A stretch of 64,000 bases of DNA from Advenella mandrilli. GTDB lineage: Bacteria; Pseudomonadota; Gammaproteobacteria; Burkholderiales; Burkholderiaceae_B. Location of the stretch: assembly GCF_016595155.1 (NCBI RefSeq), contig NZ_JAENGP010000001.1, positions 248,001-312,000 on the forward strand, in the 5' to 3' direction. The position numbers were made by a program, and so were the translations under genes. The notes beneath the pieces were generated by a model. That model worked only from the letters and a program-made list of their open reading frames with translations. It did not search any database and was not told the origin of the DNA. How positions within the stretch are numbered: the first letter of the stretch is position 1; each line of letters starts with the position of its first letter. This document shows, one piece after another, positions 1 through 64,000 of this stretch.

Positions 1-1
1 G

Positions 2-817
2 GCAGGGCAACTGAACGCTTACCAGCGCGATGGCTTTCTGTTAATTGAAAATGTCTTTACACCGGAAGAGGTTGCGGCTTTGCTCAAAGAGGTTGTCCGC
101 ATGAGCAAGGATGAATCTATTGCCGGCATGGATGAGGCCATTACAGAGCCGGGCAGTGATGCCGTGCGTTCCATTTTCAAGGTACATGCCTTGAATGCGT
201 CTATTAGCCGCCTTGCCCGTGACCCGCGACTTATTCATGTGGCAAGGCAAATCCTGGGTTCGGAAGTATACATCCACCAATCCCGGGCCAACCTTAAACC
301 GGGATTTACCGGCAAGGAGTTTTATTGGCATTCAGACTTTGAAACCTGGCACGTGGAAGACGGCATGCCGACAATGCGTGCGTTAAGCTGTTCTGTGTTG
401 CTGACTGATAATAATGAATGCAATGGTCCGCTAATGCTGGTGCCGGGCTCACAGATGCAATTTATTTCATGTGTTGGTGAAACACCGGGTGAGCATTACA
501 AACAGTCGCTTAAAAAACAGCAATATGGGGTGCCAGATCCACTTACCTTAAGCTTGCTGGTAGAGCAGGGCGGTATTAAGACCATGCAAGCCAAGGCCGG
601 TTCGGTGGTGTTTTTTGACTGCAATACCATGCATGGATCAAGCAGCAATATATCTCCCTGGCCAAGGTCAAACGTATTCATGGTGTATAACAGTGTTGAA
701 AATACGCTTGAGCAGCCCAGGTATGGCTTGGCACCACGGCCTGAGTATATTGCCACACGATCGGATTTTTCAGCACTGGAACCGTTAGACAGTGTTAACA
801 GCCAGACACCGTTCTAG
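2..817 (+). CDS. ectD: Ectoine hydroxylase, 5' end outside the window
   Basis: EctD is an Fe(II)/2-oxoglutarate dioxygenase (phytanoyl-CoA dioxygenase superfamily) that converts ectoine to the osmolyte 5-hydroxyectoine in the cytoplasm. The reading frame is open from base 2, so the start lies upstream. The family signature FYWHSDFETWHVEDGMP is present and holds the iron-binding H-x-D pair. The distal iron histidine is in TMHGSSS, followed by an arginine (PRSN) suited to binding 2-oxoglutarate. About 271 residues are visible against a usual 300 or so, meaning only the N-terminus is missing. The ectABC genes would be expected just upstream but cannot be seen. A strong terminator follows. Confidence 0.93.
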   Translation, partial: AGQLNAYQRDGFLLIENVFTPEEVAALLKEVVRMSKDESIAGMDEAITEPGSDAVRSIFKVHALNASISRLARDPRLIHVARQILGSEVYIHQSRANLKPGFTGKEFYWHSDFETWHVEDGMPTMRALSCSVLLTDNNECNGPLMLVPGSQMQFISCVGETPGEHYKQSLKKQQYGVPDPLTLSLLVEQGGIKTMQAKAGSVVFFDCNTMHGSSSNISPWPRSNVFMVYNSVENTLEQPRYGLAPRPEYIATRSDFSALEPLDSVNSQTPF

Positions 818-885
818 TTGGCATTGAAGTTTTCTTGCCATTGGACAATGGTGAGTGTTGGCGATGGTTATTCGGCTTAAACAGG

Positions 886-939
886 AATCCGGCACACAGG
901 GCGTTCATGCATTGCATGCCTGGTGTGCCGGATTTTTTT
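886..939 (+). terminator. Rho-independent terminator after ectD
   Basis: A 12-bp perfect stem (AATCCGGCACAC at 886-897 with GTGTGCCGGATT at 923-934) is followed by a run of T. The loop can form a smaller inner hairpin. It ends the ectoine operon about 70 bases after the ectD stop. I see no gene in 818-1093 apart from this hairpin. Confidence 0.9.
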
Positions 940-1093
940 GTCTGGAATATGCTTTCACTGTTCTCAGTAATGCTTAAAACTCAAAAGTCCCGGCTGGACG
1001 GTGTCATCACGGCCATGTAAAATCTGCTTATATTTTCGTTCAATTCGTAACTAACTCTTCCTTAAGTTGCTACGATCAGACAAGGCTTCATTA

Positions 1094-3835
1094 ATGACAG
1101 ACCGTGTAAACACAGACTTACCCCAACAGTTGTCCCCCACAGACTGGCATACCTTAACACCCGGCCAGGTAGAGCAAATGTTGCAAACTGGCAGAGGCGG
1201 CCTGGCACAAGAAGAGGCCCGGCAGCGCTTAACGAAATATGGTTTCAACCGTTTGGCACCGCCCAAAAAACGCGGGCCGCTGCTACGCTTTCTGCTGCAG
1301 TTTCATAACCTTCTGCTGTATGTCATGATGGGTGCTGCGGTTATCACGGCTTCGCTTGGTTACTGGATAGATACTGGCGTGCTGATGATGGCGGTGGTGC
1401 TTAATGCCATTATTGGTTTTATCCAGGAAGGCAAGGCGGAATCGGCACTGGATGCCATCCGCGATATGCTCTCCCCACACGCTACGGTCATCCGGGACGG
1501 CCAGCACCATGACATTGACGCTGGCGATCTGGTGCCCGGCGACATGGTGGCTCTTGTCTCGGGAGACCGGGTGCCTGCTGACTTACGTCTGATTAATGTA
1601 CGAGACCTGCGTATTGAAGAGGCTGCCCTGACTGGCGAATCCCTGCCGGTAGAAAAAAATACAGAAACTGCCGAGCCCGATACGCCTTTGGGTGACCGTT
1701 ATGGCATGGCTTATTCGGGCACGCTGGTTATTTATGGCAAGGCGGTAGGGGTGGTGGTGGCAACCGGCGCCCAAACAGAGCTGGGTAAAATCAACCAGAT
1801 GCTGTCAGAAATTCGTAACCTGGCAACACCCCTGCTACGCAAGGTGGATTATTTCGCCCGTCAACTGGCCTTCTTTATTCTGGGTTTGTCGGCACTGACT
1901 TTTGTTCTGGGCACGTTATGGCGCGGGCACAGTCCCCAGGACATGTTCATGATGGTTGTGGCGTTAACCGCTTCTGCCATACCTGAAGGCTTGCCAGCCA
2001 TTATGACCGTCACCCTGGCATTGGGCGTGCGCCGTATGGCCAGGCGCAACGCGATTGTTCGCCTGTTGCCGGCCGTCGAGGCCCTGGGTTCGGTAACCGT
2101 TATTTGTTCTGACAAGACTGGTACCTTAACCCGTAACGAAATGACTGTGCAGCGCATTATATGTGCCGAGCACAGAGTCAATGTAGAGGGCGTGGGTTAT
2201 GAACCAAGCGGTGAATTATGCATTGACGGGCGCTGTATTACGGCTGCCGAATACCCCGAACTGGCTCTGGCCATTCGTGCTGGTGTGTTGTGTAATGATG
2301 CCCGTTTGTTGAATGAAGAGGGCAGGTGGTGGGTAGAGGGCGATCCCACTGAAGGTGCCTTGCTGGTACTGGGGGCAAAAGCGGGCCTTACCCTGAATGA
2401 GCCCAATGAGAATGCCTGGCCCCGGATTGATGCCATTCCCTTTGAATCCCAGCACCGCTTCATGGCCACTTACCACTGTGACAGCCAGCAAGAACCCTGG
2501 ATTTTTGTCAAGGGCGCACCGGAACGTATCCTGGATATGTGCCGCACGCAGCTGGGTAGTAATGGTGAACAGGAACTGGATGTTGATTACTGGCGGCGCA
2601 TGTCCAACGATATGGCAGCCCAGGGCTTGCGCCTGCTGGCACTGGCATGCAAGCGGTCTGCACCAAAAAGTGATTTACTTGACCATAACGATATGGAGTC
2701 GGATTTTGTCATGATCGCATTACTGGGCATTATGGATCCGCCCCGTGAAGAGGCGGTACAGGCTGTACGTGAGTGCCATCGTGCCGGTATTCGCGTCAAA
2801 ATGATTACCGGTGATCATGTGGAAACTGCCCGAGCCATTGGTGAAAAGCTGAATATTGGCGTTGGCAAGCCTGCCCTGACCGGTGCGGAAGTGGCAGTGA
2901 TGGATGACGAGACCTTGCGTAATGTGGCCATGGAGGTGGATGTTTTTGCCAGGGCAGCACCCGAACACAAGCTGCGTCTGGTGCAGGCCTTGCAAGAAAG
3001 TGGGCAGGTGGTGGCCATGACCGGAGACGGGGTTAATGATGCCCCGGCCCTGAAGTGTGCCGATGTTGGTGTAGCCATGGGCATGAAAGGCACCGAAGCC
3101 GCCAAAGAGGCGTCGGATATGGTGCTGGCCGATGACAACTTTGCCACCATTGCCAGTGCTGTGCGTGAAGGTCGGGCTGTTTACGATAACCTGAAAAAAT
3201 TCATTCTTTTCATGCTTCCCACCAACGGTGGGGAAGTCCTGGTGGTGATTGCCGCCATCCTGTTTGAATTGACCCTGCCATTAACACCGGCCCAGGTGTT
3301 GTGGATTAATATGGCCACATCGGGTACGCTGGGCCTGGCATTGGCGTTTGAGCCGGCCGAGCGGGGCATTATGGACCGGCGGCCCCGTCCGCCCGGCGAA
3401 GCCTTGCTCTCGGGCTTTTTTATCTGGCGTGTCTTAATGGTGTCGGTCATTATTATGATTGGTGCGCTGGGGGTGTTTTTGTGGGAATTGAATGCGGGCA
3501 CCAGCCTTGAGGTGGCCCGGACCATGGCGGTTAATATTGTGGTGGTTTGTGAAGTATTCTACCTGTTCAACAGCCGCTTTATTCTTAAATCGGTGTTAAG
3601 CCGCGAGGGCCTGACTGGCAACCGCTATATCCTGTTGGCGGTTGCCGCCTGCATCCCTTTGCAACTGGCCTATACCTATTTGCCAATCATGCAAACGATC
3701 TTCAATTCTGCCAGCCTGTCACTGCTGGAATGGGGCAAGGTGCTGGCTGCCGGGTTGTTACTGTTCCTGCTGGCTGAGCTGGAGAAATTTATTGTCCGGC
3801 GTACCGGGCTGGCGGCCAGACTGGGATTGGGTTGA
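1094..3835 (+). CDS. P-type cation-transporting ATPase (P2-like)
   Basis: Integral inner-membrane pump of 913 residues with the full P2 architecture. In order: Cation_ATPase_N domain, actuator loop with TGES at about 180-183, M4 motif PEGLP at about 297, phosphorylation motif DKTGT with Asp 340, nucleotide-binding KGAPER, and hinge motif TGDGVND at about 643-649. The start is ATG 1094, preceded by an AAGG ribosome site; an in-frame TTG at 1067 is less likely. M5 carries NGGE with Glu 714, as in Ca2+ pumps. M6 reads N739-M-A-T742-S743, so the aspartate that binds Ca2+ in SERCA (D800) is a serine. The ion is therefore uncertain. It stands alone between a terminator and a convergent gene. Confidence 0.9.
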   Translation: MTDRVNTDLPQQLSPTDWHTLTPGQVEQMLQTGRGGLAQEEARQRLTKYGFNRLAPPKKRGPLLRFLLQFHNLLLYVMMGAAVITASLGYWIDTGVLMMAVVLNAIIGFIQEGKAESALDAIRDMLSPHATVIRDGQHHDIDAGDLVPGDMVALVSGDRVPADLRLINVRDLRIEEAALTGESLPVEKNTETAEPDTPLGDRYGMAYSGTLVIYGKAVGVVVATGAQTELGKINQMLSEIRNLATPLLRKVDYFARQLAFFILGLSALTFVLGTLWRGHSPQDMFMMVVALTASAIPEGLPAIMTVTLALGVRRMARRNAIVRLLPAVEALGSVTVICSDKTGTLTRNEMTVQRIICAEHRVNVEGVGYEPSGELCIDGRCITAAEYPELALAIRAGVLCNDARLLNEEGRWWVEGDPTEGALLVLGAKAGLTLNEPNENAWPRIDAIPFESQHRFMATYHCDSQQEPWIFVKGAPERILDMCRTQLGSNGEQELDVDYWRRMSNDMAAQGLRLLALACKRSAPKSDLLDHNDMESDFVMIALLGIMDPPREEAVQAVRECHRAGIRVKMITGDHVETARAIGEKLNIGVGKPALTGAEVAVMDDETLRNVAMEVDVFARAAPEHKLRLVQALQESGQVVAMTGDGVNDAPALKCADVGVAMGMKGTEAAKEASDMVLADDNFATIASAVREGRAVYDNLKKFILFMLPTNGGEVLVVIAAILFELTLPLTPAQVLWINMATSGTLGLALAFEPAERGIMDRRPRPPGEALLSGFFIWRVLMVSVIIMIGALGVFLWELNAGTSLEVARTMAVNIVVVCEVFYLFNSRFILKSVLSREGLTGNRYILLAVAACIPLQLAYTYLPIMQTIFNSASLSLLEWGKVLAAGLLLFLLAELEKFIVRRTGLAARLGLG

Positions 3836-3877
3836 TGGAAATATGCTGGAATGGGGGCTTTGCTTTTAACCGACGGG

Positions 3878-4417
3878 TTAGTCGAACAGGCTATCAAGCA
3901 CGGTCATGTGTGGCCGTACAGCGGGTAGATCTTGTTCTGAAGCTTGTCGGGCATCCATGTTGCGCTGATGGCTTTTTGCCATACGCGTCAAAATGGCTTC
4001 CTTTTGGGCTGCGTTAAGGGCGGGGTCTTTGTTGATGTTGGTAATGCCCTGTTGGTATCCGGCTTCTACTGCGTCCCTGGACAAGCCGCTTGTTGCGATC
4101 AAGTAGGCCTTTATCGTGCGATCGCCAATATCAGCCCATTGCTCTACACTGGAAAAACCGTGACGCGAGGCGAGCTGGGTAAGGTCGGCATATTCGGGGC
4201 CCTGTCGATCCATCTGTTTCAGGCTTGAGCCTAAAGGTTGTGACGGGTCGATGTTGTGGTGTTTGTTTTTATTGTGTTTTTCACCTATCGCGGTGAGTTC
4301 AGGCATGCTGACGATAAACTGTTCAACCTGCTGGGCCGTTAGCGGTTTGGCTTGGGCAATATAAGCAAATCCCAAGTATAAAACCAGCGCAGCGGAAATT
4401 TGTTTGATTATATTCAT
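3878..4417 (-). CDS. Small exported protein of unknown function
   Basis: I do not recognise this 179-residue protein. It begins with a signal peptide (MNIIKQ, then a hydrophobic stretch ending AQA before KPLTAQQ), and the rest is predominantly helical and hydrophilic with a His/Lys/Asn-rich segment near residue 50. The composition suggests a periplasmic protein. I chose the start at 4417 because the signal peptide then has normal length. An in-frame ATG at 4441 adds eight residues that come from a tandem duplication of the start region. It is convergent with the P-type ATPase, leaving 42 bases between the stops. Confidence 0.72.
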   Translation of the reverse strand: MNIIKQISAALVLYLGFAYIAQAKPLTAQQVEQFIVSMPELTAIGEKHNKNKHHNIDPSQPLGSSLKQMDRQGPEYADLTQLASRHGFSSVEQWADIGDRTIKAYLIATSGLSRDAVEAGYQQGITNINKDPALNAAQKEAILTRMAKSHQRNMDARQASEQDLPAVRPHMTVLDSLFD

Positions 4418-4460
4418 TGATGTTCTGTTGTAAAAATTCATTGATGCTCTGCTGTAAAAA
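4413..4460. repeat. 24-bp tandem duplication across a start codon
   Basis: Positions 4413-4436 and 4437-4460 are adjacent copies of a 24-bp unit differing at two bases (both T in the left copy and C in the right). Each copy contains CAT, the ATG of the minus-strand gene ending at 3878. The period equals eight codons, so two in-frame start codons exist, at 4417 and 4441. Confidence 0.9.
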
Positions 4461-4530
4461 AATTAAATCAAGAGATGGAAATGTGCGGACATTGCACTTA
4501 CCGCATACTAATGTCAAGTGGCAAATTACA

Positions 4531-4701
4531 CACCGTTCGTTTGAACGGGGTGGCAGTGATTTCCCAAGGTGGTTTCCTCCGCTTTCAGGCGCTTCTCGTG
4601 CTCCTCGCTCTCAAGCTCTTCTCGTGTATCTTCGTTCCCATGCTCCCGCGTGGAAATGCCTTGCTGTGAGCCTATTGCCAGACCCATTCAAACGAACGGT
4701 G
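4531..4701. repeat. Non-coding repeat relic with 15-bp terminal inverted repeats
   Basis: CACCGTTCGTTTGAA at 4531-4545 is the exact reverse complement of 4687-4701. Similarity continues inward for a few bases (CGGGG against a strand reading TGGGT). Between them is 141 bp of C/T-rich sequence including TTCCCATGCTCCCGCGTGGAA near 4636, which resembles the widespread hairpin family built on TTCCCACGCT/GCGTGGGAA. No convincing coding sequence exists between 4461 and 4819. I read this as a MITE-like or palindromic-repeat relic; no target-site duplication is obvious. Confidence 0.55.
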
Positions 4702-4819
4702 ACAGATTACAGGCGTACTATTAGAATAGCGCCAATATTGAGTTGAACGAATGTGGCAGTTCACAGGCTTATCTTGCCTGCACATTCTCCTGATCAACCC
4801 TGTTGTCTGGAGCGTTTTT

Positions 4820-6565
4820 GTGTTGAAAATATGTAAACCGGTAGCCCTGTTAATGATGCTGACAGCGAGTGCTTATACGCTAGCCAATGAACGGGCCATC
4901 ATCGTGTTTGATGGCTCGGGTTCAATGTGGGGACAAATAGATGGCAAACCCAAGCATGAGATTGCCCAGCAGGCTTTACGCAACATGCTTGAAACCGTCC
5001 CTGATACGATGGAGCTGGGTTTAATGGCCTACGGCCATCGCGAAAAAGGCAGCTGCACCGATATTGAAATGCTGGTGCCGCCCGGCCAGGCCAATAAAAC
5101 GGCGGTATTGCAAGCCGTGCAAAATATGAAATTTCTTGGCAAAACCCCGTTGTCTGCGGCGGTTCAGCAGGCGGCAAATGCTTTACGCTATACCGAAGAC
5201 AAGGCAACCGTGATCTTGATTACCGATGGCGAAGAAACCTGTCAGGCCGATCCTTGTGCCCTGGGAACCGAACTTAAGCAAAGCGGGGTTGATTTCACGA
5301 CGCACGTGGTGGGATTCGGCCTGACCAGGCAGCAAGGAGAACAGGTTGCCTGTCTGGCGCACAATACAGGTGGACAATACTTTGAAGCCAGTAATGCGGC
5401 ACATTTAAGCAAGGCAATGAACGCCGCGCTTGCGGCGGTGCACACCGCACCGGTTGCCAACGTTGCACCACCAGCACCATTGCCAACACCAAGCTTGCCA
5501 TCGGCAACTGTCTCGGGACCCGAAGTGGCCAGGGCCGGAACGGTTATTGAGGTTACCTGGAGTGGACCGAACGATTCAGGTGATTACATTACCATTGTCA
5601 CGCCCGATGCCAAGGATTCAGAATATGGCGTATATCAACGTACTGCCAGCGGAGAGGTTTTACGGTTACAGGCACCCGATGCCTTGGGGGCGCATGAAAT
5701 ACGTTATGTTCAGAATAAAGACCGCAAGGTGCTGGCCAGGCAAACGATTGAATTGATGTCTGTAGAGGCGACGGTTTCTGGCCCTGAAAGTATTGGGGCA
5801 GGAGGAACCATAGAGGTGCAATGGACGGGGCCCGATAGCCCGGGTGATTACATCACAGTGGTTGAGGCTGGCGCGCCCGATAAAGAATACAATCATTACG
5901 CCCGCACGAGCGCCCGAAACCCCGTCAGCCTTTTGGTGCCTGATGGTTTGGGGAACTATGAAATCCGTTATGTTTTGAACAGTTCCAAACGTGTGCTGGC
6001 ATCGCAACCCCTAACCATCACGCCGGTTTTGGCGCGACTGGAACTGATGAATACTGCTGTGCCGGGCGGCAAAGTAACTGTGGCATGGACAGGGCCGGAT
6101 AATAAGTCAGACTACGTGACCGTTGTTCCTAAAGGCGCCCCCGCCAATAAATACCTTGATTATGCACGCACCTCTTCAGGTTCACCGCTTGTGCTCAAAA
6201 TGCCGGCCGAGGTGGGTGAGTATGAATTGCGTTATGTGCTGGACAGCTCAAAACGGGTATTGGCCAGTTTGCCGGTTACCCTGGCAGAAACGGCTGGCAG
6301 TATTACTGCACCCGCTTCCGTGGCAGCCGGTTCTGTTATTGAAGTCACCTGGAGCGGCCCGGGAAACCGGCAGGATTTCATCGAGGTCGTACCCATGGAT
6401 GCCACACCCGACACTGCACCGCTTGCCGCAACACGTGTCAGCCAGGGTAGTCCCTTGTCGGTACATGCTCCGGCAATTCCAGGTGTTTACCAGGTCAGGT
6501 ATATGATGCGTGATACCAAAGAGGTTTTGACCAGTACGCAGGTAGAAGTCAAGCCAAACCCGTAA
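4820..6565 (+). CDS. Secreted VWA-domain protein with four Ig-like repeats
   Basis: The protein is about 581 residues. I prefer GTG 4820, preceded by a TGGAG ribosome site, because it gives a normal signal peptide (VLKICKPVALLMML, cleaved after TLA). ATG 4751 would add 23 residues. A von Willebrand factor A domain follows at once, with a full MIDAS metal site: DGSGSMWG, the Thr of KTPLSAA and the Asp of TDGEETC. After a Pro/Ala linker come four repeats of about 88 residues (DNA about 5503-6565). Each has a W-[ST]-GP motif, a D-[YF]-[IV] strand (YITVV, YVTVV, FIEVV) and a Y-[EQ]-[IVL]-RY strand. It probably binds a ligand or partner through a divalent metal in the periplasm or on the surface. 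Function unknown. Confidence 0.85.
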   Translation: MLKICKPVALLMMLTASAYTLANERAIIVFDGSGSMWGQIDGKPKHEIAQQALRNMLETVPDTMELGLMAYGHREKGSCTDIEMLVPPGQANKTAVLQAVQNMKFLGKTPLSAAVQQAANALRYTEDKATVILITDGEETCQADPCALGTELKQSGVDFTTHVVGFGLTRQQGEQVACLAHNTGGQYFEASNAAHLSKAMNAALAAVHTAPVANVAPPAPLPTPSLPSATVSGPEVARAGTVIEVTWSGPNDSGDYITIVTPDAKDSEYGVYQRTASGEVLRLQAPDALGAHEIRYVQNKDRKVLARQTIELMSVEATVSGPESIGAGGTIEVQWTGPDSPGDYITVVEAGAPDKEYNHYARTSARNPVSLLVPDGLGNYEIRYVLNSSKRVLASQPLTITPVLARLELMNTAVPGGKVTVAWTGPDNKSDYVTVVPKGAPANKYLDYARTSSGSPLVLKMPAEVGEYELRYVLDSSKRVLASLPVTLAETAGSITAPASVAAGSVIEVTWSGPGNRQDFIEVVPMDATPDTAPLAATRVSQGSPLSVHAPAIPGVYQVRYMMRDTKEVLTSTQVEVKPNP

Positions 6566-6621
6566 GCGACTCTTGCCATTTGTTTCTTTAATTGAATCTT
6601 GATATAGTGCAGGCAATAACG

Positions 6622-6650
6622 GCAGGGCTCTTATCGCAGAGCCCTGTTTA
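6622..6650 (+). terminator. Terminator after the VWA gene
   Basis: A 9-bp stem (CAGGGCTCT at 6623-6631 with AGAGCCCTG at 6638-6646) has a 6-base loop and a short TTT. It lies about 60 bases after the VWA stop and separates that gene from the signalling block. Confidence 0.75.
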
Positions 6651-6714
6651 AAATAATAATCATAATAGATGGGCAGGTATAGGCCCAGAGGCATTTTCAG
6701 GTCCAGGGGGAAGT

Positions 6715-7275
6715 ATGCAAGGTACTAGGGGACAGATTCGGCAATGGGTTCCAATATCGGTCTGGTTGCCGCTTATCATCGTATCAGGCCTCATGCAGCA
6801 AGTCCGGGCTTCTGATACGGTCAACATGAAATCGGCCAGCCTGCCTCTGCCATTCCAAGAGGTGCTTCTGGTGGTGGATGGGGCGATTAATCGTGCAAAT
6901 GTTTTGGGTCAGGCACATCTGGATATCGGGATTCTCCAGGGCTTGCCAAGCCATCGCTTGAGGACAACAACCGCGGTGACTGATGGCGTCAGGCAGTTTG
7001 ACGGTTTTCTAGTGCGCGATTTATTGAGTCTGTTGCAGGCGGAAGGCAAGGTGGTAACCGCCCTGGCACTTAACAACTATAGTGTCGACATCCCCATGAT
7101 TGACTTTCATGAGTATGACGTTTTACTGGCAACCCATATGGATGGGGAACGCTTGCTTTCCTCTGGCAAAGGGCCGTTCTGGATTGTTTACCCGCGTGAT
7201 GATTGGCGGCAATTGCAAGATATTCGCTATGACTATCGATGGGTTTGGCAGTTGCATCGCCTGACCGTGAAATGA
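6715..7275 (+). CDS. Molybdopterin-fold protein without the cofactor cysteine
   Basis: The 186-residue product starts with a signal peptide (hydrophobic stretch WLPLIIVSGLM, likely cleavage after RAS). The rest resembles the small oxidoreductase molybdopterin-binding domain family: VRDLL, NNYSVDIPMIDF, a long loop GKGPFWIVYPRDDW and the terminal YDYRWVWQL. The protein contains no cysteine, so it cannot bind molybdenum as sulfite oxidases do. From its position, 12 bases before a histidine kinase whose region between membrane segments should be periplasmic, I infer a sensory partner rather than an enzyme. Paralogues beside histidine kinases are familiar in proteobacteria. Confidence 0.75.
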   Translation: MQGTRGQIRQWVPISVWLPLIIVSGLMQQVRASDTVNMKSASLPLPFQEVLLVVDGAINRANVLGQAHLDIGILQGLPSHRLRTTTAVTDGVRQFDGFLVRDLLSLLQAEGKVVTALALNNYSVDIPMIDFHEYDVLLATHMDGERLLSSGKGPFWIVYPRDDWRQLQDIRYDYRWVWQLHRLTVK

Positions 7276-7287
7276 TCTGGTGACGGC

Positions 7288-8703
7288 ATGGGCTTTGTGC
7301 GCTCCAGAGTGCTGGGTTATGTGCTTCCGATACTGGCGATTGTTGTCTTGACGGTTTTGTTGACCGTTACGCTGTTTCGTCTGGCCGACATTCAGCGGGC
7401 TATTCGCAATAATGTGAATGACAACATGGTATGGGTCATATACCAGACTCATATCGAAAGCCTGATGCTGGCTGATGCGGTTCAACATCGTCTTGTGGAC
7501 CCGGAATCCGCCCATGATATTACGCATCGCTATCAGATGTTTTTAAGCCGTATTAGTGTGCTTAATGATGGCCCGCAGAAAAGGGCGTTGCAAGCGATAG
7601 GCATGGCGGACATGATTGCCGGGCAGGCAGAAACAGTCCTGCGTCTGGGCAACCGGATCGGTACTGCCCGGGCAGGGCAGACGGATTATGAGCACTTGCG
7701 TAGTGCATTGAATGAACTCAATGCCTTATTGTTTAATGCTTCAAATATGGCCATGGTGGCCCAGTGGGAAGAGGCCGGGGCCCGGATTGATACTTACCGC
7801 AATGCGGTATTGGCCATTTTTTTTCTGATGATTGGCATCTGGGGCGGTAGCGCATTCATATCCATACAGTTGCTGCTGGCACTGAAAAAAACCAGGGATA
7901 ATGAACGTAGCAGGCAGCGCGAGATTGAGTTGCGCAAGCAGCTTGAAAACGAACGTAAAATCAGTGAGTTGTATCGCAGTTTTGGGTCTATGGTCTCACA
8001 TCAGTTCCGTACGCCCCTGGCGATTATTGATGCCACCATGCAAAGATTGATTCGTGCCGGTAACCGGATGGACACCGACGAGGTCAAACGGCGGGCAGCC
8101 AAGGCCAGGGAAGCGGTGCAGCGGCTTACTTACCTGATTGAAAATATTTTGCAGGCCGATCGTTTCATGGAGCAGCTTGAAGTAACCATAAGATCATGCA
8201 ATCTGGCTCATCTGGCACAACAGGCAGTGGCCGAGCAAAAACTGCTTGCGTCAGCTCGGGAAATACAGTTTCTGGATGAAACCGGCGGTGCGTCGACAGT
8301 CGCCTGCGATCCGGTATTAACCATCCAGATTATTGGTAACCTGCTGTCCAATGCCATCAAATACTCCAATGATCCCATGCCAGTGTCGGTACGCGTTTAT
8401 CGTGAAGCAGGGTGGGTATGCTGTGCGGTGCGCGATTATGGACGAGGCATCTCGAAGGATGACCTGCCGCATGTTTTCAAGCGTTATTTCAGGGCCCGGA
8501 CGGCGACAGATGTCGTTGGGACAGGCATTGGGCTTCATATTGCGAGCGAGTTGGCATCGTTGCAACAGGGTAAAGTTTATGCCAGTTCCGAGCCAGGGGA
8601 AGGATCGATCTTTATCTTATGTTTTCTGGGCAACCATGAAGGTGAGCAGGTGGTTAACATGGTACGAAGTGAACGAATGTCTGACAAGGAGAACGGGTCA
8701 TGA
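7288..8703 (+). CDS. Membrane sensor histidine kinase
   Basis: A 471-residue inner-membrane kinase. A first membrane segment at about residues 8-30 and a second at about 172-195 enclose a periplasmic region of roughly 140 residues with no recognised sensor domain and no clear HAMP. A coiled-coil linker leads to the HisKA domain, with the H-box VSHQFRTPL and phospho-acceptor His 238. The HATPase_c domain has the N-box NLLSNAIKYS, G1 DYGRGIS and G2 GTGIGLHIA. It lies 12 bases after the molybdopterin-fold gene, and its stop overlaps the regulator start as ATGA, so the two are probably translationally coupled. The signal is unknown. Confidence 0.92.
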   Translation: MGFVRSRVLGYVLPILAIVVLTVLLTVTLFRLADIQRAIRNNVNDNMVWVIYQTHIESLMLADAVQHRLVDPESAHDITHRYQMFLSRISVLNDGPQKRALQAIGMADMIAGQAETVLRLGNRIGTARAGQTDYEHLRSALNELNALLFNASNMAMVAQWEEAGARIDTYRNAVLAIFFLMIGIWGGSAFISIQLLLALKKTRDNERSRQREIELRKQLENERKISELYRSFGSMVSHQFRTPLAIIDATMQRLIRAGNRMDTDEVKRRAAKAREAVQRLTYLIENILQADRFMEQLEVTIRSCNLAHLAQQAVAEQKLLASAREIQFLDETGGASTVACDPVLTIQIIGNLLSNAIKYSNDPMPVSVRVYREAGWVCCAVRDYGRGISKDDLPHVFKRYFRARTATDVVGTGIGLHIASELASLQQGKVYASSEPGEGSIFILCFLGNHEGEQVVNMVRSERMSDKENGS

Positions 8704-9773
8704 GAGAGACTGCCACCGGTGGCACGCAAGCAACGATTCTGTGGGTGGAAGATGAACCGGATTTGCGTGAGATATTATCCGATGAACTTGTGGGTGCCGG
8801 CTATAGGGTTGTGCAAGCGGTGCATGGTCAGGATGCCTTGCAGCGACTTAAAGACTGTCGTCCCGACTTGATCCTGTGTGATATTGCCATGCCCGTGATG
8901 GATGGCTACGCGCTGTTACGCGTGATTCGGGAAACCATGACCGATTTGGCGGATGTCCCTTTTGTCTTCCTGAGTGCCCAGGATGGTTCGGATCAGATTA
9001 CGCAAGGCAAATATGCCGGTGCCGATGATTATCTGGTTAAACCCGTGAATTTTGATTTGATGCTGGCGACGATTGCGGCACGCCTTCGGCAGGTTCAGCG
9101 TGTGCGCAACAAGCTGTCCGGTGATTCGGGCTGGATGGCAGAACTGGCTGGTGCCGGGCAGCAGCTTGATGGCCAGGTTTTTCATCGCCTGGCACGCATG
9201 TTTAATTTGATAACGGCAGGTGTGGTTCTTCTTGATCGTGAAGGCCGGACCCAGTTTGCCAATATTTCAGCGCAGCGCTTGATGTTTGATTGTGCCGATT
9301 CTGTCGCCCGGGGAGTATTCAGTGCTGAAGGAGTACAGGGTTTTGACGGTTTATTTTCTGTGATTCGGGCGGCCGTTGATGCCGGTTTGAATGGACGGGA
9401 ATATACCGAGTTCCTGTCTTTTCCCCGTTTGAATGGCCAGCGTGATTTGCTGGTGACCGTTTGTGCGCTTGACGGTGTGGGCAGCGAAGACGATGCTTGT
9501 GCAGCGGCATTATTTATTAGCGCAGGCGGTAATAATGAACCGGTGCCGGTCAAGGCGCTTGACGTCCTGTTCAAGTTAACCCCGACCGAGGCGCGGATTG
9601 CCTGGGCCTTCGCCCAGGGGTTGCGGCCTGATCAAATTGCTGAAGCTTTCGATATTTCCCTAACCACGGTGGCTTTTCATAAACGCAATATTTTTCAGAA
9701 AACAAATACCAACCGTCAGGCAGACCTGATTGCTTTGTTATTGACCCTGCCGGCGAGTGTTGCCCAAGAGTGA
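8700..9773 (+). CDS. Response regulator, REC plus LuxR-type DNA-binding domain
   Basis: A 357-residue cytoplasmic regulator paired with the preceding kinase. The receiver domain has acidic residues in WVEDEPDL, phospho-acceptor Asp 61 (LILCDIAMP) and Lys 114 (YLVKP). The middle segment, about residues 155-275, looks like a PAS-type fold (TAGVVLLDREGRTQFAN), unusual between a receiver and an output domain. The C-terminal 60 residues are a LuxR/GerE helix-turn-helix (LTPTEARIAWAFAQG, then TTVAFHKRNIFQKTN). Candidate targets are its own operon, the following membrane/periplasmic pair and norB, but no repeated binding site was identified. Confidence 0.92.
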   Translation: MRETATGGTQATILWVEDEPDLREILSDELVGAGYRVVQAVHGQDALQRLKDCRPDLILCDIAMPVMDGYALLRVIRETMTDLADVPFVFLSAQDGSDQITQGKYAGADDYLVKPVNFDLMLATIAARLRQVQRVRNKLSGDSGWMAELAGAGQQLDGQVFHRLARMFNLITAGVVLLDREGRTQFANISAQRLMFDCADSVARGVFSAEGVQGFDGLFSVIRAAVDAGLNGREYTEFLSFPRLNGQRDLLVTVCALDGVGSEDDACAAALFISAGGNNEPVPVKALDVLFKLTPTEARIAWAFAQGLRPDQIAEAFDISLTTVAFHKRNIFQKTNTNRQADLIALLLTLPASVAQE

Positions 9774-9887
9774 GCCGGGGCATCCCGTCTGTTAATACGG
9801 TTTCTTTCCAGTGAACTTTAGATACACTGCGTGATGGTGATTTAGTTGGCAGGGCCAATTGATAAAAACAGGTTAAGGAGAAAGTAT

Positions 9888-10886
9888 ATGTGGGATTTCA
9901 GTATTGGGCGATCCTTGACATTAATGATGCAAACCATGCCCTTCATTTTATTGCGCTGTGCGGTGTATTTTGGCATTACGCTGGCGTATATCCTGATAAC
10001 GGGCATAGGATCGGGCATTGGTTGGGGAATTGGCGGGCTGGGTGACGAGGGTTTTCAGGCAACGGCCGCGTTCTGGGGAGGAGCCATTGGTTTTGGCGTA
10101 ACGGCGGGAATTATGTATTTTCTTAGGGAATACATTCTGTACATGGTTAAGGCTGCCCATATCGCGGCAATGGTGCAGTTGCTTGACAGCAAGCCCATAC
10201 CGGGTGGCAAGTCGCAAATTGAGTACGCCGGCTCGGTGGTGAAAAGCCGTTACGCTCAAGCCAATGTGCTGTTCGTGATAGACCAGCTTGTCAAGGGTGT
10301 CATTACTGCCATTACAGGCTTGTTGCAAGGGCTGGGCAGTATTCTTCCCATCCCGGGCATGCAACAGGTGATGGGGGTGGTGCGCGTCTTTCTTCGGGTG
10401 TCGGTGGGTTTAATTGATGAAATCATACTTGCCTATGCCATCAAAACGGAAAGTGGCAATCCCTGGACGTCGGCACAAACGGCCCTGGTTTTGTACGCAC
10501 AGAATGCACCGGGAATGCTCAGGAATGCGGCTTGGCTTACCGTGCTGATGTACGGGCTGTCGCTACTGGTGTTTCTGGTGTTGCTGGCACCGGCTGCCGC
10601 CTTGGTTTATTTCATGCCCGGCACCTGGTCGGCAGGTAGTGTTGTATTTGCCCTGCTGTTTGCCTGGTCGATTAAGGCTGCAGTCATTGAGCCTTTTGCC
10701 ATTGCATGCCTGTTGCAGTCTTATTTTAAAGCCATTGAGGGCCAAAGCCCGGACCCCACCTGGACATCCCGTCTGGAAGGGGTGTCCAGCAAGTTCGGCC
10801 AGTTGAAAGACAGGGCAGCCCGTTGGACTTCAGGTACGCCTGAGGCCCGGGATGTTTCTGTAGAAACCGGAGGTAGCCAGTCATGA
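9888..10886 (+). CDS. Polytopic membrane protein of unknown function
   Basis: A 332-residue protein that I cannot assign to a family. ATG 9888 has a strong AAGGAG site seven bases upstream, so the in-frame start at 9846 is rejected. I estimate about six membrane segments: two glycine-rich ones in the first 100 residues, some in the centre, and a pair near residues 220-290. A hydrophilic tail of about 45 residues follows. There are no transporter signatures or obvious catalytic residues. It is translationally coupled (ATGA overlap) to the next gene, an exported protein, so the two probably form an envelope complex. Confidence 0.75.
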   Translation: MWDFSIGRSLTLMMQTMPFILLRCAVYFGITLAYILITGIGSGIGWGIGGLGDEGFQATAAFWGGAIGFGVTAGIMYFLREYILYMVKAAHIAAMVQLLDSKPIPGGKSQIEYAGSVVKSRYAQANVLFVIDQLVKGVITAITGLLQGLGSILPIPGMQQVMGVVRVFLRVSVGLIDEIILAYAIKTESGNPWTSAQTALVLYAQNAPGMLRNAAWLTVLMYGLSLLVFLVLLAPAAALVYFMPGTWSAGSVVFALLFAWSIKAAVIEPFAIACLLQSYFKAIEGQSPDPTWTSRLEGVSSKFGQLKDRAARWTSGTPEARDVSVETGGSQS

Positions 10887-11836
10887 GTACACGTCTGATA
10901 CTTGGGGTGACAGGCCTGTTCTTGCTAGCAGGGCCAACGGCAGCCAGTCAGGTTTACCAGCAGGCATTGGCAGCGCTTGACGTTAACGCCCGGGAATTTG
11001 TCCAGGCTCAGGATTATGTCATTGTTGATCCCGATAGCTTAACCGGTGATCATTATTATTCAAAAAGAAATTTTCCTGGAGCGCCAAATGGGCGCGCGTC
11101 GATAAGTTTGCCAGATGCGGACCTGGATCCCATTACTCGCGCAATATTGCTGTTTGATGCTAAAGAAGCCAGCTTGCCGCATGCCCGCTATCGGGTTGCT
11201 TACAGCATGAATGCTTCTTCTGAGGTTCCGGAGGCACGGCAGGACTATGTGGAAGTCACACGCTATAACGTGGGGCCGGCACGTCGCAACGAGCTGTTGG
11301 CATTTGTGCCCGAAGCACAGGTGGCTGCGCCTGCGGAGTTTGGTGTTGGGCCGAATGTTAGTTGGCGATTTGTCATGGCGCCGGTCATGGGTACCAGGGC
11401 AGGTCTTTTGCATGCCAGCCGCAAAGAGATCCCTGATGCCCAGGCGCAGGCTGCTGATTGTCTGGGTGAGCCTTGTCTTGGCCTGGTTGATCCGGTAGGC
11501 CCTAACATGGATTGGATGCCGGTTCAGCAAGCCCCGCTGGCACCGCCGGCTTATGCCGGAAAAAGTGATGGAGATGTTGCCAGGCCGGCTCGGGTCATCG
11601 AAGAACTTTGGGCTAGCATGTCATCTGATGGCATGGATGACATGCCGTACACTAAAGATCAGCCGCCTTTTGTGTTGGTGGTTTCCTGGAATACTGCCGG
11701 TCAGGATGTTGCGGTTTCAGGCCTGGCCAGACAGTTCCCGGTGATGGATGATTCGGTGTCCGAAATTTGGACGCAGCGCTACGAAGTAGCACAAAGCCCC
11801 GCCAGTTTTTCAAGTCTTTATGTACCGCGTGACTGA
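10883..11836 (+). CDS. Exported protein coupled to the preceding membrane protein
   Basis: The 317-residue protein has a clean signal peptide (MSTRLILGVTGLFLLAGPTAAS). The mature part is soluble, acidic and rich in Pro and Ala. Two close cysteines (DCLGEPCLG, about residue 195) could form a disulfide in the periplasm. I recognise no family. It overlaps the preceding gene by four bases (ATGA) and ends the block before norB. The sequence gives no direct clue to function; coupling suggests it partners the polytopic protein. Confidence 0.75.
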   Translation: MSTRLILGVTGLFLLAGPTAASQVYQQALAALDVNAREFVQAQDYVIVDPDSLTGDHYYSKRNFPGAPNGRASISLPDADLDPITRAILLFDAKEASLPHARYRVAYSMNASSEVPEARQDYVEVTRYNVGPARRNELLAFVPEAQVAAPAEFGVGPNVSWRFVMAPVMGTRAGLLHASRKEIPDAQAQAADCLGEPCLGLVDPVGPNMDWMPVQQAPLAPPAYAGKSDGDVARPARVIEELWASMSSDGMDDMPYTKDQPPFVLVVSWNTAGQDVAVSGLARQFPVMDDSVSEIWTQRYEVAQSPASFSSLYVPRD

Positions 11837-11955
11837 CTGTTTGCAAAAGGAAAGCATTTTAATAATTCGGTAATAAATGTAACGCTAATTCAGATGTTGC
11901 TTGACGCTTATCGTATCTATGGAGTTCAATGCGAATATGGGGTGCCACGTACAGA

Positions 11956-11984
11956 TTGACGCATTTTGCGCCATCGCTTTTATT
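11956..11984 (+). promoter_or_regulatory. Candidate norB promoter
   Basis: TTGACG at 11956-11961 and TTTATT at 11979-11984 are spaced by 17 bases, a fair sigma-70 match about 145 bases before norB. The 293-base gap 11837-12129 is AT-rich and shows no gene. TTGAC-N4-ATCGT at 11901-11914 is a weak FNR/DNR-like box, and I see no copy of the palindrome that precedes nnrS. Confidence 0.4.
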
Positions 11985-12129
11985 CAAGTAAATAATAAAA
12001 ATATATAAGTATTAAAAAACAATAATCGGCTCTACCACGTAATGGTGATTTCATTGGTTTATTTTCGGTACCAAAGTTGTTTGTTAGTGAAAACACGGTT
12101 TCACAAGTAGGCATGAGGGAGGAAGTATC

Positions 12130-14430
12130 ATGAGAGAGTACAAGGCATTATGGTGGACATTAATCGCCGTTCTGACGATAACATTTGCAATCCTGGGCTT
12201 GGCTGGTGTAGAGGTCTACAAGCATGTACCCCCTATTCCCAATCAGGTGGTAACGCCTTCGGGTAAGGTTGTCATGACCAAAGACGATGTGTTGAATGGT
12301 CAAACGGCCTGGCAAAGTACCGGTGGAATGCAGATTGGTTCCATTTGGGGGCATGGTGCCTACCAGGCACCAGACTGGACGGCAGATTGGTTGCACCGGG
12401 AATTGCTGGCCTGGCTGGATCTGGCTGCGCTAGACAAGTACGGCAAGTCTTATGATGAGTTGGATTTTGATAGCCAGGCAAGCCTGAATTATGCGGCCAA
12501 AAAAGAATTCAGGGCCAATACCCTGAATGCCGAAACCGGTGTGATGACCGTCTCCGAGCAGCGTGCACAGGCCATTGAACAAACGGCAGACCATTATTTC
12601 AGGCTGTATGGGGATGATCCTGCACTACGGCAAATGCGCGACAACTACGCCATGAAAGAAAATACCTTGCCTAATGATGCACGCAGGCAGGCGTTAACCA
12701 AATTCTTTTTCTGGACATCCTGGGCTGCCTCTACCGAAAGGCCGGGCAGTGTGGCAACGTATACCAATAACTGGCCACCCGAGCCTTTGATTGATAACCA
12801 GCCGACAACCGAAAATGTACTGTGGTCTTTGGCCTGTGTGATTATCCTGATTGCCGGGACCGGTTTTCTGGTGATGGGCTGGGCGTTTTTACGCCGCCAT
12901 GAACCCGAACCACAGGCGCCTGTTAATGACCCGCTTTTGCTGGTGGGGCTAACCCCGTCACAAAAGGCCTTGGGCAAATATTTGTTTGTCGTGGTTGCCT
13001 TGTTTGCCGCGCAGGTTCTGCTGGGCGGATTTACCGCGCACTATACCATCGAGGGGCAGCATTTTTATGGTATTGACGTTTCACAGTGGTTTCCCTATTC
13101 ATTAACCCGCACCTGGCACTTGCAACTGGCCATTTTCTGGATTGCCACGGCATTCTTAAGTGTTGGCCTGTTTCTGGGGCCATTGGTTAACGGTGGGAAA
13201 GATCCTCCGTATCAAAAACTGGGGGTGAATATATTGTTTGTGGCCTTGATAGTGGTGGTAGTAGGCACGTTGATAGGTAATTTCCTGGCCATCAAACAGG
13301 TTATGCCAGAGCACCTGAATTTCTGGCTGGGTCACCAGGGCTATGAGTATCTGGACCTTGGCCGGGTTTGGCAGCTGGCTTTGTTTATTGGTATTGTTTT
13401 CTGGCTGGGGCTAATGCTCAGGGCCTTTATTCCTGCCATGAAGCAGGGCGGTGATAAAAACCTGCTGGCCCTGCTGTGCATGTCTACCATTGCGATTGGC
13501 CTGTTTTATGGTACTGGCCTGTTTTATGGCGAGCGTACCAATATTACTATTATGGAATACTGGCGCTGGTGGGTGGTGCATCTGTGGGTAGAGGGTATTT
13601 TTGAGGTGTTCGCTACTACCGCTTTAGCCTTTGTGTTTTCCAGCATGGGGCTGGTTTCCAAGCGTATGGCAACCACGGCCAGTCTGGCGGCGGCATCCCT
13701 GTTTATGGTGGGGGGCGTGCCGGGCACTTTTCACCACCTGTATTTCTCGGGTACCACAACACCCATTATGGCGATTGGTGCCGCGTTTAGTGCATTAGAA
13801 GTCGTCCCCTTGATTCTGCTTGGCTATGAGGCATGGGAACACTGGAGCCTGAAAGCACGGGCACCATGGATGGAAAAAGTGAAATGGCCATTGATGTGTT
13901 TTGTGGCCGTTGCATTCTGGAATATGGTGGGTGCTGGTATTTTTGGTTTCATGATTAATACACCGATTGCCTTGTTCTACCTGCAAGGCCTGAACACGAC
14001 AGCAGTGCACGCGCACGCGGCCCTGTTTGGTGTTTATGGATTCCTGGCCATTGGTTTTGTGCTGCTGGTGCTGCGTTACATTAAACCGGGCCTGGTGTTT
14101 AGCGATAAATTGATGGGCACCGGGTTTTGGTGGCTGAATGCGGGGTTGGTATTAATGATTTTCACCAGCCTGCTGCCGGTCGGCCTGTTCCAGTTTGAGG
14201 CCAGTGTGGGGGTGGGTATGTGGTATGCACGTAGTGATACCTTCCTTCAGCAGGGTTTTTTGGAAACCTTGCGATGGGTCCGTACTTTTGGAGATGTGGT
14301 GTTTATTGTGGGGGCCTTCTCAGTTGGCTGGCAGGTTGTGCTTGGCCTGCTTCATTCGGGCGATCATGATGCCAGTGTTACGGCAGGTGGTGGAGCCCAT
14401 GCAAGGGCTTCGGCCAGAAAAGAGTTGTAG
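12130..14430 (+). CDS. norB: Quinol-dependent nitric oxide reductase (qNOR)
   Basis: The 766-residue inner-membrane enzyme reduces two NO to N2O using quinol. Its length and the periplasmic N-terminal extension fused to the catalytic subunit (GHGAYQAPDWTADWLHREL) distinguish it from cytochrome-c-dependent cNorB. Haem and non-haem iron ligands are visible: HLQLAIFW, the HLWVEGIFE helix with His and Glu, the HH pair in GTFHHLYFSG, and AVHAHAALFG. ATG 12130 follows a strong GAGGAAG site. It is monocistronic, with its own candidate promoter and terminator. It fits with nnrS-nsrR at 61.6 kb as an NO response. No nirK/nirS or nosZ is in the window, so its role may be detoxification rather than full denitrification. 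Confidence 0.96.
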   Translation: MREYKALWWTLIAVLTITFAILGLAGVEVYKHVPPIPNQVVTPSGKVVMTKDDVLNGQTAWQSTGGMQIGSIWGHGAYQAPDWTADWLHRELLAWLDLAALDKYGKSYDELDFDSQASLNYAAKKEFRANTLNAETGVMTVSEQRAQAIEQTADHYFRLYGDDPALRQMRDNYAMKENTLPNDARRQALTKFFFWTSWAASTERPGSVATYTNNWPPEPLIDNQPTTENVLWSLACVIILIAGTGFLVMGWAFLRRHEPEPQAPVNDPLLLVGLTPSQKALGKYLFVVVALFAAQVLLGGFTAHYTIEGQHFYGIDVSQWFPYSLTRTWHLQLAIFWIATAFLSVGLFLGPLVNGGKDPPYQKLGVNILFVALIVVVVGTLIGNFLAIKQVMPEHLNFWLGHQGYEYLDLGRVWQLALFIGIVFWLGLMLRAFIPAMKQGGDKNLLALLCMSTIAIGLFYGTGLFYGERTNITIMEYWRWWVVHLWVEGIFEVFATTALAFVFSSMGLVSKRMATTASLAAASLFMVGGVPGTFHHLYFSGTTTPIMAIGAAFSALEVVPLILLGYEAWEHWSLKARAPWMEKVKWPLMCFVAVAFWNMVGAGIFGFMINTPIALFYLQGLNTTAVHAHAALFGVYGFLAIGFVLLVLRYIKPGLVFSDKLMGTGFWWLNAGLVLMIFTSLLPVGLFQFEASVGVGMWYARSDTFLQQGFLETLRWVRTFGDVVFIVGAFSVGWQVVLGLLHSGDHDASVTAGGGAHARASARKEL

Positions 14431-14454
14431 TTTTTAGCGTGATGCGACAACAAG

Positions 14455-14494
14455 GGACTGAATCTTGGCAATGGCCGGATTCAGTCCTTTTTTT
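14455..14494 (+). terminator. Terminator after norB
   Basis: A perfect 10-bp stem (GGACTGAATC at 14455-14464 with GATTCAGTCC at 14478-14487) is followed directly by seven T. It lies between norB and the convergent small membrane gene. Confidence 0.93.
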
Positions 14495-14500
14495 ATTGGC

Positions 14501-14860
14501 TTAAAACCATGAGGTAGTGGAAACCGGTTTGCCATCAAGAAGATTGATAAAGCCAACAGTAATGCGGTATATAAACCAGATGTAGGCGGCAATGATAACA
14601 ATCCAGCCAATAAGAATAATCATTAGGATAAAGCCGATAATGCCTGCCACCAGGCCTACCCAGAAGGTTTTGATCAGGTAAAGCATATGGTCATAATAAA
14701 CCGTGCCTTTGAACTCGTCTTTTTTAACATAGGCCATGATAATGGCCACCAAACCAAAAACACCGGTAAACAGGCCCAGTGCCATCAAAATATAAATAAT
14801 TATGGAATAGGTTTTAGGGTCGGTAGCCGGAGAGGGGGTGGGGGTGATTTCATTGTTCAT
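14501..14860 (-). CDS. DUF4870-type small membrane protein
   Basis: A 119-residue protein with a hydrophilic N-terminus, then hydrophobic segments around residues 20-45 and 70-105 including the sequence FWVGLVAGIIGF, and a conserved-looking end, YRITVGFINLLDG. This matches the uncharacterised DUF4870 family of small inner-membrane proteins. ATG 14860 follows AAGGAAG, so I prefer it over an upstream in-frame ATG at 14911. Function unknown. It is divergent from the gene at 15275 across a 414-base gap. Confidence 0.8.
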   Translation of the reverse strand: MNNEITPTPSPATDPKTYSIIIYILMALGLFTGVFGLVAIIMAYVKKDEFKGTVYYDHMLYLIKTFWVGLVAGIIGFILMIILIGWIVIIAAYIWFIYRITVGFINLLDGKPVSTTSWF

Positions 14861-15139
14861 GGCGCTTCCTTCAGTTTGGTTTTGTTTTATTTGGGTATTG
14901 CAATTGTGCAAAGATTATCCGTTTATTGTAACAGCGTTTTTTGGCCGTTTTTATGGTGCTGCCTTGATGAAGGTGATGTTCTTTTTCAGTGTGTTGCAGT
15001 AGGCGGGTTACAGGCAGGCAGCGGTTGTTTTTTTAACTAAAGGCTAAAACAGGGGGGTGTCCGCAATGCATAAACAATAAAGTATAAAGGGTATTCGGGG
15101 TATTGGTCAAAAATAGCGCGTTAATAAAAATACGCTTGT

Positions 15140-15168
15140 TTTTCAATTGCTTGGAATAGCTGTACAAT
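15140..15168 (+). promoter_or_regulatory. Candidate promoter for the YCII-type gene
   Basis: TTTTCA at 15140-15145 and TACAAT at 15163-15168 are spaced by 17 bases, giving a leader of about 100 bases before ATG 15275. The gap 14861-15274 is AT-rich; I see no other feature or credible small gene in it. Confidence 0.45.
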
Positions 15169-15274
15169 CTTATTTGAAAGTTGTTCACAAGGATTTCAAC
15201 AATAACAGTGGATAACATTTAAAACTGAAGCAAACCTATCAATGTAATCACCCCTTTTATTAGGAGGTATTGTC

Positions 15275-15766
15275 ATGAGAGTGCTTATTTTAATGATTCC
15301 CAAAGGTTATGACACGGCGAGCAAGTCGATCGTATCTGATAACGTGGCTTTGGAGTCCATGATGAAGTATAACGATCTGCTGTTCAAGGCAGGGGTTTTG
15401 CTGTCATTGAACGCCCTGCATCCGCCCGCTTCCGGGGTCAGGATCAAATACGAAGGCGGGAAGCAAATTATTCAGCATTCCCCTTATGAGGGGGTGACTG
15501 AAACATTGGGTGTCTATTGGATGCTTAAAGTAAATTCCATAGACCAGGCGGTGGAATGGGCCTTGCTATGTCCCTTGCAGGAAGGCGATGTGATTGAAGT
15601 AAGGCGGCTTCATGAAACCGATGATTTTTCTGAACAGGCCCGTGCCATTTTTGAAAAGTATCCGGATGTTCATGCCCGTATTAAAAAATACGCCCAAAAA
15701 AAACCGCTTAATGAAAGTGAGCAAAATTGGGAAGGTGAGGGCGGTGCCATTCTGGAAAGCCGTTAG
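15275..15766 (+). CDS. YCII/DGPF-domain protein
   Basis: A 163-residue cytoplasmic protein of the YCII-related (DGPF) family, a ferredoxin-like fold often found beside ECF sigma factors but of unknown function. The family pattern is seen in the N-terminal RVLILMIPKG and the central GVYWMLKVNSIDQAVEWALLCP. A charged C-terminal tail of about 50 residues is not part of the domain. The start has an excellent GGAGG site. No sigma factor is adjacent. Confidence 0.8.
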   Translation: MRVLILMIPKGYDTASKSIVSDNVALESMMKYNDLLFKAGVLLSLNALHPPASGVRIKYEGGKQIIQHSPYEGVTETLGVYWMLKVNSIDQAVEWALLCPLQEGDVIEVRRLHETDDFSEQARAIFEKYPDVHARIKKYAQKKPLNESEQNWEGEGGAILESR

Positions 15767-15772
15767 GCAAAA

Positions 15773-15961
15773 TCAATGCCGGGGTTTGGGTTGGCGCTTT
15801 TGCCATTTTTTCAGCGCCTCCCGGTAACGCGCCATCTCCTCTTCGTAAAGGTCAAATACGCAGGGGTCGCACCCACTATGACAGCATTCATCATTGTCAG
15901 GACGTACCGGAGGAACTGGCCTGGGGTCTGGCTGATCCTGTTTTTGCGGTTTTTTCTGCAA
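15773..15961 (-). CDS. Oxidoreductase-like domain small protein
   Basis: A 62-residue protein with the signature CC-x-S-GCDPCVFDLYEEE, typical of the short oxidoreductase-like domain found in bacteria and in the N-termini of some eukaryotic mitochondrial proteins. Four cysteines cluster in 11 residues and could bind a metal; its role is unknown. The N-terminus is rich in Pro, Lys and Gln. The start codon is TTG 15961, supported by a GGGAG site seven bases upstream. It is convergent with the preceding YCII gene. Confidence 0.78.
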   Translation of the reverse strand: MQKKPQKQDQPDPRPVPPVRPDNDECCHSGCDPCVFDLYEEEMARYREALKKWQKRQPKPRH

Positions 15962-15975
15962 GGTTTTCTCCCAAT

Positions 15976-16006
15976 AAAAAAGGCTGCTTTACTGGCAGCC
16001 TTTTTT
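15976..16006 (-). terminator. Bidirectional-looking terminator after hsp20
   Basis: A 12-bp stem (15976-15987 with 15995-16006; core GGCTGC/GCAGCC) is flanked by six A on one side and six T on the other. It lies 27 bases after the hsp20 stop and just before the start of the next minus-strand gene. Confidence 0.88.
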
Positions 16007-16032
16007 ATTGCTTGGCATAAATTTGCCCGGGT

Positions 16033-16446
16033 TTATTCAACCGTCAGGTGAGATGAAGGCTTGTTGGCGAGTTTTTTAAGCTCCAGGTTCAGGACACCAT
16101 CTTCGTATTTTGCCGTGGACGCAGCTTGGTCAATTTCATTGCCAAGACGGAAGCTGCGGCTGACCGAACCATAGTAGCGTTCACTGTGCAGGACGCGTTC
16201 ACCTTCTTTCTTTTCAGACTCCTGCTTGACTTCAGCGCTAATGCTGAGTGTATCACCTTCAATTTTGACTTTAATATCTTCTTTCTTGACACCAGGCAGT
16301 TCTGCTTTTACCAGGAAGGCATCTTCTTTTTCCGAGATGTCTGTTTTGATGGTAAGCGCGGGGGCATTTTTGGGAAAACCAACGGGTTTCAGGAAAAAAC
16401 CGTTAAACAGATCATTTAAATCTTCGTAACGTGTCAGATTGCTCAT
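16033..16446 (-). CDS. Small heat-shock protein, Hsp20/alpha-crystallin family
   Basis: A 137-residue ATP-independent holdase chaperone that binds unfolding proteins in the cytoplasm. The alpha-crystallin domain spans about residues 30-130, with family motifs AELPGVKKEDIKVKIE and SFRLGNEID, and the end-of-domain strand DGVLNLELKK. The C-terminal I-x-I anchor used in oligomer assembly is not evident (tail SSHLTVE). The transcript leader carries a strong hairpin, and a sigma-32-like promoter lies about 110 bases upstream. Confidence 0.93.
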   Translation of the reverse strand: MSNLTRYEDLNDLFNGFFLKPVGFPKNAPALTIKTDISEKEDAFLVKAELPGVKKEDIKVKIEGDTLSISAEVKQESEKKEGERVLHSERYYGSVSRSFRLGNEIDQAASTAKYEDGVLNLELKKLANKPSSHLTVE

Positions 16447-16467
16447 GATATTTACATACTCCAGGTT

Positions 16468-16498
16468 AAATGTTTCTTTATGATATAAAGAAGCATTT
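16468..16498 (-). other. Hairpin in the hsp20 leader, possible RNA thermometer
   Basis: AAATG and TTCTTTAT (16468-16481) pair with ATAAAGAA and CATTT (16485-16498), leaving one mismatch and a three-base loop. In the mRNA this AU-rich stem ends next to CCUGGAG, the probable ribosome site, and about 20 bases before the AUG. A thermosensor role is inference; the stem does not itself include the ribosome site. Confidence 0.45.
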
Positions 16499-16547
16499 TG
16501 GTTAGGGAAATAATAAATTTGAACAGCGCTGTAACAACCTGTTTAGT

Positions 16548-16575
16548 ATATGAGTATCATGTTTGCAATTTCAAG
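16548..16575 (-). promoter_or_regulatory. Candidate sigma-32 promoter of hsp20
   Basis: On the minus strand, CTTGAA (16575-16570) is followed 14 bases later by ACTCATAT (16555-16548). This matches the heat-shock consensus CTTGAA-N(13-15)-CCCCATnT at six of six and five of seven specified bases. Confidence 0.5.
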
Positions 16576-16688
16576 TCTTGTTGATTTGATTTAATTTATG
16601 TTTCTGTATGTTTGATTAAAGAAATTAACTGCAACCATGCTTATAATCGTTTAACAGTAGTCCTGTAAACTCTTGACTGGAGATATGA

Positions 16689-17078
16689 ATGAAAGGCTTT
16701 GTAGATAATATTGAAAAACTGACCGTTGAAAACGAAAATTACCGTAAGGTTTTATACACGGGCAAAAATCTGCAATTGGTACTGATGACCCTGCAGCCCG
16801 GAGAGGAAATCGGCCAGGAAGTGCACGAAACCCACGACCAGTTCTTGCGGATCGAAGAGGGTAAAGGTACTTTGTACCTGGATGGCGCCACGCATCAGGT
16901 TGAGGATGATTTTGCCATTATTGTGCCGGCCGGTGCCGTGCATAATGTGGTAAATACCGGCACGGTTGCCTTGAAACTTTACACAATTTATGGTCCTCCA
17001 GAGCACCGTGATGGCGTGTTGCAGCCTACCAAGGCCGATGAGGTTGAAGAACATTTCGATGGTAAAACAACCGAATAA
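16689..17078 (+). CDS. Cupin-domain protein
   Basis: A 129-residue single-cupin protein. The metal-binding motif reads PGEEIGQEVHETHDQFLRIEEG in family form, with two histidines and a glutamate. A second histidine motif is PAGAVHNVVNTG. The fold is a small beta-barrel that usually binds a divalent metal; the substrate is unknown. ATG 16689 has a GGAG site. It stands alone, divergent from hsp20. Confidence 0.88.
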   Translation: MKGFVDNIEKLTVENENYRKVLYTGKNLQLVLMTLQPGEEIGQEVHETHDQFLRIEEGKGTLYLDGATHQVEDDFAIIVPAGAVHNVVNTGTVALKLYTIYGPPEHRDGVLQPTKADEVEEHFDGKTTE

Positions 17079-17165
17079 TGTCCTTTATGGCCGGTAGGGC
17101 GTTTTTATTGCCCGCAACGTCATAAAAACGGCTCTTATATAAATAAAGCAACATAATGCATTAAA

Positions 17166-17206
17166 AACCTCGCACGGCAGAAGGGCACCTTCTGTGGCGG
17201 GGTTTT
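17166..17206 (+). terminator. Terminator downstream of the cupin gene
   Basis: Arms AACC-CGC-CAGAAGG (from 17166) and CCTTCTG-GCG-GGTT (to 17204) pair with a small internal loop, followed by TTTT. It lies about 90 bases after the cupin stop. Confidence 0.75.
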
Positions 17207-17255
17207 CCGTGCTTAGGCTGTCATGAGCGGTCAATGACAGGGGGTTAGGTAAAAG

Positions 17256-17280
17256 CCCCTGTTTGCCTTGTCAACAGGGG
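17256..17280 (-). terminator. Terminator of the 38-residue gene
   Basis: CCCCTGTT (17256-17263) pairs with AACAGGGG (17273-17280). Read on the minus strand the stem ends in CTTTT, nine bases after the stop of the small membrane gene. It could also act weakly on the plus strand. Confidence 0.6.
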
Positions 17281-17289
17281 TTTCATTCC

Positions 17290-17406
17290 CTAATACAGGG
17301 AACTGGCCCAAAGCGAAAGCAGGCCAATTGCGCTAAAAAAAGCAATAATAAAGCCAATGGTCAGGACGATGATTTTTCTTTTTGTCTGCATTCTTTTATT
17401 TGCCAT
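17290..17406 (-). CDS. 38-residue single-span membrane protein
   Basis: A short open frame in an otherwise empty interval. It has a basic N-terminus (MANKRMQTKRK), one hydrophobic helix (IIVLTIGFIIAFFSAIGLLS) and a short tail, LWASSLY. This positive-inside design is typical of genuine small inner-membrane proteins. A terminator-like hairpin follows nine bases after the stop. The first ATG lacks a clear ribosome site; a second at residue 6 is possible. No family is recognised. Confidence 0.5.
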   Translation of the reverse strand: MANKRMQTKRKIIVLTIGFIIAFFSAIGLLSLWASSLY

Positions 17407-17590
17407 TTAAAGTTGAACAGTCAAGTTTGATTATGTGGGTGGTTTGACAGAAGGGCAATGCATGAAAGCACTATAAAAAAGCAAGACAATTCATCGGGCA
17501 CAATAAATGAACGGATGAAAAATACCGGTTTTGCCCGAACCGGTTTTGTAGAAAGTCAATTTAAGGGAAGAAAAAAAAGTGCAGCTCAGT

Positions 17591-20144
<2,554 letters not shown>

Positions 20145-20171
20145 GTCTGGTATAAAAAGTATTTGAATATT

Positions 20172-20215
20172 CCGTTGCGTTTACGAGACTCTTGGAAACG
20201 CAACGGTTTATTTTT
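20172..20215 (+). terminator. Terminator after kdsA
   Basis: A perfect 11-bp stem, CCGTTGCGTTT (20172-20182) with AAACGCAACGG (20196-20206), is followed by a T-rich run. It lies 27 bases after the kdsA stop. Confidence 0.93.
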
Positions 20216-20225
20216 ACTTATTTAA

Positions 20226-20257
20226 TTGACAGTAAAATAATTTCAACTAAAATAGTT
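20226..20257 (+). promoter_or_regulatory. Promoter of the MFS-marR operon with overlapping palindrome
   Basis: TTGACA (20226-20231), 16 bases, then TAAAAT (20248-20253) makes a near-consensus sigma-70 promoter. The perfect dyad AACTA-AAA-TAGTT (20245-20257) covers the -10. A MarR-type dimer bound here would block transcription, and the second gene of the operon encodes a MarR protein. Confidence 0.65.
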
Positions 20258-20290
20258 TCACGATCAATTAATTTTTGAAGTGTTACTATC

Positions 20291-21901
20291 ATGTCTGCAC
20301 AACCCATTAATGTTGATGATGAAGATTCGGGCACCGGAAGACGGTTGCCGTTTCGTCAGTCACTCCTGGCTATTATCGGCTTGTGTTTTGTTACCATTCT
20401 GGTTGGGCTGGATCAGTCTATTGTTAGTACGGCCATGCCGACCATTGCGGCAGAATTGAACAGTTTTGATTTGTATGCCTGGGTAGGAACGTCTTATTTG
20501 CTGGCTTCGGTTATTACTGTACCCATTTTTGGACGTCTGGGTGATTTTTACGGTCGCAAGCCATTTGTCATTGCCTCAATTATTATTTTTACCACTGCGT
20601 CCATACTTAGTGGCATGGCTGACAGCATGATGTACCTGATTCTTTCCCGCGCCTTGCAGGGTATCGGCGGCGGTATGCTGGTGGGAACGGCATTTGCCTG
20701 CATTCCTGACTTGTTTCCGGTCGCGGCGGTCAGGCTGAAATGGCAGGTTTTCTTAAGTTCTTCATTTGGTATTGCCAGCGTGATTGGCCCTTCGCTAGGT
20801 GGTTTTCTTACCGAGTATTATGGTTGGCGATCTATTTTTTTCGTCAATGTGCCCATTAGCCTGTTGGGGCTTTGGTTTGTTTGGCAATACTTGCCGCTTA
20901 TCCGTTATGAGCATAAGCAAACCATCCGGCTGGACTGGATTGGAGCCGTGTTAATTACCTTGGCATTGGGCAGCCTGCAATTGTTTGTTGAAATGTTGGG
21001 GCGGCATGGCATGGGTTGGGAAGTGGCCATGCTGGGGCTGGTGTTTGTGTTGTTTACGGTCATTTTGATTAAATGGGAATCTTATTGTCCTTATGCGCTG
21101 ATACCCCTTGAGCTTTTTCGTGTGAAAAGCCTGAATGTATTGTTTTTATTGTCGTTGTTGCTGGGTTTTACCCTGTTCAGCCTGTTGTTTTACATTCCGC
21201 TTTTCCTGCAAGGAGGCTTTGGGCTGTCTCCTAATGAGGCAGGTATCTTAATCACGCCTTTGGTGGTGTGCGTAACAGTAGGCAGCATTATAAGCGGACG
21301 GGTTGTTACCCGGCTAAGCCGTCCCAACCATATTTTATATGTCGGTTTTATACTGGTTTTGATTTGTGTCCTGGGGACGATTTTCTCCAACCGTGGCGGT
21401 TCATCATATGTTTTTATGGCTTATATGGTGCTTGGCGGCGTGGGGCTTGGCATGATTATGCCTAATTTAACCATTTTTTCCCAGGAGGTGGCGGGCAAGT
21501 CGAACCTGGGTATTGCCACTGCCCTGGTTCAATCTATCAGGATGATTGGTGGCATGTTGGGAATTGCCATTGTGGGCTCCCTGATTAATTATTTGTATGC
21601 CACCGGCATGACAAGGCAATTAAGCGGCAATATACCCAATGACTCATTTCCGGACTTATATGACCCCCAGCTTTTGGTGAATCCTCCCCAGCAGCTGGCT
21701 TTGCAGGAACAGGCGCGGCAAATGGGGATGGGTGATATTCAAAGCTGGATTGATATTGGCCGTGAAACCCTGACGGTATCCATCCATTCGGGCTTCTGGA
21801 TTGTGTTTGCCTTAACCTTGTTAGCCGCTGTTTGGGTATACCGATTACCTTTGATAGATTTGAAAGGCAAAAAAACAGTCCGAAAAAAGGAGGGCAAATA
21901 A
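20291..21901 (+). CDS. MFS drug exporter, DHA2 (14-helix) family
   Basis: A 536-residue inner-membrane proton antiporter related to EmrB/QacA. It has the DHA2 marker LDQSIVSTAMPTI in the first helix, motif A GRLGDFYGRK, and the motif C region SVIGPSLGGFL. Fourteen membrane segments fit the hydrophobic profile. No EmrA-like membrane-fusion partner is adjacent, so it probably exports to the periplasm. The following marR gene starts immediately after the stop codon. Confidence 0.93.
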   Translation: MSAQPINVDDEDSGTGRRLPFRQSLLAIIGLCFVTILVGLDQSIVSTAMPTIAAELNSFDLYAWVGTSYLLASVITVPIFGRLGDFYGRKPFVIASIIIFTTASILSGMADSMMYLILSRALQGIGGGMLVGTAFACIPDLFPVAAVRLKWQVFLSSSFGIASVIGPSLGGFLTEYYGWRSIFFVNVPISLLGLWFVWQYLPLIRYEHKQTIRLDWIGAVLITLALGSLQLFVEMLGRHGMGWEVAMLGLVFVLFTVILIKWESYCPYALIPLELFRVKSLNVLFLLSLLLGFTLFSLLFYIPLFLQGGFGLSPNEAGILITPLVVCVTVGSIISGRVVTRLSRPNHILYVGFILVLICVLGTIFSNRGGSSYVFMAYMVLGGVGLGMIMPNLTIFSQEVAGKSNLGIATALVQSIRMIGGMLGIAIVGSLINYLYATGMTRQLSGNIPNDSFPDLYDPQLLVNPPQQLALQEQARQMGMGDIQSWIDIGRETLTVSIHSGFWIVFALTLLAAVWVYRLPLIDLKGKKTVRKKEGK

Positions 21902-22327
21902 ATGGCTTTGGAACTTGAAATGATGCAGCGGGTAGGGCGTATTTACCGGACCTGGGTCAGGCTGTTTGAATCCGAAGTGGGTATCCCGGGGGTAAGGTGG
22001 CGAATTCTGCTGGCGTTGGGGGATGAGCCTGTTTCACAAAAACAACTGGTCAGTTCGCTGGATATCGATGCGGCTACCCTTACGCGACATGTAAAAACCA
22101 TGGAAACAGAAGGTTGGGTCAAGCGTTCCATGGACCAGAATGATAACCGGGTAACCAATGTATTGCTGACCGGAAAAGGGCATAACTTCAGGACAGAAAC
22201 CTGGGTCAGGCGTGATGTGTTTCTGGCCAAAATAACCCTTGGTCTACCTGAAGATGAAATTCATGTGTTGATTGCCACGCTTGATAAAATACAAGCCCGT
22301 CTTTGTCATGTACAATTTAGCCTATGA
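21902..22327 (+). CDS. MarR-family transcriptional regulator
   Basis: A 141-residue dimeric winged-helix repressor. The recognition region is KQLVSSLDIDAATLTRHVKTMETEGWVKR, in family form, followed by the wing DQNDNRVTNVLLTGKG. ATG 21902 follows the pump stop with no gap, and its AGGAGG site lies inside the end of the pump gene. Context suggests it represses its own operon through the dyad at 20245-20257 and is released by a pump substrate. The ligand is unknown. Confidence 0.92.
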   Translation: MALELEMMQRVGRIYRTWVRLFESEVGIPGVRWRILLALGDEPVSQKQLVSSLDIDAATLTRHVKTMETEGWVKRSMDQNDNRVTNVLLTGKGHNFRTETWVRRDVFLAKITLGLPEDEIHVLIATLDKIQARLCHVQFSL

Positions 22328-22349
22328 CAAAAACCTTTGTAATACTTGA

Positions 22350-23663
<1,314 letters not shown>

Positions 23664-23678
23664 TCGTCCGTCTATTTC

Positions 23679-24038
23679 ATGCGTTTGCTCTTTTTGTCGC
23701 TTTTACTGGCTTGTCTGGCTATTCAGTATCCCCTCTGGAAGGGGGATTCGGGACGGCTGCGCGTGGAAGAATTAAAAGGGCAAATTCAAGAGCAACATGA
23801 AAAAAATAAGGCATTGTTGGCTCGCAATAATGCCATGAAAGCCGAAGTACAGGATTTGGACTCAGGAACCCAGGCCCTTGAAGATCGTGCCCGCATAGAA
23901 ATGGGCATGATTAACGAGGGTGAGGCCCTGGTGCAAATCCTGGTTCCCAACGAGGCGGTACCTACCGTTTCCCTTCCTATCGGCAAAAAAGCCGAAGTCT
24001 CTAAGCCGGCTGTCACCCCCACTTCTACTGCACCATAA
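23679..24038 (+). CDS. ftsB: Cell-division protein FtsB
   Basis: A 119-residue bitopic protein of the FtsQLB divisome complex. A short N-terminal membrane helix (LLFLSLLLACLAI) leads to a coiled coil (ELKGQIQEQHEKNKALLARN) and the conserved ALEDRARIEMGMI region, all features of the DivIC/FtsB family. The C-terminal 25 residues, rich in Pro, Thr and Val, are an extension. It begins 15 bases after eno. Confidence 0.92.
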   Translation: MRLLFLSLLLACLAIQYPLWKGDSGRLRVEELKGQIQEQHEKNKALLARNNAMKAEVQDLDSGTQALEDRARIEMGMINEGEALVQILVPNEAVPTVSLPIGKKAEVSKPAVTPTSTAP

Positions 24039-24055
24039 ACCTGGGTTTATGTGCT
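24034..24055 (+). terminator. Weak terminator overlapping the ftsB stop
   Basis: CATAAACC (24034-24041) pairs with GGTTTATG (24044-24051), followed by TGCTTTTG. The stem includes the ftsB stop codon. The tight loop and short T run make it only a possible terminator between the convergent ftsB and TadE-like genes. Confidence 0.4.
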
Positions 24056-24059
24056 TTTG

Positions 24060-25088
24060 CTAGGTGCAGCAAAGGTTGATATCACAGGCCGGGTCTTGCC
24101 CATCTACTGAAATTTCCTCTTCCGGTAACGGTTCTTCTGGCGTTGCCGGCTTTTTGTTGCCTGTTTCTTTGCTTGCAGGCACTTGTTGGCTGGGGGGTAC
24201 GGACGCTTGCGAGGGGTTGGGTGAGGTCGTGCCGGGAAGCGTTGCTGCTGATGTGTTTTGGCTGGTGCCTGGGCTGCACCACAGGCCTGTACATGCTGGC
24301 AAGTTGCCGACTTGCTGACTGCCAATGCCGCTTCCGGATAAGGTATGGCTGTAAAGTACTTTTCCGCCAGCTTCTGCCGGCCATAAAACGGGATGGGACT
24401 GCATGCTGATAGACAGGGTTTGTTTAATGGGCAGGATGCCCTGGCGCATAAGCTGGTTGCCGTAATTTTGCTGTTTGCCAGCCAGTAGTTTAAATAATTG
24501 GCTTATGCCGGGAATAAGGGCTTGATATGGGTAGGTAAGTTCTATTTGCAAGGTATTGGCCTGAAAAATATGATTACCCGAATAGTTGCCCGTACCTGTT
24601 CGCAGGTATTGTTCATATTGATAGTTATTGTCGATGGCGGGCAGACCGGTTTGTTGCGCGATGAGCAGGTCTTTACGCTGGAAGTCAATAAAATCGGCCT
24701 GACTTGGGCTTTGTATCACAATACGCCATGGGGCTTGACCGGTTTTTTTCTTGAGGCGATTGAAATAAGCCTGCATGCGTGCGGCAGGGTCTGGATAATT
24801 GCCGGCAGGTACAAACAGGGGATGCAGCGCTTTTTCAAAGGCCTGTTCTATGGTGTCTGGATTGGCATGGTTGGTGGCGGCGGCACGGGCGGCCTCTAGC
24901 AGGGCAAGACTGCTGGCCTGCCGGGTGATGTACCAGTATGATGCCTCCAGTGAACCCATGCCCAGCATTAATAAGGGGGTGGCAATCAGCAAGAATTCTA
25001 CCGAACCAAATCCTTTGTTTTGCCGGGTGCGACCATGCCTGGATGGATGGCTTTTTATCGTTGAGGAAAAAAAGAAAAGAGTAAGCAT
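24060..25088 (-). CDS. Orphan TadE-like pseudopilin-related protein
   Basis: The 342-residue protein has the TadE signature, GSVEFLLIATPLLMLGMGSLEA, a type-IV-pilin-like N-terminal helix. A long extracytoplasmic part of about 220 residues follows. The C-terminus is a Pro/Ser/Thr-rich stalk with cysteines (ACTGLWC and the final CDINLCCT). No other tad, flp or rcp gene is nearby. The only in-frame ATG before the helix is 25088; it lies inside the hslO terminator and lacks a visible ribosome site, so expression may be weak or controlled. Role unknown, perhaps an assembly or adhesion component. Confidence 0.75.
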   Translation of the reverse strand: MLTLFFFSSTIKSHPSRHGRTRQNKGFGSVEFLLIATPLLMLGMGSLEASYWYITRQASSLALLEAARAAATNHANPDTIEQAFEKALHPLFVPAGNYPDPAARMQAYFNRLKKKTGQAPWRIVIQSPSQADFIDFQRKDLLIAQQTGLPAIDNNYQYEQYLRTGTGNYSGNHIFQANTLQIELTYPYQALIPGISQLFKLLAGKQQNYGNQLMRQGILPIKQTLSISMQSHPVLWPAEAGGKVLYSHTLSGSGIGSQQVGNLPACTGLWCSPGTSQNTSAATLPGTTSPNPSQASVPPSQQVPASKETGNKKPATPEEPLPEEEISVDGQDPACDINLCCT

Positions 25089-25111
25089 GACGCTAGTCTG
25101 TGCTTACTCTT
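25065..25111 (-). terminator. hslO terminator overlapping the next start codon
   Basis: A perfect 11-bp stem (25077-25087 with 25101-25111; minus-strand arms AAGAGTAAGCA and TGCTTACTCTT) is followed on the minus strand by a T-rich tail to about 25065. The ATG of the TadE-like gene (25088-25086) lies at the loop edge, and its first codons are the T tail. Confidence 0.85.
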
Positions 25112-25171
25112 GAGTGCTGTAAATTGTGAATTTTACAAATGGCTGATTTTATCCTATAGCCCGGTTTGTGT

Positions 25172-26092
25172 TTAATGGGTGGATTGATTGCCCTTAACCA
25201 CAAAACTGTCTGGGTTTACAAACAGTTTTGCACAGTCTACCGGATCAAAAATATAGGGTTTACCGCAAAAATCACAGGAAATTTCAATTTTTTCCTGTTC
25301 GCTGAGGATGCTGGCCACTTCTTCGCTACCCAGCATTTTTAGCATGTTGGCAACCCGTTCCCGGGTACAGGGACAAAACCAGGAAATAGCAATGGGCTCA
25401 TAGGCAATTAAGGTTTCTTCCCAGTACAAACGATGGATCAGGGTGTCTTCATCGATGGAAAGCAGCTCTTCGGTGCTAAGGGTTTCAGCGAACTGGACCG
25501 CACGCTCCCAGGTTTCATCGTGGCTTTGCGTGGCCGCAGGAGCGCCGCCCGAAACGGGCAATTGCTGCAATAACAGTCCGCAAGCCTTTTCATCGTTGGC
25601 GGCCAGCCATAAACGGGTATCCAGTTGTTCCGAATGTTTCATGTAGTGCTCTAGCACCTGTGCCACTGAAGCGCCCTGCATGGGCACAATACCCTGGTAG
25701 GGTTGCATGCCTTCAGCCCTGTTTTTTGGGTCAAGGATGACCGCAAACCGGCCATTACCGTTGGCATTAAGCAGGGTTTGCAGGGTCCCGTTTTCGGGGC
25801 AAACAAATTCCTGCCGCATTTTGACCGTGGCGCGCAGGCGAAGTGCCGAGTCGCACTCAACCACAATCAGGCTAATCGGGCCATCACCTTGCAGCTGAAG
25901 AATTAAAGAGCCTTCGAATTTGATATTTGACGTGAGCAGGACGGCAGCCGCGCTTAATTCCCCCAATAGTCTTCGGATAATGGGGGGGTAGTGCTGGTGG
26001 GTCAGTGCTTCAGCCCAGGTTTGGGTAAGATTGACGGTTTGAACTCGCGTACTGCGGTCTTCAAACAGATATTTTTTTAAGGAATCGTTCAT
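25172..26092 (-). CDS. hslO: Redox-regulated chaperone Hsp33
   Basis: The 306-residue cytoplasmic holdase is activated by oxidation. The zinc-binding redox switch is at the C-terminus: CPC in WFCPCTRERV and CDFC in ISCDFCGKPY. The N-terminal domain has the family features SLILQLQGDGP and the GMQPYQGIVP segment. It is the upstream gene of its own unit, ending at a strong terminator. The gamma-carbonic anhydrase gene upstream ends 30 bases before its start. Confidence 0.96.
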   Translation of the reverse strand: MNDSLKKYLFEDRSTRVQTVNLTQTWAEALTHQHYPPIIRRLLGELSAAAVLLTSNIKFEGSLILQLQGDGPISLIVVECDSALRLRATVKMRQEFVCPENGTLQTLLNANGNGRFAVILDPKNRAEGMQPYQGIVPMQGASVAQVLEHYMKHSEQLDTRLWLAANDEKACGLLLQQLPVSGGAPAATQSHDETWERAVQFAETLSTEELLSIDEDTLIHRLYWEETLIAYEPIAISWFCPCTRERVANMLKMLGSEEVASILSEQEKIEISCDFCGKPYIFDPVDCAKLFVNPDSFVVKGNQSTH

Positions 26093-26122
26093 GACAGCAA
26101 GAAAAATATGACCTGAGACGGA

Positions 26123-26644
26123 TTAATCAAGGCGTTTCAGGTGTTGAGAGTAGCGTTTGCCTTGTTCCACGTAGTGGCGGGTACCTGCATGAACACCGGC
26201 AAGATCTTCATCGGTCAGGGTGCGGGCAATTTTTGCAACACCAATTACCAGTGAGTTGTCGGGAATCACTTTTCCTTCGGGCACAATGGCGCCAGCACCA
26301 ATGATACAGTTTTTACCAATAACCGCATTGTTAAGCACAATGGCCTGCATGCCAATTAATGAGCCTTCACCAATGGTGCAGCCGTGTAACATGGCCTGAT
26401 GGCCTACGGTTACATTTTTGGCAATATAAAGCGGTACGCCTTCATCAACGTGCAAGACACTGCCTTCCTGGACGTTGCTGTTTTCATCGATGGTAATGCT
26501 GGCATTATCGGCCCGAATTGAAACATTGGCCCAAATGCTGACATTGGCGGCTAGTGTTACGTTACCAATCAGGGTGGCATTCTCAAAGATAAATGCACTG
26601 GGATCAATATTGGGTACCAGGTTTTCAAGTTGGTAAATGGCCAT
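26123..26644 (-). CDS. Gamma-carbonic-anhydrase-like hexapeptide protein
   Basis: A 173-residue left-handed beta-helix protein of the YrdA/PaaY/CaiE group, expected to be a trimer binding zinc at subunit interfaces. The three likely histidine ligands are in SVLHVDEG and VGHQAMLHGC. Hexapeptide repeats run through the centre. ATG 26644 has an AAGGA site; the frame extends to a TTG at 26659 inside the previous gene. It lies 11 bases after the degenerate adenylate-forming gene and is probably cotranscribed with it. Activity on CO2 or on CoA thioesters cannot be told apart here. Confidence 0.9.
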   Translation of the reverse strand: MAIYQLENLVPNIDPSAFIFENATLIGNVTLAANVSIWANVSIRADNASITIDENSNVQEGSVLHVDEGVPLYIAKNVTVGHQAMLHGCTIGEGSLIGMQAIVLNNAVIGKNCIIGAGAIVPEGKVIPDNSLVIGVAKIARTLTDEDLAGVHAGTRHYVEQGKRYSQHLKRLD

Positions 26645-26655
26645 TTGGTTTCCTT

Positions 26656-28017
26656 TCAAGAAATGGATTCACTGACAGGGTTTGTGGTGTCTAGGGGATC
26701 AAGGGGAGTACGCCAGATGTAGCCATCGTTATCGGCATGGCCCAGAACTCCGGTGCTGACCCACTCGCCCAGTTTGGGCGTTTCATGAATTTGTGCATTA
26801 GACCAGTAAGACAGGGTAACGGTTGGGTCGGGATAGTCATATTGATCGGTGGTATGGATGGCAATTTCACCTGTTTGCCCCGATTCAACCTCTTCCCCTT
26901 CTTCATTGATAATGGCGATGGCATGGCCTGGATAGGGCTTGCCTATACTGCCGTGCAATGATGGCCATTTTTCATGACTTTCACCAATGATGTAACCAAA
27001 GCCAAGCGGTGCAAAAATGCTGTTAATGCTGACATTGAAACGTTCGTTGACCCAGTTGCGCAATGCCTGGGTGATGTCGGTGTCGGGACAGGTAATGCAA
27101 CGGATGGCAATGTGGAATTCGAGCAGGGGATCGGTGTGATTTTTGATGCGCTCCAGTTCGTGGCTGGACACAAGCATGTTGGTAATTTGGTAGTGTTCCA
27201 GCAGGGTGAACAGGCGCGGAATGGTGCGTCCGCTGGGGCAACCAACAATAGAGCGGCCAAAGTAAAGCGTTGGCAGCAAGGCGTTGAGCAGGCCGTTGGG
27301 CGTATTCCAGTCAAAGGAAGTCCAGAAGATATCCTTGCCTTTGGGAAACCAGTTTTGGGAAGCCACAAAGCCGGGCAGTGTGCCAATTAAGGCACTATGG
27401 TGCACCATGGTGCCTTTGAGCAGTTTATTTTCAGAAGGGTGCGGGTAGATGAGCAACGCCGGTGAGTCGGCAGCCACAATAACCGGCGTAAAGGTACCAG
27501 GTTGTCTTGCCAGCAAGGTACGCCATGAAATAATACGCTCATCTTCGGTATGAATGCCAATAATCTGTTTGACCGGAGAATGATTGTCGATGGCCGACAT
27601 CATGGGGGCAATGGAATGCTTGTCAACAATGGCCACCCTGGCTTGTGAATCGTGAATGCGTTCGGCATATTCGGCCGCGGTCAGGGTTGCGGTTAGCGGT
27701 ACGGCAATGGCACCCACGGTAAGTGCCGCCAACTGGGTTACCGCACTTTCTGCCGAGTGTTGCAGGGCAATGGCAATACGATCCTGGGGTTGTATGCCCA
27801 TGCGGATGAAACCGTTGGCCAGTTTATTGACTTGTTCTGAAAGCTGGCCGTAAGTCAGCATGGTGAGCTGGCCCACCTGGTCTTCGAAATAAATGGCAAC
27901 TTGACGGGCTTCGTGCGGACTGGAGGCCCAGCGATGACAGCAGGCATCCGCAATATTGAAATGTGATGGAACTAACCATTCAAATGATTGATACAGTGAA
28001 TTATATTGATCTGTCAT
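26656..28017 (-). CDS. Degenerate, C-terminally short acyl-CoA-synthetase-like protein
   Basis: The N-terminus, SLYQSFEWLVPSHFNIADACC, and the fold match bacterial acyl-CoA synthetases of the ANL adenylate-forming superfamily. However, the motifs are eroded. The P-loop TSGTTGxPKG is replaced by YPHPSENKLLKG. The Y-G-x-T-E motif is absent in FAPLGFGYIIGES. The Y-x-T-G-D motif reads STGVLGH. The protein stops about 453 residues in, lacking the C-terminal domain with the catalytic lysine. The frame is open throughout. I prefer ATG 28017 on similarity grounds; ATG 28071 would add 18 residues. It is likely a pseudoenzyme or a changed activity, linked to the gamma-carbonic anhydrase. Confidence 0.75.
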   Translation of the reverse strand: MTDQYNSLYQSFEWLVPSHFNIADACCHRWASSPHEARQVAIYFEDQVGQLTMLTYGQLSEQVNKLANGFIRMGIQPQDRIAIALQHSAESAVTQLAALTVGAIAVPLTATLTAAEYAERIHDSQARVAIVDKHSIAPMMSAIDNHSPVKQIIGIHTEDERIISWRTLLARQPGTFTPVIVAADSPALLIYPHPSENKLLKGTMVHHSALIGTLPGFVASQNWFPKGKDIFWTSFDWNTPNGLLNALLPTLYFGRSIVGCPSGRTIPRLFTLLEHYQITNMLVSSHELERIKNHTDPLLEFHIAIRCITCPDTDITQALRNWVNERFNVSINSIFAPLGFGYIIGESHEKWPSLHGSIGKPYPGHAIAIINEEGEEVESGQTGEIAIHTTDQYDYPDPTVTLSYWSNAQIHETPKLGEWVSTGVLGHADNDGYIWRTPLDPLDTTNPVSESIS

Positions 28018-28146
28018 ATGACTGTTTGAGAGGCCTGTTTTTTTGATGCTGAAGGAAAATAAAAGGGCCATTTCTGACCCACTTTTCCACTATAAGGTTC
28101 ATTCTAACATTTAATTGTCCAACCCGGCTATGTAGATTAAACAGGT

Positions 28147-29589
28147 TTACCTCAGGTCTTTGGGCCAGTTTGCAAAAGCGGCGGGGTTTGAAATAGGGAT
28201 GCTCATGTCCTCACCTGTTAAATGCGTGCCGTTGTTTAACTGGAACGTTATGATGCCATCATCGGAGTGAATGCTTAGTGTGCCATTCGGACCACCCGAG
28301 AAAGTTCCATTCCAGACGAAGTTCTCCATGGATGGATGCGAGGAATACACGGAGAGGCTGGCTTTGCTGTGTGGAGGTGAATAGGCACCCACATTCCAGA
28401 AAGAAAAGGTTAGTGTGGTGCTGACTTCTATTTCGCCTATGGTTTCAGTGATTGTCGTGAAGGCTGTCACTTGGACCGGTGTGATCTGGGCGATGAGGTT
28501 ACCGGTATTGTCCTGTTGTTCTGTATCGGCTTCGGGGTTCCAGATGGTATCGCCATCGTGGCGATCGTAGTTCTCGAAAAGATCGAGCAATTCCTTATCA
28601 CTGATTTTTCCATCCTTATAATCTTCTATCAGTTTTTGCAAGGTATTTTGGTTATTCCAGTTAACGCGTTGTTGATGCTCGTACTCTTTCTGTTCTTCCG
28701 GGGTGCGGGTGTGGATAGTGCCGGTTTTCTTGTCCATATATTCGTTTTCAGCAAAGTATTTGATATTGCCATTGCTGTCCATATACGGTTGAGGCGTGTA
28801 CCAGGGCTTGTTTATGTATTTTTGACGGGTTTGTTCATCACGGACGGCATCTTCGATTTCATTGATCCTGGGTTCGACATATTCTGTATAGGCTTGGCCA
28901 CCAGCCCAGGCGCCAGCGATTGAACCACCGGGTATGAAAGAGCCGGCCAGTGCACCGCCTGCTTCAGCCCCTTTCTTGACGCCTCCTCTCACTAAGGCAC
29001 CGGCAGCGCCTGTGGTGTCACCGGTTGAAAGGTAGCCGGTAGTTTCGGCCGCAACTGAAACGACGTCAAGGGCGTTAAGTACTTTACCCAGTTTTGACAG
29101 GAAGTTTGTTTTTGCCGCGGCCTGGCTTTGTTGTTTGCCGGACAGTTCGGCTTTCTTGTTGAGATTACCCAGTTTGGTTTGTGTTTTTTTTGAGGTCACG
29201 TAACCTGATGCCTTACGGCTTTTCGTCTGTATACTTTTGTTTAGCTTGTTAAATTCCTTGGTGTTATCTTTATGAATTTTATCCAGCTTCATTTGATTAT
29301 TTAGTGCGTAATTTTCAGCTATTTTAATGCTTTGCTGTACAGGTTCATCGCTGGCCGTTTCACCTGTTACGTACAGGACCTCTTCCAGGGTACTTAATTT
29401 GTCATTTGCAGGCGCTTCATCTTGCGCGACAACCCAGAGGGGGGAAGGCTGTTCATTCTGGCTTTGAGCAGTGGGAATTGCATTGAAATGAGTGGGGGGA
29501 GGTATGATAACGGTAGCCGTTTTTTGTGCCATGGCTATATCAGAGATGCAAAGCGAGAGTCCCAACGCAGTTAAAACCGAATAATTCAT
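28147..29589 (-). CDS. Large exported protein of unknown function
   Basis: A 480-residue protein of no family I recognise. Parts in order: signal peptide ending IAMA; Pro-rich segment; Lys/Asn-rich helical stretch (about 85-150) with coiled-coil character; a glycine/alanine-rich stretch (about 170-225, GGALAGSFIPGGSIAGAWAGG) able to insert into or lie on a membrane; a charged region with DPEE-type repeats of Asp, Glu, Gln and Asn; and a beta-rich C-terminal domain of about 110 residues. The Gly/Ala stretch after a coiled coil recalls colicin- or polymorphic-toxin-like architecture, but no toxin motif is seen. It overlaps the upstream gene by four bases (ATGA). Confidence 0.7.
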   Translation of the reverse strand: MNYSVLTALGLSLCISDIAMAQKTATVIIPPPTHFNAIPTAQSQNEQPSPLWVVAQDEAPANDKLSTLEEVLYVTGETASDEPVQQSIKIAENYALNNQMKLDKIHKDNTKEFNKLNKSIQTKSRKASGYVTSKKTQTKLGNLNKKAELSGKQQSQAAAKTNFLSKLGKVLNALDVVSVAAETTGYLSTGDTTGAAGALVRGGVKKGAEAGGALAGSFIPGGSIAGAWAGGQAYTEYVEPRINEIEDAVRDEQTRQKYINKPWYTPQPYMDSNGNIKYFAENEYMDKKTGTIHTRTPEEQKEYEHQQRVNWNNQNTLQKLIEDYKDGKISDKELLDLFENYDRHDGDTIWNPEADTEQQDNTGNLIAQITPVQVTAFTTITETIGEIEVSTTLTFSFWNVGAYSPPHSKASLSVYSSHPSMENFVWNGTFSGGPNGTLSIHSDDGIITFQLNNGTHLTGEDMSIPISNPAAFANWPKDLR

Positions 29590-30590
29590 TTCGCGTCCTT
29601 GTCCAGAAAATCGGAAAACCGGTAAAAATCAAAATGGGTGATTTTTACTTTATTATTATCATCACTAATTGCCAGGGTCGCATAAATGTTGGGGTTGTGC
29701 GAGGAGGCAAAGATTGATACTGCATTTTTCCCGTCTTCAACATAGGCAACCGGTTCCAAAGAAGCCCACAGTGCAGAATCCACGGCATTAAGTTCTTTGA
29801 TTGGGGTATTGGGCGGCAATACATCGGCCAACTGCCCTTTTCGGGCGGCAAGCAACAGCCTGTTCCAGGCAATGCGCATGGCATGGGCCACACCGGTTTC
29901 ATCGACGAATAATGGCAACAGGCTAGTCTGGTGCTCCATCCATTGCAGGGCAGCGCCGGCAACCATGGCTTCTGCCTGTTCAACATTTAAGGAGGCCAGC
30001 GGGTTTGGGATTTGGCCCATTCCGGCAGCAACGATCTGGCTGGTGGTTTTTGCGTTTACTTGTCCAATGGCTACGGGTGCCGAAGCTTTTTCTTGCATCC
30101 ATCCCCGGCCTATCTGGAACGGAACTTTGGCGCCACGGATGACACTGTTCAGGAGAATGCCGGTATCCACAATGCGCAGGCGATTATCCTTGGGTGTTCG
30201 TGACCAGAGGGTCAATAAGGTAATATCGGCCCAGGGGTGCTGAAAGTAAACAAACTCAACCTCACTGCCAGTCGCGACAAAGTTGACCAGTGAGTGGCGG
30301 AAAAAAATCGACCAGTCATCGGCATTGTCCTGATCAAGCCAAAGCAGTTCACCCAATTCGGCAAAGGTAAGATTGGCCTCAGGGGTAGATGAATTTTTCA
30401 GGGCTGCCAGGAAATTTTTTGATGCCAGGGACCGGAACGCTTCCGCTTCGGCCCAGAGCTCAAGGTAGAGTTTTTGATCTTGTGTTTGTGTTTGTGCTTG
30501 TGCTTGTGCTTGTGCAAGGCGGGGAATAACACATAGCATCAAGGCAACAGCGAGGATCAGGGGCCGAAATAAAAGGGTCAGTGATCGCAT
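29586..30590 (-). CDS. Exported protein with hexanucleotide repeats at its N-terminus
   Basis: A 334-residue protein with a signal peptide (MRSLTLLFRPLILAVALMLC) followed by (AQ)4(TQ)2 encoded by six in-frame hexamers. The mature part is helical (LYLELWAEAEAFRSLASKNFLAALKN) with a mixed C-terminal half. I recognise no family. ATG 30590 gives a proper signal peptide and a GGAA ribosome site; the frame stays open to 30725 without support. It is coupled to the 480-residue exported protein, and the pair is probably one functional unit. Confidence 0.7.
   Translation of the reverse strand: MRSLTLLFRPLILAVALMLCVIPRLAQAQAQAQTQTQDQKLYLELWAEAEAFRSLASKNFLAALKNSSTPEANLTFAELGELLWLDQDNADDWSIFFRHSLVNFVATGSEVEFVYFQHPWADITLLTLWSRTPKDNRLRIVDTGILLNSVIRGAKVPFQIGRGWMQEKASAPVAIGQVNAKTTSQIVAAGMGQIPNPLASLNVEQAEAMVAGAALQWMEHQTSLLPLFVDETGVAHAMRIAWNRLLLAARKGQLADVLPPNTPIKELNAVDSALWASLEPVAYVEDGKNAVSIFASSHNPNIYATLAISDDNNKVKITHFDFYRFSDFLDKDAK
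30480..30515. repeat. Hexanucleotide microsatellite in a coding region
   Basis: Six tandem copies of TTGTG[T/C] (two with T, four with C). On the coding minus strand these are GCACAA and ACACAA, encoding Ala-Gln and Thr-Gln at the predicted signal-peptide cleavage site. Loss or gain of units keeps the frame. Confidence 0.85.
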
Positions 30591-30735
30591 GGCAAATTTC
30601 CGGTTGTAGTGAATTAAGCGTATTGTTACAAGACGGCATTGCCGGATGCAAGCCAGAACCCTGACAGCCAGCGTTAAACGTTTGTTACGTATACCAGTAC
30701 TATAAATAAATACTCTGATATACACATTTTAACAT

Positions 30736-31227
30736 TTAAATACGCTTGCCGGCTATGTTAATTAAACGAGTACCGGCCAGACGATCATGCATCATTAAAC
30801 CGTCACGGTCCAACCAGCTATACACAAAATTCAGGAAGGGCGTCACAATAATGAACATGGTTATCGAGGCCCAGCCCAGGGATTGGGAAAGAAAGTAAAT
30901 GCCCGCGGCACCCAGCAGGGGAATGGGCCAGCACAGCAGGTACCTTAAAATTAACTGGCCTGTTCCGGGTTTGTTCCCGCTTTTATCGCAAAGCAGAATA
31001 TTCCAGGTTTTCATGGGAAGCGTCTGCCCTTTGCGCTTCCATGAAGTAATGAAGTAAAGACCAATCACCAAAAACAGCAGGGCTTGCCGGGGGGCATGGT
31101 ACATCAGGCCGTGACGGCTTTGGGTCAAGGTGTCAAAAATATAGGAAGCGAAAAAAACAAGGCCAAACAAAAGTACGCCTTCGTACATCATGCAGGCAAA
31201 AATTCGCAGTCTGGCAGGGTAAGTCAT
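30736..31227 (-). CDS. RDD-family membrane protein
   Basis: A 163-residue inner-membrane protein. The RDD family is named for conserved Arg and Asp residues; here they appear as LRIFACMMYEG near the N-terminus and WLDRDGLMMHDRLAGTRLI at the C-terminus, the latter diagnostic. Three or four hydrophobic segments. Members are poorly characterised; some affect ion homeostasis. It begins two bases after the stop of the upstream RNA methyltransferase gene. Confidence 0.88.
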   Translation of the reverse strand: MTYPARLRIFACMMYEGVLLFGLVFFASYIFDTLTQSRHGLMYHAPRQALLFLVIGLYFITSWKRKGQTLPMKTWNILLCDKSGNKPGTGQLILRYLLCWPIPLLGAAGIYFLSQSLGWASITMFIIVTPFLNFVYSWLDRDGLMMHDRLAGTRLINIAGKRI

Positions 31228-31229
31228 TA

Positions 31230-32774
31230 TTATTTGTTCCGATAGCTGTCGCTGACCATTTCAAAGGCAAACAGGCGGCAGTCAAGCGCGCCGTTAAAAA
31301 GCGGAATGCGCTGTTTGGGTTTGAGCCTGAGTTTTTTGGGCAGGTCAAGGTCACTGGAAATAATATGCACGTTCCAGTTGGCAAACTCTTTTTTCAGGCA
31401 GGAAGACCATTCGCGCCACAGGGTGTCGTCTTCAGGGTCCATGCGTTCGCCATAAGGCGGGTTGGTGATTAGCCAGCCACGTTCGGCCGGAGCCTGGGTG
31501 AAGCGGGCATCCTTGACATCAAAGAAAATAGAGGCGTCGGACAGACGGGCCCGGTGCAGGTTGTCTTTGGCCGCTGCAATGGCGTGCGGGTTGATATCAG
31601 ACCCATATAACGGCGTTTCCAGTCTGGGGGCCATGCGGCTTAACGCATCATCTTTCAGGTCTTTCCAGCGACGGTAGTCAAAATTGCGCAGGCGTTCGAA
31701 GCCAAACGGGCGTGAAATACCGGGCGGTACGCCCTGGGCAATCCAGGCCGCTTCGATAAGAATGGTGCCACTGCCGCAGAACGGGTCATACAGGGGCATG
31801 GAAGGGTCCCAGCCTGAAAGGGCCAGAATGCCCGCTGCCAGGTTTTCCCTGAGTGGGGCTTCACCTTTGTCAAGGCGCCAGCCACGCTTGAACAGGGACT
31901 CGCCAGAGGTATCCAGGTAAAGGGTGGCGCTGTCGCTGGACAGAAACAGGTGAACCTTGGCATCGGGTCGGACGGTGTCAATGCTGGGACGTTCGCCTTC
32001 ACGGTCACGCAGGCGGTCGCAAATGCCGTCTTTGGCCTTCAGGTTGCAGAACATGAGGCTTTTCATGGGGCTTTTGATAGCAGAAGTGTCTACCCTAAGC
32101 GTGTGTTCGGCACCAAACCATTGTTCCCATGGGGTATCGTAGGCCAGCTCATAAATATCGTCTTCGGTCATGATAGCGGCGTGCGAGACCTGTACCAGAA
32201 TACGGGTGGCCAGACGTGAATACAGGTTGGCCCGCATGATGCCCATCCAGTCGCTGCTAAAGGCACAGCCAGCACGTCCTTTTTCTACGTTTTCAAAGCC
32301 CAGTGCGCTGATTTCCTCAAACAGGACATCTTCAAGCCCTTGAGGGCAGGGCGCAAATACCCGGAATATTTCAGTGTGCCGGAATTGGGTTTTTTGCCTG
32401 CGTGGTTCTTGACGAGGGTGTTTTGAAGCCTCGTAGGATGAATCACCCTTGACCACAGCCGGTTTGCCGGTGTTTTTTTGTGCATCGGGAAATTGGCCGA
32501 TGGTTTCGGCACCACGGCTTAAGCGGTCGGCAAGGCTGGGACGATGCTTGCCATAGCCGGCCGTGCGTGGCAGGGGACGTGATTCAATCTTTTTTTTGAT
32601 GGTGTCGTCAGCGTTCGTGCTGGATTCGGCAAAATTAGCCAGTGCAATGTTTCGGGCGCGCGCACCCGAACGCAGACGCGGTTTTTGGGGCTCGGCATCG
32701 GTATTTTGTTCAGTTTTTACGGTCGGTTTTTTTAATACGAGCTTTTTGCGGGGTGGTGTGTTGTCTTCAGACAT
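31230..32774 (-). CDS. rlmL: THUMP-domain rRNA guanine-N2 methyltransferase (RlmL-like)
   Basis: A 514-residue SAM-dependent enzyme of the type that methylates G2445 of 23S rRNA. After a THUMP domain (FAPCPQGLEDVLFEE onward) the Rossmann methyltransferase has the SAM loop DPFCGSGTILIEAAW and the catalytic NPPYGERM. It corresponds to the N-terminal half of E. coli RlmKL, without the RlmK part. The first 130 residues are an extra Lys/Arg-rich disordered extension. It sits in the hemJ/proA direction with a 12-base gap to hemJ. Confidence 0.88.
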   Translation of the reverse strand: MSEDNTPPRKKLVLKKPTVKTEQNTDAEPQKPRLRSGARARNIALANFAESSTNADDTIKKKIESRPLPRTAGYGKHRPSLADRLSRGAETIGQFPDAQKNTGKPAVVKGDSSYEASKHPRQEPRRQKTQFRHTEIFRVFAPCPQGLEDVLFEEISALGFENVEKGRAGCAFSSDWMGIMRANLYSRLATRILVQVSHAAIMTEDDIYELAYDTPWEQWFGAEHTLRVDTSAIKSPMKSLMFCNLKAKDGICDRLRDREGERPSIDTVRPDAKVHLFLSSDSATLYLDTSGESLFKRGWRLDKGEAPLRENLAAGILALSGWDPSMPLYDPFCGSGTILIEAAWIAQGVPPGISRPFGFERLRNFDYRRWKDLKDDALSRMAPRLETPLYGSDINPHAIAAAKDNLHRARLSDASIFFDVKDARFTQAPAERGWLITNPPYGERMDPEDDTLWREWSSCLKKEFANWNVHIISSDLDLPKKLRLKPKQRIPLFNGALDCRLFAFEMVSDSYRNK

Positions 32775-32786
32775 GTATATTGTTTT

Positions 32787-33209
32787 TTAAAAAGGTTTGA
32801 TAATGACCAGCGCAACAATGAACAACAACAAAAAAACAGGAATCTCGTTAAACCAGCGGTAATAAACATGAGAACGCGTGTTTTTGTTTTGTTCGAATTG
32901 CCGGTAAATGCGGGTGCAGGTGTAATGATAGCCAAGTACACCGGCAACCAGAAGCAGTTTGGCGTGCATCCAGCCATCGGTAAGGCCTATTTTGAACTGG
33001 ATCATCATCCAGAGGCCGAAAATGACAGCGGGGATGGCCAGTTTGTTGGTAAAACGCAGCAGGCGCGCAGCCATGCCCAGCATGGCCTGATAAGCATCGG
33101 GGTTGGAGGTTTGCGCCATGTTGACATAAATGCGTGGCAGGTAAAACAACCCCGCAAACCAAGAAGTGACAAAAACGATATGCAGGGTTTTAAGCCATAA
33201 ATACAACAT
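32787..33209 (-). CDS. hemJ: HemJ-like protoporphyrinogen oxidase (CopD-related)
   Basis: A 140-residue membrane protein with four predicted helices. The family pattern is clear: LKTLHIVFVTSWFAGLFYLPR near the start, then GWMHAKLLLVAGVLGYHY, and the end RWFNEIPVFLLLFIV-IKPF. HemJ oxidises protoporphyrinogen IX in organisms lacking HemG/HemY. The alternative label, CopD-family protein of unknown function, is possible because the families are related. It lies ten bases after proA. Confidence 0.82.
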   Translation of the reverse strand: MLYLWLKTLHIVFVTSWFAGLFYLPRIYVNMAQTSNPDAYQAMLGMAARLLRFTNKLAIPAVIFGLWMMIQFKIGLTDGWMHAKLLLVAGVLGYHYTCTRIYRQFEQNKNTRSHVYYRWFNEIPVFLLLFIVALVIIKPF

Positions 33210-33219
33210 TTCTTTACTC

Positions 33220-34482
33220 TTATTTGCGAAGTTGGCCGTTGCCGTTCAGCACCCATTTATAGGTGGTCAGACCTTCGAGGCCGACGGGGCCACGGGTATG
33301 CAAGCGGTTGGTGGAAATGCCGATTTCCGCGCCCAGGCCATATTCAAAACCATCGGCAAAAATGGTGGGCAGGTTGACATAGACCGAGCTGGAATCAACC
33401 TGTCTTTGGAACAGGGTGGCTTCGTGAATGCGTTCGGTAATGATGGATTCGGTATGGCCCGAACTGTGCCGGGCGATATGTTCAATGGCCTGTTCAAGGT
33501 TGTCTACTACGCGGATGGCCAGAATGGGTCCCAGATATTCGGTATCCCAGTCTTCTTCGGTAGCCGGTTTGGCATCGGGAATGAAGGTGCGGGTTTTTTC
33601 GCAGCCGCGCAGTTCTACCTGATGTTCGGCATAGGCTTGCGCCAGGCGGGGTAATACTTCCTGGGCAATGGCGGCATGCACCAGCAGGGTTTCCATGGCA
33701 CCACAAATGCCGTAGCGGAAGGTTTTTGCTTGCAGGGCAAGCTGAAAGGCTTTTTCGAGGTCGGCATACTGGTCAATATAAATATGACAGTTGCCGTCCA
33801 GGTGTTTGATCAGGGGAACCCGGGCTTCTTCGCTAAGGCGCTTGATGAGGTTTTTGCCACCTCGGGGAATAATCACGTCCACGTATTCGGTCATGGTAAT
33901 GAGTTTGCCGACCGCCGCACGGTCGGTGGTGCTGACGACCTGTACGACCGTTTCAGGCAAGCCGGCGTGTGCCAGGCCTTCACGAATGATATTGCCCAAG
34001 GCCAGATTTGAATGAAAGGCTTCGCTGCCACCACGCAAGATGGTGGCATTGCCCGATTTCAGGCACAAAGCAGCGGCATCAATGGTTACGTTGGGGCGTG
34101 ATTCGTAAATAATGCCAATGACGCCAAGCGGTACGCGCATTTGGGCAATATTAATGCCATTGGGCAGGACGCGGGTGGCACTTAAGCTGCCTACCGGGTC
34201 TGCCATCGCGGCAATCTGGTTTAGCCCGGTAGCCATTAAATGGATGGCTTTGTCGGAAAGGGTCAAGCGGTCAAGCAGGGCCGGTTCCAGATTGTTGTTA
34301 CGGGCATTTTCCAGGTCTTTGGCGTTTTCGGTTTTTAGATAGTCGGCATTCTCAAGCAGGCGCTGTGCCATGAAGCGCAAAGCGGTTGATTTTTGCTCAT
34401 CGCTGGCTTGCATGATGTATGTGGATGCTTTACGGGCCTGTGCGCCGATTTGTTCCATGAGTTCATTGACAGATTGCGTCAT
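33220..34482 (-). CDS. proA: Gamma-glutamyl phosphate reductase
   Basis: The 420-residue NADPH enzyme makes glutamate 5-semialdehyde in proline synthesis. The aldehyde-dehydrogenase-like fold is seen in [17 protein letters not shown], the nucleotide-binding [10 protein letters not shown], and the catalytic cysteine in [17 protein letters not shown] 34482 is chosen over a TTG at 34494. proB is not in this window. Confidence 0.96.
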
Positions 34483-34503
34483 CGTTAGTATCAACCTTGT
34501 TAT

Positions 34504-35556
34504 TCATAAAATGGCCGGGTTCACGACTTTTAAGGCCAGTCGGGTAATTTCTTCCCAGGCATCGTCCATGCGGCCATTAACGGGGTAGCCTTTGAAAAGG
34601 CGGTCTATGTCATGGGCGTGCTGAATCATGCCCATTAATTGCTTTAGCGAGAGCCTTTCAAGGGCCTGGCGTATTAATTTATCGCGTGGCGGAAAAATAT
34701 ACAATTGCCTGAAGAGCCCGCTAATGTTTTCACCCTGCTGACGGGCGGTTGCCAGTGTGTACAGGGTGCGTATTTCCCGGGTCATGACACCCAGAACCAG
34801 TGGCAGTGCCTCGCCTTCGGCTTTGAGCCCCTGGATCATTCTGACCGTTCTTTGTCCATTGCCTTCAAGCATGGCACTGGATAGGGAAAAAACGTCGTAA
34901 CGGGCAACATCCAGAATGGCTTGTTCGATATCTTCCGCCTGGATTTTACCTTCGGGATATAACAGGCCCAGCTTGAGGATTTCCTGATGGGCGGCAAACA
35001 GGTTGCCTTCCACCTTGTCGGTCATCCAGGCAAGTGTGGCGTCATCAACCGACTGGTTTTGCCGTTTCAGGCGCTGTTTGATCCAGGCGGGCAATTGCTG
35101 GCGGTCGATGTTGGCAATATTAACAACGGTGGCGGCTGCCAGCAACTGTTGGGCCCATTTGGTTTTGGCCGTGGCCCGGTCCAGTTTGGGCAGGCTGATA
35201 ACGATAATAGTATCGGTAATTTCACCTTTTTGGATCTGTGCGGCAAGATTAATAAGTGCCGTTGCACCGACTTTACCGGGTTTGCCAGTGGGAATGGTGA
35301 TTTCCAGAATTTTCAGGTCGCCAAACAGGGAGATGCTTTGAGTGCATTCCCGGATGGCATTCCAGTTACCGTTGGCGTCAAGAATAAGGCTGGTGCGTTC
35401 ATTGTAACCTTTATCCCGACAGGCTTGCCGTAGGCTGTCAACAGTTTCATTGCGTAGCAAAAGCTCATCGGAGCAAACACAATAAAGCGTATCCAGTGTG
35501 GTGCCAGACTGGATAATATGGCTGGCAAACGAATCATGGTTAAAGGTTTGCCCCAT
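34504..35556 (-). CDS. holA: DNA polymerase III subunit delta
   Basis: A 350-residue clamp-loader subunit that opens the sliding clamp. Family features: an N-terminal domain with a degenerate AAA+ fold (YCVCSDELLLRNETVDSLR), WNAIRECTQSISLFGDLKILEI, then the C-terminal GLFRQLYIFPPRDKLI region. ATG 35556 comes one base after the lptE stop; the frame extends 18 bases into lptE. The order leuS-lptE-holA-proA is common in beta-proteobacteria. Confidence 0.93.
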   Translation of the reverse strand: MGQTFNHDSFASHIIQSGTTLDTLYCVCSDELLLRNETVDSLRQACRDKGYNERTSLILDANGNWNAIRECTQSISLFGDLKILEITIPTGKPGKVGATALINLAAQIQKGEITDTIIVISLPKLDRATAKTKWAQQLLAAATVVNIANIDRQQLPAWIKQRLKRQNQSVDDATLAWMTDKVEGNLFAAHQEILKLGLLYPEGKIQAEDIEQAILDVARYDVFSLSSAMLEGNGQRTVRMIQGLKAEGEALPLVLGVMTREIRTLYTLATARQQGENISGLFRQLYIFPPRDKLIRQALERLSLKQLMGMIQHAHDIDRLFKGYPVNGRMDDAWEEITRLALKVVNPAIL

Positions 35557-35557
35557 A

Positions 35558-36139
35558 TTACTGCGCAGGAACAAAACCCGGCGTTGGGTTATGTTCCAGA
35601 TAGGAAGTGATAACGTCTGGAGCGGTAATGCGACGGATTAGACGGTCAGCGATGCTTTTTTCCATATCCTCATACATTAGCGCCATTTCTTCCTGTTTGG
35701 CAGCCGAGTCATCTTCATCATAAGGCAGTTGGCGGGTGGCCGAAATTTGTGAAGTTGGGATGAGCTCATTACCCTGGCTGTCTGTCATGGTGAAGGTTAG
35801 CGTCAGGTTAAGTTCGTATTCCTCTACCTTGCCCTGAGCGTCCAGGGAGACTTCACGCTGGGAGCGGTTAAAGCCTTCCTGCATTAGTTTTGCTTCTGCC
35901 AGAGCAGCATCTTCAGTGACAGTCGTACCGGGAGAGTTGGCCTGAATAGCCCGCCAAACCCTTGAGCCAAAGGCGGAGTTTTGCGGGATATTGGTATACA
36001 GGGTGGTAAAGGGTAGCGGTGTTGGGCCGCGCATTTTAAAGCCACAGCCCGCAATGAGCAGACACAGGAAGATACCGGCTGCCAGCAGAAGGTAAGTTCG
36101 TTTGGCAAATAGGGTGGTGAAGGGTGCTTGTGTCTGCAT
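35558..36139 (-). CDS. lptE: LPS-assembly lipoprotein LptE
   Basis: A 193-residue outer-membrane lipoprotein that plugs LptD. The lipobox LIAGCGFKMRG gives lipidation at Cys 32. LptE-typical text follows: RGPTPLPFTTLYTNIPQNS and the late ISATRQLPYDEDD. Seven bases separate it from leuS. It is essential for placing lipopolysaccharide on the cell surface. Confidence 0.94.
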   Translation of the reverse strand: MQTQAPFTTLFAKRTYLLLAAGIFLCLLIAGCGFKMRGPTPLPFTTLYTNIPQNSAFGSRVWRAIQANSPGTTVTEDAALAEAKLMQEGFNRSQREVSLDAQGKVEEYELNLTLTFTMTDSQGNELIPTSQISATRQLPYDEDDSAAKQEEMALMYEDMEKSIADRLIRRITAPDVITSYLEHNPTPGFVPAQ

Positions 36140-36146
36140 GTGTTGC

Positions 36147-38804
36147 CTATCCTACAATGTTGATCAGCTTGCCAGGAACAATAATAATCCGTTTTGGCGG
36201 CCGGCCTTCAAGAAACTTTTCAACCGCTTGATGGGCTAACGCCAATTGTTCAATGTCCTCTTTGCTGACACCGTTGGGAACATTAACGGAACCGCGCAAT
36301 TTTCCATTGATTTGCAGCATCATTTCAATTTCATCGGCAATTAAGGCCTGCTCGTCAAGCTCGGGCCATGGGGCATCAAGCAAGTCGCCATTATTTTGGG
36401 CATAGCCAAGTTCACGCCAGATATGCCAGGTAATATGGGGAACGACCGGGTAAAGCATGCGCAGCAGAATGCCAACCACTTCCTTGATGGCGCTATCCGC
36501 TTCGGGACTGGCTTCAAGTTCGACATCTTCAATCGCGTTAAGCAGTTTCATGTTGGCAGAAACCACGGTGTTGTATTGAATACGCTCGTAGTCGTAATTG
36601 GCCTGTTTGAGCAGGGAGTAAGCGGTACGACGCAGCTCTTTGACGGCCTTGGGGGCGTTGTTCCAGTCAGGGGCGGTGGCAGGCGCACGGACAATAGTCG
36701 CTTTGTGATTATAAGCCATGGACCACAGACGCTTAAGGAAACGGTGCGAGCCGTCTACCCCGGAATCGGACCATTCCAGTGTTTGCTCGGGGGGGCTGGT
36801 AAACATAACAAACAGGCGGGCGGTATCGGCACCCAGGGTGTCGATAAGTGCCTGCGGGTCTACCCCGTTGTTTTTGGACTTGGACATGGTGCCAATGCCA
36901 CCATAGTCTACGGGTGAGTTGTCTTTAAGAAGTCGGGCGCCAATAATGCTGCCTTTGTCGTTGTAGACGTTTTCAACTTCTTCGGGCCAGAAATATTCAA
37001 TGCCGCCTTTTTCGGTTTTGCGTGAATAAATATGATTAAGCACCATACCCTGGCACAGCAGTTTTTTGAAGGGTTCGTCAAACTTGAGCAGGCCAATGTC
37101 GCGCATAGCCTTGGTCCAGAAACGCGCATACAGCAAGTGGAGCACGGCGTGTTCAATGCCACCAATGTATTGATCCATTGGCATCCAGTAGTCGTTGCGG
37201 GCATCAACCATGGCATTGTTGTTGCCTGGCGAGGTGTAGCGCATGAAGTACCAGGAAGAGTCGATGAACGTATCCATCGTGTCGGTTTCGCGACGCGCCG
37301 GCTTGCCGCATGTGGGGCAGGAGCAGGACAGGAAGGCTTCGTGTTTGTTAAGTGGATTACCGCTGCCATCGGGAATCAGTTCTTCGGGCAGTTTGACCGG
37401 CAGGTCTTTTTCGGGAACGGGAACCGGGCCGCAATCGACGCAGTGAATAATGGGAATGGGGGTGCCCCAGTAACGCTGGCGGGAAATACCCCAGTCGCGC
37501 AGGCGCCAGGTGGTTTGTTTTTCGCCTAGATCCTTGCTGGAAAGTGCGTTGGCGACGGCATCTACGGCCTGTTGATAGTTAAGGCCATCGAACTGGCCTG
37601 AATGGATGACAATGCCGTTTTGTTTGTCGGCATACCATTCCTGCCATTGTTCATTAGAGAATGCTTTGTCTTGAACCGAGATGACCTGTTTGATGGGCAA
37701 CTGGTATTTAAGCGCAAAAGCGAAGTCACGTTCATCGTGTGCCGGTACGCCCATGACGGCGCCATCACCGTAACTCATGAGAACATAGTTGCCCACCCAA
37801 ATTTCAACCTGTTCATGGCTAATGGGGTGAGTCACATACAGGCCTGTTGGCAACCCTTCTTTTTCACGGGTTGCCATTTCGACTTCAGTGGTGCCGCCTT
37901 GCTTGCATTCTTCGATAAAGGCTGCCAGGGCCGGGTTGTTTTGTGCTGCATGACTGGCCAGCGGGTGCTCGGGGGCAACCGCACAGAAAGTAACGCCCAT
38001 AATGGTATCGGGGCGGGTGGTGAATACGTACATGCGGCCATCCTGGATAAGTTGGCCTTCTTTGTTTTTGATGTCATGGGTAAAGGAAAAACGGATACCT
38101 TCGCTTTTGCCAATCCAGTTTTCCTGCATCAGGCGTACACGTTCGGGCCAGCCGGGCAGGTTGTGTTTGACCTCATGCAGCAGTTCTTCGGCATAATCGG
38201 TAATGCGCAGGTAGTAGCCGGGAATTTCGCGTTTTTCAACCAGTGCACCCGAGCGCCAGCCGCGCCCATCAATTACCTGCTCGTTGGCCAGCACGGTATT
38301 GTCGACCGGGTCCCAGTTGACGGTTTGGGTTTTGCGGTAGGCAATGCCTTTTTCAAGCATTTTCAGGAAGAACCATTGGTTCCACTTGTAGTAATCGGGG
38401 TCGCAGGCACACATTTCGCGTGACCAGTCAATGGCCAGTCCCATTGCCTGCATTTGTTTTTTCATGTAGGCAATGTTGTCGTAAGTCCATTTTGCAGGGG
38501 GGACTTTTGACTTGATAGCGGCATTTTCGGCTGGCATCCCGAAAGCGTCCCAGCCCATAGGCATTAACACGTTGAATCCACGCATGCGTAGCTGGCGTGC
38601 CATCATATCGTTGATGGTGTAGTTGCGGACATGACCCATATGCAGCTTGCCGCTAGGATAGGGCAGCATGGAGCAGGCATAAAATTTGGGTTTGTCGTTG
38701 CCGTCGCGGTCTTTGGCATGCTCGGTGACCAGATAGGCATCGGTATCTTGCCAGTTGCGTTGAGCGTTTTGTTCTACTTCCAGTGGGTTATATTGTTCCA
38801 ACAT
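36147..38804 (-). CDS. leuS: Leucyl-tRNA synthetase
   Basis: An 885-residue class I synthetase charging tRNA-Leu. The HIGH motif reads HMGH ([17 protein letters not shown]). The KMSKS loop reads TMSKS ([13 protein letters not shown]), a minor variant. The CP1 editing domain contains the Thr-rich site around [13 protein letters not shown]. The zinc-like C-x2-C pattern in CSCPTCGK is present. Full length. It heads the minus-strand run through lptE, holA, proA, hemJ and rlmL. Confidence 0.98.
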
Positions 38805-38964
38805 GACTTTCTGCGGTAAAAAATGGGCTTGGGAAAAATCCCGTAAAGCGTATTATTATAAGTCTTTACAAAGGGGAGTAGGTTGTTTTGTCTCTTGAAA
38901 CCGAATTGAAATAAATGCCCTGTTGGGCGTTGGCATGAGTGCCCTTTCAATGGTGCAGGGTATC

Positions 38965-39690
38965 CTAGTTGAGCAGTTCGGGCAGCAGTGCCTTTAAGGC
39001 AGCAGGGGTGCGTCGCAGAGACTGGGTGTTTCTAAGGATTTGCCTGACGTGATAGATGACCGTATTGTGCTTGAGTGCAAGGTGATCGGCAATTTCGGCA
39101 TTGGTCATGCCCGCAACAATACAGCGGCTTATTTGGGTTTGTCTGGGCGGCAGTGGTGGGTGGGTGATATTCAGGTAATGGTTGATAATCCGTTGTTTGA
39201 TTAAATAGTTGGCTGAAAAAACCAGATGCTTGAGATTGAACAACTGTTGTTCTATTTCATCCATGGAAACGGGGTGGCTGGTCCTTAGCAGGATCAGGGA
39301 GCTGTTTTTGCTACCTGACATATTCTGGTGTGGCAAAATAAGGCCATATAATTGTGGGAAATCTTTAAATAGCCTGAGTAGATCGGGATGGTTGGAAAGG
39401 TTGTGGCTGTTCCAGGTGAATGTATTACCTTGGGTAGTTAAAGCGGGATTGAGGTGATCCAGGGGGTTGTTTTTTAGCGTAATTCCATCCTGAAGATTCT
39501 TCAGGCCTGAATGAGGCAGGTTGCTGGCGCACAGGAATTGCGATTCGGCGTTGTTAAAAGGAAAGGGCAGGTTTTGAATGTAAAAGTAATATTCGAAATC
39601 GCTCTCATGTAATGATTGCTTCAGGAACGCCTGCTGTTCTGCCTGATTATGTGGGTTGAAAATAGATTGAAGGGTTTGGTCGCTTACCAT
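38965..39690 (-). CDS. LuxR-type regulator without a LuxI partner
   Basis: A 241-residue protein. The C-terminal 65 residues form a LuxR-type helix-turn-helix (PPRQTQISRCIVAGMTNAEIADHL, then NTVIYHVRQIL). The N-terminal 160 residues have the length and hydrophobic pattern of an autoinducer-binding domain, but the usual Trp/Tyr/Asp-Pro set is not clear (here DHLNPALTTQG and FTWNS). No luxI-like synthase is in the window, so it is a LuxR solo if it senses anything. A dyad lies in the spacer shared with the divergent lipoprotein gene. Confidence 0.75.
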   Translation of the reverse strand: MVSDQTLQSIFNPHNQAEQQAFLKQSLHESDFEYYFYIQNLPFPFNNAESQFLCASNLPHSGLKNLQDGITLKNNPLDHLNPALTTQGNTFTWNSHNLSNHPDLLRLFKDFPQLYGLILPHQNMSGSKNSSLILLRTSHPVSMDEIEQQLFNLKHLVFSANYLIKQRIINHYLNITHPPLPPRQTQISRCIVAGMTNAEIADHLALKHNTVIYHVRQILRNTQSLRRTPAALKALLPELLN

Positions 39691-39793
39691 TTTTATCTCG
39701 CTCGCCGCTAATTATTGTTACGTGTAGTTAATTTTTGTAAATAATAGCGGGTGAATGTAAATATGCACGTAATAATGTGCTTTGGCTTGATTT

Positions 39794-39815
39794 ATTTCAA
39801 GACATAAATTGAAAT
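39794..39815. promoter_or_regulatory. 22-bp dyad between luxR-like and lipoprotein genes
   Basis: ATTTCAA (39794-39800), eight bases, then TTGAAAT (39809-39815) is a perfect interrupted palindrome. Its size is like a lux box, though the sequence differs. It lies about 105 bases from the regulator start and 63 bases before the lipoprotein GTG, so it could control either or both. Confidence 0.45.
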
Positions 39816-39877
39816 GAACGTCATTAATAAATGATTTGAAAATAATTTTTCTATTTAGAAAAAATGGGAGATAGGTC

Positions 39878-40156
39878 GTGCCATTAATCAAAACACTGGT
39901 TGCCGGTGGGATGCTTGCTTTATTGACGGCTTGTGGGAGCGGTTCTGTTTTATATGAAAGAACTGATGTTCACCTGATCCTTCCCTGCTATCAGGACGAA
40001 AATATTTGCCTGAAGCAAATGGCAGGTAGGTGTGCCAATGAATTGGCTGGCAAGTTGATGGATAGCGAAATCCGGCAGGAAGATGTGCCGGTGGTGTATG
40101 CCTTGTGCAGGCCTCCGCAACCTGAAGCCGGGACTAATGCCCGTGCTGCAAATTAA
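39878..40156 (+). CDS. Small lipoprotein of unknown function
   Basis: A 92-residue protein with a lipoprotein signal peptide and lipobox LLTAC, giving lipidation at about Cys 19. Four further cysteines could form disulfides (PCYQDENICLKQ, RCANEL, ALCRPP). The start is GTG 39878 after GGGAG. No family recognised. It is divergent from the LuxR-type gene across a 187-base spacer with a dyad, so it may be its target. A palindromic terminator overlaps its last bases. Confidence 0.78.
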   Translation: MPLIKTLVAGGMLALLTACGSGSVLYERTDVHLILPCYQDENICLKQMAGRCANELAGKLMDSEIRQEDVPVVYALCRPPQPEAGTNARAAN

Positions 40157-40182
40157 AAGACGCCTGGCCAGGCGTCTTTTAA
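40153..40182. terminator. 30-bp perfect palindrome, bidirectional terminator
   Basis: The core GACGCCTGG/CCAGGCGTC is flanked by TTAAAA and TTTTAA, giving a 30-bp dyad with no unpaired centre. It separates the convergent lipoprotein and LOG genes and provides a T run in both directions. Confidence 0.9.
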
Positions 40183-40206
40183 TCCAATCAATACCTTGAC
40201 ATGCAA

Positions 40207-40875
40207 TTAGCAAAGCCCAAGCTGGAACTCTTCATCCTGGCTTGTCTGGTGATGTGCCTGGATATGTTCAACGATGCGGGCAGGGTCGTCTTCAACAATA
40301 AACAGATTAATATCGCTGGATGAAATATAGTGGTTTTCCAGCATTTGTATTTTTATCCATTGCAGCAGGCCGCTCCAGAATTCGGTACCTACAAAAATAA
40401 TGGGTGCTTTATGGGCTTTGCCAGTTTGTATCAGGGTAAGTGCTTCGAAGAGTTCATCAAGGGTGCCAAACCCGCCAGGTAAAATAATATAGCCAGAGCT
40501 ATTCATGAAAAATGTGGTTTTTCTGGAGGCAAAATATTTGAAGTAAATGCTTTGCGACTGGAAAGGATTGTCGGTTTGCTCATGTGGCAACTTGATATTC
40601 AGTCCGATACTGGTGCCACCCGCTTCAAAACATCCCTTGTTGGCGGCTTCCATAATGCCCGGGCCACCGCCCGAAATAATGTTGAATCCTGCCTGCGCCA
40701 GTTTTTGACTGATCTCAATCGTTTTATGATAGTACGGAGAATCTGTTTTTGTACGGGCACTTCCGAATATACTTACAGCTGCTGAAATATCTTTTAAATG
40801 ATTGGCGGCATCTTGTAACTCAGCAGAAATTTCCCTGATTTGTTCCTGGATCGTCGTTGTTTTTGTTACTGACAT
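40207..40875 (-). CDS. LOG family protein (nucleoside 5'-monophosphate phosphoribohydrolase)
   Basis: A 222-residue cytoplasmic protein of the LOG/TIGR00730 family. Motifs: GGGPGIMEAANKG, SRKTTFFM and PGGFGTLDELFE, the last two forming the active site. Many members are annotated as lysine decarboxylases in error; the known activity is release of bases from nucleotides such as cytokinin ribotides or AMP. Its ATG overlaps the polA ATG on the opposite strand. Confidence 0.9.
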   Translation of the reverse strand: MSVTKTTTIQEQIREISAELQDAANHLKDISAAVSIFGSARTKTDSPYYHKTIEISQKLAQAGFNIISGGGPGIMEAANKGCFEAGGTSIGLNIKLPHEQTDNPFQSQSIYFKYFASRKTTFFMNSSGYIILPGGFGTLDELFEALTLIQTGKAHKAPIIFVGTEFWSGLLQWIKIQMLENHYISSSDINLFIVEDDPARIVEHIQAHHQTSQDEEFQLGLC

Positions 40876-43594
40876 GAAAAAAACCTTATTACTTGTTGAT
40901 GGATCTAGCTATTTGTACCGGGCCTTCCATGCAATGCCTGATTTAAGAAACGCATTGGGTGAACCTACCGGCGCAATTTATGGTGTCATCAATATGATGC
41001 GCAAAATAAGCCAGGATTACCAGGCTGATTATGTGGCCTGCATTTTTGATGCCAAAGGCAAAACATTTCGTGATGATTTGTATCCTGATTACAAAGGGCA
41101 TCGTCCGCCTATGCCTGACGATCTGGCCTTGCAAATAGAGCCCATTCACGAGGCCATCAGCGCCATGGGTTGGCCTGTGATTGCAAAACCCGGAGTCGAG
41201 GCAGATGACATTATTGCCACTTTAGCAGAAATTGCCACCCAAAATGATGTCAGTACCATTATTTCCACCGGGGACAAGGATATTGCCCAGTTGGTTAATG
41301 AACATGTCAGTCTTGTTAATACCATGACTAATGAAACCCTGGATATCGAAGGGGTGAAAAGCAAGTTCGGTGTACAGCCCGAACAGATTATTGATTATTT
41401 GATGTTGATTGGTGATACGGTAGATAACGTGCCGGGTGTGCCCAAGGTGGGGCCGAAAACCGCCGTCAAGTGGCTGACTGAATACGGTTCTTTGGAAAAT
41501 CTGGTTGAAAATGCCGACAAGATTAAAGGGGTGGTAGGCAATAATCTGCGCGAGGCTATTCCCAATTTTGGGCTTACCCGCCAGCTGATTACGATCAAGC
41601 GCGATTGCGAGGTTGACGATTTCTTTACAGGGATGGCCGATCTGGCCTATAAACCCCAAGATGCCGAAACACTGAAAAAAATCTTTGATCATTATGGTTT
41701 CCGGACCTGGTTGCGCGAGTTGACGGGTGATGCCCAGGCAGTGCCACAGCAGGATGCCAGGGTTGCCCCTGAAATTCCTGCCGCACCTGAAACGGTTGAC
41801 TACATAACGGTGGATTCCCTTGAGTTGCTGGAGGATTGTCTGGCGCAGATCCGTGCAGCTTCTTTGGTTGCACTGGATACCGAAACCACTTCGCTGGACC
41901 CGATGATGGCCTCGCTGGTGGGGGCGTCCATGTCCATCCATCCGGGGCAGGGGTGGTATATTCCGTTGGCCCACAAAGGAAATATGTTGGCCCAGCAGCT
42001 GGATAAATCCATGGTGCTTGAAAAACTCAGGCCCTGGCTGGAAGACGATAGCGCGGCCAAAGTGCTGCAAAATGCCAAATATGACACGCATGTCTTTGCC
42101 AACGAGGGTATTGGGCTAAAAGGCATACAAGACGACACCATGCTGATGGCCTACGTGCTTGAATCCCACCGCAATGTAGGCATGCAAGATCTGGCGCAGC
42201 GTTATCTGGGCAGAAAAGGGGTGGATTACACCGATTTATGTGGCAAGGGGGCCCGTCAGATTGGTTTTGATGAAGTTGACATCGAAAAGGCTTCTTTCTA
42301 CGCCTGCGAAGATACTGATTTCACCTTGCAGTTGGCCGGGTTAATGCGCCCCTTGGTTGTTGCTGAAGAGGGACTTGACCGGATTTACCGGCTTGAATTG
42401 TGGGTTTCCGAGGTGCTGGCCAAGATTGAGCGCAACGGCGTTAAAATTAACGAAAAGGCTTTGCAGCAGCAAAGTCATGAGATCGGCCAGAAGCTGCTTG
42501 AACTTGAAAACAAGGCCTATGAACTGGCCGGCCAGCCGTTTAACCTGAATTCTCCCAAGCAGCTGGCCGAAATTTTGTTTGAGCGCATGCAATTGCCGGT
42601 TATTCGTAAAACCCCCAAAGGAGCGCCTTCCACCGACGAAGAGGTGCTAACCAAATTGGCCCAGGATTACCCGCTGCCGGCTACCTTGCTGGAATACCGT
42701 GGATTGGCCAAGCTGAAATCCACCTATACCGACAAGCTACCTAAAATGATCAACCCCAAAACTGGTCGGGTGCATACCAATTATGCGCAGGCTGCCGTTA
42801 TTACCGGGCGTCTGGCTTCTTCCGATCCCAATTTGCAGAATATTCCGGTGCGCACCGAAGAAGGGCGCAAGGTCAGGACTGCTTTTGTGCCTGAAAAGGA
42901 AGGCGTCATCATGTCCGCCGACTACTCGCAAATTGAGTTGCGGGTCATGGCGCATGTGTCGGATGATGCGAGCCTGCAATTGGCTTTTGCCCAAGGCAAG
43001 GATATTCACAGGGCAACCGCCTCTGAGGTATTTGGCACACCGCTAGAAGAAGTAACCGCTGAACAACGTCGTGCCGCCAAGGCCATTAACTTTGGGTTGA
43101 TTTATGGTATGGGGGCGTTTGGCTTGGCCAGTAACCTGGGGATTACCCGTGATGCAGCGCAATCTTACATTGACCGTTATTTTGAGCGTTATCCCGGCGT
43201 GGCCACTTATATGAACCTTACCCGCGCCAAGGCACATGAACAGGGTTATGTGGAAACCGTTTTTGGCCGCCGTTTATGGTTGCCTGAAATCAAGGGTGCC
43301 AAAGGGCCGCGTAAAGCAGCCGCGGAAAGAGCGGCGATTAATGCCCCCATGCAGGGCACGGCGGCTGACTTGATTAAAATGGCCATGGTGGCCGTGCAGG
43401 AATGGATTGAAAAAGAAAACCTGAAAACCATGATTATCATGCAGGTGCATGACGAATTGGTGCTTGAAGTGCCGCAAGATGAAGTGGACTTGGTCAAGAC
43501 CAGGCTGCCTGAACTCATGTGTGGGGTGGCAGAGCTGAAAGTGCCACTGGTGGCCGAAGTGGGTATGGGCCAAAATTGGGAGCAGGCTCACTAA
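40874..43594 (+). CDS. polA: DNA polymerase I
   Basis: A 906-residue repair and replication enzyme with all three activities. The 5'-3' exonuclease comes first (LLLVDGSSYLYRAFHA). The 3'-5' proofreading site is intact (DTETTSLD, NAKYDTHVF, ACEDTDFTL). The polymerase A domain has SADYSQIELRVMAH and QVHDELVLEVP. ATG 40874 follows the family N-terminus; the frame extends upstream to 40802 only because it is open. No clear ribosome site precedes it. The promoter must lie inside the divergent LOG gene. Confidence 0.98.
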   Translation: MKKTLLLVDGSSYLYRAFHAMPDLRNALGEPTGAIYGVINMMRKISQDYQADYVACIFDAKGKTFRDDLYPDYKGHRPPMPDDLALQIEPIHEAISAMGWPVIAKPGVEADDIIATLAEIATQNDVSTIISTGDKDIAQLVNEHVSLVNTMTNETLDIEGVKSKFGVQPEQIIDYLMLIGDTVDNVPGVPKVGPKTAVKWLTEYGSLENLVENADKIKGVVGNNLREAIPNFGLTRQLITIKRDCEVDDFFTGMADLAYKPQDAETLKKIFDHYGFRTWLRELTGDAQAVPQQDARVAPEIPAAPETVDYITVDSLELLEDCLAQIRAASLVALDTETTSLDPMMASLVGASMSIHPGQGWYIPLAHKGNMLAQQLDKSMVLEKLRPWLEDDSAAKVLQNAKYDTHVFANEGIGLKGIQDDTMLMAYVLESHRNVGMQDLAQRYLGRKGVDYTDLCGKGARQIGFDEVDIEKASFYACEDTDFTLQLAGLMRPLVVAEEGLDRIYRLELWVSEVLAKIERNGVKINEKALQQQSHEIGQKLLELENKAYELAGQPFNLNSPKQLAEILFERMQLPVIRKTPKGAPSTDEEVLTKLAQDYPLPATLLEYRGLAKLKSTYTDKLPKMINPKTGRVHTNYAQAAVITGRLASSDPNLQNIPVRTEEGRKVRTAFVPEKEGVIMSADYSQIELRVMAHVSDDASLQLAFAQGKDIHRATASEVFGTPLEEVTAEQRRAAKAINFGLIYGMGAFGLASNLGITRDAAQSYIDRYFERYPGVATYMNLTRAKAHEQGYVETVFGRRLWLPEIKGAKGPRKAAAERAAINAPMQGTAADLIKMAMVAVQEWIEKENLKTMIIMQVHDELVLEVPQDEVDLVKTRLPELMCGVAELKVPLVAEVGMGQNWEQAH

Positions 43595-43610
43595 AGGATA
43601 GATCATGGGA

Positions 43611-43683
43611 AAGGCCTTTGGGCCTTGCCTGTGTCATGACAAAACAGCGCTCCGGTTTATCTATGCCAGACCGCTGTTTTTTT
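43611..43683 (+). terminator. Terminator region after polA
   Basis: Two hairpins follow polA: AAGGCC-TTTG-GGCCTT at 43611-43626, and a 9-bp stem AAAACAGCG (43641-43649) with CGCTGTTTT (43672-43680) followed by more T. The second is the likely intrinsic terminator. Confidence 0.8.
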
Positions 43684-43747
43684 GTGTTGCCTGAAATGCG
43701 AACCTTTGGAGCGACAATTCAGGCTGCTTGTGGTGAGTGCAGGATAG

Positions 43748-44629
43748 TTATTGGACAACACGGGCACGCAATGCATTGATGCGGTGCTCGATAGGCGGGT
43801 GGGTAGAGAACAGTGCTGCCACATTGATTTTGCCACTGATGCCGGATGCGTTCAATTGCTGGGGCAGTTCACCGGGTGTGAGGCCACCCAGACGGGCTAG
43901 CGCATGGATCATCGGATCGGCCGAGCCCATGAGCTGGGCAGCACCAGCATCGGCGCGATATTCGCGTTGACGGGAGAACCAGGCAACAATAATAGAGGCC
44001 AGAATGCCAAAGGCGATTTCACAGACAATCACGGAAATGTAATAACCAATACCCACGTCACGTTCGTTTTTCAGGATGACCCGGTCAACCACATAACCTA
44101 CTACGCGTGACAGGAAAATCACAAAGGTGTTCACGACACCCTGAATTAGCGTTAAGGTAACCATGTCACCGTTGGCCACGTGCGCCACTTCATGTCCCAG
44201 AACGGCGGCCACTTCTTCTTCAGTCATGCTGTTAAGCAAACCGGTGGAAACGGCAACCAGGGCATCGTTTTTAAAGGCACCGGTTGCAAAAGCATTGGGT
44301 TCGCCTTCATAAATGGCAACTTCAGGATGGCCAATACCCGCGCGGTCGGCCAATTGGTGAACGGTATCAACCAGCCAGGCTTCAGTTTGGTTGGCGGGGG
44401 CAGTGGGGTTAATAACACGGGCACCGGTGCTCCATTTTGCCATGCGTTTGCTAATGAGCAGGGAGATAATAGAGCCGGTAAAGCCGACAACCGCGGAAAA
44501 TGCCAGCAATTGCGTCATATCCAGGCCATTGGCGGTGATAAAACGGTTGATGCCCAGGATATTTAACGTGACACCCAACACAACCATAACGGCCAGGTTG
44601 GTCATAAGAAATAGAAAAATGCGCTTCAT
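43748..44629 (-). CDS. htpX: Membrane zinc metalloprotease HtpX
   Basis: A 293-residue M48 protease of inner-membrane quality control. The zinc motif is HEVAH ([14 protein letters not shown]), with the third ligand in the [11 protein letters not shown] region. Two N-terminal helices and two central ones fit the family. Convergent with polA; the next gene is divergent. The upstream interval 44630-44827 is AT-rich and shows nothing further. Confidence 0.95.
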
Positions 44630-44827
44630 GAGGGGTTGAAAACCTTTAAATTAAACTGTTTACGGATATCGGCTGCATCATAATATAGTTTAAATAAAAT
44701 GATTAATACAGCAATGTTGATTTGTTTAATAATTATATAAGGTGAATTCCCATTATTTAAAGTGGCCTTGGGTATAGAATAATGATTTTATTATTTCAGA
44801 ATGTTCCTTTTCAAGGTCAGGTAGGCT

Positions 44828-45703
44828 ATGCAATCGTTATGGATGCTTCTGGCGGCATTAATGTTCGCTATTATGGGCGCTTGTATCAAGTTGTCTTATG
44901 AGGCGGGCTCCACTCTGGCGCTTATTGTGATAGCCCGTGGCTTGCCTTCCATTATTGTGATTGTGTTGTGGGCGGTTTTAAGTCACCAGTCGCTTAAACC
45001 GAAAAGTATCAAATTGCATTTTTTGCGAAACCTGTTTGGTGTGACGGCCATGTGGATGGGGTTCTATGGATATTCTGTCTTGCCGCTGTCAACCAGCACC
45101 AGCCTTAACTATACCTCTCCGTTGTTTATTGCCAGCTTTCTGTTTTTTACCCATAAGGGGCCCAAAGACACGTTTCGCCTGCTGGCTGTCATTCTGGGGT
45201 TTCTGGGGGTATTGCTGGTATTACGGCCTACGATTACCGAAGACCAGTGGTTTGCCGCTTCACTGGGGCTAATGTCGGGGGCATTTGCCGGCGTTGCCAT
45301 GCTGCAGATCAAAGAGCTGGGGGCAATTGGTGAACCTATCTGGAGAACCGTTTTCTATTTTTCCCTGATTGTGGTGATAACCGGTTTTCTTGGCCTGAAG
45401 GCGCACGGCTATGGTACCCCCGTCCTGACGACCTGGCTGGCACTTTTCGGTGTGGGCGTTAGCGGGCTGATTGGGCAACTTGCCCTTACCCGTGCTTTTG
45501 GCCAGGGGTCTCCGATTCTGACGGCCGCCTTGCAATATAGCACCATTATATTTGCGGCTATACTGGGCATTGTTTTCTGGGGGGACATCCCCGATATATT
45601 AGCCTGGATGGGTATGGTTCTGATTATTCTGGCCGGACTGCTGTCAGCCTGGAGAACCATGCAACTGGCAGAAGCAGCCAGATCCCGAAAAAAACAGGCT
45701 TAG
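44828..45703 (+). CDS. DMT-superfamily transporter (two EamA domains)
   Basis: A 291-residue inner-membrane protein with ten predicted helices arranged as two EamA halves. Each half ends in a characteristic segment (LPLSTSTSLNYTSPLFIA; FGQGSPILTAALQYSTIIFAAILG). This is the drug/metabolite transporter family; the substrate cannot be read from sequence. It stands alone before the sulfurtransferase gene, 45 bases away. Confidence 0.9.
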   Translation: MQSLWMLLAALMFAIMGACIKLSYEAGSTLALIVIARGLPSIIVIVLWAVLSHQSLKPKSIKLHFLRNLFGVTAMWMGFYGYSVLPLSTSTSLNYTSPLFIASFLFFTHKGPKDTFRLLAVILGFLGVLLVLRPTITEDQWFAASLGLMSGAFAGVAMLQIKELGAIGEPIWRTVFYFSLIVVITGFLGLKAHGYGTPVLTTWLALFGVGVSGLIGQLALTRAFGQGSPILTAALQYSTIIFAAILGIVFWGDIPDILAWMGMVLIILAGLLSAWRTMQLAEAARSRKKQA

Positions 45704-45748
45704 TACCCGATGAATCTGAAGGTTTTTTGAACTATCTGGAGCAAGAAA

Positions 45749-46597
45749 GTGGAGCCGTTAATTTCAGCACTAGCGCTACAAGATTTATTAAGTGATGATG
45801 ATACCCTGATCCTGCTGGATGCAAGGCATGATTTGGGCAATCATCAGCTGGGCAGAGAGCAATATCTCGAGGGGCATATTCCGGGTGCTCTTTTTCTTGA
45901 TCATGAGATTGATCTGTGTGGGCCAAAAACAGGAAATAATGGCCGCCATCCCTTGCCTGAACGTGAGGCTTTTATCCAGTTGCTGGGCAGTCTGGGTATT
46001 AATGCCAAGGCGAATATTGTGGTTTACGATGCCAGGGACAGCATGTTTGCCGCTCATGTGTGGTGGATGTTGCGGTGGGCGGGCTGCACCAGCGTCAGGG
46101 TGCTTAACGGTGGCTGGAGCGCCTGGGGGCAGATTAGCGGCGACATTGAACGTGAAAAACCGGCACCGCGTGCGCCCGTTGTATGGGAACCTGACAACGT
46201 TTCCATGCCTAAGGTGGACGCCAATGCAGTGCTGGCCAATCTCAATCAAGCTGTTTTCACGGTGATTGACGCGCGGGCTGAAAACCGTTTTCGTGGTGAA
46301 AATGAAACCATTGATCCGGTTGCCGGACATATTCCCGGTGCGCTTAATTGGCCATTTGCCCGTAACCTTGATAGCGATGGCTTTTTTCTTCCGGCTGACG
46401 CACTCAAATCCGGTTTTGCACAATTGCTTGGCAATCACAAACCTGAAAACATTGTCCACCAATGTGGCTCGGGGATTAGCGCCTGCCATAACCTGCTGGC
46501 TATGGAGGTGGCAGGTTTATCGGGTTCTGCCCTTTACCCCGGATCCTGGAGCGAATGGTGCAGTGACCGCTCCCGGCCCGTTGCCGTTGGTGAGTAG
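45749..46597 (+). CDS. sseA: Two-domain rhodanese, 3-mercaptopyruvate sulfurtransferase type
   Basis: The 282-residue protein has two rhodanese domains. The N-terminal one is structural (LLDARHDLG...EGHIPGALFLDHE). The C-terminal one has the catalytic loop QCGSGISACHNLL with nucleophile Cys 239. The CGSG-[IV]-[ST]-A loop fits 3-mercaptopyruvate sulfurtransferase rather than thiosulfate rhodanese (CRxGx[RT]). Start codon GTG 45749. Confidence 0.88.
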   Translation: MEPLISALALQDLLSDDDTLILLDARHDLGNHQLGREQYLEGHIPGALFLDHEIDLCGPKTGNNGRHPLPEREAFIQLLGSLGINAKANIVVYDARDSMFAAHVWWMLRWAGCTSVRVLNGGWSAWGQISGDIEREKPAPRAPVVWEPDNVSMPKVDANAVLANLNQAVFTVIDARAENRFRGENETIDPVAGHIPGALNWPFARNLDSDGFFLPADALKSGFAQLLGNHKPENIVHQCGSGISACHNLLAMEVAGLSGSALYPGSWSEWCSDRSRPVAVGE

Positions 46598-46807
46598 CTG
46601 AGCCGGCAAATTGTTTAAATGAAATATGGTGCCAAATTGTACTGAAAATTCAATACCTTGCTATTAAAAAAGCAATGTTAATCATTATTGTTAATGGTTT
46701 GAAAATGGGGTACAGATTGAAAAATACGTAAAACTATTAAAATATGACCCTTGTCAGCCCATGATTTCGTACAATACCAGATTATTTGTATTTTTCTGGA
46801 GTACCCC

Positions 46808-47056
46808 TTGTCAGAATCAACCCAAAAATTGGATGTCCTTGATTTACCAAAGGATTTTGAATCTGCCCTGAAAGAGCTTGAAGAGATTGTACAGTCAATG
46901 GAAAGTGATGTGCTTTCCCTTGAGGCATCCTTGCAGGCATACGAAAGAGGGGTGATTCTGTCCCGGATATGTCAAGAGCGTCTGGATGCCGCTGAACAAC
47001 AGGTCCAGGTACTTCAGAATAATTTGTTGCGCCCGGCACAAATCGAGGTTGAATAA
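46808..47056 (+). CDS. xseB: Exodeoxyribonuclease VII small subunit
   Basis: An 82-residue helical hairpin protein that binds the XseA large subunit. The family core is FESALKELEEIVQSMESDVLSLEASL in pattern, followed by LQAYERGV. I choose TTG 46808 because GGAG sits eight bases upstream and this gives the usual length; the frame opens at 46751 without support. Three bases separate it from ispA, the normal xseB-ispA-dxs arrangement. Confidence 0.92.
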   Translation: MSESTQKLDVLDLPKDFESALKELEEIVQSMESDVLSLEASLQAYERGVILSRICQERLDAAEQQVQVLQNNLLRPAQIEVE

Positions 47057-47059
47057 GTA

Positions 47060-47974
47060 ATGAGTACCGGTTCAACGCTTTTTCAGGATTGGTTGGAAGC
47101 CTGTGTCAATAATGTGGGAATGGCGCTTGAAAAGGCGCTTCCCGGTGCCACCGAGGTGCCTGCTCAATTGCACGAGGCCATGCGTTATGCCACGCTGGGC
47201 GGAGGAAAAAGAGTTCGCGCCACGCTGGTGTATGCGGCAGGTAAGGCAGCCTTGCAGCAGGGTGTCGCCATAGAGTCCTACAGTCATGCCCTTGACAGGG
47301 CTGCGGCTGCCGTCGAGCTTATTCATTCCTATTCCCTGATTCATGACGACTTGCCTTGCATGGATGACGATGTCCTGCGTAGGGGGCAACCTACGGTTCA
47401 TGTGCGGTTTGGTGAAGCCACCGCTATGCTGGCCGGAGATGCCCTGCAACCATTGGCTTTTGCCGAGCTTGCGAAAATGCCGGTGGCGCCTGCCCTGGTG
47501 GTGCAAGCGGTACAAGTGCTTGGCCAGGTGGCCGGAAGCCTGGGTATGGTGGGCGGTCAGGCGATTGATCTGGCCAGTGTCAACCAGGCCCTTACCCTTG
47601 AACAGCTGCAGTTCATGCATCGCCTGAAAACAGGGGCGCTTATTGAAGGCAGTGTTTTGCTAGGGGCTATTGTGACCGGCGCCACTTCCGAGACCAGGCA
47701 GGCGCTGGAAACCTATGGCTCTGCCATTGGTCTGGCCTTTCAAATTGTTGATGATATTCTTGATGTCACGGTGGATACCGAAGGCTTGGGTAAAACAGCA
47801 GGTAAAGATGCCCACGAGAACAAGCCCACTTATGTGTCAATCATGGGTCTTGAAGAGTCCCGGGATTTTGCCCGGAAATTACATGAAGTGGCACTTGAAG
47901 CCATTAAACCATTAGGTGATTCTGCTATTCGACTCAAAGAGTTGGCCGATTTCATTATTCACCGCAGTTATTGA
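47060..47974 (+). CDS. ispA: Farnesyl diphosphate synthase
   Basis: A 304-residue polyprenyl synthase making C15 farnesyl diphosphate from IPP and DMAPP. First aspartate motif DDLPCMDDD and second motif VDDILD are intact. GGGKRVR binds IPP. It lies between xseB and dxs. The product feeds quinones, undecaprenol and, given the HpnE-like gene at the right edge, perhaps hopanoids. Confidence 0.96.
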   Translation: MSTGSTLFQDWLEACVNNVGMALEKALPGATEVPAQLHEAMRYATLGGGKRVRATLVYAAGKAALQQGVAIESYSHALDRAAAAVELIHSYSLIHDDLPCMDDDVLRRGQPTVHVRFGEATAMLAGDALQPLAFAELAKMPVAPALVVQAVQVLGQVAGSLGMVGGQAIDLASVNQALTLEQLQFMHRLKTGALIEGSVLLGAIVTGATSETRQALETYGSAIGLAFQIVDDILDVTVDTEGLGKTAGKDAHENKPTYVSIMGLEESRDFARKLHEVALEAIKPLGDSAIRLKELADFIIHRSY

Positions 47975-47988
47975 TGTGAAGCGTATCA

Positions 47989-49857
47989 ATGTCAAATATT
48001 CTAGAAAAGCTCAACGCTCCCGATGATGTCAGAAAACTAAGCCGTTCAGAGTTGGAGCAGGCAGCCAATGAACTTCGGTCTTTTATTATTCGTTCGGTCT
48101 CCAAAACCGGCGGTCACCTGTCGTCCAACCTTGGCACGGTAGAGCTTACGCTTGCTCTTCATTATGTGTTTAACACGCCGCATGACCGGGTTATCTGGGA
48201 TGTGGGGCATCAATCCTATCCGCATAAAATCCTTACTGGCCGACGCGAAGGGATGGCGCATTTACGTCAGGAAGGCGGTATTTCGGGTTTCCCCAAGCGC
48301 AGCGAGTCAGCGTGCGACGCTTTTGGTACCGCCCACTCATCCACCTCTATTTCGGCTGCCTTGGGCATGGCAGTGGCTTCGCGCAATTTGCAAATAGAAC
48401 GCCAGCACATTGCCGTTATCGGTGATGGCTCCATGACGGCGGGTATGGCCTACGAAGCCCTGAACAATGCAGGCGTCACCCCAGGTATTAATCTGCTGGT
48501 GATCCTGAACGACAACGATATGTCTATTTCTCCGCCGGTTGGGGCGCTTAACAAGTATCTGGCCAGGCTGTTGTCGGGTACTTTCTATCAGGAAGCGCGC
48601 AGTGTGGGTAAGGCAGTGTTGGGGCAGTTCCCTTCGCCCGTCATGGAAATGGCCCGTAAAGTAAAAGGGCATGCCAAAGGCATCTTGGGTTCGGCCACCT
48701 GGTTTGAAGAGTTCGGTTTTAATTATGTGGGTCCCATCGATGGTCATGATCTGGACGCCTTGGTACCCACCCTGCAAAACCTGCGTCAAATGGGCGGCCT
48801 GCAATTTCTGCATGTGGTAACCAAAAAAGGGCAGGGTTACAAGCTGGCCGAAGCCGACCCCATCCTGTATCACGGGCCCGGCAAATTTGACCCTGAAGTG
48901 GGTATCCTGAAGCCGGCCAAGCCCGGCAAGCAAACGTTTACCCAGGTTTTCGGGCATTGGCTGTGCGATATGGCTGCGCAAGACGAAAAACTGGTCGGTA
49001 TTACGCCTGCCATGCGAGAAGGCAGTGGCATGGTTGAATTTGAAAAGCGTTTTCCGGCGCGATATTTTGATGTGGGTATTGCCGAGCAGCACTCGGTTAC
49101 TTTTGCCGCCGGTATTGCCTGTGAAGGCCTTAAACCGGTCCTGGCTATTTACTCAACTTTCCTGCAAAGGGGGTATGATCAGCTCATTCACGATGTTGCC
49201 CTGCAAAATCTTGATGTTACCTTTGCCCTTGACCGGGCAGGGCTGGTGGGGGCCGATGGTGCCACCCATGCCGGTAACTACGATATTGCATTTTTACGCT
49301 GCATCCCCAATATGGTGGTGGCCGTTCCATCGGACGAAAACGAGGCACGCCTGTTACTGAATACCTGTTACCACTATAAAGGGCCAGCGTCCGTGCGTTA
49401 TCCCAGGGGGGCAGGCGTGGGGGCAACGGTTAGTGATACCCTGGATCCGCTAGAAGTGGGCAAGGGAGTGGTGCGCCGCGAAGGTTCTCGTCTGGCTATT
49501 TTGGCTTTTGGTCCTTTGCTGCATGCGGCCTTGCCGGTGGCTGAAAAACTGAATGCGACGCTGGTTGATATGCGGTTTGTGAAACCAATCGATGCCGAAC
49601 TGGTCAAACAGGTGGCGATGTCACATGAGGTGTTGGTAACGCTGGAAGAAGGTAGTGTAATGGGCGGCGCCGGTAGCGCTGTTGCTGAAATCATAAGCGC
49701 GTGTGGGCTTGGCAAACCCATTTTGCAGCTTGGCTTGCCCGATCGTTTTATTGATCATGGTGAACAGGCTGCACTCTTGAAAAGTGTGGGTCTTGATTCA
49801 GAGGGAATCGAGGCGGCTATCCATGCACGTTTTAAATCTGTTTTGAATATTACTTAG
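47989..49857 (+). CDS. dxs: 1-deoxy-D-xylulose-5-phosphate synthase
   Basis: A 622-residue thiamine-diphosphate enzyme that commits pyruvate and glyceraldehyde 3-phosphate to the MEP isoprenoid pathway. The cofactor motif is [15 protein letters not shown], ending NDN further on. The transketolase-like second domain has [16 protein letters not shown] with catalytic Glu, and [11 protein letters not shown]. Full length. ATG 47989 lies 14 bases after ispA. Confidence 0.98.
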
Positions 49858-49868
49858 GTTTTTAATAT

Positions 49869-50666
49869 ATGAATTCCATAATTGGCTCGGTCGAGTTGAT
49901 GCCCGACGTGCAAAGTTCACAGGACTTGCGTCATATACCCATTGAGCGTGTAGGAATCAGGCGTGTCAAACACCCCATGCTGATACAGGCTGCCGATGGT
50001 TCGGTACAGCCCACGATTGCTGAATGGACGCTAACCGTGTTTTTGCCTGAACATGAAAAAGGGACTCATATGTCCCGTTTTGTGGCCCTGCTTGAACGTT
50101 ATCGTTCACAAGCCATGACCATTGAGCTTTTCAAGGAAATGGTCAGTGAAATGCTGCCTTTGCTACATGCTGAGAAAGGGGATCTCACGGTTTCTTTTCC
50201 GTATTTTATTAACAAGAGCGCACCGGTTTCAGGCGTTGAAAGTCTGATGGACTACCAGGTTACCTGGTTTGCGGTTGCCCGTGGCACCGAGGTTGAATTC
50301 GAGTTCAATGTGGTGGTGCCCGTAATGAGTCTGTGCCCGTGCTCAAAAGCGATTTCCGCCTATGGCGCGCACAACCAGCGCTCACACATTACCGTGCAAC
50401 TGGTTGCTGATAGCCACTACACCATGGAATCGGTCATTAAAACGGTAGAGCAGCAGGCATCATGCGAGTTGTGGGGGTTGTTAAAGCGTCCCGATGAAAA
50501 ATATGTCACCGAGTATTCTTACGATAATCCCAAGTTTGTCGAAGACCTTATTCGTGATGTGGCGGCAAATATCCGGAAAATACCGCAACTCAGGCGTTAT
50601 AAGATTGAAGCCGAGAACTTTGAATCTATCCATAATCATTCCGCTTATGCGGTGATAGAAGGGTAG
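49869..50666 (+). CDS. folE2: GTP cyclohydrolase FolE2
   Basis: A 265-residue type IB GTP cyclohydrolase, the first enzyme of folate synthesis. Family marks are SLCPCSKAIS, with the metal-ligand cysteine, and YGAHNQRSHITV, followed by the EFNVVVPV and YEATS-like C-terminal strands. The type IB enzyme tolerates low zinc by using other metals. No Zur-like site was identified. It is followed by a perfect inverted repeat. Confidence 0.95.
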   Translation: MNSIIGSVELMPDVQSSQDLRHIPIERVGIRRVKHPMLIQAADGSVQPTIAEWTLTVFLPEHEKGTHMSRFVALLERYRSQAMTIELFKEMVSEMLPLLHAEKGDLTVSFPYFINKSAPVSGVESLMDYQVTWFAVARGTEVEFEFNVVVPVMSLCPCSKAISAYGAHNQRSHITVQLVADSHYTMESVIKTVEQQASCELWGLLKRPDEKYVTEYSYDNPKFVEDLIRDVAANIRKIPQLRRYKIEAENFESIHNHSAYAVIEG

Positions 50667-50670
50667 TGCC

Positions 50671-50702
50671 CGTATTTTGTCGCAAACTTGCGACAAAATA
50701 CG
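50671..50702. repeat. Perfect 15-bp inverted repeat after folE2
   Basis: CGTATTTTGTCGCAA (50671-50685) and TTGCGACAAAATACG (50688-50702) are exact reverse complements separated by two bases. It begins five bases after the folE2 stop. There is no T run, so it may act as an mRNA 3' stabiliser, a Rho-dependent end or a protein site. Confidence 0.8.
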
Positions 50703-50750
50703 AAGTGCTCTGCCAAGTCTGTAGAAACAAAAAAAGTTTTTAAGATAATT

Positions 50751-50779
50751 TTGTTTGATTAACATAATTATGTTATATT
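50751..50779 (+). promoter_or_regulatory. Candidate promoter of the rpsF operon with palindrome
   Basis: TTGTTT (50751-50756) and TATATT (50774-50779) are spaced by 17 bases. Between and across the -10 lies the perfect 16-bp palindrome TAACATAATTATGTTA (50760-50775). The leader to rpsF would be about 130 bases, long enough for ribosomal-protein feedback. Confidence 0.5.
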
Positions 50780-50914
50780 TAGCGGTTTCTTGCTCGACTT
50801 ATCTTTTGTGGTTGGTTTGATTTTGCTGTTAAGCGGCGGGATTGAACTGGGCAAAAAGGCAAGCGGGCTGTCAGTTGCCATTACTTAATGGCAAGATATC
50901 CTTAAGGAGTTATT

Positions 50915-51295
50915 ATGCGTCACTACGAAGTAGTGTTTATCGTGCACCCGGACCAAAGTGAACAGGTCCCTGCAATGATCGAACGTTATCAAACCTTGGT
51001 AACCGGCAACAATGGTGTTGTCCACCGTCTGGAAGACTGGGGTCGTCGTCAATTGGCATACCCAATTCAAAAACTGGTTAAAGCCCATTACGTGTGCATG
51101 AACATCGAGTGCAACCAGGAAACGCTTGACGAGCTGGAACACTCTTTCCGCTATAACGATGCGGTTTTACGCAATCTGGTTATCAAAGCCAGCAAAGCTC
51201 ACTCAGAAGCATCAATCATGATGAAATCTGTAGAGCGTGAAGAAGCGCGTAAAGCAACTGCAGAGCCATCTGCAGAGCAAAGTAGCGAAGGGTAA
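50915..51295 (+). CDS. rpsF: 30S ribosomal protein S6
   Basis: A 126-residue protein starting [17 protein letters not shown], with the signature [17 protein letters not shown]. The acidic/Ser-rich tail ([10 protein letters not shown]) is typical of S6. It leads the rpsF-priB-rpsR-rplI operon. A good ribosome site (AAGGAG) precedes it. Confidence 0.97.
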
Positions 51296-51313
51296 TCAGC
51301 GTAGTTATAGCTT

Positions 51314-51637
51314 GTGAACCAGACTCAACTGCAGGCCAGGATACTGGAAGTAAAACCTTTGCGGCATACGCCAGCAGGCTTGCCGGCACTGGATCTTGTG
51401 CTTGAACATCAGTCGGAAATTATCGAGGCTTCGCATCCGCGCATGATTGATTTCATCATTCATGCAAGGGCACTTGGAGAAACCGCTATGGTCTTATCCA
51501 AGGTCGCCATGGGAAGCGAAATACGCGTCAAGGGCTTTCTGGCCCAGGCCCGTAAAAACTCGGGACGTGTTATTTTGCATATCCAAAACGTTCAGTTTCC
51601 GTCAAAAGGTGTTGCAAGGGTTCACGCAACGGTCTGA
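51314..51637 (+). CDS. priB: Primosomal replication protein N
   Basis: A 107-residue OB-fold protein that assists PriA in restarting replication forks. The family pattern LEVKPLRHTPAGLPALDLVLEHQSE is distinctive. The start is GTG 51314. It is located between rpsF and rpsR, its normal position in beta- and gamma-proteobacteria. Confidence 0.93.
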   Translation: MNQTQLQARILEVKPLRHTPAGLPALDLVLEHQSEIIEASHPRMIDFIIHARALGETAMVLSKVAMGSEIRVKGFLAQARKNSGRVILHIQNVQFPSKGVARVHATV

Positions 51638-51714
51638 AATACTTAAAGTTCAGGGCATAAAGCTCTTTTATGAATTCGAGGCGCAGGCCTCACACACGAA
51701 TAAAGGCAAAAATC

Positions 51715-51990
51715 ATGGCTTTCATGAAAAAAGGCAAGGACAAACGCAGCAAATTCACGCAGCAAAATCCATTGTTCAAACGTCGCAAATTCTGCCGCTT
51801 CACAGCAGCAGGTGTTGAAGAAGTCGATTACAAAGATGTTGACACCCTACGTGACTTCATCACGGAAACAGGTAAAATCATTCCTGCCCGTTTAACAGGT
51901 ACAAAAGCAAACTACCAGCGCCAACTTGATACTGCCATCAAGCGTGCCCGTTTCCTGGCTTTGCTTCCATACACTGACAACCACAAATAA
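51715..51990 (+). CDS. rpsR: 30S ribosomal protein S18
   Basis: A 91-residue protein with the S18 signature [20 protein letters not shown] and a basic N-terminus ([14 protein letters not shown]). ATG 51715 follows AAAGG; the frame is open to 51670 but the family starts here. S18 pairs with S6 in the platform of the small subunit. Confidence 0.97.
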
Positions 51991-52006
51991 TTAAGGATTA
52001 TTAATC

Positions 52007-52462
52007 ATGCAAGTTATTTTGCTAGAAAAAATCGGCAATTTGGGTGACCTGGGTGAGGTTGTTCGTGTTCGTGATGGTTACGCACGCAATTTCCTGATCC
52101 CTCAGAAAAAAGCCCGCCGCGCTACAGAAACCGCGTTGAAAGAGTTTGAGGCACGTCGTGCAGAACTGGAAAAAATCCAGGCTGAAAAACTGGCTGCTTC
52201 GCAGACTGTTGCTGAAAAACTGAACGGTTACGTTGTTACAATCAATCAGAAGGCAGGTGTAGATGGCCGTCTGTTTGGTTCTGTTACCAATATGGATATT
52301 GCTGCTGCCCTGGTTGCTGCCGGCTTTGACTCTGTTGAAAAACAACAGGTTCGTTTGCCAGACGGTGCCATTAAAGCGGTTGGCGAGTTCCCCGCGCAGG
52401 TTCACCTGCACGCAGACGTTAATGCTGAAATCACCGTTGCTGTTCAAGGTGAAATGGCTTAA
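52007..52462 (+). CDS. rplI: 50S ribosomal protein L9
   Basis: A 151-residue protein with the canonical start [19 protein letters not shown] and the [10 protein letters not shown] segment. The long connecting helix and C-terminal domain are present. It ends the operon, followed by a strong terminator at 52495. Confidence 0.98.
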
Positions 52463-52494
52463 TAAGCAAGTTTTTTAAAACTATTAAACTTGTG

Positions 52495-52519
52495 AAAGCC
52501 GGCAATAGCCGGCTTTTTT
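52495..52519 (+). terminator. Terminator of the ribosomal operon
   Basis: AAAGCCGGC (52495-52503), four bases, then GCCGGCTTT (52508-52516) with further T. It separates rplI from dnaB. Confidence 0.93.
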
Positions 52520-52632
52520 ACGTATATACTTATAGATTGCACTGGATAAAACTATCCTTGGTTTTGCCCTTTCTATTTCTTTACGCGTGATGGTTGCGCG
52601 CCTCATTAAACACCTCCCTTATTTGAATTAGC

Positions 52633-54024
52633 ATGAATGTAGTCGACCCTCAAATTGAATCACTTCGCCTGCCCCCTCACTCGATAGAGGCCGAGCAGTC
52701 GGTCTTGGGTGGTTTGTTACTGGATAACTCGGCACTTGAGCATATTTCGGATATCCTGAGTGAAGATGATTTCTATCGCCATGATCACCGTGTCATTTGG
52801 CGCCATGTCAGTAAAATTATTCACCTGGACAGGCCGGCAGACGTCGTCACTATTTACGAGTCACTGGAAACCGAAGGCAAGGCAGAGGAAATCGGGGGGC
52901 TTTCTTATCTTAATGCCCTGGCACAAAATACGCCTTCTGCTGCCAATATTCGACGCTATGCGGAAATTGTCCGTGAGCGTGCCATGTTGCGAAAGTTGGT
53001 TAGTATTGCCGATGAAATCGCCTCCGAAGCCCTGAATCCTAAAGGTAAGGAAGCGCGTCAGTTACTGGATGAGGCAGAAGCCCGGATTTTCAAGATCGCC
53101 CAAGAAGGTACGCGCAACGAGAATGATTTCCATGAAATGAGCAAGTTGCTGATTGAGGTGGTGGATCGGATTGATGAACTGGCACACAGGGACAATGCTT
53201 CGGATGTGACCGGTGTGCCTACCGGTTTTGTGGACCTTGACCGAAAAACATCGGGCATGCACCCGGGTGATCTTATTATTGTGGCGGGCCGCCCATCCAT
53301 GGGTAAAACCTCATTTTCCATGAATATTGGCGAGCACGTGGCGATTGACCAGGGCTTGCCAGTGGCGGTTTTCTCAATGGAAATGGGGGCCGTTCAGCTT
53401 GCTCAACGTATGTTGGGATCGGTAGGGCGCCTTGATCAGCAACGCATGCGTACCGGTCGCCTGCTAGATGAAGACTGGCCCAAAATTACCCATGCCATGC
53501 AGCTAATGCAAAATGCGCAAATTTTCATTGATGAAACGCCTGGCTTAAATCCAATTGACCTGCGGGCGCGTGCACGCCGGCTTACCCGTAAATGTGGTCA
53601 GCTGGGCGTGATTATTATTGACTACCTGCAGCTGATGTCGGGTAGCGGCAGTGGTGGCAAGAATGAAAACAGGACCGCTGAAATTTCTGAAATCAGCCGT
53701 TCATTGAAGGGGTTGGCACGTGAGTTGAATTGTCCGGTTATTGCCTTGTCCCAGCTTAACCGAAGTCTTGAGCAACGTACCAACAAGCGGCCCATCATGA
53801 GTGACCTGCGCGAGTCGGGTGCGATTGAGCAGGATGCCGACTTGATTCTGTTTATTTACCGTGACGAGGTTTATCATCCGGAAACCCAGGATAAAGGGGC
53901 GGCTGAAATTATTATTGGCAAACAGCGTAATGGCCCGATTGGTACCGTGAAAATGACCTTTGCGGGTGAAAGCACCAAGTTCCTTAACTACATGGGCTCT
54001 GGCGACAGTTTTGTTTCAGACTAG
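52633..54024 (+). CDS. dnaB: Replicative DNA helicase
   Basis: A 463-residue hexameric helicase at the replication fork. The N-terminal domain (LPPHSIEAEQSVLGGLLLDN) binds primase. The RecA-like domain has Walker A GRPSMGKTSFSM, Walker B IIIDYLQLMSG and the motif LSQLNRSLEQR. No intein interrupts the P-loop. The start follows a short leader after the rplI terminator. Confidence 0.98.
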   Translation: MNVVDPQIESLRLPPHSIEAEQSVLGGLLLDNSALEHISDILSEDDFYRHDHRVIWRHVSKIIHLDRPADVVTIYESLETEGKAEEIGGLSYLNALAQNTPSAANIRRYAEIVRERAMLRKLVSIADEIASEALNPKGKEARQLLDEAEARIFKIAQEGTRNENDFHEMSKLLIEVVDRIDELAHRDNASDVTGVPTGFVDLDRKTSGMHPGDLIIVAGRPSMGKTSFSMNIGEHVAIDQGLPVAVFSMEMGAVQLAQRMLGSVGRLDQQRMRTGRLLDEDWPKITHAMQLMQNAQIFIDETPGLNPIDLRARARRLTRKCGQLGVIIIDYLQLMSGSGSGGKNENRTAEISEISRSLKGLARELNCPVIALSQLNRSLEQRTNKRPIMSDLRESGAIEQDADLILFIYRDEVYHPETQDKGAAEIIIGKQRNGPIGTVKMTFAGESTKFLNYMGSGDSFVSD

Positions 54025-54065
54025 TCTGGCCAATCACGCTGGCCCAGGTATGATCTGTTTCAAAT

Positions 54066-54104
54066 GAAAAACCCCCAGCTACCCGAAAGGGGAGGCAGGG
54101 GGTT
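54066..54104 (-). terminator. Terminator after phoH
   Basis: AACCCCC (54070-54076) pairs with GGGGGTT (54098-54104); the 21-base interior can form a smaller hairpin. On the minus strand it ends in five T. It lies 87 bases after the phoH stop. Confidence 0.7.
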
Positions 54105-54191
54105 GATCGCTGTGGCAAATATCAATAAGTGGTGAACCGGTTTTCAATAAAGCGTGAAAAGTTCACCATCAGGGCTGAATTGCCATTTTTC

Positions 54192-55916
54192 TTATAAAGC
54201 CTCGCTGGCATAGTCAGCCAGGCGTGAGCGTTCACCTTTTTGCAGGGTGATATGCCCCGAGTGAGACCATCCCTTGAAGCGGTCAACGACATAGGTCAGG
54301 CCTGAACTGCCCTCGGTTAAATAGGGGGTGTCAATTTGCGCAATATTACCCAGACAAACAATTTTGGTACCCGGGCCCGCACGGGTGATCAGGGTTTTCA
54401 TTTGCTTGGGGGTCAGGTTTTGCGCTTCATCAATAATGACGAACTTGTTCAGGAAGGTACGTCCACGCATGAAATTAAGTGATTTGACCTTGATATGTGA
54501 TTTGATGACTTCTTTGCTGGCGCTGCGATCCCAGTCGCCTGCCTCAGAGCGGATGCCCGAATTCAGGAATTCCAGATTATCTTCAAGCGCGCCCATCCAG
54601 GGCTGCATTTTTTCCTCTTCGGTACCGGGTAAAAAACCAATATCTTCACCTACGGGAACCGTTACCCGGGTCATGATGATTTCAGTATAGCGTTTGGTTT
54701 CCAGTACCTGGGTAAGCCCCGAAGCTAACGCAAGAAGCGTTTTGCCAGTGCCTGCCTGGCCCAGAAGAGACACAAAATCACAGTCGGGATTCATAAGCAG
54801 GTTAAGCGCGAAATTTTGTTCGCGGTTACGTGCCGTGATACCCCAGACGTTGTTTTTTTTGTGCGTGTAATCACGCAGCGTGGCCAGTATGGCGGTTTTA
54901 CCGTTAACCTCTTTGACTTGTGCATATAAAGGGGTATCGCCTTCAAGATAAACAAATTCATTAATAATGAATTCAGGGCACAGTGGTCCTTTTATTTTGT
55001 AGTAGGTAATGCCCCCTTGCATCCAGGATTCCACATCTTTGCCGTGCCGGGTCCAGAAATTAGCGGGCAATTGCATGATGCCGTCATACAGCAGGTCGGA
55101 ATCTTCAAGAGAGTGGTCGTTCAGGTAGTCTTCGGCTTCCATGCCCAATGCGCGGGCCTTCAGACGCATATTGATGTCTTTGGAAACCAGAATGACCTGA
55201 CGGTTTGAATGTTGTTTTTGCAAGGTTCGGACAACGCTTAAAATCATGTTGTCGGCTTTGCCAGTGGGCAGGCTGATACCCAAGTTGCTTTCCATGCTTG
55301 AGGTCTGGAACAGCAGCAGGCCAGTTGCATCTTTGTTGCCCAGGGCATTGAGCTGCATGCCATAAAGGATATCGTCGGTTTCTGCGGCCAGGGCATCCAG
55401 GGAGCGGCTGACCTGCCGGGCATTGCGGGCCACTTCAGTCATGCCTTTTTTGTGATGATCCAGCTCTTCAAGTGTCATCATGGGCAGGAAAATATCGTGT
55501 TCCTGAAACCGGAATAGCGAAGAGGGGTCGTGCAACAGCACGTTGGTATCCAGTACAAACAGTTTTTTTGTTTCGGTGTCGGCCGTGGCTTTTGTGTTGT
55601 TAGCTGTTTTTTTGGCGACGGAAGGGGCTTTTACAGCGGCCGTTTTTGTCGCTGATTTTACGGCAGGTGGTGGCGGGCTTTTGCTTGCAACCGTTTTTGC
55701 TGCGGTTTTGCTTGCGGTTTTTGTGGCGCTGGAGTGTTGAAGGGGCGCTTTTGCCGGTTGAACCGCCTTTGCCGCGACCTTGCTTGTTGTTGCCGGGGTG
55801 TCAGCGACGGCTGTTTTGGGGCGCGAACGTGCTGCCGGGCTGCTTGTTGTTGGCGTGGCTATCGTACCAGCATCAATGATGTCGGCGGGTTTTGTTGGCA
55901 ACTTGGGTAGTGGCAT
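54192..55916 (-). CDS. PhoH-family ATPase with PIN domain and histone-like N-terminus
   Basis: The 574-residue protein has three parts. Residues 1-115 are low-complexity Ala/Lys/Pro/Thr (KTAAKTV, KSPPPPAVKSATK), like bacterial histone-H1 tails. Residues 120-260 form a PIN-like RNase domain with VLDTNVLLHDP and acidic partners. The C-terminal half is a PhoH P-loop ATPase (GQAGTGKTLLALASGL, VIIDEAQNLT). PIN-PhoH proteins unwind and cut RNA in characterised members. Monocistronic, ended by a terminator. Confidence 0.9.
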   Translation of the reverse strand: MPLPKLPTKPADIIDAGTIATPTTSSPAARSRPKTAVADTPATTSKVAAKAVQPAKAPLQHSSATKTASKTAAKTVASKSPPPPAVKSATKTAAVKAPSVAKKTANNTKATADTETKKLFVLDTNVLLHDPSSLFRFQEHDIFLPMMTLEELDHHKKGMTEVARNARQVSRSLDALAAETDDILYGMQLNALGNKDATGLLLFQTSSMESNLGISLPTGKADNMILSVVRTLQKQHSNRQVILVSKDINMRLKARALGMEAEDYLNDHSLEDSDLLYDGIMQLPANFWTRHGKDVESWMQGGITYYKIKGPLCPEFIINEFVYLEGDTPLYAQVKEVNGKTAILATLRDYTHKKNNVWGITARNREQNFALNLLMNPDCDFVSLLGQAGTGKTLLALASGLTQVLETKRYTEIIMTRVTVPVGEDIGFLPGTEEEKMQPWMGALEDNLEFLNSGIRSEAGDWDRSASKEVIKSHIKVKSLNFMRGRTFLNKFVIIDEAQNLTPKQMKTLITRAGPGTKIVCLGNIAQIDTPYLTEGSSGLTYVVDRFKGWSHSGHITLQKGERSRLADYASEAL

Positions 55917-55981
55917 TCGTTATACTCTTATTCCGGGTTTACCTGCATGCACTGGCATGTAGTTAATGGGTTGGATTGGTT

Positions 55982-56452
55982 TTATGCAATTTCCTTGACG
56001 GCTTCAAGTACTTTGTCTGCATGACCGGGCACTCTCAGGCCGCGCCACTCCTGTACCAGAATTCCCTGGCTGTTAATCAGGAATGTGCTGCGTTCAATTC
56101 CTCTGACCTGTTTGCCATACATGTTCTTCAGTTTCATGACGCCAAACTGCTTGCATAACTGCTCTTCGGGGTCGGCAATCAGGGGGAATGGCAATTCATG
56201 TTTGTTGCTGAAATTCGTGTGTGTTTTCAGGGAATCACGTGAAACGCCAATGATTTCCGTATTCAGACTCTGAAACTGTTCATATCGGTCACGAAAGTCC
56301 TGTGCTTCTACCGTGCATCCGGGTGTGTTGTCTTTGGGATAAAAGTACAGGACAACATTTTTACCCTTTAGTGTATCAAGGTCGATGGGCCCCAGATGGC
56401 TTTCCGCCGTGAAGGCCGGTGTTTGTTCTCCAACTACGGGTAGATCGCTCAT
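55982..56452 (-). CDS. bcp: Peroxiredoxin of the BCP type
   Basis: A 156-residue thiol peroxidase that reduces peroxides. The peroxidatic Cys is in YFYPKDNTPGCTVEAQDF. E. coli Bcp has a second Cys five residues later (TPGCTVQAC); here it is Gln, so this enzyme is of a subtype without the helix-2 resolving Cys and may use another cysteine or a partner thiol. It directly abuts the upstream Mth938-like gene. Confidence 0.93.
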   Translation of the reverse strand: MSDLPVVGEQTPAFTAESHLGPIDLDTLKGKNVVLYFYPKDNTPGCTVEAQDFRDRYEQFQSLNTEIIGVSRDSLKTHTNFSNKHELPFPLIADPEEQLCKQFGVMKLKNMYGKQVRGIERSTFLINSQGILVQEWRGLRVPGHADKVLEAVKEIA

Positions 56453-56905
56453 TCAATCATTTCCTTTTTCTTCGTTTAACATCAGTGCAACGGCAACATT
56501 GCGTCCTTCGGACATTAACACATTATAAGTGCGTGCAGCGGCCTGCGAGTCCATGCACTCGATGCCAATTCTGGCGCTTAAGAGTGGGGCCAGGATTTGT
56601 GGGGGAATAAACACTTGTTTTTCTCCGGTGCCAATAAGCAGGATATCCGGCGCATTGTCGTAAGAGGTACCTGGGTTATCTTCAAGAAAATCAAGGGCGC
56701 TGGCCGGCCTGGCTGTTACACCGGCAGCCAGTTCCAGCAATTGGGTGTTAATGTCAGCGATTTTTTTAACCGGCCATGATGTGATTGGGCCTTCCGGTTT
56801 GAAACAGATGGCATTTTCGTAGCGGATATCATTGACATCAATATAATTTTCGCCATAGCGGGTAACGGTATTTAACGCAGAACGTTCTTCTTTCTGTAAT
56901 TGCAC
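56453..56905 (-). CDS. Mth938-like domain protein
   Basis: A 150-residue protein of the Mth938/NDUFAF3-like family, with GPITSWPV, the central DILLIGTGEKQVFIPP and the end SEGRNVAVALMLNE. Function in bacteria is not established. The start is GTG 56905 with a perfect AAGGAG site. bcp starts in the base next to its stop, so both are one operon. The 246-base gap to alaC (56906-57151) is AT-rich, holds divergent promoters presumably, and shows no gene. Confidence 0.9.
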   Translation of the reverse strand: MQLQKEERSALNTVTRYGENYIDVNDIRYENAICFKPEGPITSWPVKKIADINTQLLELAAGVTARPASALDFLEDNPGTSYDNAPDILLIGTGEKQVFIPPQILAPLLSARIGIECMDSQAAARTYNVLMSEGRNVAVALMLNEEKGND

Positions 56906-57151
56906 TTTTTCTCCTTATACATACTAATCATATTCTATCTATATTTCATGTTTGTGATGATGTTAAGGGCATGATATCAATTGAATGCCTGTTATGAGAT
57001 TATCGATCCAATCCTGCATTAAAATAGAAAAAAGATGTTTTTATACAAATTTTTACGAAACCGCGTAAAACTATTTGATCATGCTGTTTATATGCGCTAG
57101 ATTAATAGGTTTTATCGCGTTTTATTTATTTCTGTTTAAAAGGTGTTGGCC

Positions 57152-58339
57152 ATGAGGCATTTTCCACGTATAGAGCGACTTCCTCCGTATATTTTCAATA
57201 TTACCGGAGAGCTGAAGATGGCGGCGCGTCGGCGTGGCGAAGATATTATTGATATGTCCATGGGCAACCCGGATAATCCTACGCCGGGACATATTGTCAA
57301 AAAAATGGTCGAGGCCGCCGAACGGCCAAATACACATGGTTATTCCGTTTCCAAGGGTATTCCACGTTTGCGCAAGGCCATTACAGACTGGTACCTGCAT
57401 CGTTATCAAATTTCCTTTGACCCCGATAAAGAAGCCATTGTCACCATTGGTTCCAAAGAGGGCCTGGCGCACTTAATGCTGGCTACCCTTGACCGTGGCG
57501 ATACCGTCCTTGTACCAAACCCCAGTTACCCCATCCATATTTATGGTGCGGTCATTGCTGGCGCCAATATCCGCTCTGTGCCCATGACACCGGGTATTGA
57601 TTTTTTCGAAGAAATTGAAAAGGCGGTGCGTGAGTCTATTCCCAAGCCAAAAATGATGATTCTGGGCTTTCCCAGCAATCCAACTGCGCAATGCGTAGAT
57701 CTGCCATTTTTTGAGCGTGTGGTAAAACTGGCCAAAGAGCACGATATCATCGTGGTGCACGATCTGGCTTATGCCGACATCACTTTTGACGGCTATGTCG
57801 CACCTTCTATCATGCAGGTGCCTGGTGCCAAAGATGTGGCGGTAGAGTTCTTCACCATGAGTAAAAGCTATAACATGGCTGGTTGGCGTATTGGTTTCAT
57901 GGTGGGCAACGAAGAAATTGTCACTGCCTTGGCCCGCATGAAAAGCTATCACGATTACGGTACTTTCACGCCCATCCAGGTAGGTGCCATCGCAGCCCTT
58001 GAGGGACCTCAGGATTGTGTCAAGGAAGTGGTTGCCCAGTACCAGAAACGTCGTGATGTTCTATGCAAAGGTTTGCACGAAGCGGGCTGGATGGTTGAGG
58101 TCCCCAAAGCATCCATGTATATCTGGGCCGAGATCCCCGAACCCTATAAACATATGGGCTCACTGGAGTTTTCTAAAAAAGTGCTGGCCGAAGCCAAGGT
58201 GGCGGTTTCTCCCGGTGTCGGTTTTGGCGAATATGGTGATAATTACGTTCGTTTTGCGCTTATCGAAAATGAGCAGCGCATTCGCCAGGCAGTACGCGGT
58301 ATCAAGGAAATGTTCAGGAAGGATGGGTATCTCAAATGA
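57152..58339 (+). CDS. alaC: Alanine transaminase, class I/II aminotransferase
   Basis: A 395-residue pyridoxal-phosphate enzyme closest in pattern to AlaC (formerly YfdZ), which makes alanine from pyruvate and glutamate. [15 protein letters not shown] begins the family. The PLP lysine is in [19 protein letters not shown] 57152 follows AAAGG; an in-frame GTG at 57143 is less likely. It is translationally coupled to hom. Confidence 0.9.
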
Positions 58340-59646
58340 GTTTAAAGCCAATTAAGGTGGGGTTGCTAGGGTTTGGGGTTGTGGGTGGCGGCACCTATTC
58401 GGTATTAACCCGTAACGCCGAAGAAATTGCCCGCCGTGCGGGTCGCAACATTGACATCGTGCGTGTAGCAACCCGTACGCCGTCCAAGGCAAAAGCCGTG
58501 TTTGGCGAAGCTTTGCCGGTTGATGATGATCTGATGGGGCTGGTTTCCGATCCCAATATTGATATTGTGGTTGAGCTGATTGGCGGTGAAACCCAGGCAC
58601 GTGAACTGGTCATGCAGGCCATTGCCAATGGCAAACACGTTGTAACGGCCAACAAGGCCTTGCTGGCCATGCACGGCAACGAGATTTTTGCCGCCGCCAG
58701 TAAAAAGGGCGTTATGGTTGCCTTTGAGGCGGCCGTGGCTGGGGGTATTCCCATTGTCAAGGCTATTCGTGAAGGGTTAACCGCCAACCGTATCCAGTGG
58801 GTGGCCGGTATTATTAATGGTACCACCAACTTCATCCTTAGCGAAATGCGCCACCGTGGTTTGCCCTTTGAAACCGTCCTGTCCGAGGCGCAACGGCTGG
58901 GTTATGCCGAAGCCGACCCTACCTTTGATGTGGAAGGGGTAGATGCCGCGCACAAGCTCACTTTATTGGCGTCTTTGGCATTTGGTATTCGCGTTCAGTT
59001 TGACAAGGCTTATACAGAAGGTATTACCACGCTTAAACAGGAAGACATTGGCCATGCCGAGCGTCTTGGCTATCGCATCAAGTTGCTGGGGATTGCCAAA
59101 CGTCGTTCCAATGGCATCGAGTTGCGGGTACATCCAACATTGGTGCCCGCCAGCAAACTAATTGCCAATGTGGAAGGCGCCATGAATGCAGTGCTGGTCA
59201 AGGGTGATGCGATTGGTGAAACCATGTATTACGGCGCCGGTGCAGGTGCCGAGCCAACCGCTTCTGCAGTGGTGGCCGATCTGGTTGATGTAACCCGCAT
59301 GCATACGTCTGACCCCGAAAACCGGGTGCCGCATTTGGCTTTCCAACCCAATGCCTTGGCCGATTTTGATATTCTTCCCATCTCCGAAATCAGGACTTCC
59401 TACTATTTGCGGTTTAACGTTGAAGACCGTCCTGGTGTGCTGGCCGACTTAACCCGTATCCTGGCAGACAAGTCCATCTCCATCAACGCTATGGTTCAAG
59501 AGCAAAAAGGAGAGGGTAGTGCCGCCATTATTATCCTTACGCACGAAGCACGCGAAGGAGATGTGGTTGATGCCATCCGACAAATTGAAAACCTTGGCTT
59601 TGTCCACTCTTCTGTAACTCGTATTCGTATGGAAAATTTATCATGA
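58336..59646 (+). CDS. hom: Homoserine dehydrogenase
   Basis: A 436-residue NAD(P)H enzyme making homoserine from aspartate semialdehyde. The dinucleotide motif is [14 protein letters not shown]; the catalytic domain includes [16 protein letters not shown]-terminal ACT domain ([19 protein letters not shown]) indicates allosteric control by an amino acid, usually threonine. Overlaps alaC and thrC by four bases each. Confidence 0.97.
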
Positions 59647-61052
59647 GATATATTTCTACCCGTGGCGGGATGGCAGCCATTCCCTTTTCTGAAATCCTGC
59701 TAGAGGGTCTGGCACGTGACGGTGGCCTGGCCATGCCCGAAAGTCTTCCCCAGGTAAGTCGCGAAATGCTGGCTTCCTGGCGTAGCCTTTCTTATGCAGA
59801 CCTGGCTACCCAGGTACTGAAACTGTTTATCACCGATATTCCTGAAGAGGATTTGTCCAAACTTACCCACGCAGCATATAACAGCCAGGTGTTTAACAGC
59901 GAAGCCATTGTGCCGCTTAAGCCGCTTGGTAATGGTCTTACGCTGGTAGGCCTTTCCGAAGGGCCCACGCTGGCCTTCAAGGACATGGCCATGCAGTTCC
60001 TGGGGCAAGTGTTTGAATATGTCCTGGCGCGCAAAAACACCACCATCAATATCCTGGGTGCCACTTCCGGTGATACCGGTTCGGCGGCTGAATATGCCTT
60101 GCGTGGCAAGAAAGGGGTCGGGGTCTTCATGTTATCGCCCTATGGCCGCATGAGTGATTTCCAGCGTGCGCAAATGTATTCCTTGCAAGATGAAAACATT
60201 CATAACCTGTCGGTGCATGGTGTCTTTGATGATTGCCAGGATATTGTCAAGGTACTGGCCTCAGACCTTGATTTTAAAGAAAAGTACCGTATCGGAGCGG
60301 TCAACTCCATTAACTGGGCCCGCATTTCTGCGCAGGTGGTTTATTATTTCTGGGCCTGGCTGCGTGCCACCAGCCATGAAGACCAGCAGGTTTCCTTTGC
60401 GGTTCCTTCTGGTAATTTCGGCAATATCCTGTCGGGACATATTGCCCGTAGCATGGGCTTGCCGGTGCGTCGGCTGGTGCTGGCGACCAACGAAAACAAC
60501 GTCCTCGAAGAGTTTTTCCGTACGGGTGTATACAAGCCCCGTTCCGCCGAACAAACCTTTGCCACGTCCAGCCCATCCATGGATATTTCCAAAGCCTCCA
60601 ATTTCGAGCGTTTTGTTTATGATCTGGTTGATCAGGATGCCGGCAAGGTGAAAGGCTTGTGGGAATCCCTGGCGCATAATGGTTCATTTGACTTAAGCGA
60701 GCTTAAACCTTTATTTGAAGAAAAATTCGGTTTTGTGGGAGGGCAAAGCTCTCATGCCGATCGTTTGCAAACCATTAAAACGGTTTATGAGCAGGAGGGT
60801 GTACTAATTGACCCTCATACGGCCGATGCCGTGAAAGTGGCCCGCCAGTATCAGGAAGAGGGCATCCCCATGCTGGTCCTGGAAACGGCACTGCCTGCCA
60901 AGTTTAATGAAACCATCCAAGAGGCCATTGGCCAGCCGGCACCGGTTCCCGAACATCTGAAAGGACTGGCCGACTTGCCGCAGAAAGTAACCGTCATGGA
61001 CTGCAATGTTGAACAGGTTCGTTCATACATTCAGGAACACGTACAGTTGTAA
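59643..61052 (+). CDS. thrC: Threonine synthase
   Basis: A 469-residue PLP enzyme that turns O-phosphohomoserine into threonine. The start [24 protein letters not shown] is typical of the longer class. The PLP lysine lies in PTLAFKDMAMQFLG; the phosphate loop is GATSGDTGSAAEYA. ThrB is not in the operon. A hairpin terminator follows. Confidence 0.97.
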   Translation: MRYISTRGGMAAIPFSEILLEGLARDGGLAMPESLPQVSREMLASWRSLSYADLATQVLKLFITDIPEEDLSKLTHAAYNSQVFNSEAIVPLKPLGNGLTLVGLSEGPTLAFKDMAMQFLGQVFEYVLARKNTTINILGATSGDTGSAAEYALRGKKGVGVFMLSPYGRMSDFQRAQMYSLQDENIHNLSVHGVFDDCQDIVKVLASDLDFKEKYRIGAVNSINWARISAQVVYYFWAWLRATSHEDQQVSFAVPSGNFGNILSGHIARSMGLPVRRLVLATNENNVLEEFFRTGVYKPRSAEQTFATSSPSMDISKASNFERFVYDLVDQDAGKVKGLWESLAHNGSFDLSELKPLFEEKFGFVGGQSSHADRLQTIKTVYEQEGVLIDPHTADAVKVARQYQEEGIPMLVLETALPAKFNETIQEAIGQPAPVPEHLKGLADLPQKVTVMDCNVEQVRSYIQEHVQL

Positions 61053-61062
61053 GTCATATTTC

Positions 61063-61083
61063 AGGGGCACTTCGGTGCCCTTG
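61063..61083 (+). terminator. Terminator after thrC
   Basis: AGGGGCAC-TTCG-GTGCCCTT (61063-61082): an 8-pair stem capped by a stable TTCG tetraloop with a short, imperfect T run. Ten bases after the thrC stop. Confidence 0.75.
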
Positions 61084-61161
61084 TTCATGCGGTGGCTGCC
61101 TACATGCTTGTCAGCAAACGGCACCTTCATTAATACCGTTCATTCATCACCTTGCTAAGTC

Positions 61162-61545
61162 ATGACCCTGTTTGCACCCGGTAATTTTTTTGCTGTAGCC
61201 ATCGGCGCAGCCCTTGGCGCTGTTTTACGCTGGTTGTTGGGCATTGCCTTTAACCAGGAGTCCTGGCCGTGGGGTACCTTGCTGGCCAATTGTCTGGGTG
61301 GTTTGCTTATTGGCCTGTTAATTGGCTTTTTCTCGATTAACGAGCATACCCCTTTATGGGTAAGGCTGTTTCTGGTTACCGGATTTCTGGGTGGGTTAAC
61401 CACTTTTTCTACTTTTTCGGCAGAAACCCTGCAATTTTTACTGAAGGGTCAATGGTTGTGGGCGGGTGCCTATATGGGTATCAGTCTGGCAAGCACCTTG
61501 CTGTTAACCGCCTTGGGTGTGTGGCTGGTTCAGCTATTCAAGTAA
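61162..61545 (+). CDS. fluC: Fluoride channel CrcB/Fluc
   Basis: A 127-residue, four-helix dual-topology channel that exports fluoride. Signatures: WGTLLANCLGGLLIGLL with the channel Asn, and GGLTTFSTFSAE with the phenylalanine-box residues and Na+-site threonines. A single gene implies a homodimer. No fluoride riboswitch is apparent in the 109 bases upstream. Confidence 0.95.
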   Translation: MTLFAPGNFFAVAIGAALGAVLRWLLGIAFNQESWPWGTLLANCLGGLLIGLLIGFFSINEHTPLWVRLFLVTGFLGGLTTFSTFSAETLQFLLKGQWLWAGAYMGISLASTLLLTALGVWLVQLFK

Positions 61546-61583
61546 GCATTTATTGATTATTTCTATGGTAAGAATAGCTTTTG

Positions 61584-61618
61584 CTTTATAAGATGTATAT
61601 AATGTATATCTTATAAAG
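61584..61618 (+). promoter_or_regulatory. NsrR-type operator over the nnrS promoter
   Basis: A 35-bp palindrome centred on 61601: perfect outer arms CTTTATAAGAT (61584-61594) and ATCTTATAAAG (61608-61618), and an inner part with only two mismatched pairs. It includes AAGATGTAT, close to the NsrR half-site AAGATGYATTT. A perfect TATAAT (61598-61603) sits at the centre, so a bound repressor would block the -10. The nsrR gene is second in this operon, so I infer autoregulation. Confidence 0.8.
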
Positions 61619-61647
61619 TAACGATAAAGCTAAACAGGGGTCAACAC

Positions 61648-62892
61648 ATGAGTACGCTTATTTCCATTTCTCCGCCAAGCAAAAAGCAAAAACCCGAAAC
61701 CCGGATGACGGCCTTTCTGTCATTGGGGTTTCGGCCGTTATATATTGCCGGTGCAGCCTGGGCGCTAATTTCTATTCTGCTGTGGGTTTACATGCCACAC
61801 TTCCTGACAGGGGCTTTAAATGGGGTATGGTGGCATGCCCATGAAATGCTGTGGGCGTTTGTTGGCACGATTGCCGTTGCCTTTCTGCTTACGGCCAGTG
61901 CAACCTGGACGGGTTCCAATCCGATCAAGGGCGTGCCACTGGCCATCTTAAGCCTTACCTGGCTAATGGCCCGGATTGCCTTTCTGATCCCGGGCGACAG
62001 CATGTTTTTGACGGGCGTGCTGTATGAGTTTTCTTTTTATCTGGTGTCGGCCATTTGCCTGTTCAGGGTTATCCTGAAAGCCAAAAGCAAACGCAATTAT
62101 GCTTTGCCATGGGCAGTGCTGGGCCTGGGCATTATGGATCTGGTGTTCCTGCTTACCTATTATCAGGGCAAGTTTGATCTCTTACTGTCCTTTTTTGAAA
62201 TTGGCATTTTGTTTATGGTGCTGATTGCACTGTTAATTGCCCGCCGAGTAGTGCCATTTTTTGCTACCCGTAAAATCCAGGGTTTACAAATTCCCATGCA
62301 TACCCGTTCCGGTTTGTACCAGTTAATTGCCTGCGGTCTTGCCATCTTCTTTGGTCTGGTCTCCCTGCCTGAAGTAATGGCGCTGTTTATCGGGATTGCC
62401 GGTGTGATTGCTATTGTCCAGGTTATCCAATGGAAGCCTGCCAAAGTTCTGGGCGAGCCCCTGCTTTGGGTGTTATACCTGGCTTATTTTTTTCTGGGCC
62501 TGGGACTGGTATTGGGCGCACTTTATTTTGCCGGTATCCGTCCTTCCATCATGGTCCGTCCGGCCACGTATATTCACGTCATTGGCATGGGCGGGTTCTC
62601 TCTTATGATTATTGGAATGCTTACCCGTACTGCCTTGGGGCATACCGGTCATCCATTAAAGGCCAGCCGTTTAATGGTAGGCAGTTATGTGCTGGTGCTG
62701 GTGGCTACCGTCAGCCGTCTGGCGGCCTTGTACCCATCTGTTTATACCCAGTCCCTGCTGCATTTGTCAGGTCTTGCCTGGATACTGGCATTTGCTTTTT
62801 ATCTTTGGCAGTTTGTACCCATTCTTACGCGGCCTCGTGCTGATCAGGCTTTTGATAAGGGTGGCCTGATCAAACCCATGGAGAAAAAATGA
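61648..62892 (+). CDS. nnrS: NnrS family membrane protein
   Basis: A 414-residue polytopic protein with about 12 helices. NnrS proteins bind haem and copper and protect against nitric-oxide stress by limiting iron-dinitrosyl formation. Family marks: GFRPLYIAGAAWAL, GVWWHAHEMLWAF with histidines, and HVIGMGGFSLMIIGMLTRTALGHTG. The start follows the operator by 29 bases. It overlaps nsrR by four bases (ATGA). Confidence 0.95.
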   Translation: MSTLISISPPSKKQKPETRMTAFLSLGFRPLYIAGAAWALISILLWVYMPHFLTGALNGVWWHAHEMLWAFVGTIAVAFLLTASATWTGSNPIKGVPLAILSLTWLMARIAFLIPGDSMFLTGVLYEFSFYLVSAICLFRVILKAKSKRNYALPWAVLGLGIMDLVFLLTYYQGKFDLLLSFFEIGILFMVLIALLIARRVVPFFATRKIQGLQIPMHTRSGLYQLIACGLAIFFGLVSLPEVMALFIGIAGVIAIVQVIQWKPAKVLGEPLLWVLYLAYFFLGLGLVLGALYFAGIRPSIMVRPATYIHVIGMGGFSLMIIGMLTRTALGHTGHPLKASRLMVGSYVLVLVATVSRLAALYPSVYTQSLLHLSGLAWILAFAFYLWQFVPILTRPRADQAFDKGGLIKPMEKK

Positions 62893-63338
62893 GGCTGACG
62901 GTTAGAACAGACTATGCTTTCAGGATGCTTTTGTATTTAGCGGTGCATCCTGAGCGGCTTTGTACCATCAAGGAAATTGCCAAGGCCTATCATATTTCAG
63001 AGCCGCATTTAATGAAAATCACCCATCAGCTTGGCCAGTTGGCATGGATTGAGACGGTCAGGGGGAAAGGCGGCGGCATGAAACTGGCCAAGAAGCCGGA
63101 AGAAATCTGCCTGGCTGAAGTGATTAAAACGGTTGAGCCCGATTTTCATCTGGTGGAGTGTTTTAGCACTGAAAATACCTGTAATATTGGTGCCTACTGT
63201 GGCTTAACCGGTATTATGCAAGAAGCGCTGGAGGCATTTATGGCTTGTTTTGCCAAATATTCCCTGGCTGATATCCTCAAGTCCGGCGGATTGCCATCTG
63301 ACGAGTCGCTGGAAAAAATCGTCAATTTCATGAAATAA
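62889..63338 (+). CDS. nsrR: Nitric-oxide-sensing repressor NsrR (Rrf2 family)
   Basis: A 149-residue Rrf2-family regulator. The winged helix is at residues 1-65 (RTDYAFRMLLYLAV; SEPHLMKITHQL). Cluster ligands fit NsrR: Cys 91, Cys 98 and Cys 104 (ECFSTENTC, AYCGL), and Asp 8, which is the fourth ligand in the Streptomyces protein. NO destroys the cluster and relieves repression. Translational coupling to nnrS and the upstream palindrome make a self-contained NO switch. Its last 11 bases overlap the convergent HpnE-like gene. Confidence 0.93.
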   Translation: MRLTVRTDYAFRMLLYLAVHPERLCTIKEIAKAYHISEPHLMKITHQLGQLAWIETVRGKGGGMKLAKKPEEICLAEVIKTVEPDFHLVECFSTENTCNIGAYCGLTGIMQEALEAFMACFAKYSLADILKSGGLPSDESLEKIVNFMK

Positions 63339-64000
63339 GGTGTTTTGTCAAAAGCCGGGCGGCAAGTTGTCCACTTTTGACAGCGCCTTCAAGCACCCCG
63401 GGAAAGCCTGTGTCGGTCCAGTCACCGGCCAGGTATAAACCTGGCCAGGCAGTGTTGTTTGGCAAGCGCTGCAGGCCTGGTTCAGCACTGAAAGTTGCCC
63501 TTTTTTCGGTAATAATGTCCCACGCGGTTACGGCTGGCAGGGGGATTTTTTCTGGTGCCTGTCTTTCAAGCTGTTCAATCACTCGCTGAATGATTTCCTG
63601 TTTGTCTTTGGCCAGCCACTCATTGGCCAGGCTGATCACAATGGTGATTTCGGGTCGATAGCTGTGCGCATCGTTCATGAATCGGGAGCGCATGAACAGC
63701 CATTGCCCCGGGTCTTGTTGCGGATTTTCGGTTTTAAGCAAATACAGCGGCAAGGGCAAGTGCCAGTTTTTTTCCAGTTCAAGGGTAATCGTCATGATTG
63801 GATTGAAGTTGAACTGTTGCAGTGCCTTCATGAGGCCTGGCTGGTTTTCACTACCGGGCAAGGAGGCCATGATTCTGGCGCATTGTCTGGCAGGCGTGGC
63901 TAGAATAACGGCATCAACATCAAGACCATTTATTTGGTAACCCGCAGACGTCATTTGTATGGACTGTATGCTTTTGCCGTAAGTAATTGCAATGTCATGA
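63328..64000 (-). CDS. hpnE: HpnE-like FAD-dependent desaturase, 5' end outside the window
   Basis: The C-terminal 220 or so residues of an amine-oxidase-fold flavoprotein. The frame is open to base 64000, so the start lies beyond the edge. VDAVILATPARQC and the late AGDWTDTGFPGVLEGAVKSG, a flavin-binding signature, fit squalene-associated FAD-dependent desaturases (hydroxysqualene dehydroxylase) of hopanoid synthesis. A related carotenoid desaturase cannot be excluded. Partner genes hpnC/hpnD would be expected to the right. Confidence 0.75.
   Translation of the reverse strand, partial: HDIAITYGKSIQSIQMTSAGYQINGLDVDAVILATPARQCARIMASLPGSENQPGLMKALQQFNFNPIMTITLELEKNWHLPLPLYLLKTENPQQDPGQWLFMRSRFMNDAHSYRPEITIVISLANEWLAKDKQEIIQRVIEQLERQAPEKIPLPAVTAWDIITEKRATFSAEPGLQRLPNNTAWPGLYLAGDWTDTGFPGVLEGAVKSGQLAARLLTKHLIS

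Follow-up and report, generated by a model that had tools for sequence, protein, structure and literature searches.

Within the window, by which we mean the whole 64,000-nucleotide stretch of Advenella mandrilli DNA analysed, the five genes between positions 6715 and 11836 raise the question of what a molybdopterin-fold (Mo-fold) protein and a histidine kinase could be sensing together, and of which genes the accompanying response regulator controls. An ORF check placed all five (5/5) on the + strand, with coordinates and overlaps as in the initial annotation. The gene of the Mo-fold protein, a PruR-type protein as shown below (6715–7275, +; 186 aa, cysteine-free), lies directly upstream of that for a DTB-type sensor histidine kinase (7288–8703, +; 471 aa, with HisKA and HATPase_c domains), which begins 12 bp 3' of it. 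The kinase gene is joined by an ATGA overlap to that of the regulator (8700–9773, +; 357 aa, phosphoacceptor Asp61 in an LCDIAMP motif), for which the receiver (REC) and LuxR-type (GerE) parts of the proposed receiver-PAS-LuxR architecture were matched and the PAS part appeared only as PAS_4 at E 0.1. The genes for a 332-aa polytopic membrane protein (9888–10886, +; 332 aa counted from the ATG, or 346 aa from an alternative TTG start at 9846) and a 317-aa exported protein with a conserved C193-x4-C198 (10883–11836, +) likewise share an ATGA overlap. Since a gap of 114 bp separates the regulator gene from the 332-aa gene, which has a promoter-like element of its own, the five-gene block is probably not one operon. 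Upstream of the block lies the gene for an exported VWA protein with repeats behind its VWA domain (4751–6565, +; Pfam VWA_2, 1.2e-13), the start codon of which is uncertain (4751, 4820, 4823, 4853 or 4856).

The sole Pfam match of the Mo-fold protein was Oxidored_molyb (E 5.9e-5, narrowly short of the curated cut-off). When a profile built from 17 relatives was compared by sequence with the PDB, the entries described as "Pterin Binding Protein" were matched at 3e-52 (7kos and 7kou) and 1e-48 (7rkb) and further solved PruRs at 3e-31 (7kom) and 3e-29 (7kp2), whereas the best sulfite oxidase reached only E 1e-3. A 2026 review (Rucker and colleagues; PMC13259868) identifies 7KOS as the PruR of A. 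tumefaciens and 7KP2 as that of V. cholerae. According to this review, PruR is located in the periplasm, has a SUOX fold but lacks the Mo-ligating Cys, binds tetrahydromonapterin by preference and acts via the periplasmic domain of DcpA; N102, Y104 and W160 of the A. tumefaciens protein are tied there to pterin binding. These residues correspond, with unchanged spacing, to N120, Y122 and W178 of the window protein, which are conserved in 99, 102 and 102 of 103 aligned sequences, respectively. A secretion signal and a length of about 170 aa serve as the criterion for PruR, and the window protein has 186 aa and an N terminus that looks signal-like by eye. On these sequence grounds the protein is PruR-type, a relative of the periplasmic pterin-binding proteins, with a SUOX fold, predicted to be periplasmic and to bind a pterin.

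The Mo-fold protein might instead still use Moco or be an enzyme, with the kinase sensing something else. Its Pfam match points in that direction, as does the name molybdopterin-dependent oxidoreductase borne by homologues in public records, and the Trp of the PW motif in four solved PruRs is replaced by Val88 in the window protein (the column holds V in 79 and W in 17 of the 103 sequences). We nevertheless consider this reading improbable, given that the window protein lacks Cys altogether, that none of the 103 sequences has a Cys at columns 86–97, that the PruR match is far closer than that to sulfite oxidases, and that the adjoining kinase carries the domain of a PruR partner. For the position of the Mo-ligating Cys, the sulfite oxidase alignment stops short of the Val88 column. 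The Val-type PruR branch may constitute a subclass with other ligand preferences. With a pteridine reductase model the genome scored under the family cut-off, but so did all of the controls.

The periplasmic domain of the kinase contains a WX7E motif (W49-VIYQTHI-E57), and over 89 kinases adjoining PruR-type genes the corresponding columns hold W in 87, and E in 40 or A in 37. When kinases adjoining PruR-type genes in the study loci and the window were used to build a profile of this domain, the profile matched all five of the GGDEF-motif proteins encoded directly 3' of PruR in 40 phylum-sample loci (33.9–66.4 bits, E 6e-9 to 6e-19), these loci being 40 of 118 listed places, each scoring above 80 bits. 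As judged from these profile matches, the kinase carries a DcpA-type, that is PruR-partner, periplasmic domain with WX7E, and since it is combined with a PruR-type protein, the locus encodes a PruR-DTB system, the sensor half of which is of a known kind. The proposal of the initial annotation that the Cys-less Mo-fold protein serves the kinase as its sensor partner in the periplasm is supported by both the PruR-type match and the DcpA-type domain, and its description of the sensor as unassigned is not supported, PruR-DTB systems being already published according to the main text of PMC13259868. No natural PruR-kinase fusion occurred among the ORFs tested.

The surroundings of related genes were then compared in named genomes, where the best 80 of at least 569 PruR-type relatives, hence the loci nearest to the window, were taken in stretches of up to 20 kb; going by their names, they belong to alpha-, beta- and gammaproteobacteria. 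Among these best 80 of at least 569, the kinase adjoins the PruR-type gene in 73 loci and 69 contain a regulator of this type. The 332-aa family occurs in 37, spread over three classes, a VWA match of at least 200 bits in 30 and the 317-aa family in seven; 45 loci have one or more of these three. Gene order and direction vary among the loci, and the 332-aa gene is often divergent from pruR. In a genome of the same genus (G115), the VWA, regulator, 332-aa, 317-aa and norB genes are retained in this order; a PruR-type match is absent from that genome and a kinase match from the 19 kb fetched.

The association of the 332/317 pair with the kinase, as proposed in the initial annotation, is supported in part. 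In a sample of 151 genomes of the same family, 21 carried a PruR-type gene and 17 the 317-aa gene, the two occurring together in 14 (p 3e-12, ancestry not corrected for). In a phylum sample of 398 genomes, the 332-aa family was present in 12 (E <1e-40; four further matches near 1e-3 were excluded), and eight of these 12 showed no strong PruR-type match (a weak one in G273), while in two more the 332-aa and PruR-type genes lie far apart. Wide occurrence of the terminal genes apart from the kinase pair, the observation which had been named as speaking against the association, was made in part, for the 332-aa family in those eight genomes. Together with two loci in which the 332-aa gene sits, by eye, among unrelated-looking genes (L152 and L157), these genomes would fit an independent module that adjoins the kinase here by chance. 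We regard such a coincidence as very unlikely, however, in view of the 37 of 80 named PruR loci in three classes which contain the 332-aa gene (best 80 of at least 569), the co-occurrence of the 317-aa gene quoted above (ancestry likewise uncorrected), and an operator, described below, that is common to the pair and the PruR loci.

As to the nature of the pair, the initial annotation had recognised neither protein, and in Pfam, NCBIfam, PHROGs, PADLOC and, by sequence, the PDB no match better than E 0.1 was obtained for either. Structure modelling predicts a CysZ/CTL-like fold for the 332-aa protein. Membership of CysZ/CTL (SLC44) was not supported by Pfam or PDB profiles, and because of this lack of a sequence match the protein is left outside that family; CysZ and the CTL/SLC44 proteins (PNS1, CTL1) also differ in genetic setting from the 332-aa gene, with no detectable sequence relation, and the function of CTL/SLC44 is itself described as disputed in PMC13160678. 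The prediction for the 317-aa protein reached a pLDDT of 51 and was set aside for fold comparison. A related domain sits behind an SH3 domain in one 1102-aa protein (L110), and this joining suggests that the 317-aa protein belongs in the envelope.

Which genes the regulator might control is indicated by a shared palindrome (CCCCGTTCAAAYGAACGGGG-like) that was first read off the DNA upstream of 332-aa genes and was found in three proteobacterial classes. Of 51 regions upstream of 332-aa genes, 25 scored at least 11/14 against its consensus, CCCCNTTCNNNNGAANGGGG, as did 70 of 5100 shuffles; ten 332-type upstreams from loci without the PruR-kinase-regulator triplet stayed at 9 or below. A matrix was trained on 24 sites, all before 332-family genes, where part of the upstreams are divergent intergenic regions shared with another gene. 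Applied to 122 loci (2.07 Mb) at 13 bits, it gave 136 matches, compared with about 19 after shuffling; of the 136, 93 precede a module gene and 43 lie elsewhere. At 16 bits, the threshold for all upstream-region and locus-class counts, a site was present in 45 of 83 PruR-type upstreams against 0 of 1660 shuffles, with the matrix derived from 332-family upstreams only, and in 26 of 45 upstreams of the 332-aa family against 0 of 900. The corresponding figures were 4/40 for VWA (weak VWA matches included), 2/22 for the 317-aa family, 3/20 for the SH3-type gene, 0/85 for the kinase and 5/83 for the regulator. The site is accordingly not a constant feature of all predicted targets; VWA and 317-aa genes often sit behind the 332-aa gene.

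By class of locus, the site was present in 64 of 82 triplet loci (63 of 79 after removal of duplicates) and missing at 16 bits from the other 18, a figure that is partly circular because the matrix training sites were drawn from the class tested. It was found in 4 of 18 PruR loci without the regulator, in none of 11 loci with the 332-aa gene alone, in 3 of the 10 remaining loci and, among 40 further PruR loci, in 1. Of the 11 site-less loci, L161 represents a second copy, the triplet of that genome being on another contig, so that a site acting in trans would be possible there, yet it is missing. The upstream-region scoring is less circular, as is the set of eight annotated plasmid loci, which lie outside the matrix training but have relatives in the training set; the five with the triplet all had a best site of 25–30 bits, and the three in which the membrane protein is paired with a different regulator gene had no site at 14 bits.

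In ten genomes other than that of the window, chosen from the study loci, there were 15 palindrome sites with 0–1 mismatches. Of the 13 inspected, 11 precede a PruR-type or 332-aa gene and two precede other genes; three of those 11 resemble copies of one locus in G557. Counts at up to two mismatches lay above the control in eight of the ten, equal to it in one and below it in one (59 versus 37 in total). Further sites precede genes for exported-looking proteins of the DUF3617 (L044, L047), DUF2799 (L052) and OmpA (L116) families, and culturable relatives from Paracoccus, Halomonas and Roseovarius have loci that also carry the palindrome.

In the window's own genome (G000), only two places match with up to two mismatches, and both precede the VWA gene. 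The distal putative operator (4531–4550, unstranded; 27.5 bits) is, with one mismatch, the best palindrome match in the whole 3.28 Mb; the proximal one occupies 4682–4701 (core 4684–4699, unstranded; 22.5 bits). A degenerate putative operator is situated before the 332-aa gene (9784–9800, core 9785–9800, CCGT-N8-ACGG, unstranded; 4.5 bits with the general matrix). It is the sole exact match to CCCGTYYRTTNNNACGG in the genome, a pattern derived partly from that very site, and its core and spacing recur in L041, L042, L045, L054, L056, L070 and L090, the degenerate form being common to the betaproteobacterial relatives and L090. Allowing one mismatch, this pattern matched the genome 16 times against 34 for the control; with one-mismatch matches no more frequent than in the control, a regulon beyond the locus was rejected for G000.

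The palindrome also stands at a fixed distance from promoter-like elements. A TAnnnT hexamer begins 22 bp after the 16-bp core in 41 of 99 site–gene pairs, compared with 8 of 99 at offset 23 and at most 4 at every other offset from 0 to 38. In the window, the -10-like hexamers TAGAAT (4722–4727, +), before the VWA gene, and TACACT (9823–9828, +), before the 332-aa gene, each lie 22 bp after the core of the respective operator, for VWA the proximal one. The promoter-like element with TAGAAT matches sigma-70 in 10 of 12 positions with a -35 hexamer that overlaps the operator, matches of this quality being no commoner in the region than in shuffles. The spacing would place the palindrome centre near -42, which is the position of class II activators, as exemplified by the lux box. 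Were the palindrome an RNA hairpin, i.e. a terminator or attenuator, its high G+C content and self-complementarity would be expected, and one copy does score as a weak terminator-like stem; the constant 22 bp to a downstream -10-like hexamer, however, implies that the palindrome precedes the transcript, and a hairpin appears extremely unlikely.

Binding of the palindrome by the response regulator is an inference from their joint presence, from G115, which has the regulator and sites but no sensor, and from four draft genomes with sites on other contigs. In G115 the palindrome stands before the 332-aa gene and, in weaker form, before VWA. In the drafts G093, G102 and G122, target genes are preceded by a site although PruR and the regulator lie on a different contig (G044 is a weak case at 15.5 bits), so action of the regulator in trans is possible. 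The palindrome could also be real and be bound by another regulator, with the triplet and the envelope genes mere neighbours sharing it. In three plasmid loci the membrane protein does occur with another helix-turn-helix or LuxR gene, and a site is present in 4 of the 18 PruR loci that lack the regulator, but those same three plasmid loci are free of the palindrome when all five triplet plasmids carry it, stand-alone 332-aa genes have it in none of 11 cases, and G115 has it before both genes along with the regulator, with no match to the PruR-type gene or, in the stretch fetched, the kinase. There is, in our estimate, little chance that another regulator is responsible, and binding by the regulator of the triplet is preferred.

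Of the two targets suggested in the initial annotation, VWA or norB, the former is retained as a predicted target on account of the palindromes upstream of it, together with the 332-aa gene. No palindrome precedes norB in the window, and norB adjoins 1 of 29 family loci (G115) and none of the 80 named loci (best 80 of at least 569), five loci being common to both sets; with a neighbour of this kind in 1 of 109 related loci, norB was rejected as a target.

We consider it likely that the locus encodes PruR-DTB pterin signalling with its own transcription factor and a local envelope regulon. A reduced pterin, tetrahydromonapterin or a relative, would bind the PruR-type protein in the periplasm, and the complex would dock on the WX7E domain of the kinase and alter its activity. 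The phosphorylated regulator would then bind the palindrome near -42 as a class II activator and, in the window, switch on the 332/317 operon along with the VWA gene; roughly half of the relatives (45/83) may have their pruR-kinase promoter regulated as well. The envelope set would thereby remodel the cell envelope according to the pterin redox state. The broader reading, which we hold to be probable, is of a transcriptional branch of bacterial pterin signalling, in which a Val-type PruR, a non-hybrid DTB kinase, a LuxR-type regulator and an operator common to three proteobacterial classes drive a dedicated envelope machine made up of the CysZ/CTL-like membrane protein, the exported VWA protein and SH3-linked exported proteins.

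In the main text of PMC13259868, PruR-DTB systems are presented as kinases without stated outputs, and the terms response regulator, regulon, operator and promoter are all absent from it; in the searchable literature, neither the separate regulator nor its operator nor the set of envelope genes was found described. From the comparisons above, the sensor half forms a new branch within a kind already published, and the proposed regulator output is what is new. The operator, the -10 spacing and the gene set make one PruR-DTB output directly testable and, if the proposal is true, extracytoplasmic pterins would be linked to envelope genes, beyond c-di-GMP alone. A conserved membrane family with a predicted CTL/SLC44-like fold is also brought to attention.

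Published PruR-DTB systems resemble the present one in that a PruR-type protein is encoded upstream of a DcpA-type WX7E kinase, and differ in that the kinase here has no C-terminal receiver and goes together with a REC-PAS-LuxR regulator as a protein of its own, with an operator and with a set of envelope genes. With the LuxR-type class II activators, the system shares a palindrome of about 20 bp over the -35 region at a fixed distance to the -10, whereas the palindrome sequence is different and the regulator here is a two-component receiver protein. The PruA-PruR-DcpA system of A. tumefaciens and the window system have a periplasmic pterin protein of one family and the sensor domain in common; its output is c-di-GMP turnover, whereas for the window system we infer an output at the level of transcription.

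The exported VWA protein gene, the pair encoding the 332-residue membrane protein and the 317-residue exported protein (together the envelope set), the REC-(PAS)-LuxR regulator and the palindromes predicted as operators were all present in another genome of the same genus (G115, locus L041, 9135-14266). No PruR-type gene was found in this genome and no kinase at this locus (L041, 9135-14266), which is a natural variant with the regulator only.

Among the periplasmic domains of the kinases from 89 loci, the Glu of the WX7E motif was replaced by Ala in 37. A second kinase of the window type, without PruR, lies beside the 332/317 pair and a DUF3617 gene that has the palindrome at L044 (6279-10465) and L047 (6433-10555), and the genomes of both loci hold a PruR-type gene and a regulator on a separate contig. 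An intact kinase accompanies these two genes on a separate contig in genome G122, while the kinase match on the corresponding contig of genome G102 is a fragment only.

In two Rhodobacteraceae loci (L110, 4402-7764; L117, 2-2902), exported proteins of far greater length carry the 317-residue domain at their C terminus, with an SH3 domain shown for L110. Open frames of approximately 690 residues at L158 and L159 hold divergent relatives of the 332-residue protein; that of L159, the one of the two that was read, has a long tail rich in Pro and Ala.

At the start of the window, an ectoine hydroxylase gene (80-817) was identified by an NCBIfam equivalog.

Relatives of the PruR-type protein occurred in 632 records of the plasmid collection (623 at below 60% identity), many from Klebsiella and Escherichia, and 397 of these records were typed as conjugative. 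Neither PruR nor the kinase was found within the plasmid stretches L230, L232 and L233, and the palindrome was absent from these loci. These plasmid operons combine the 332-residue, VWA, SH3-type and c183 genes with a different helix-turn-helix or LuxR gene; more than one regulator accompanies the envelope set.
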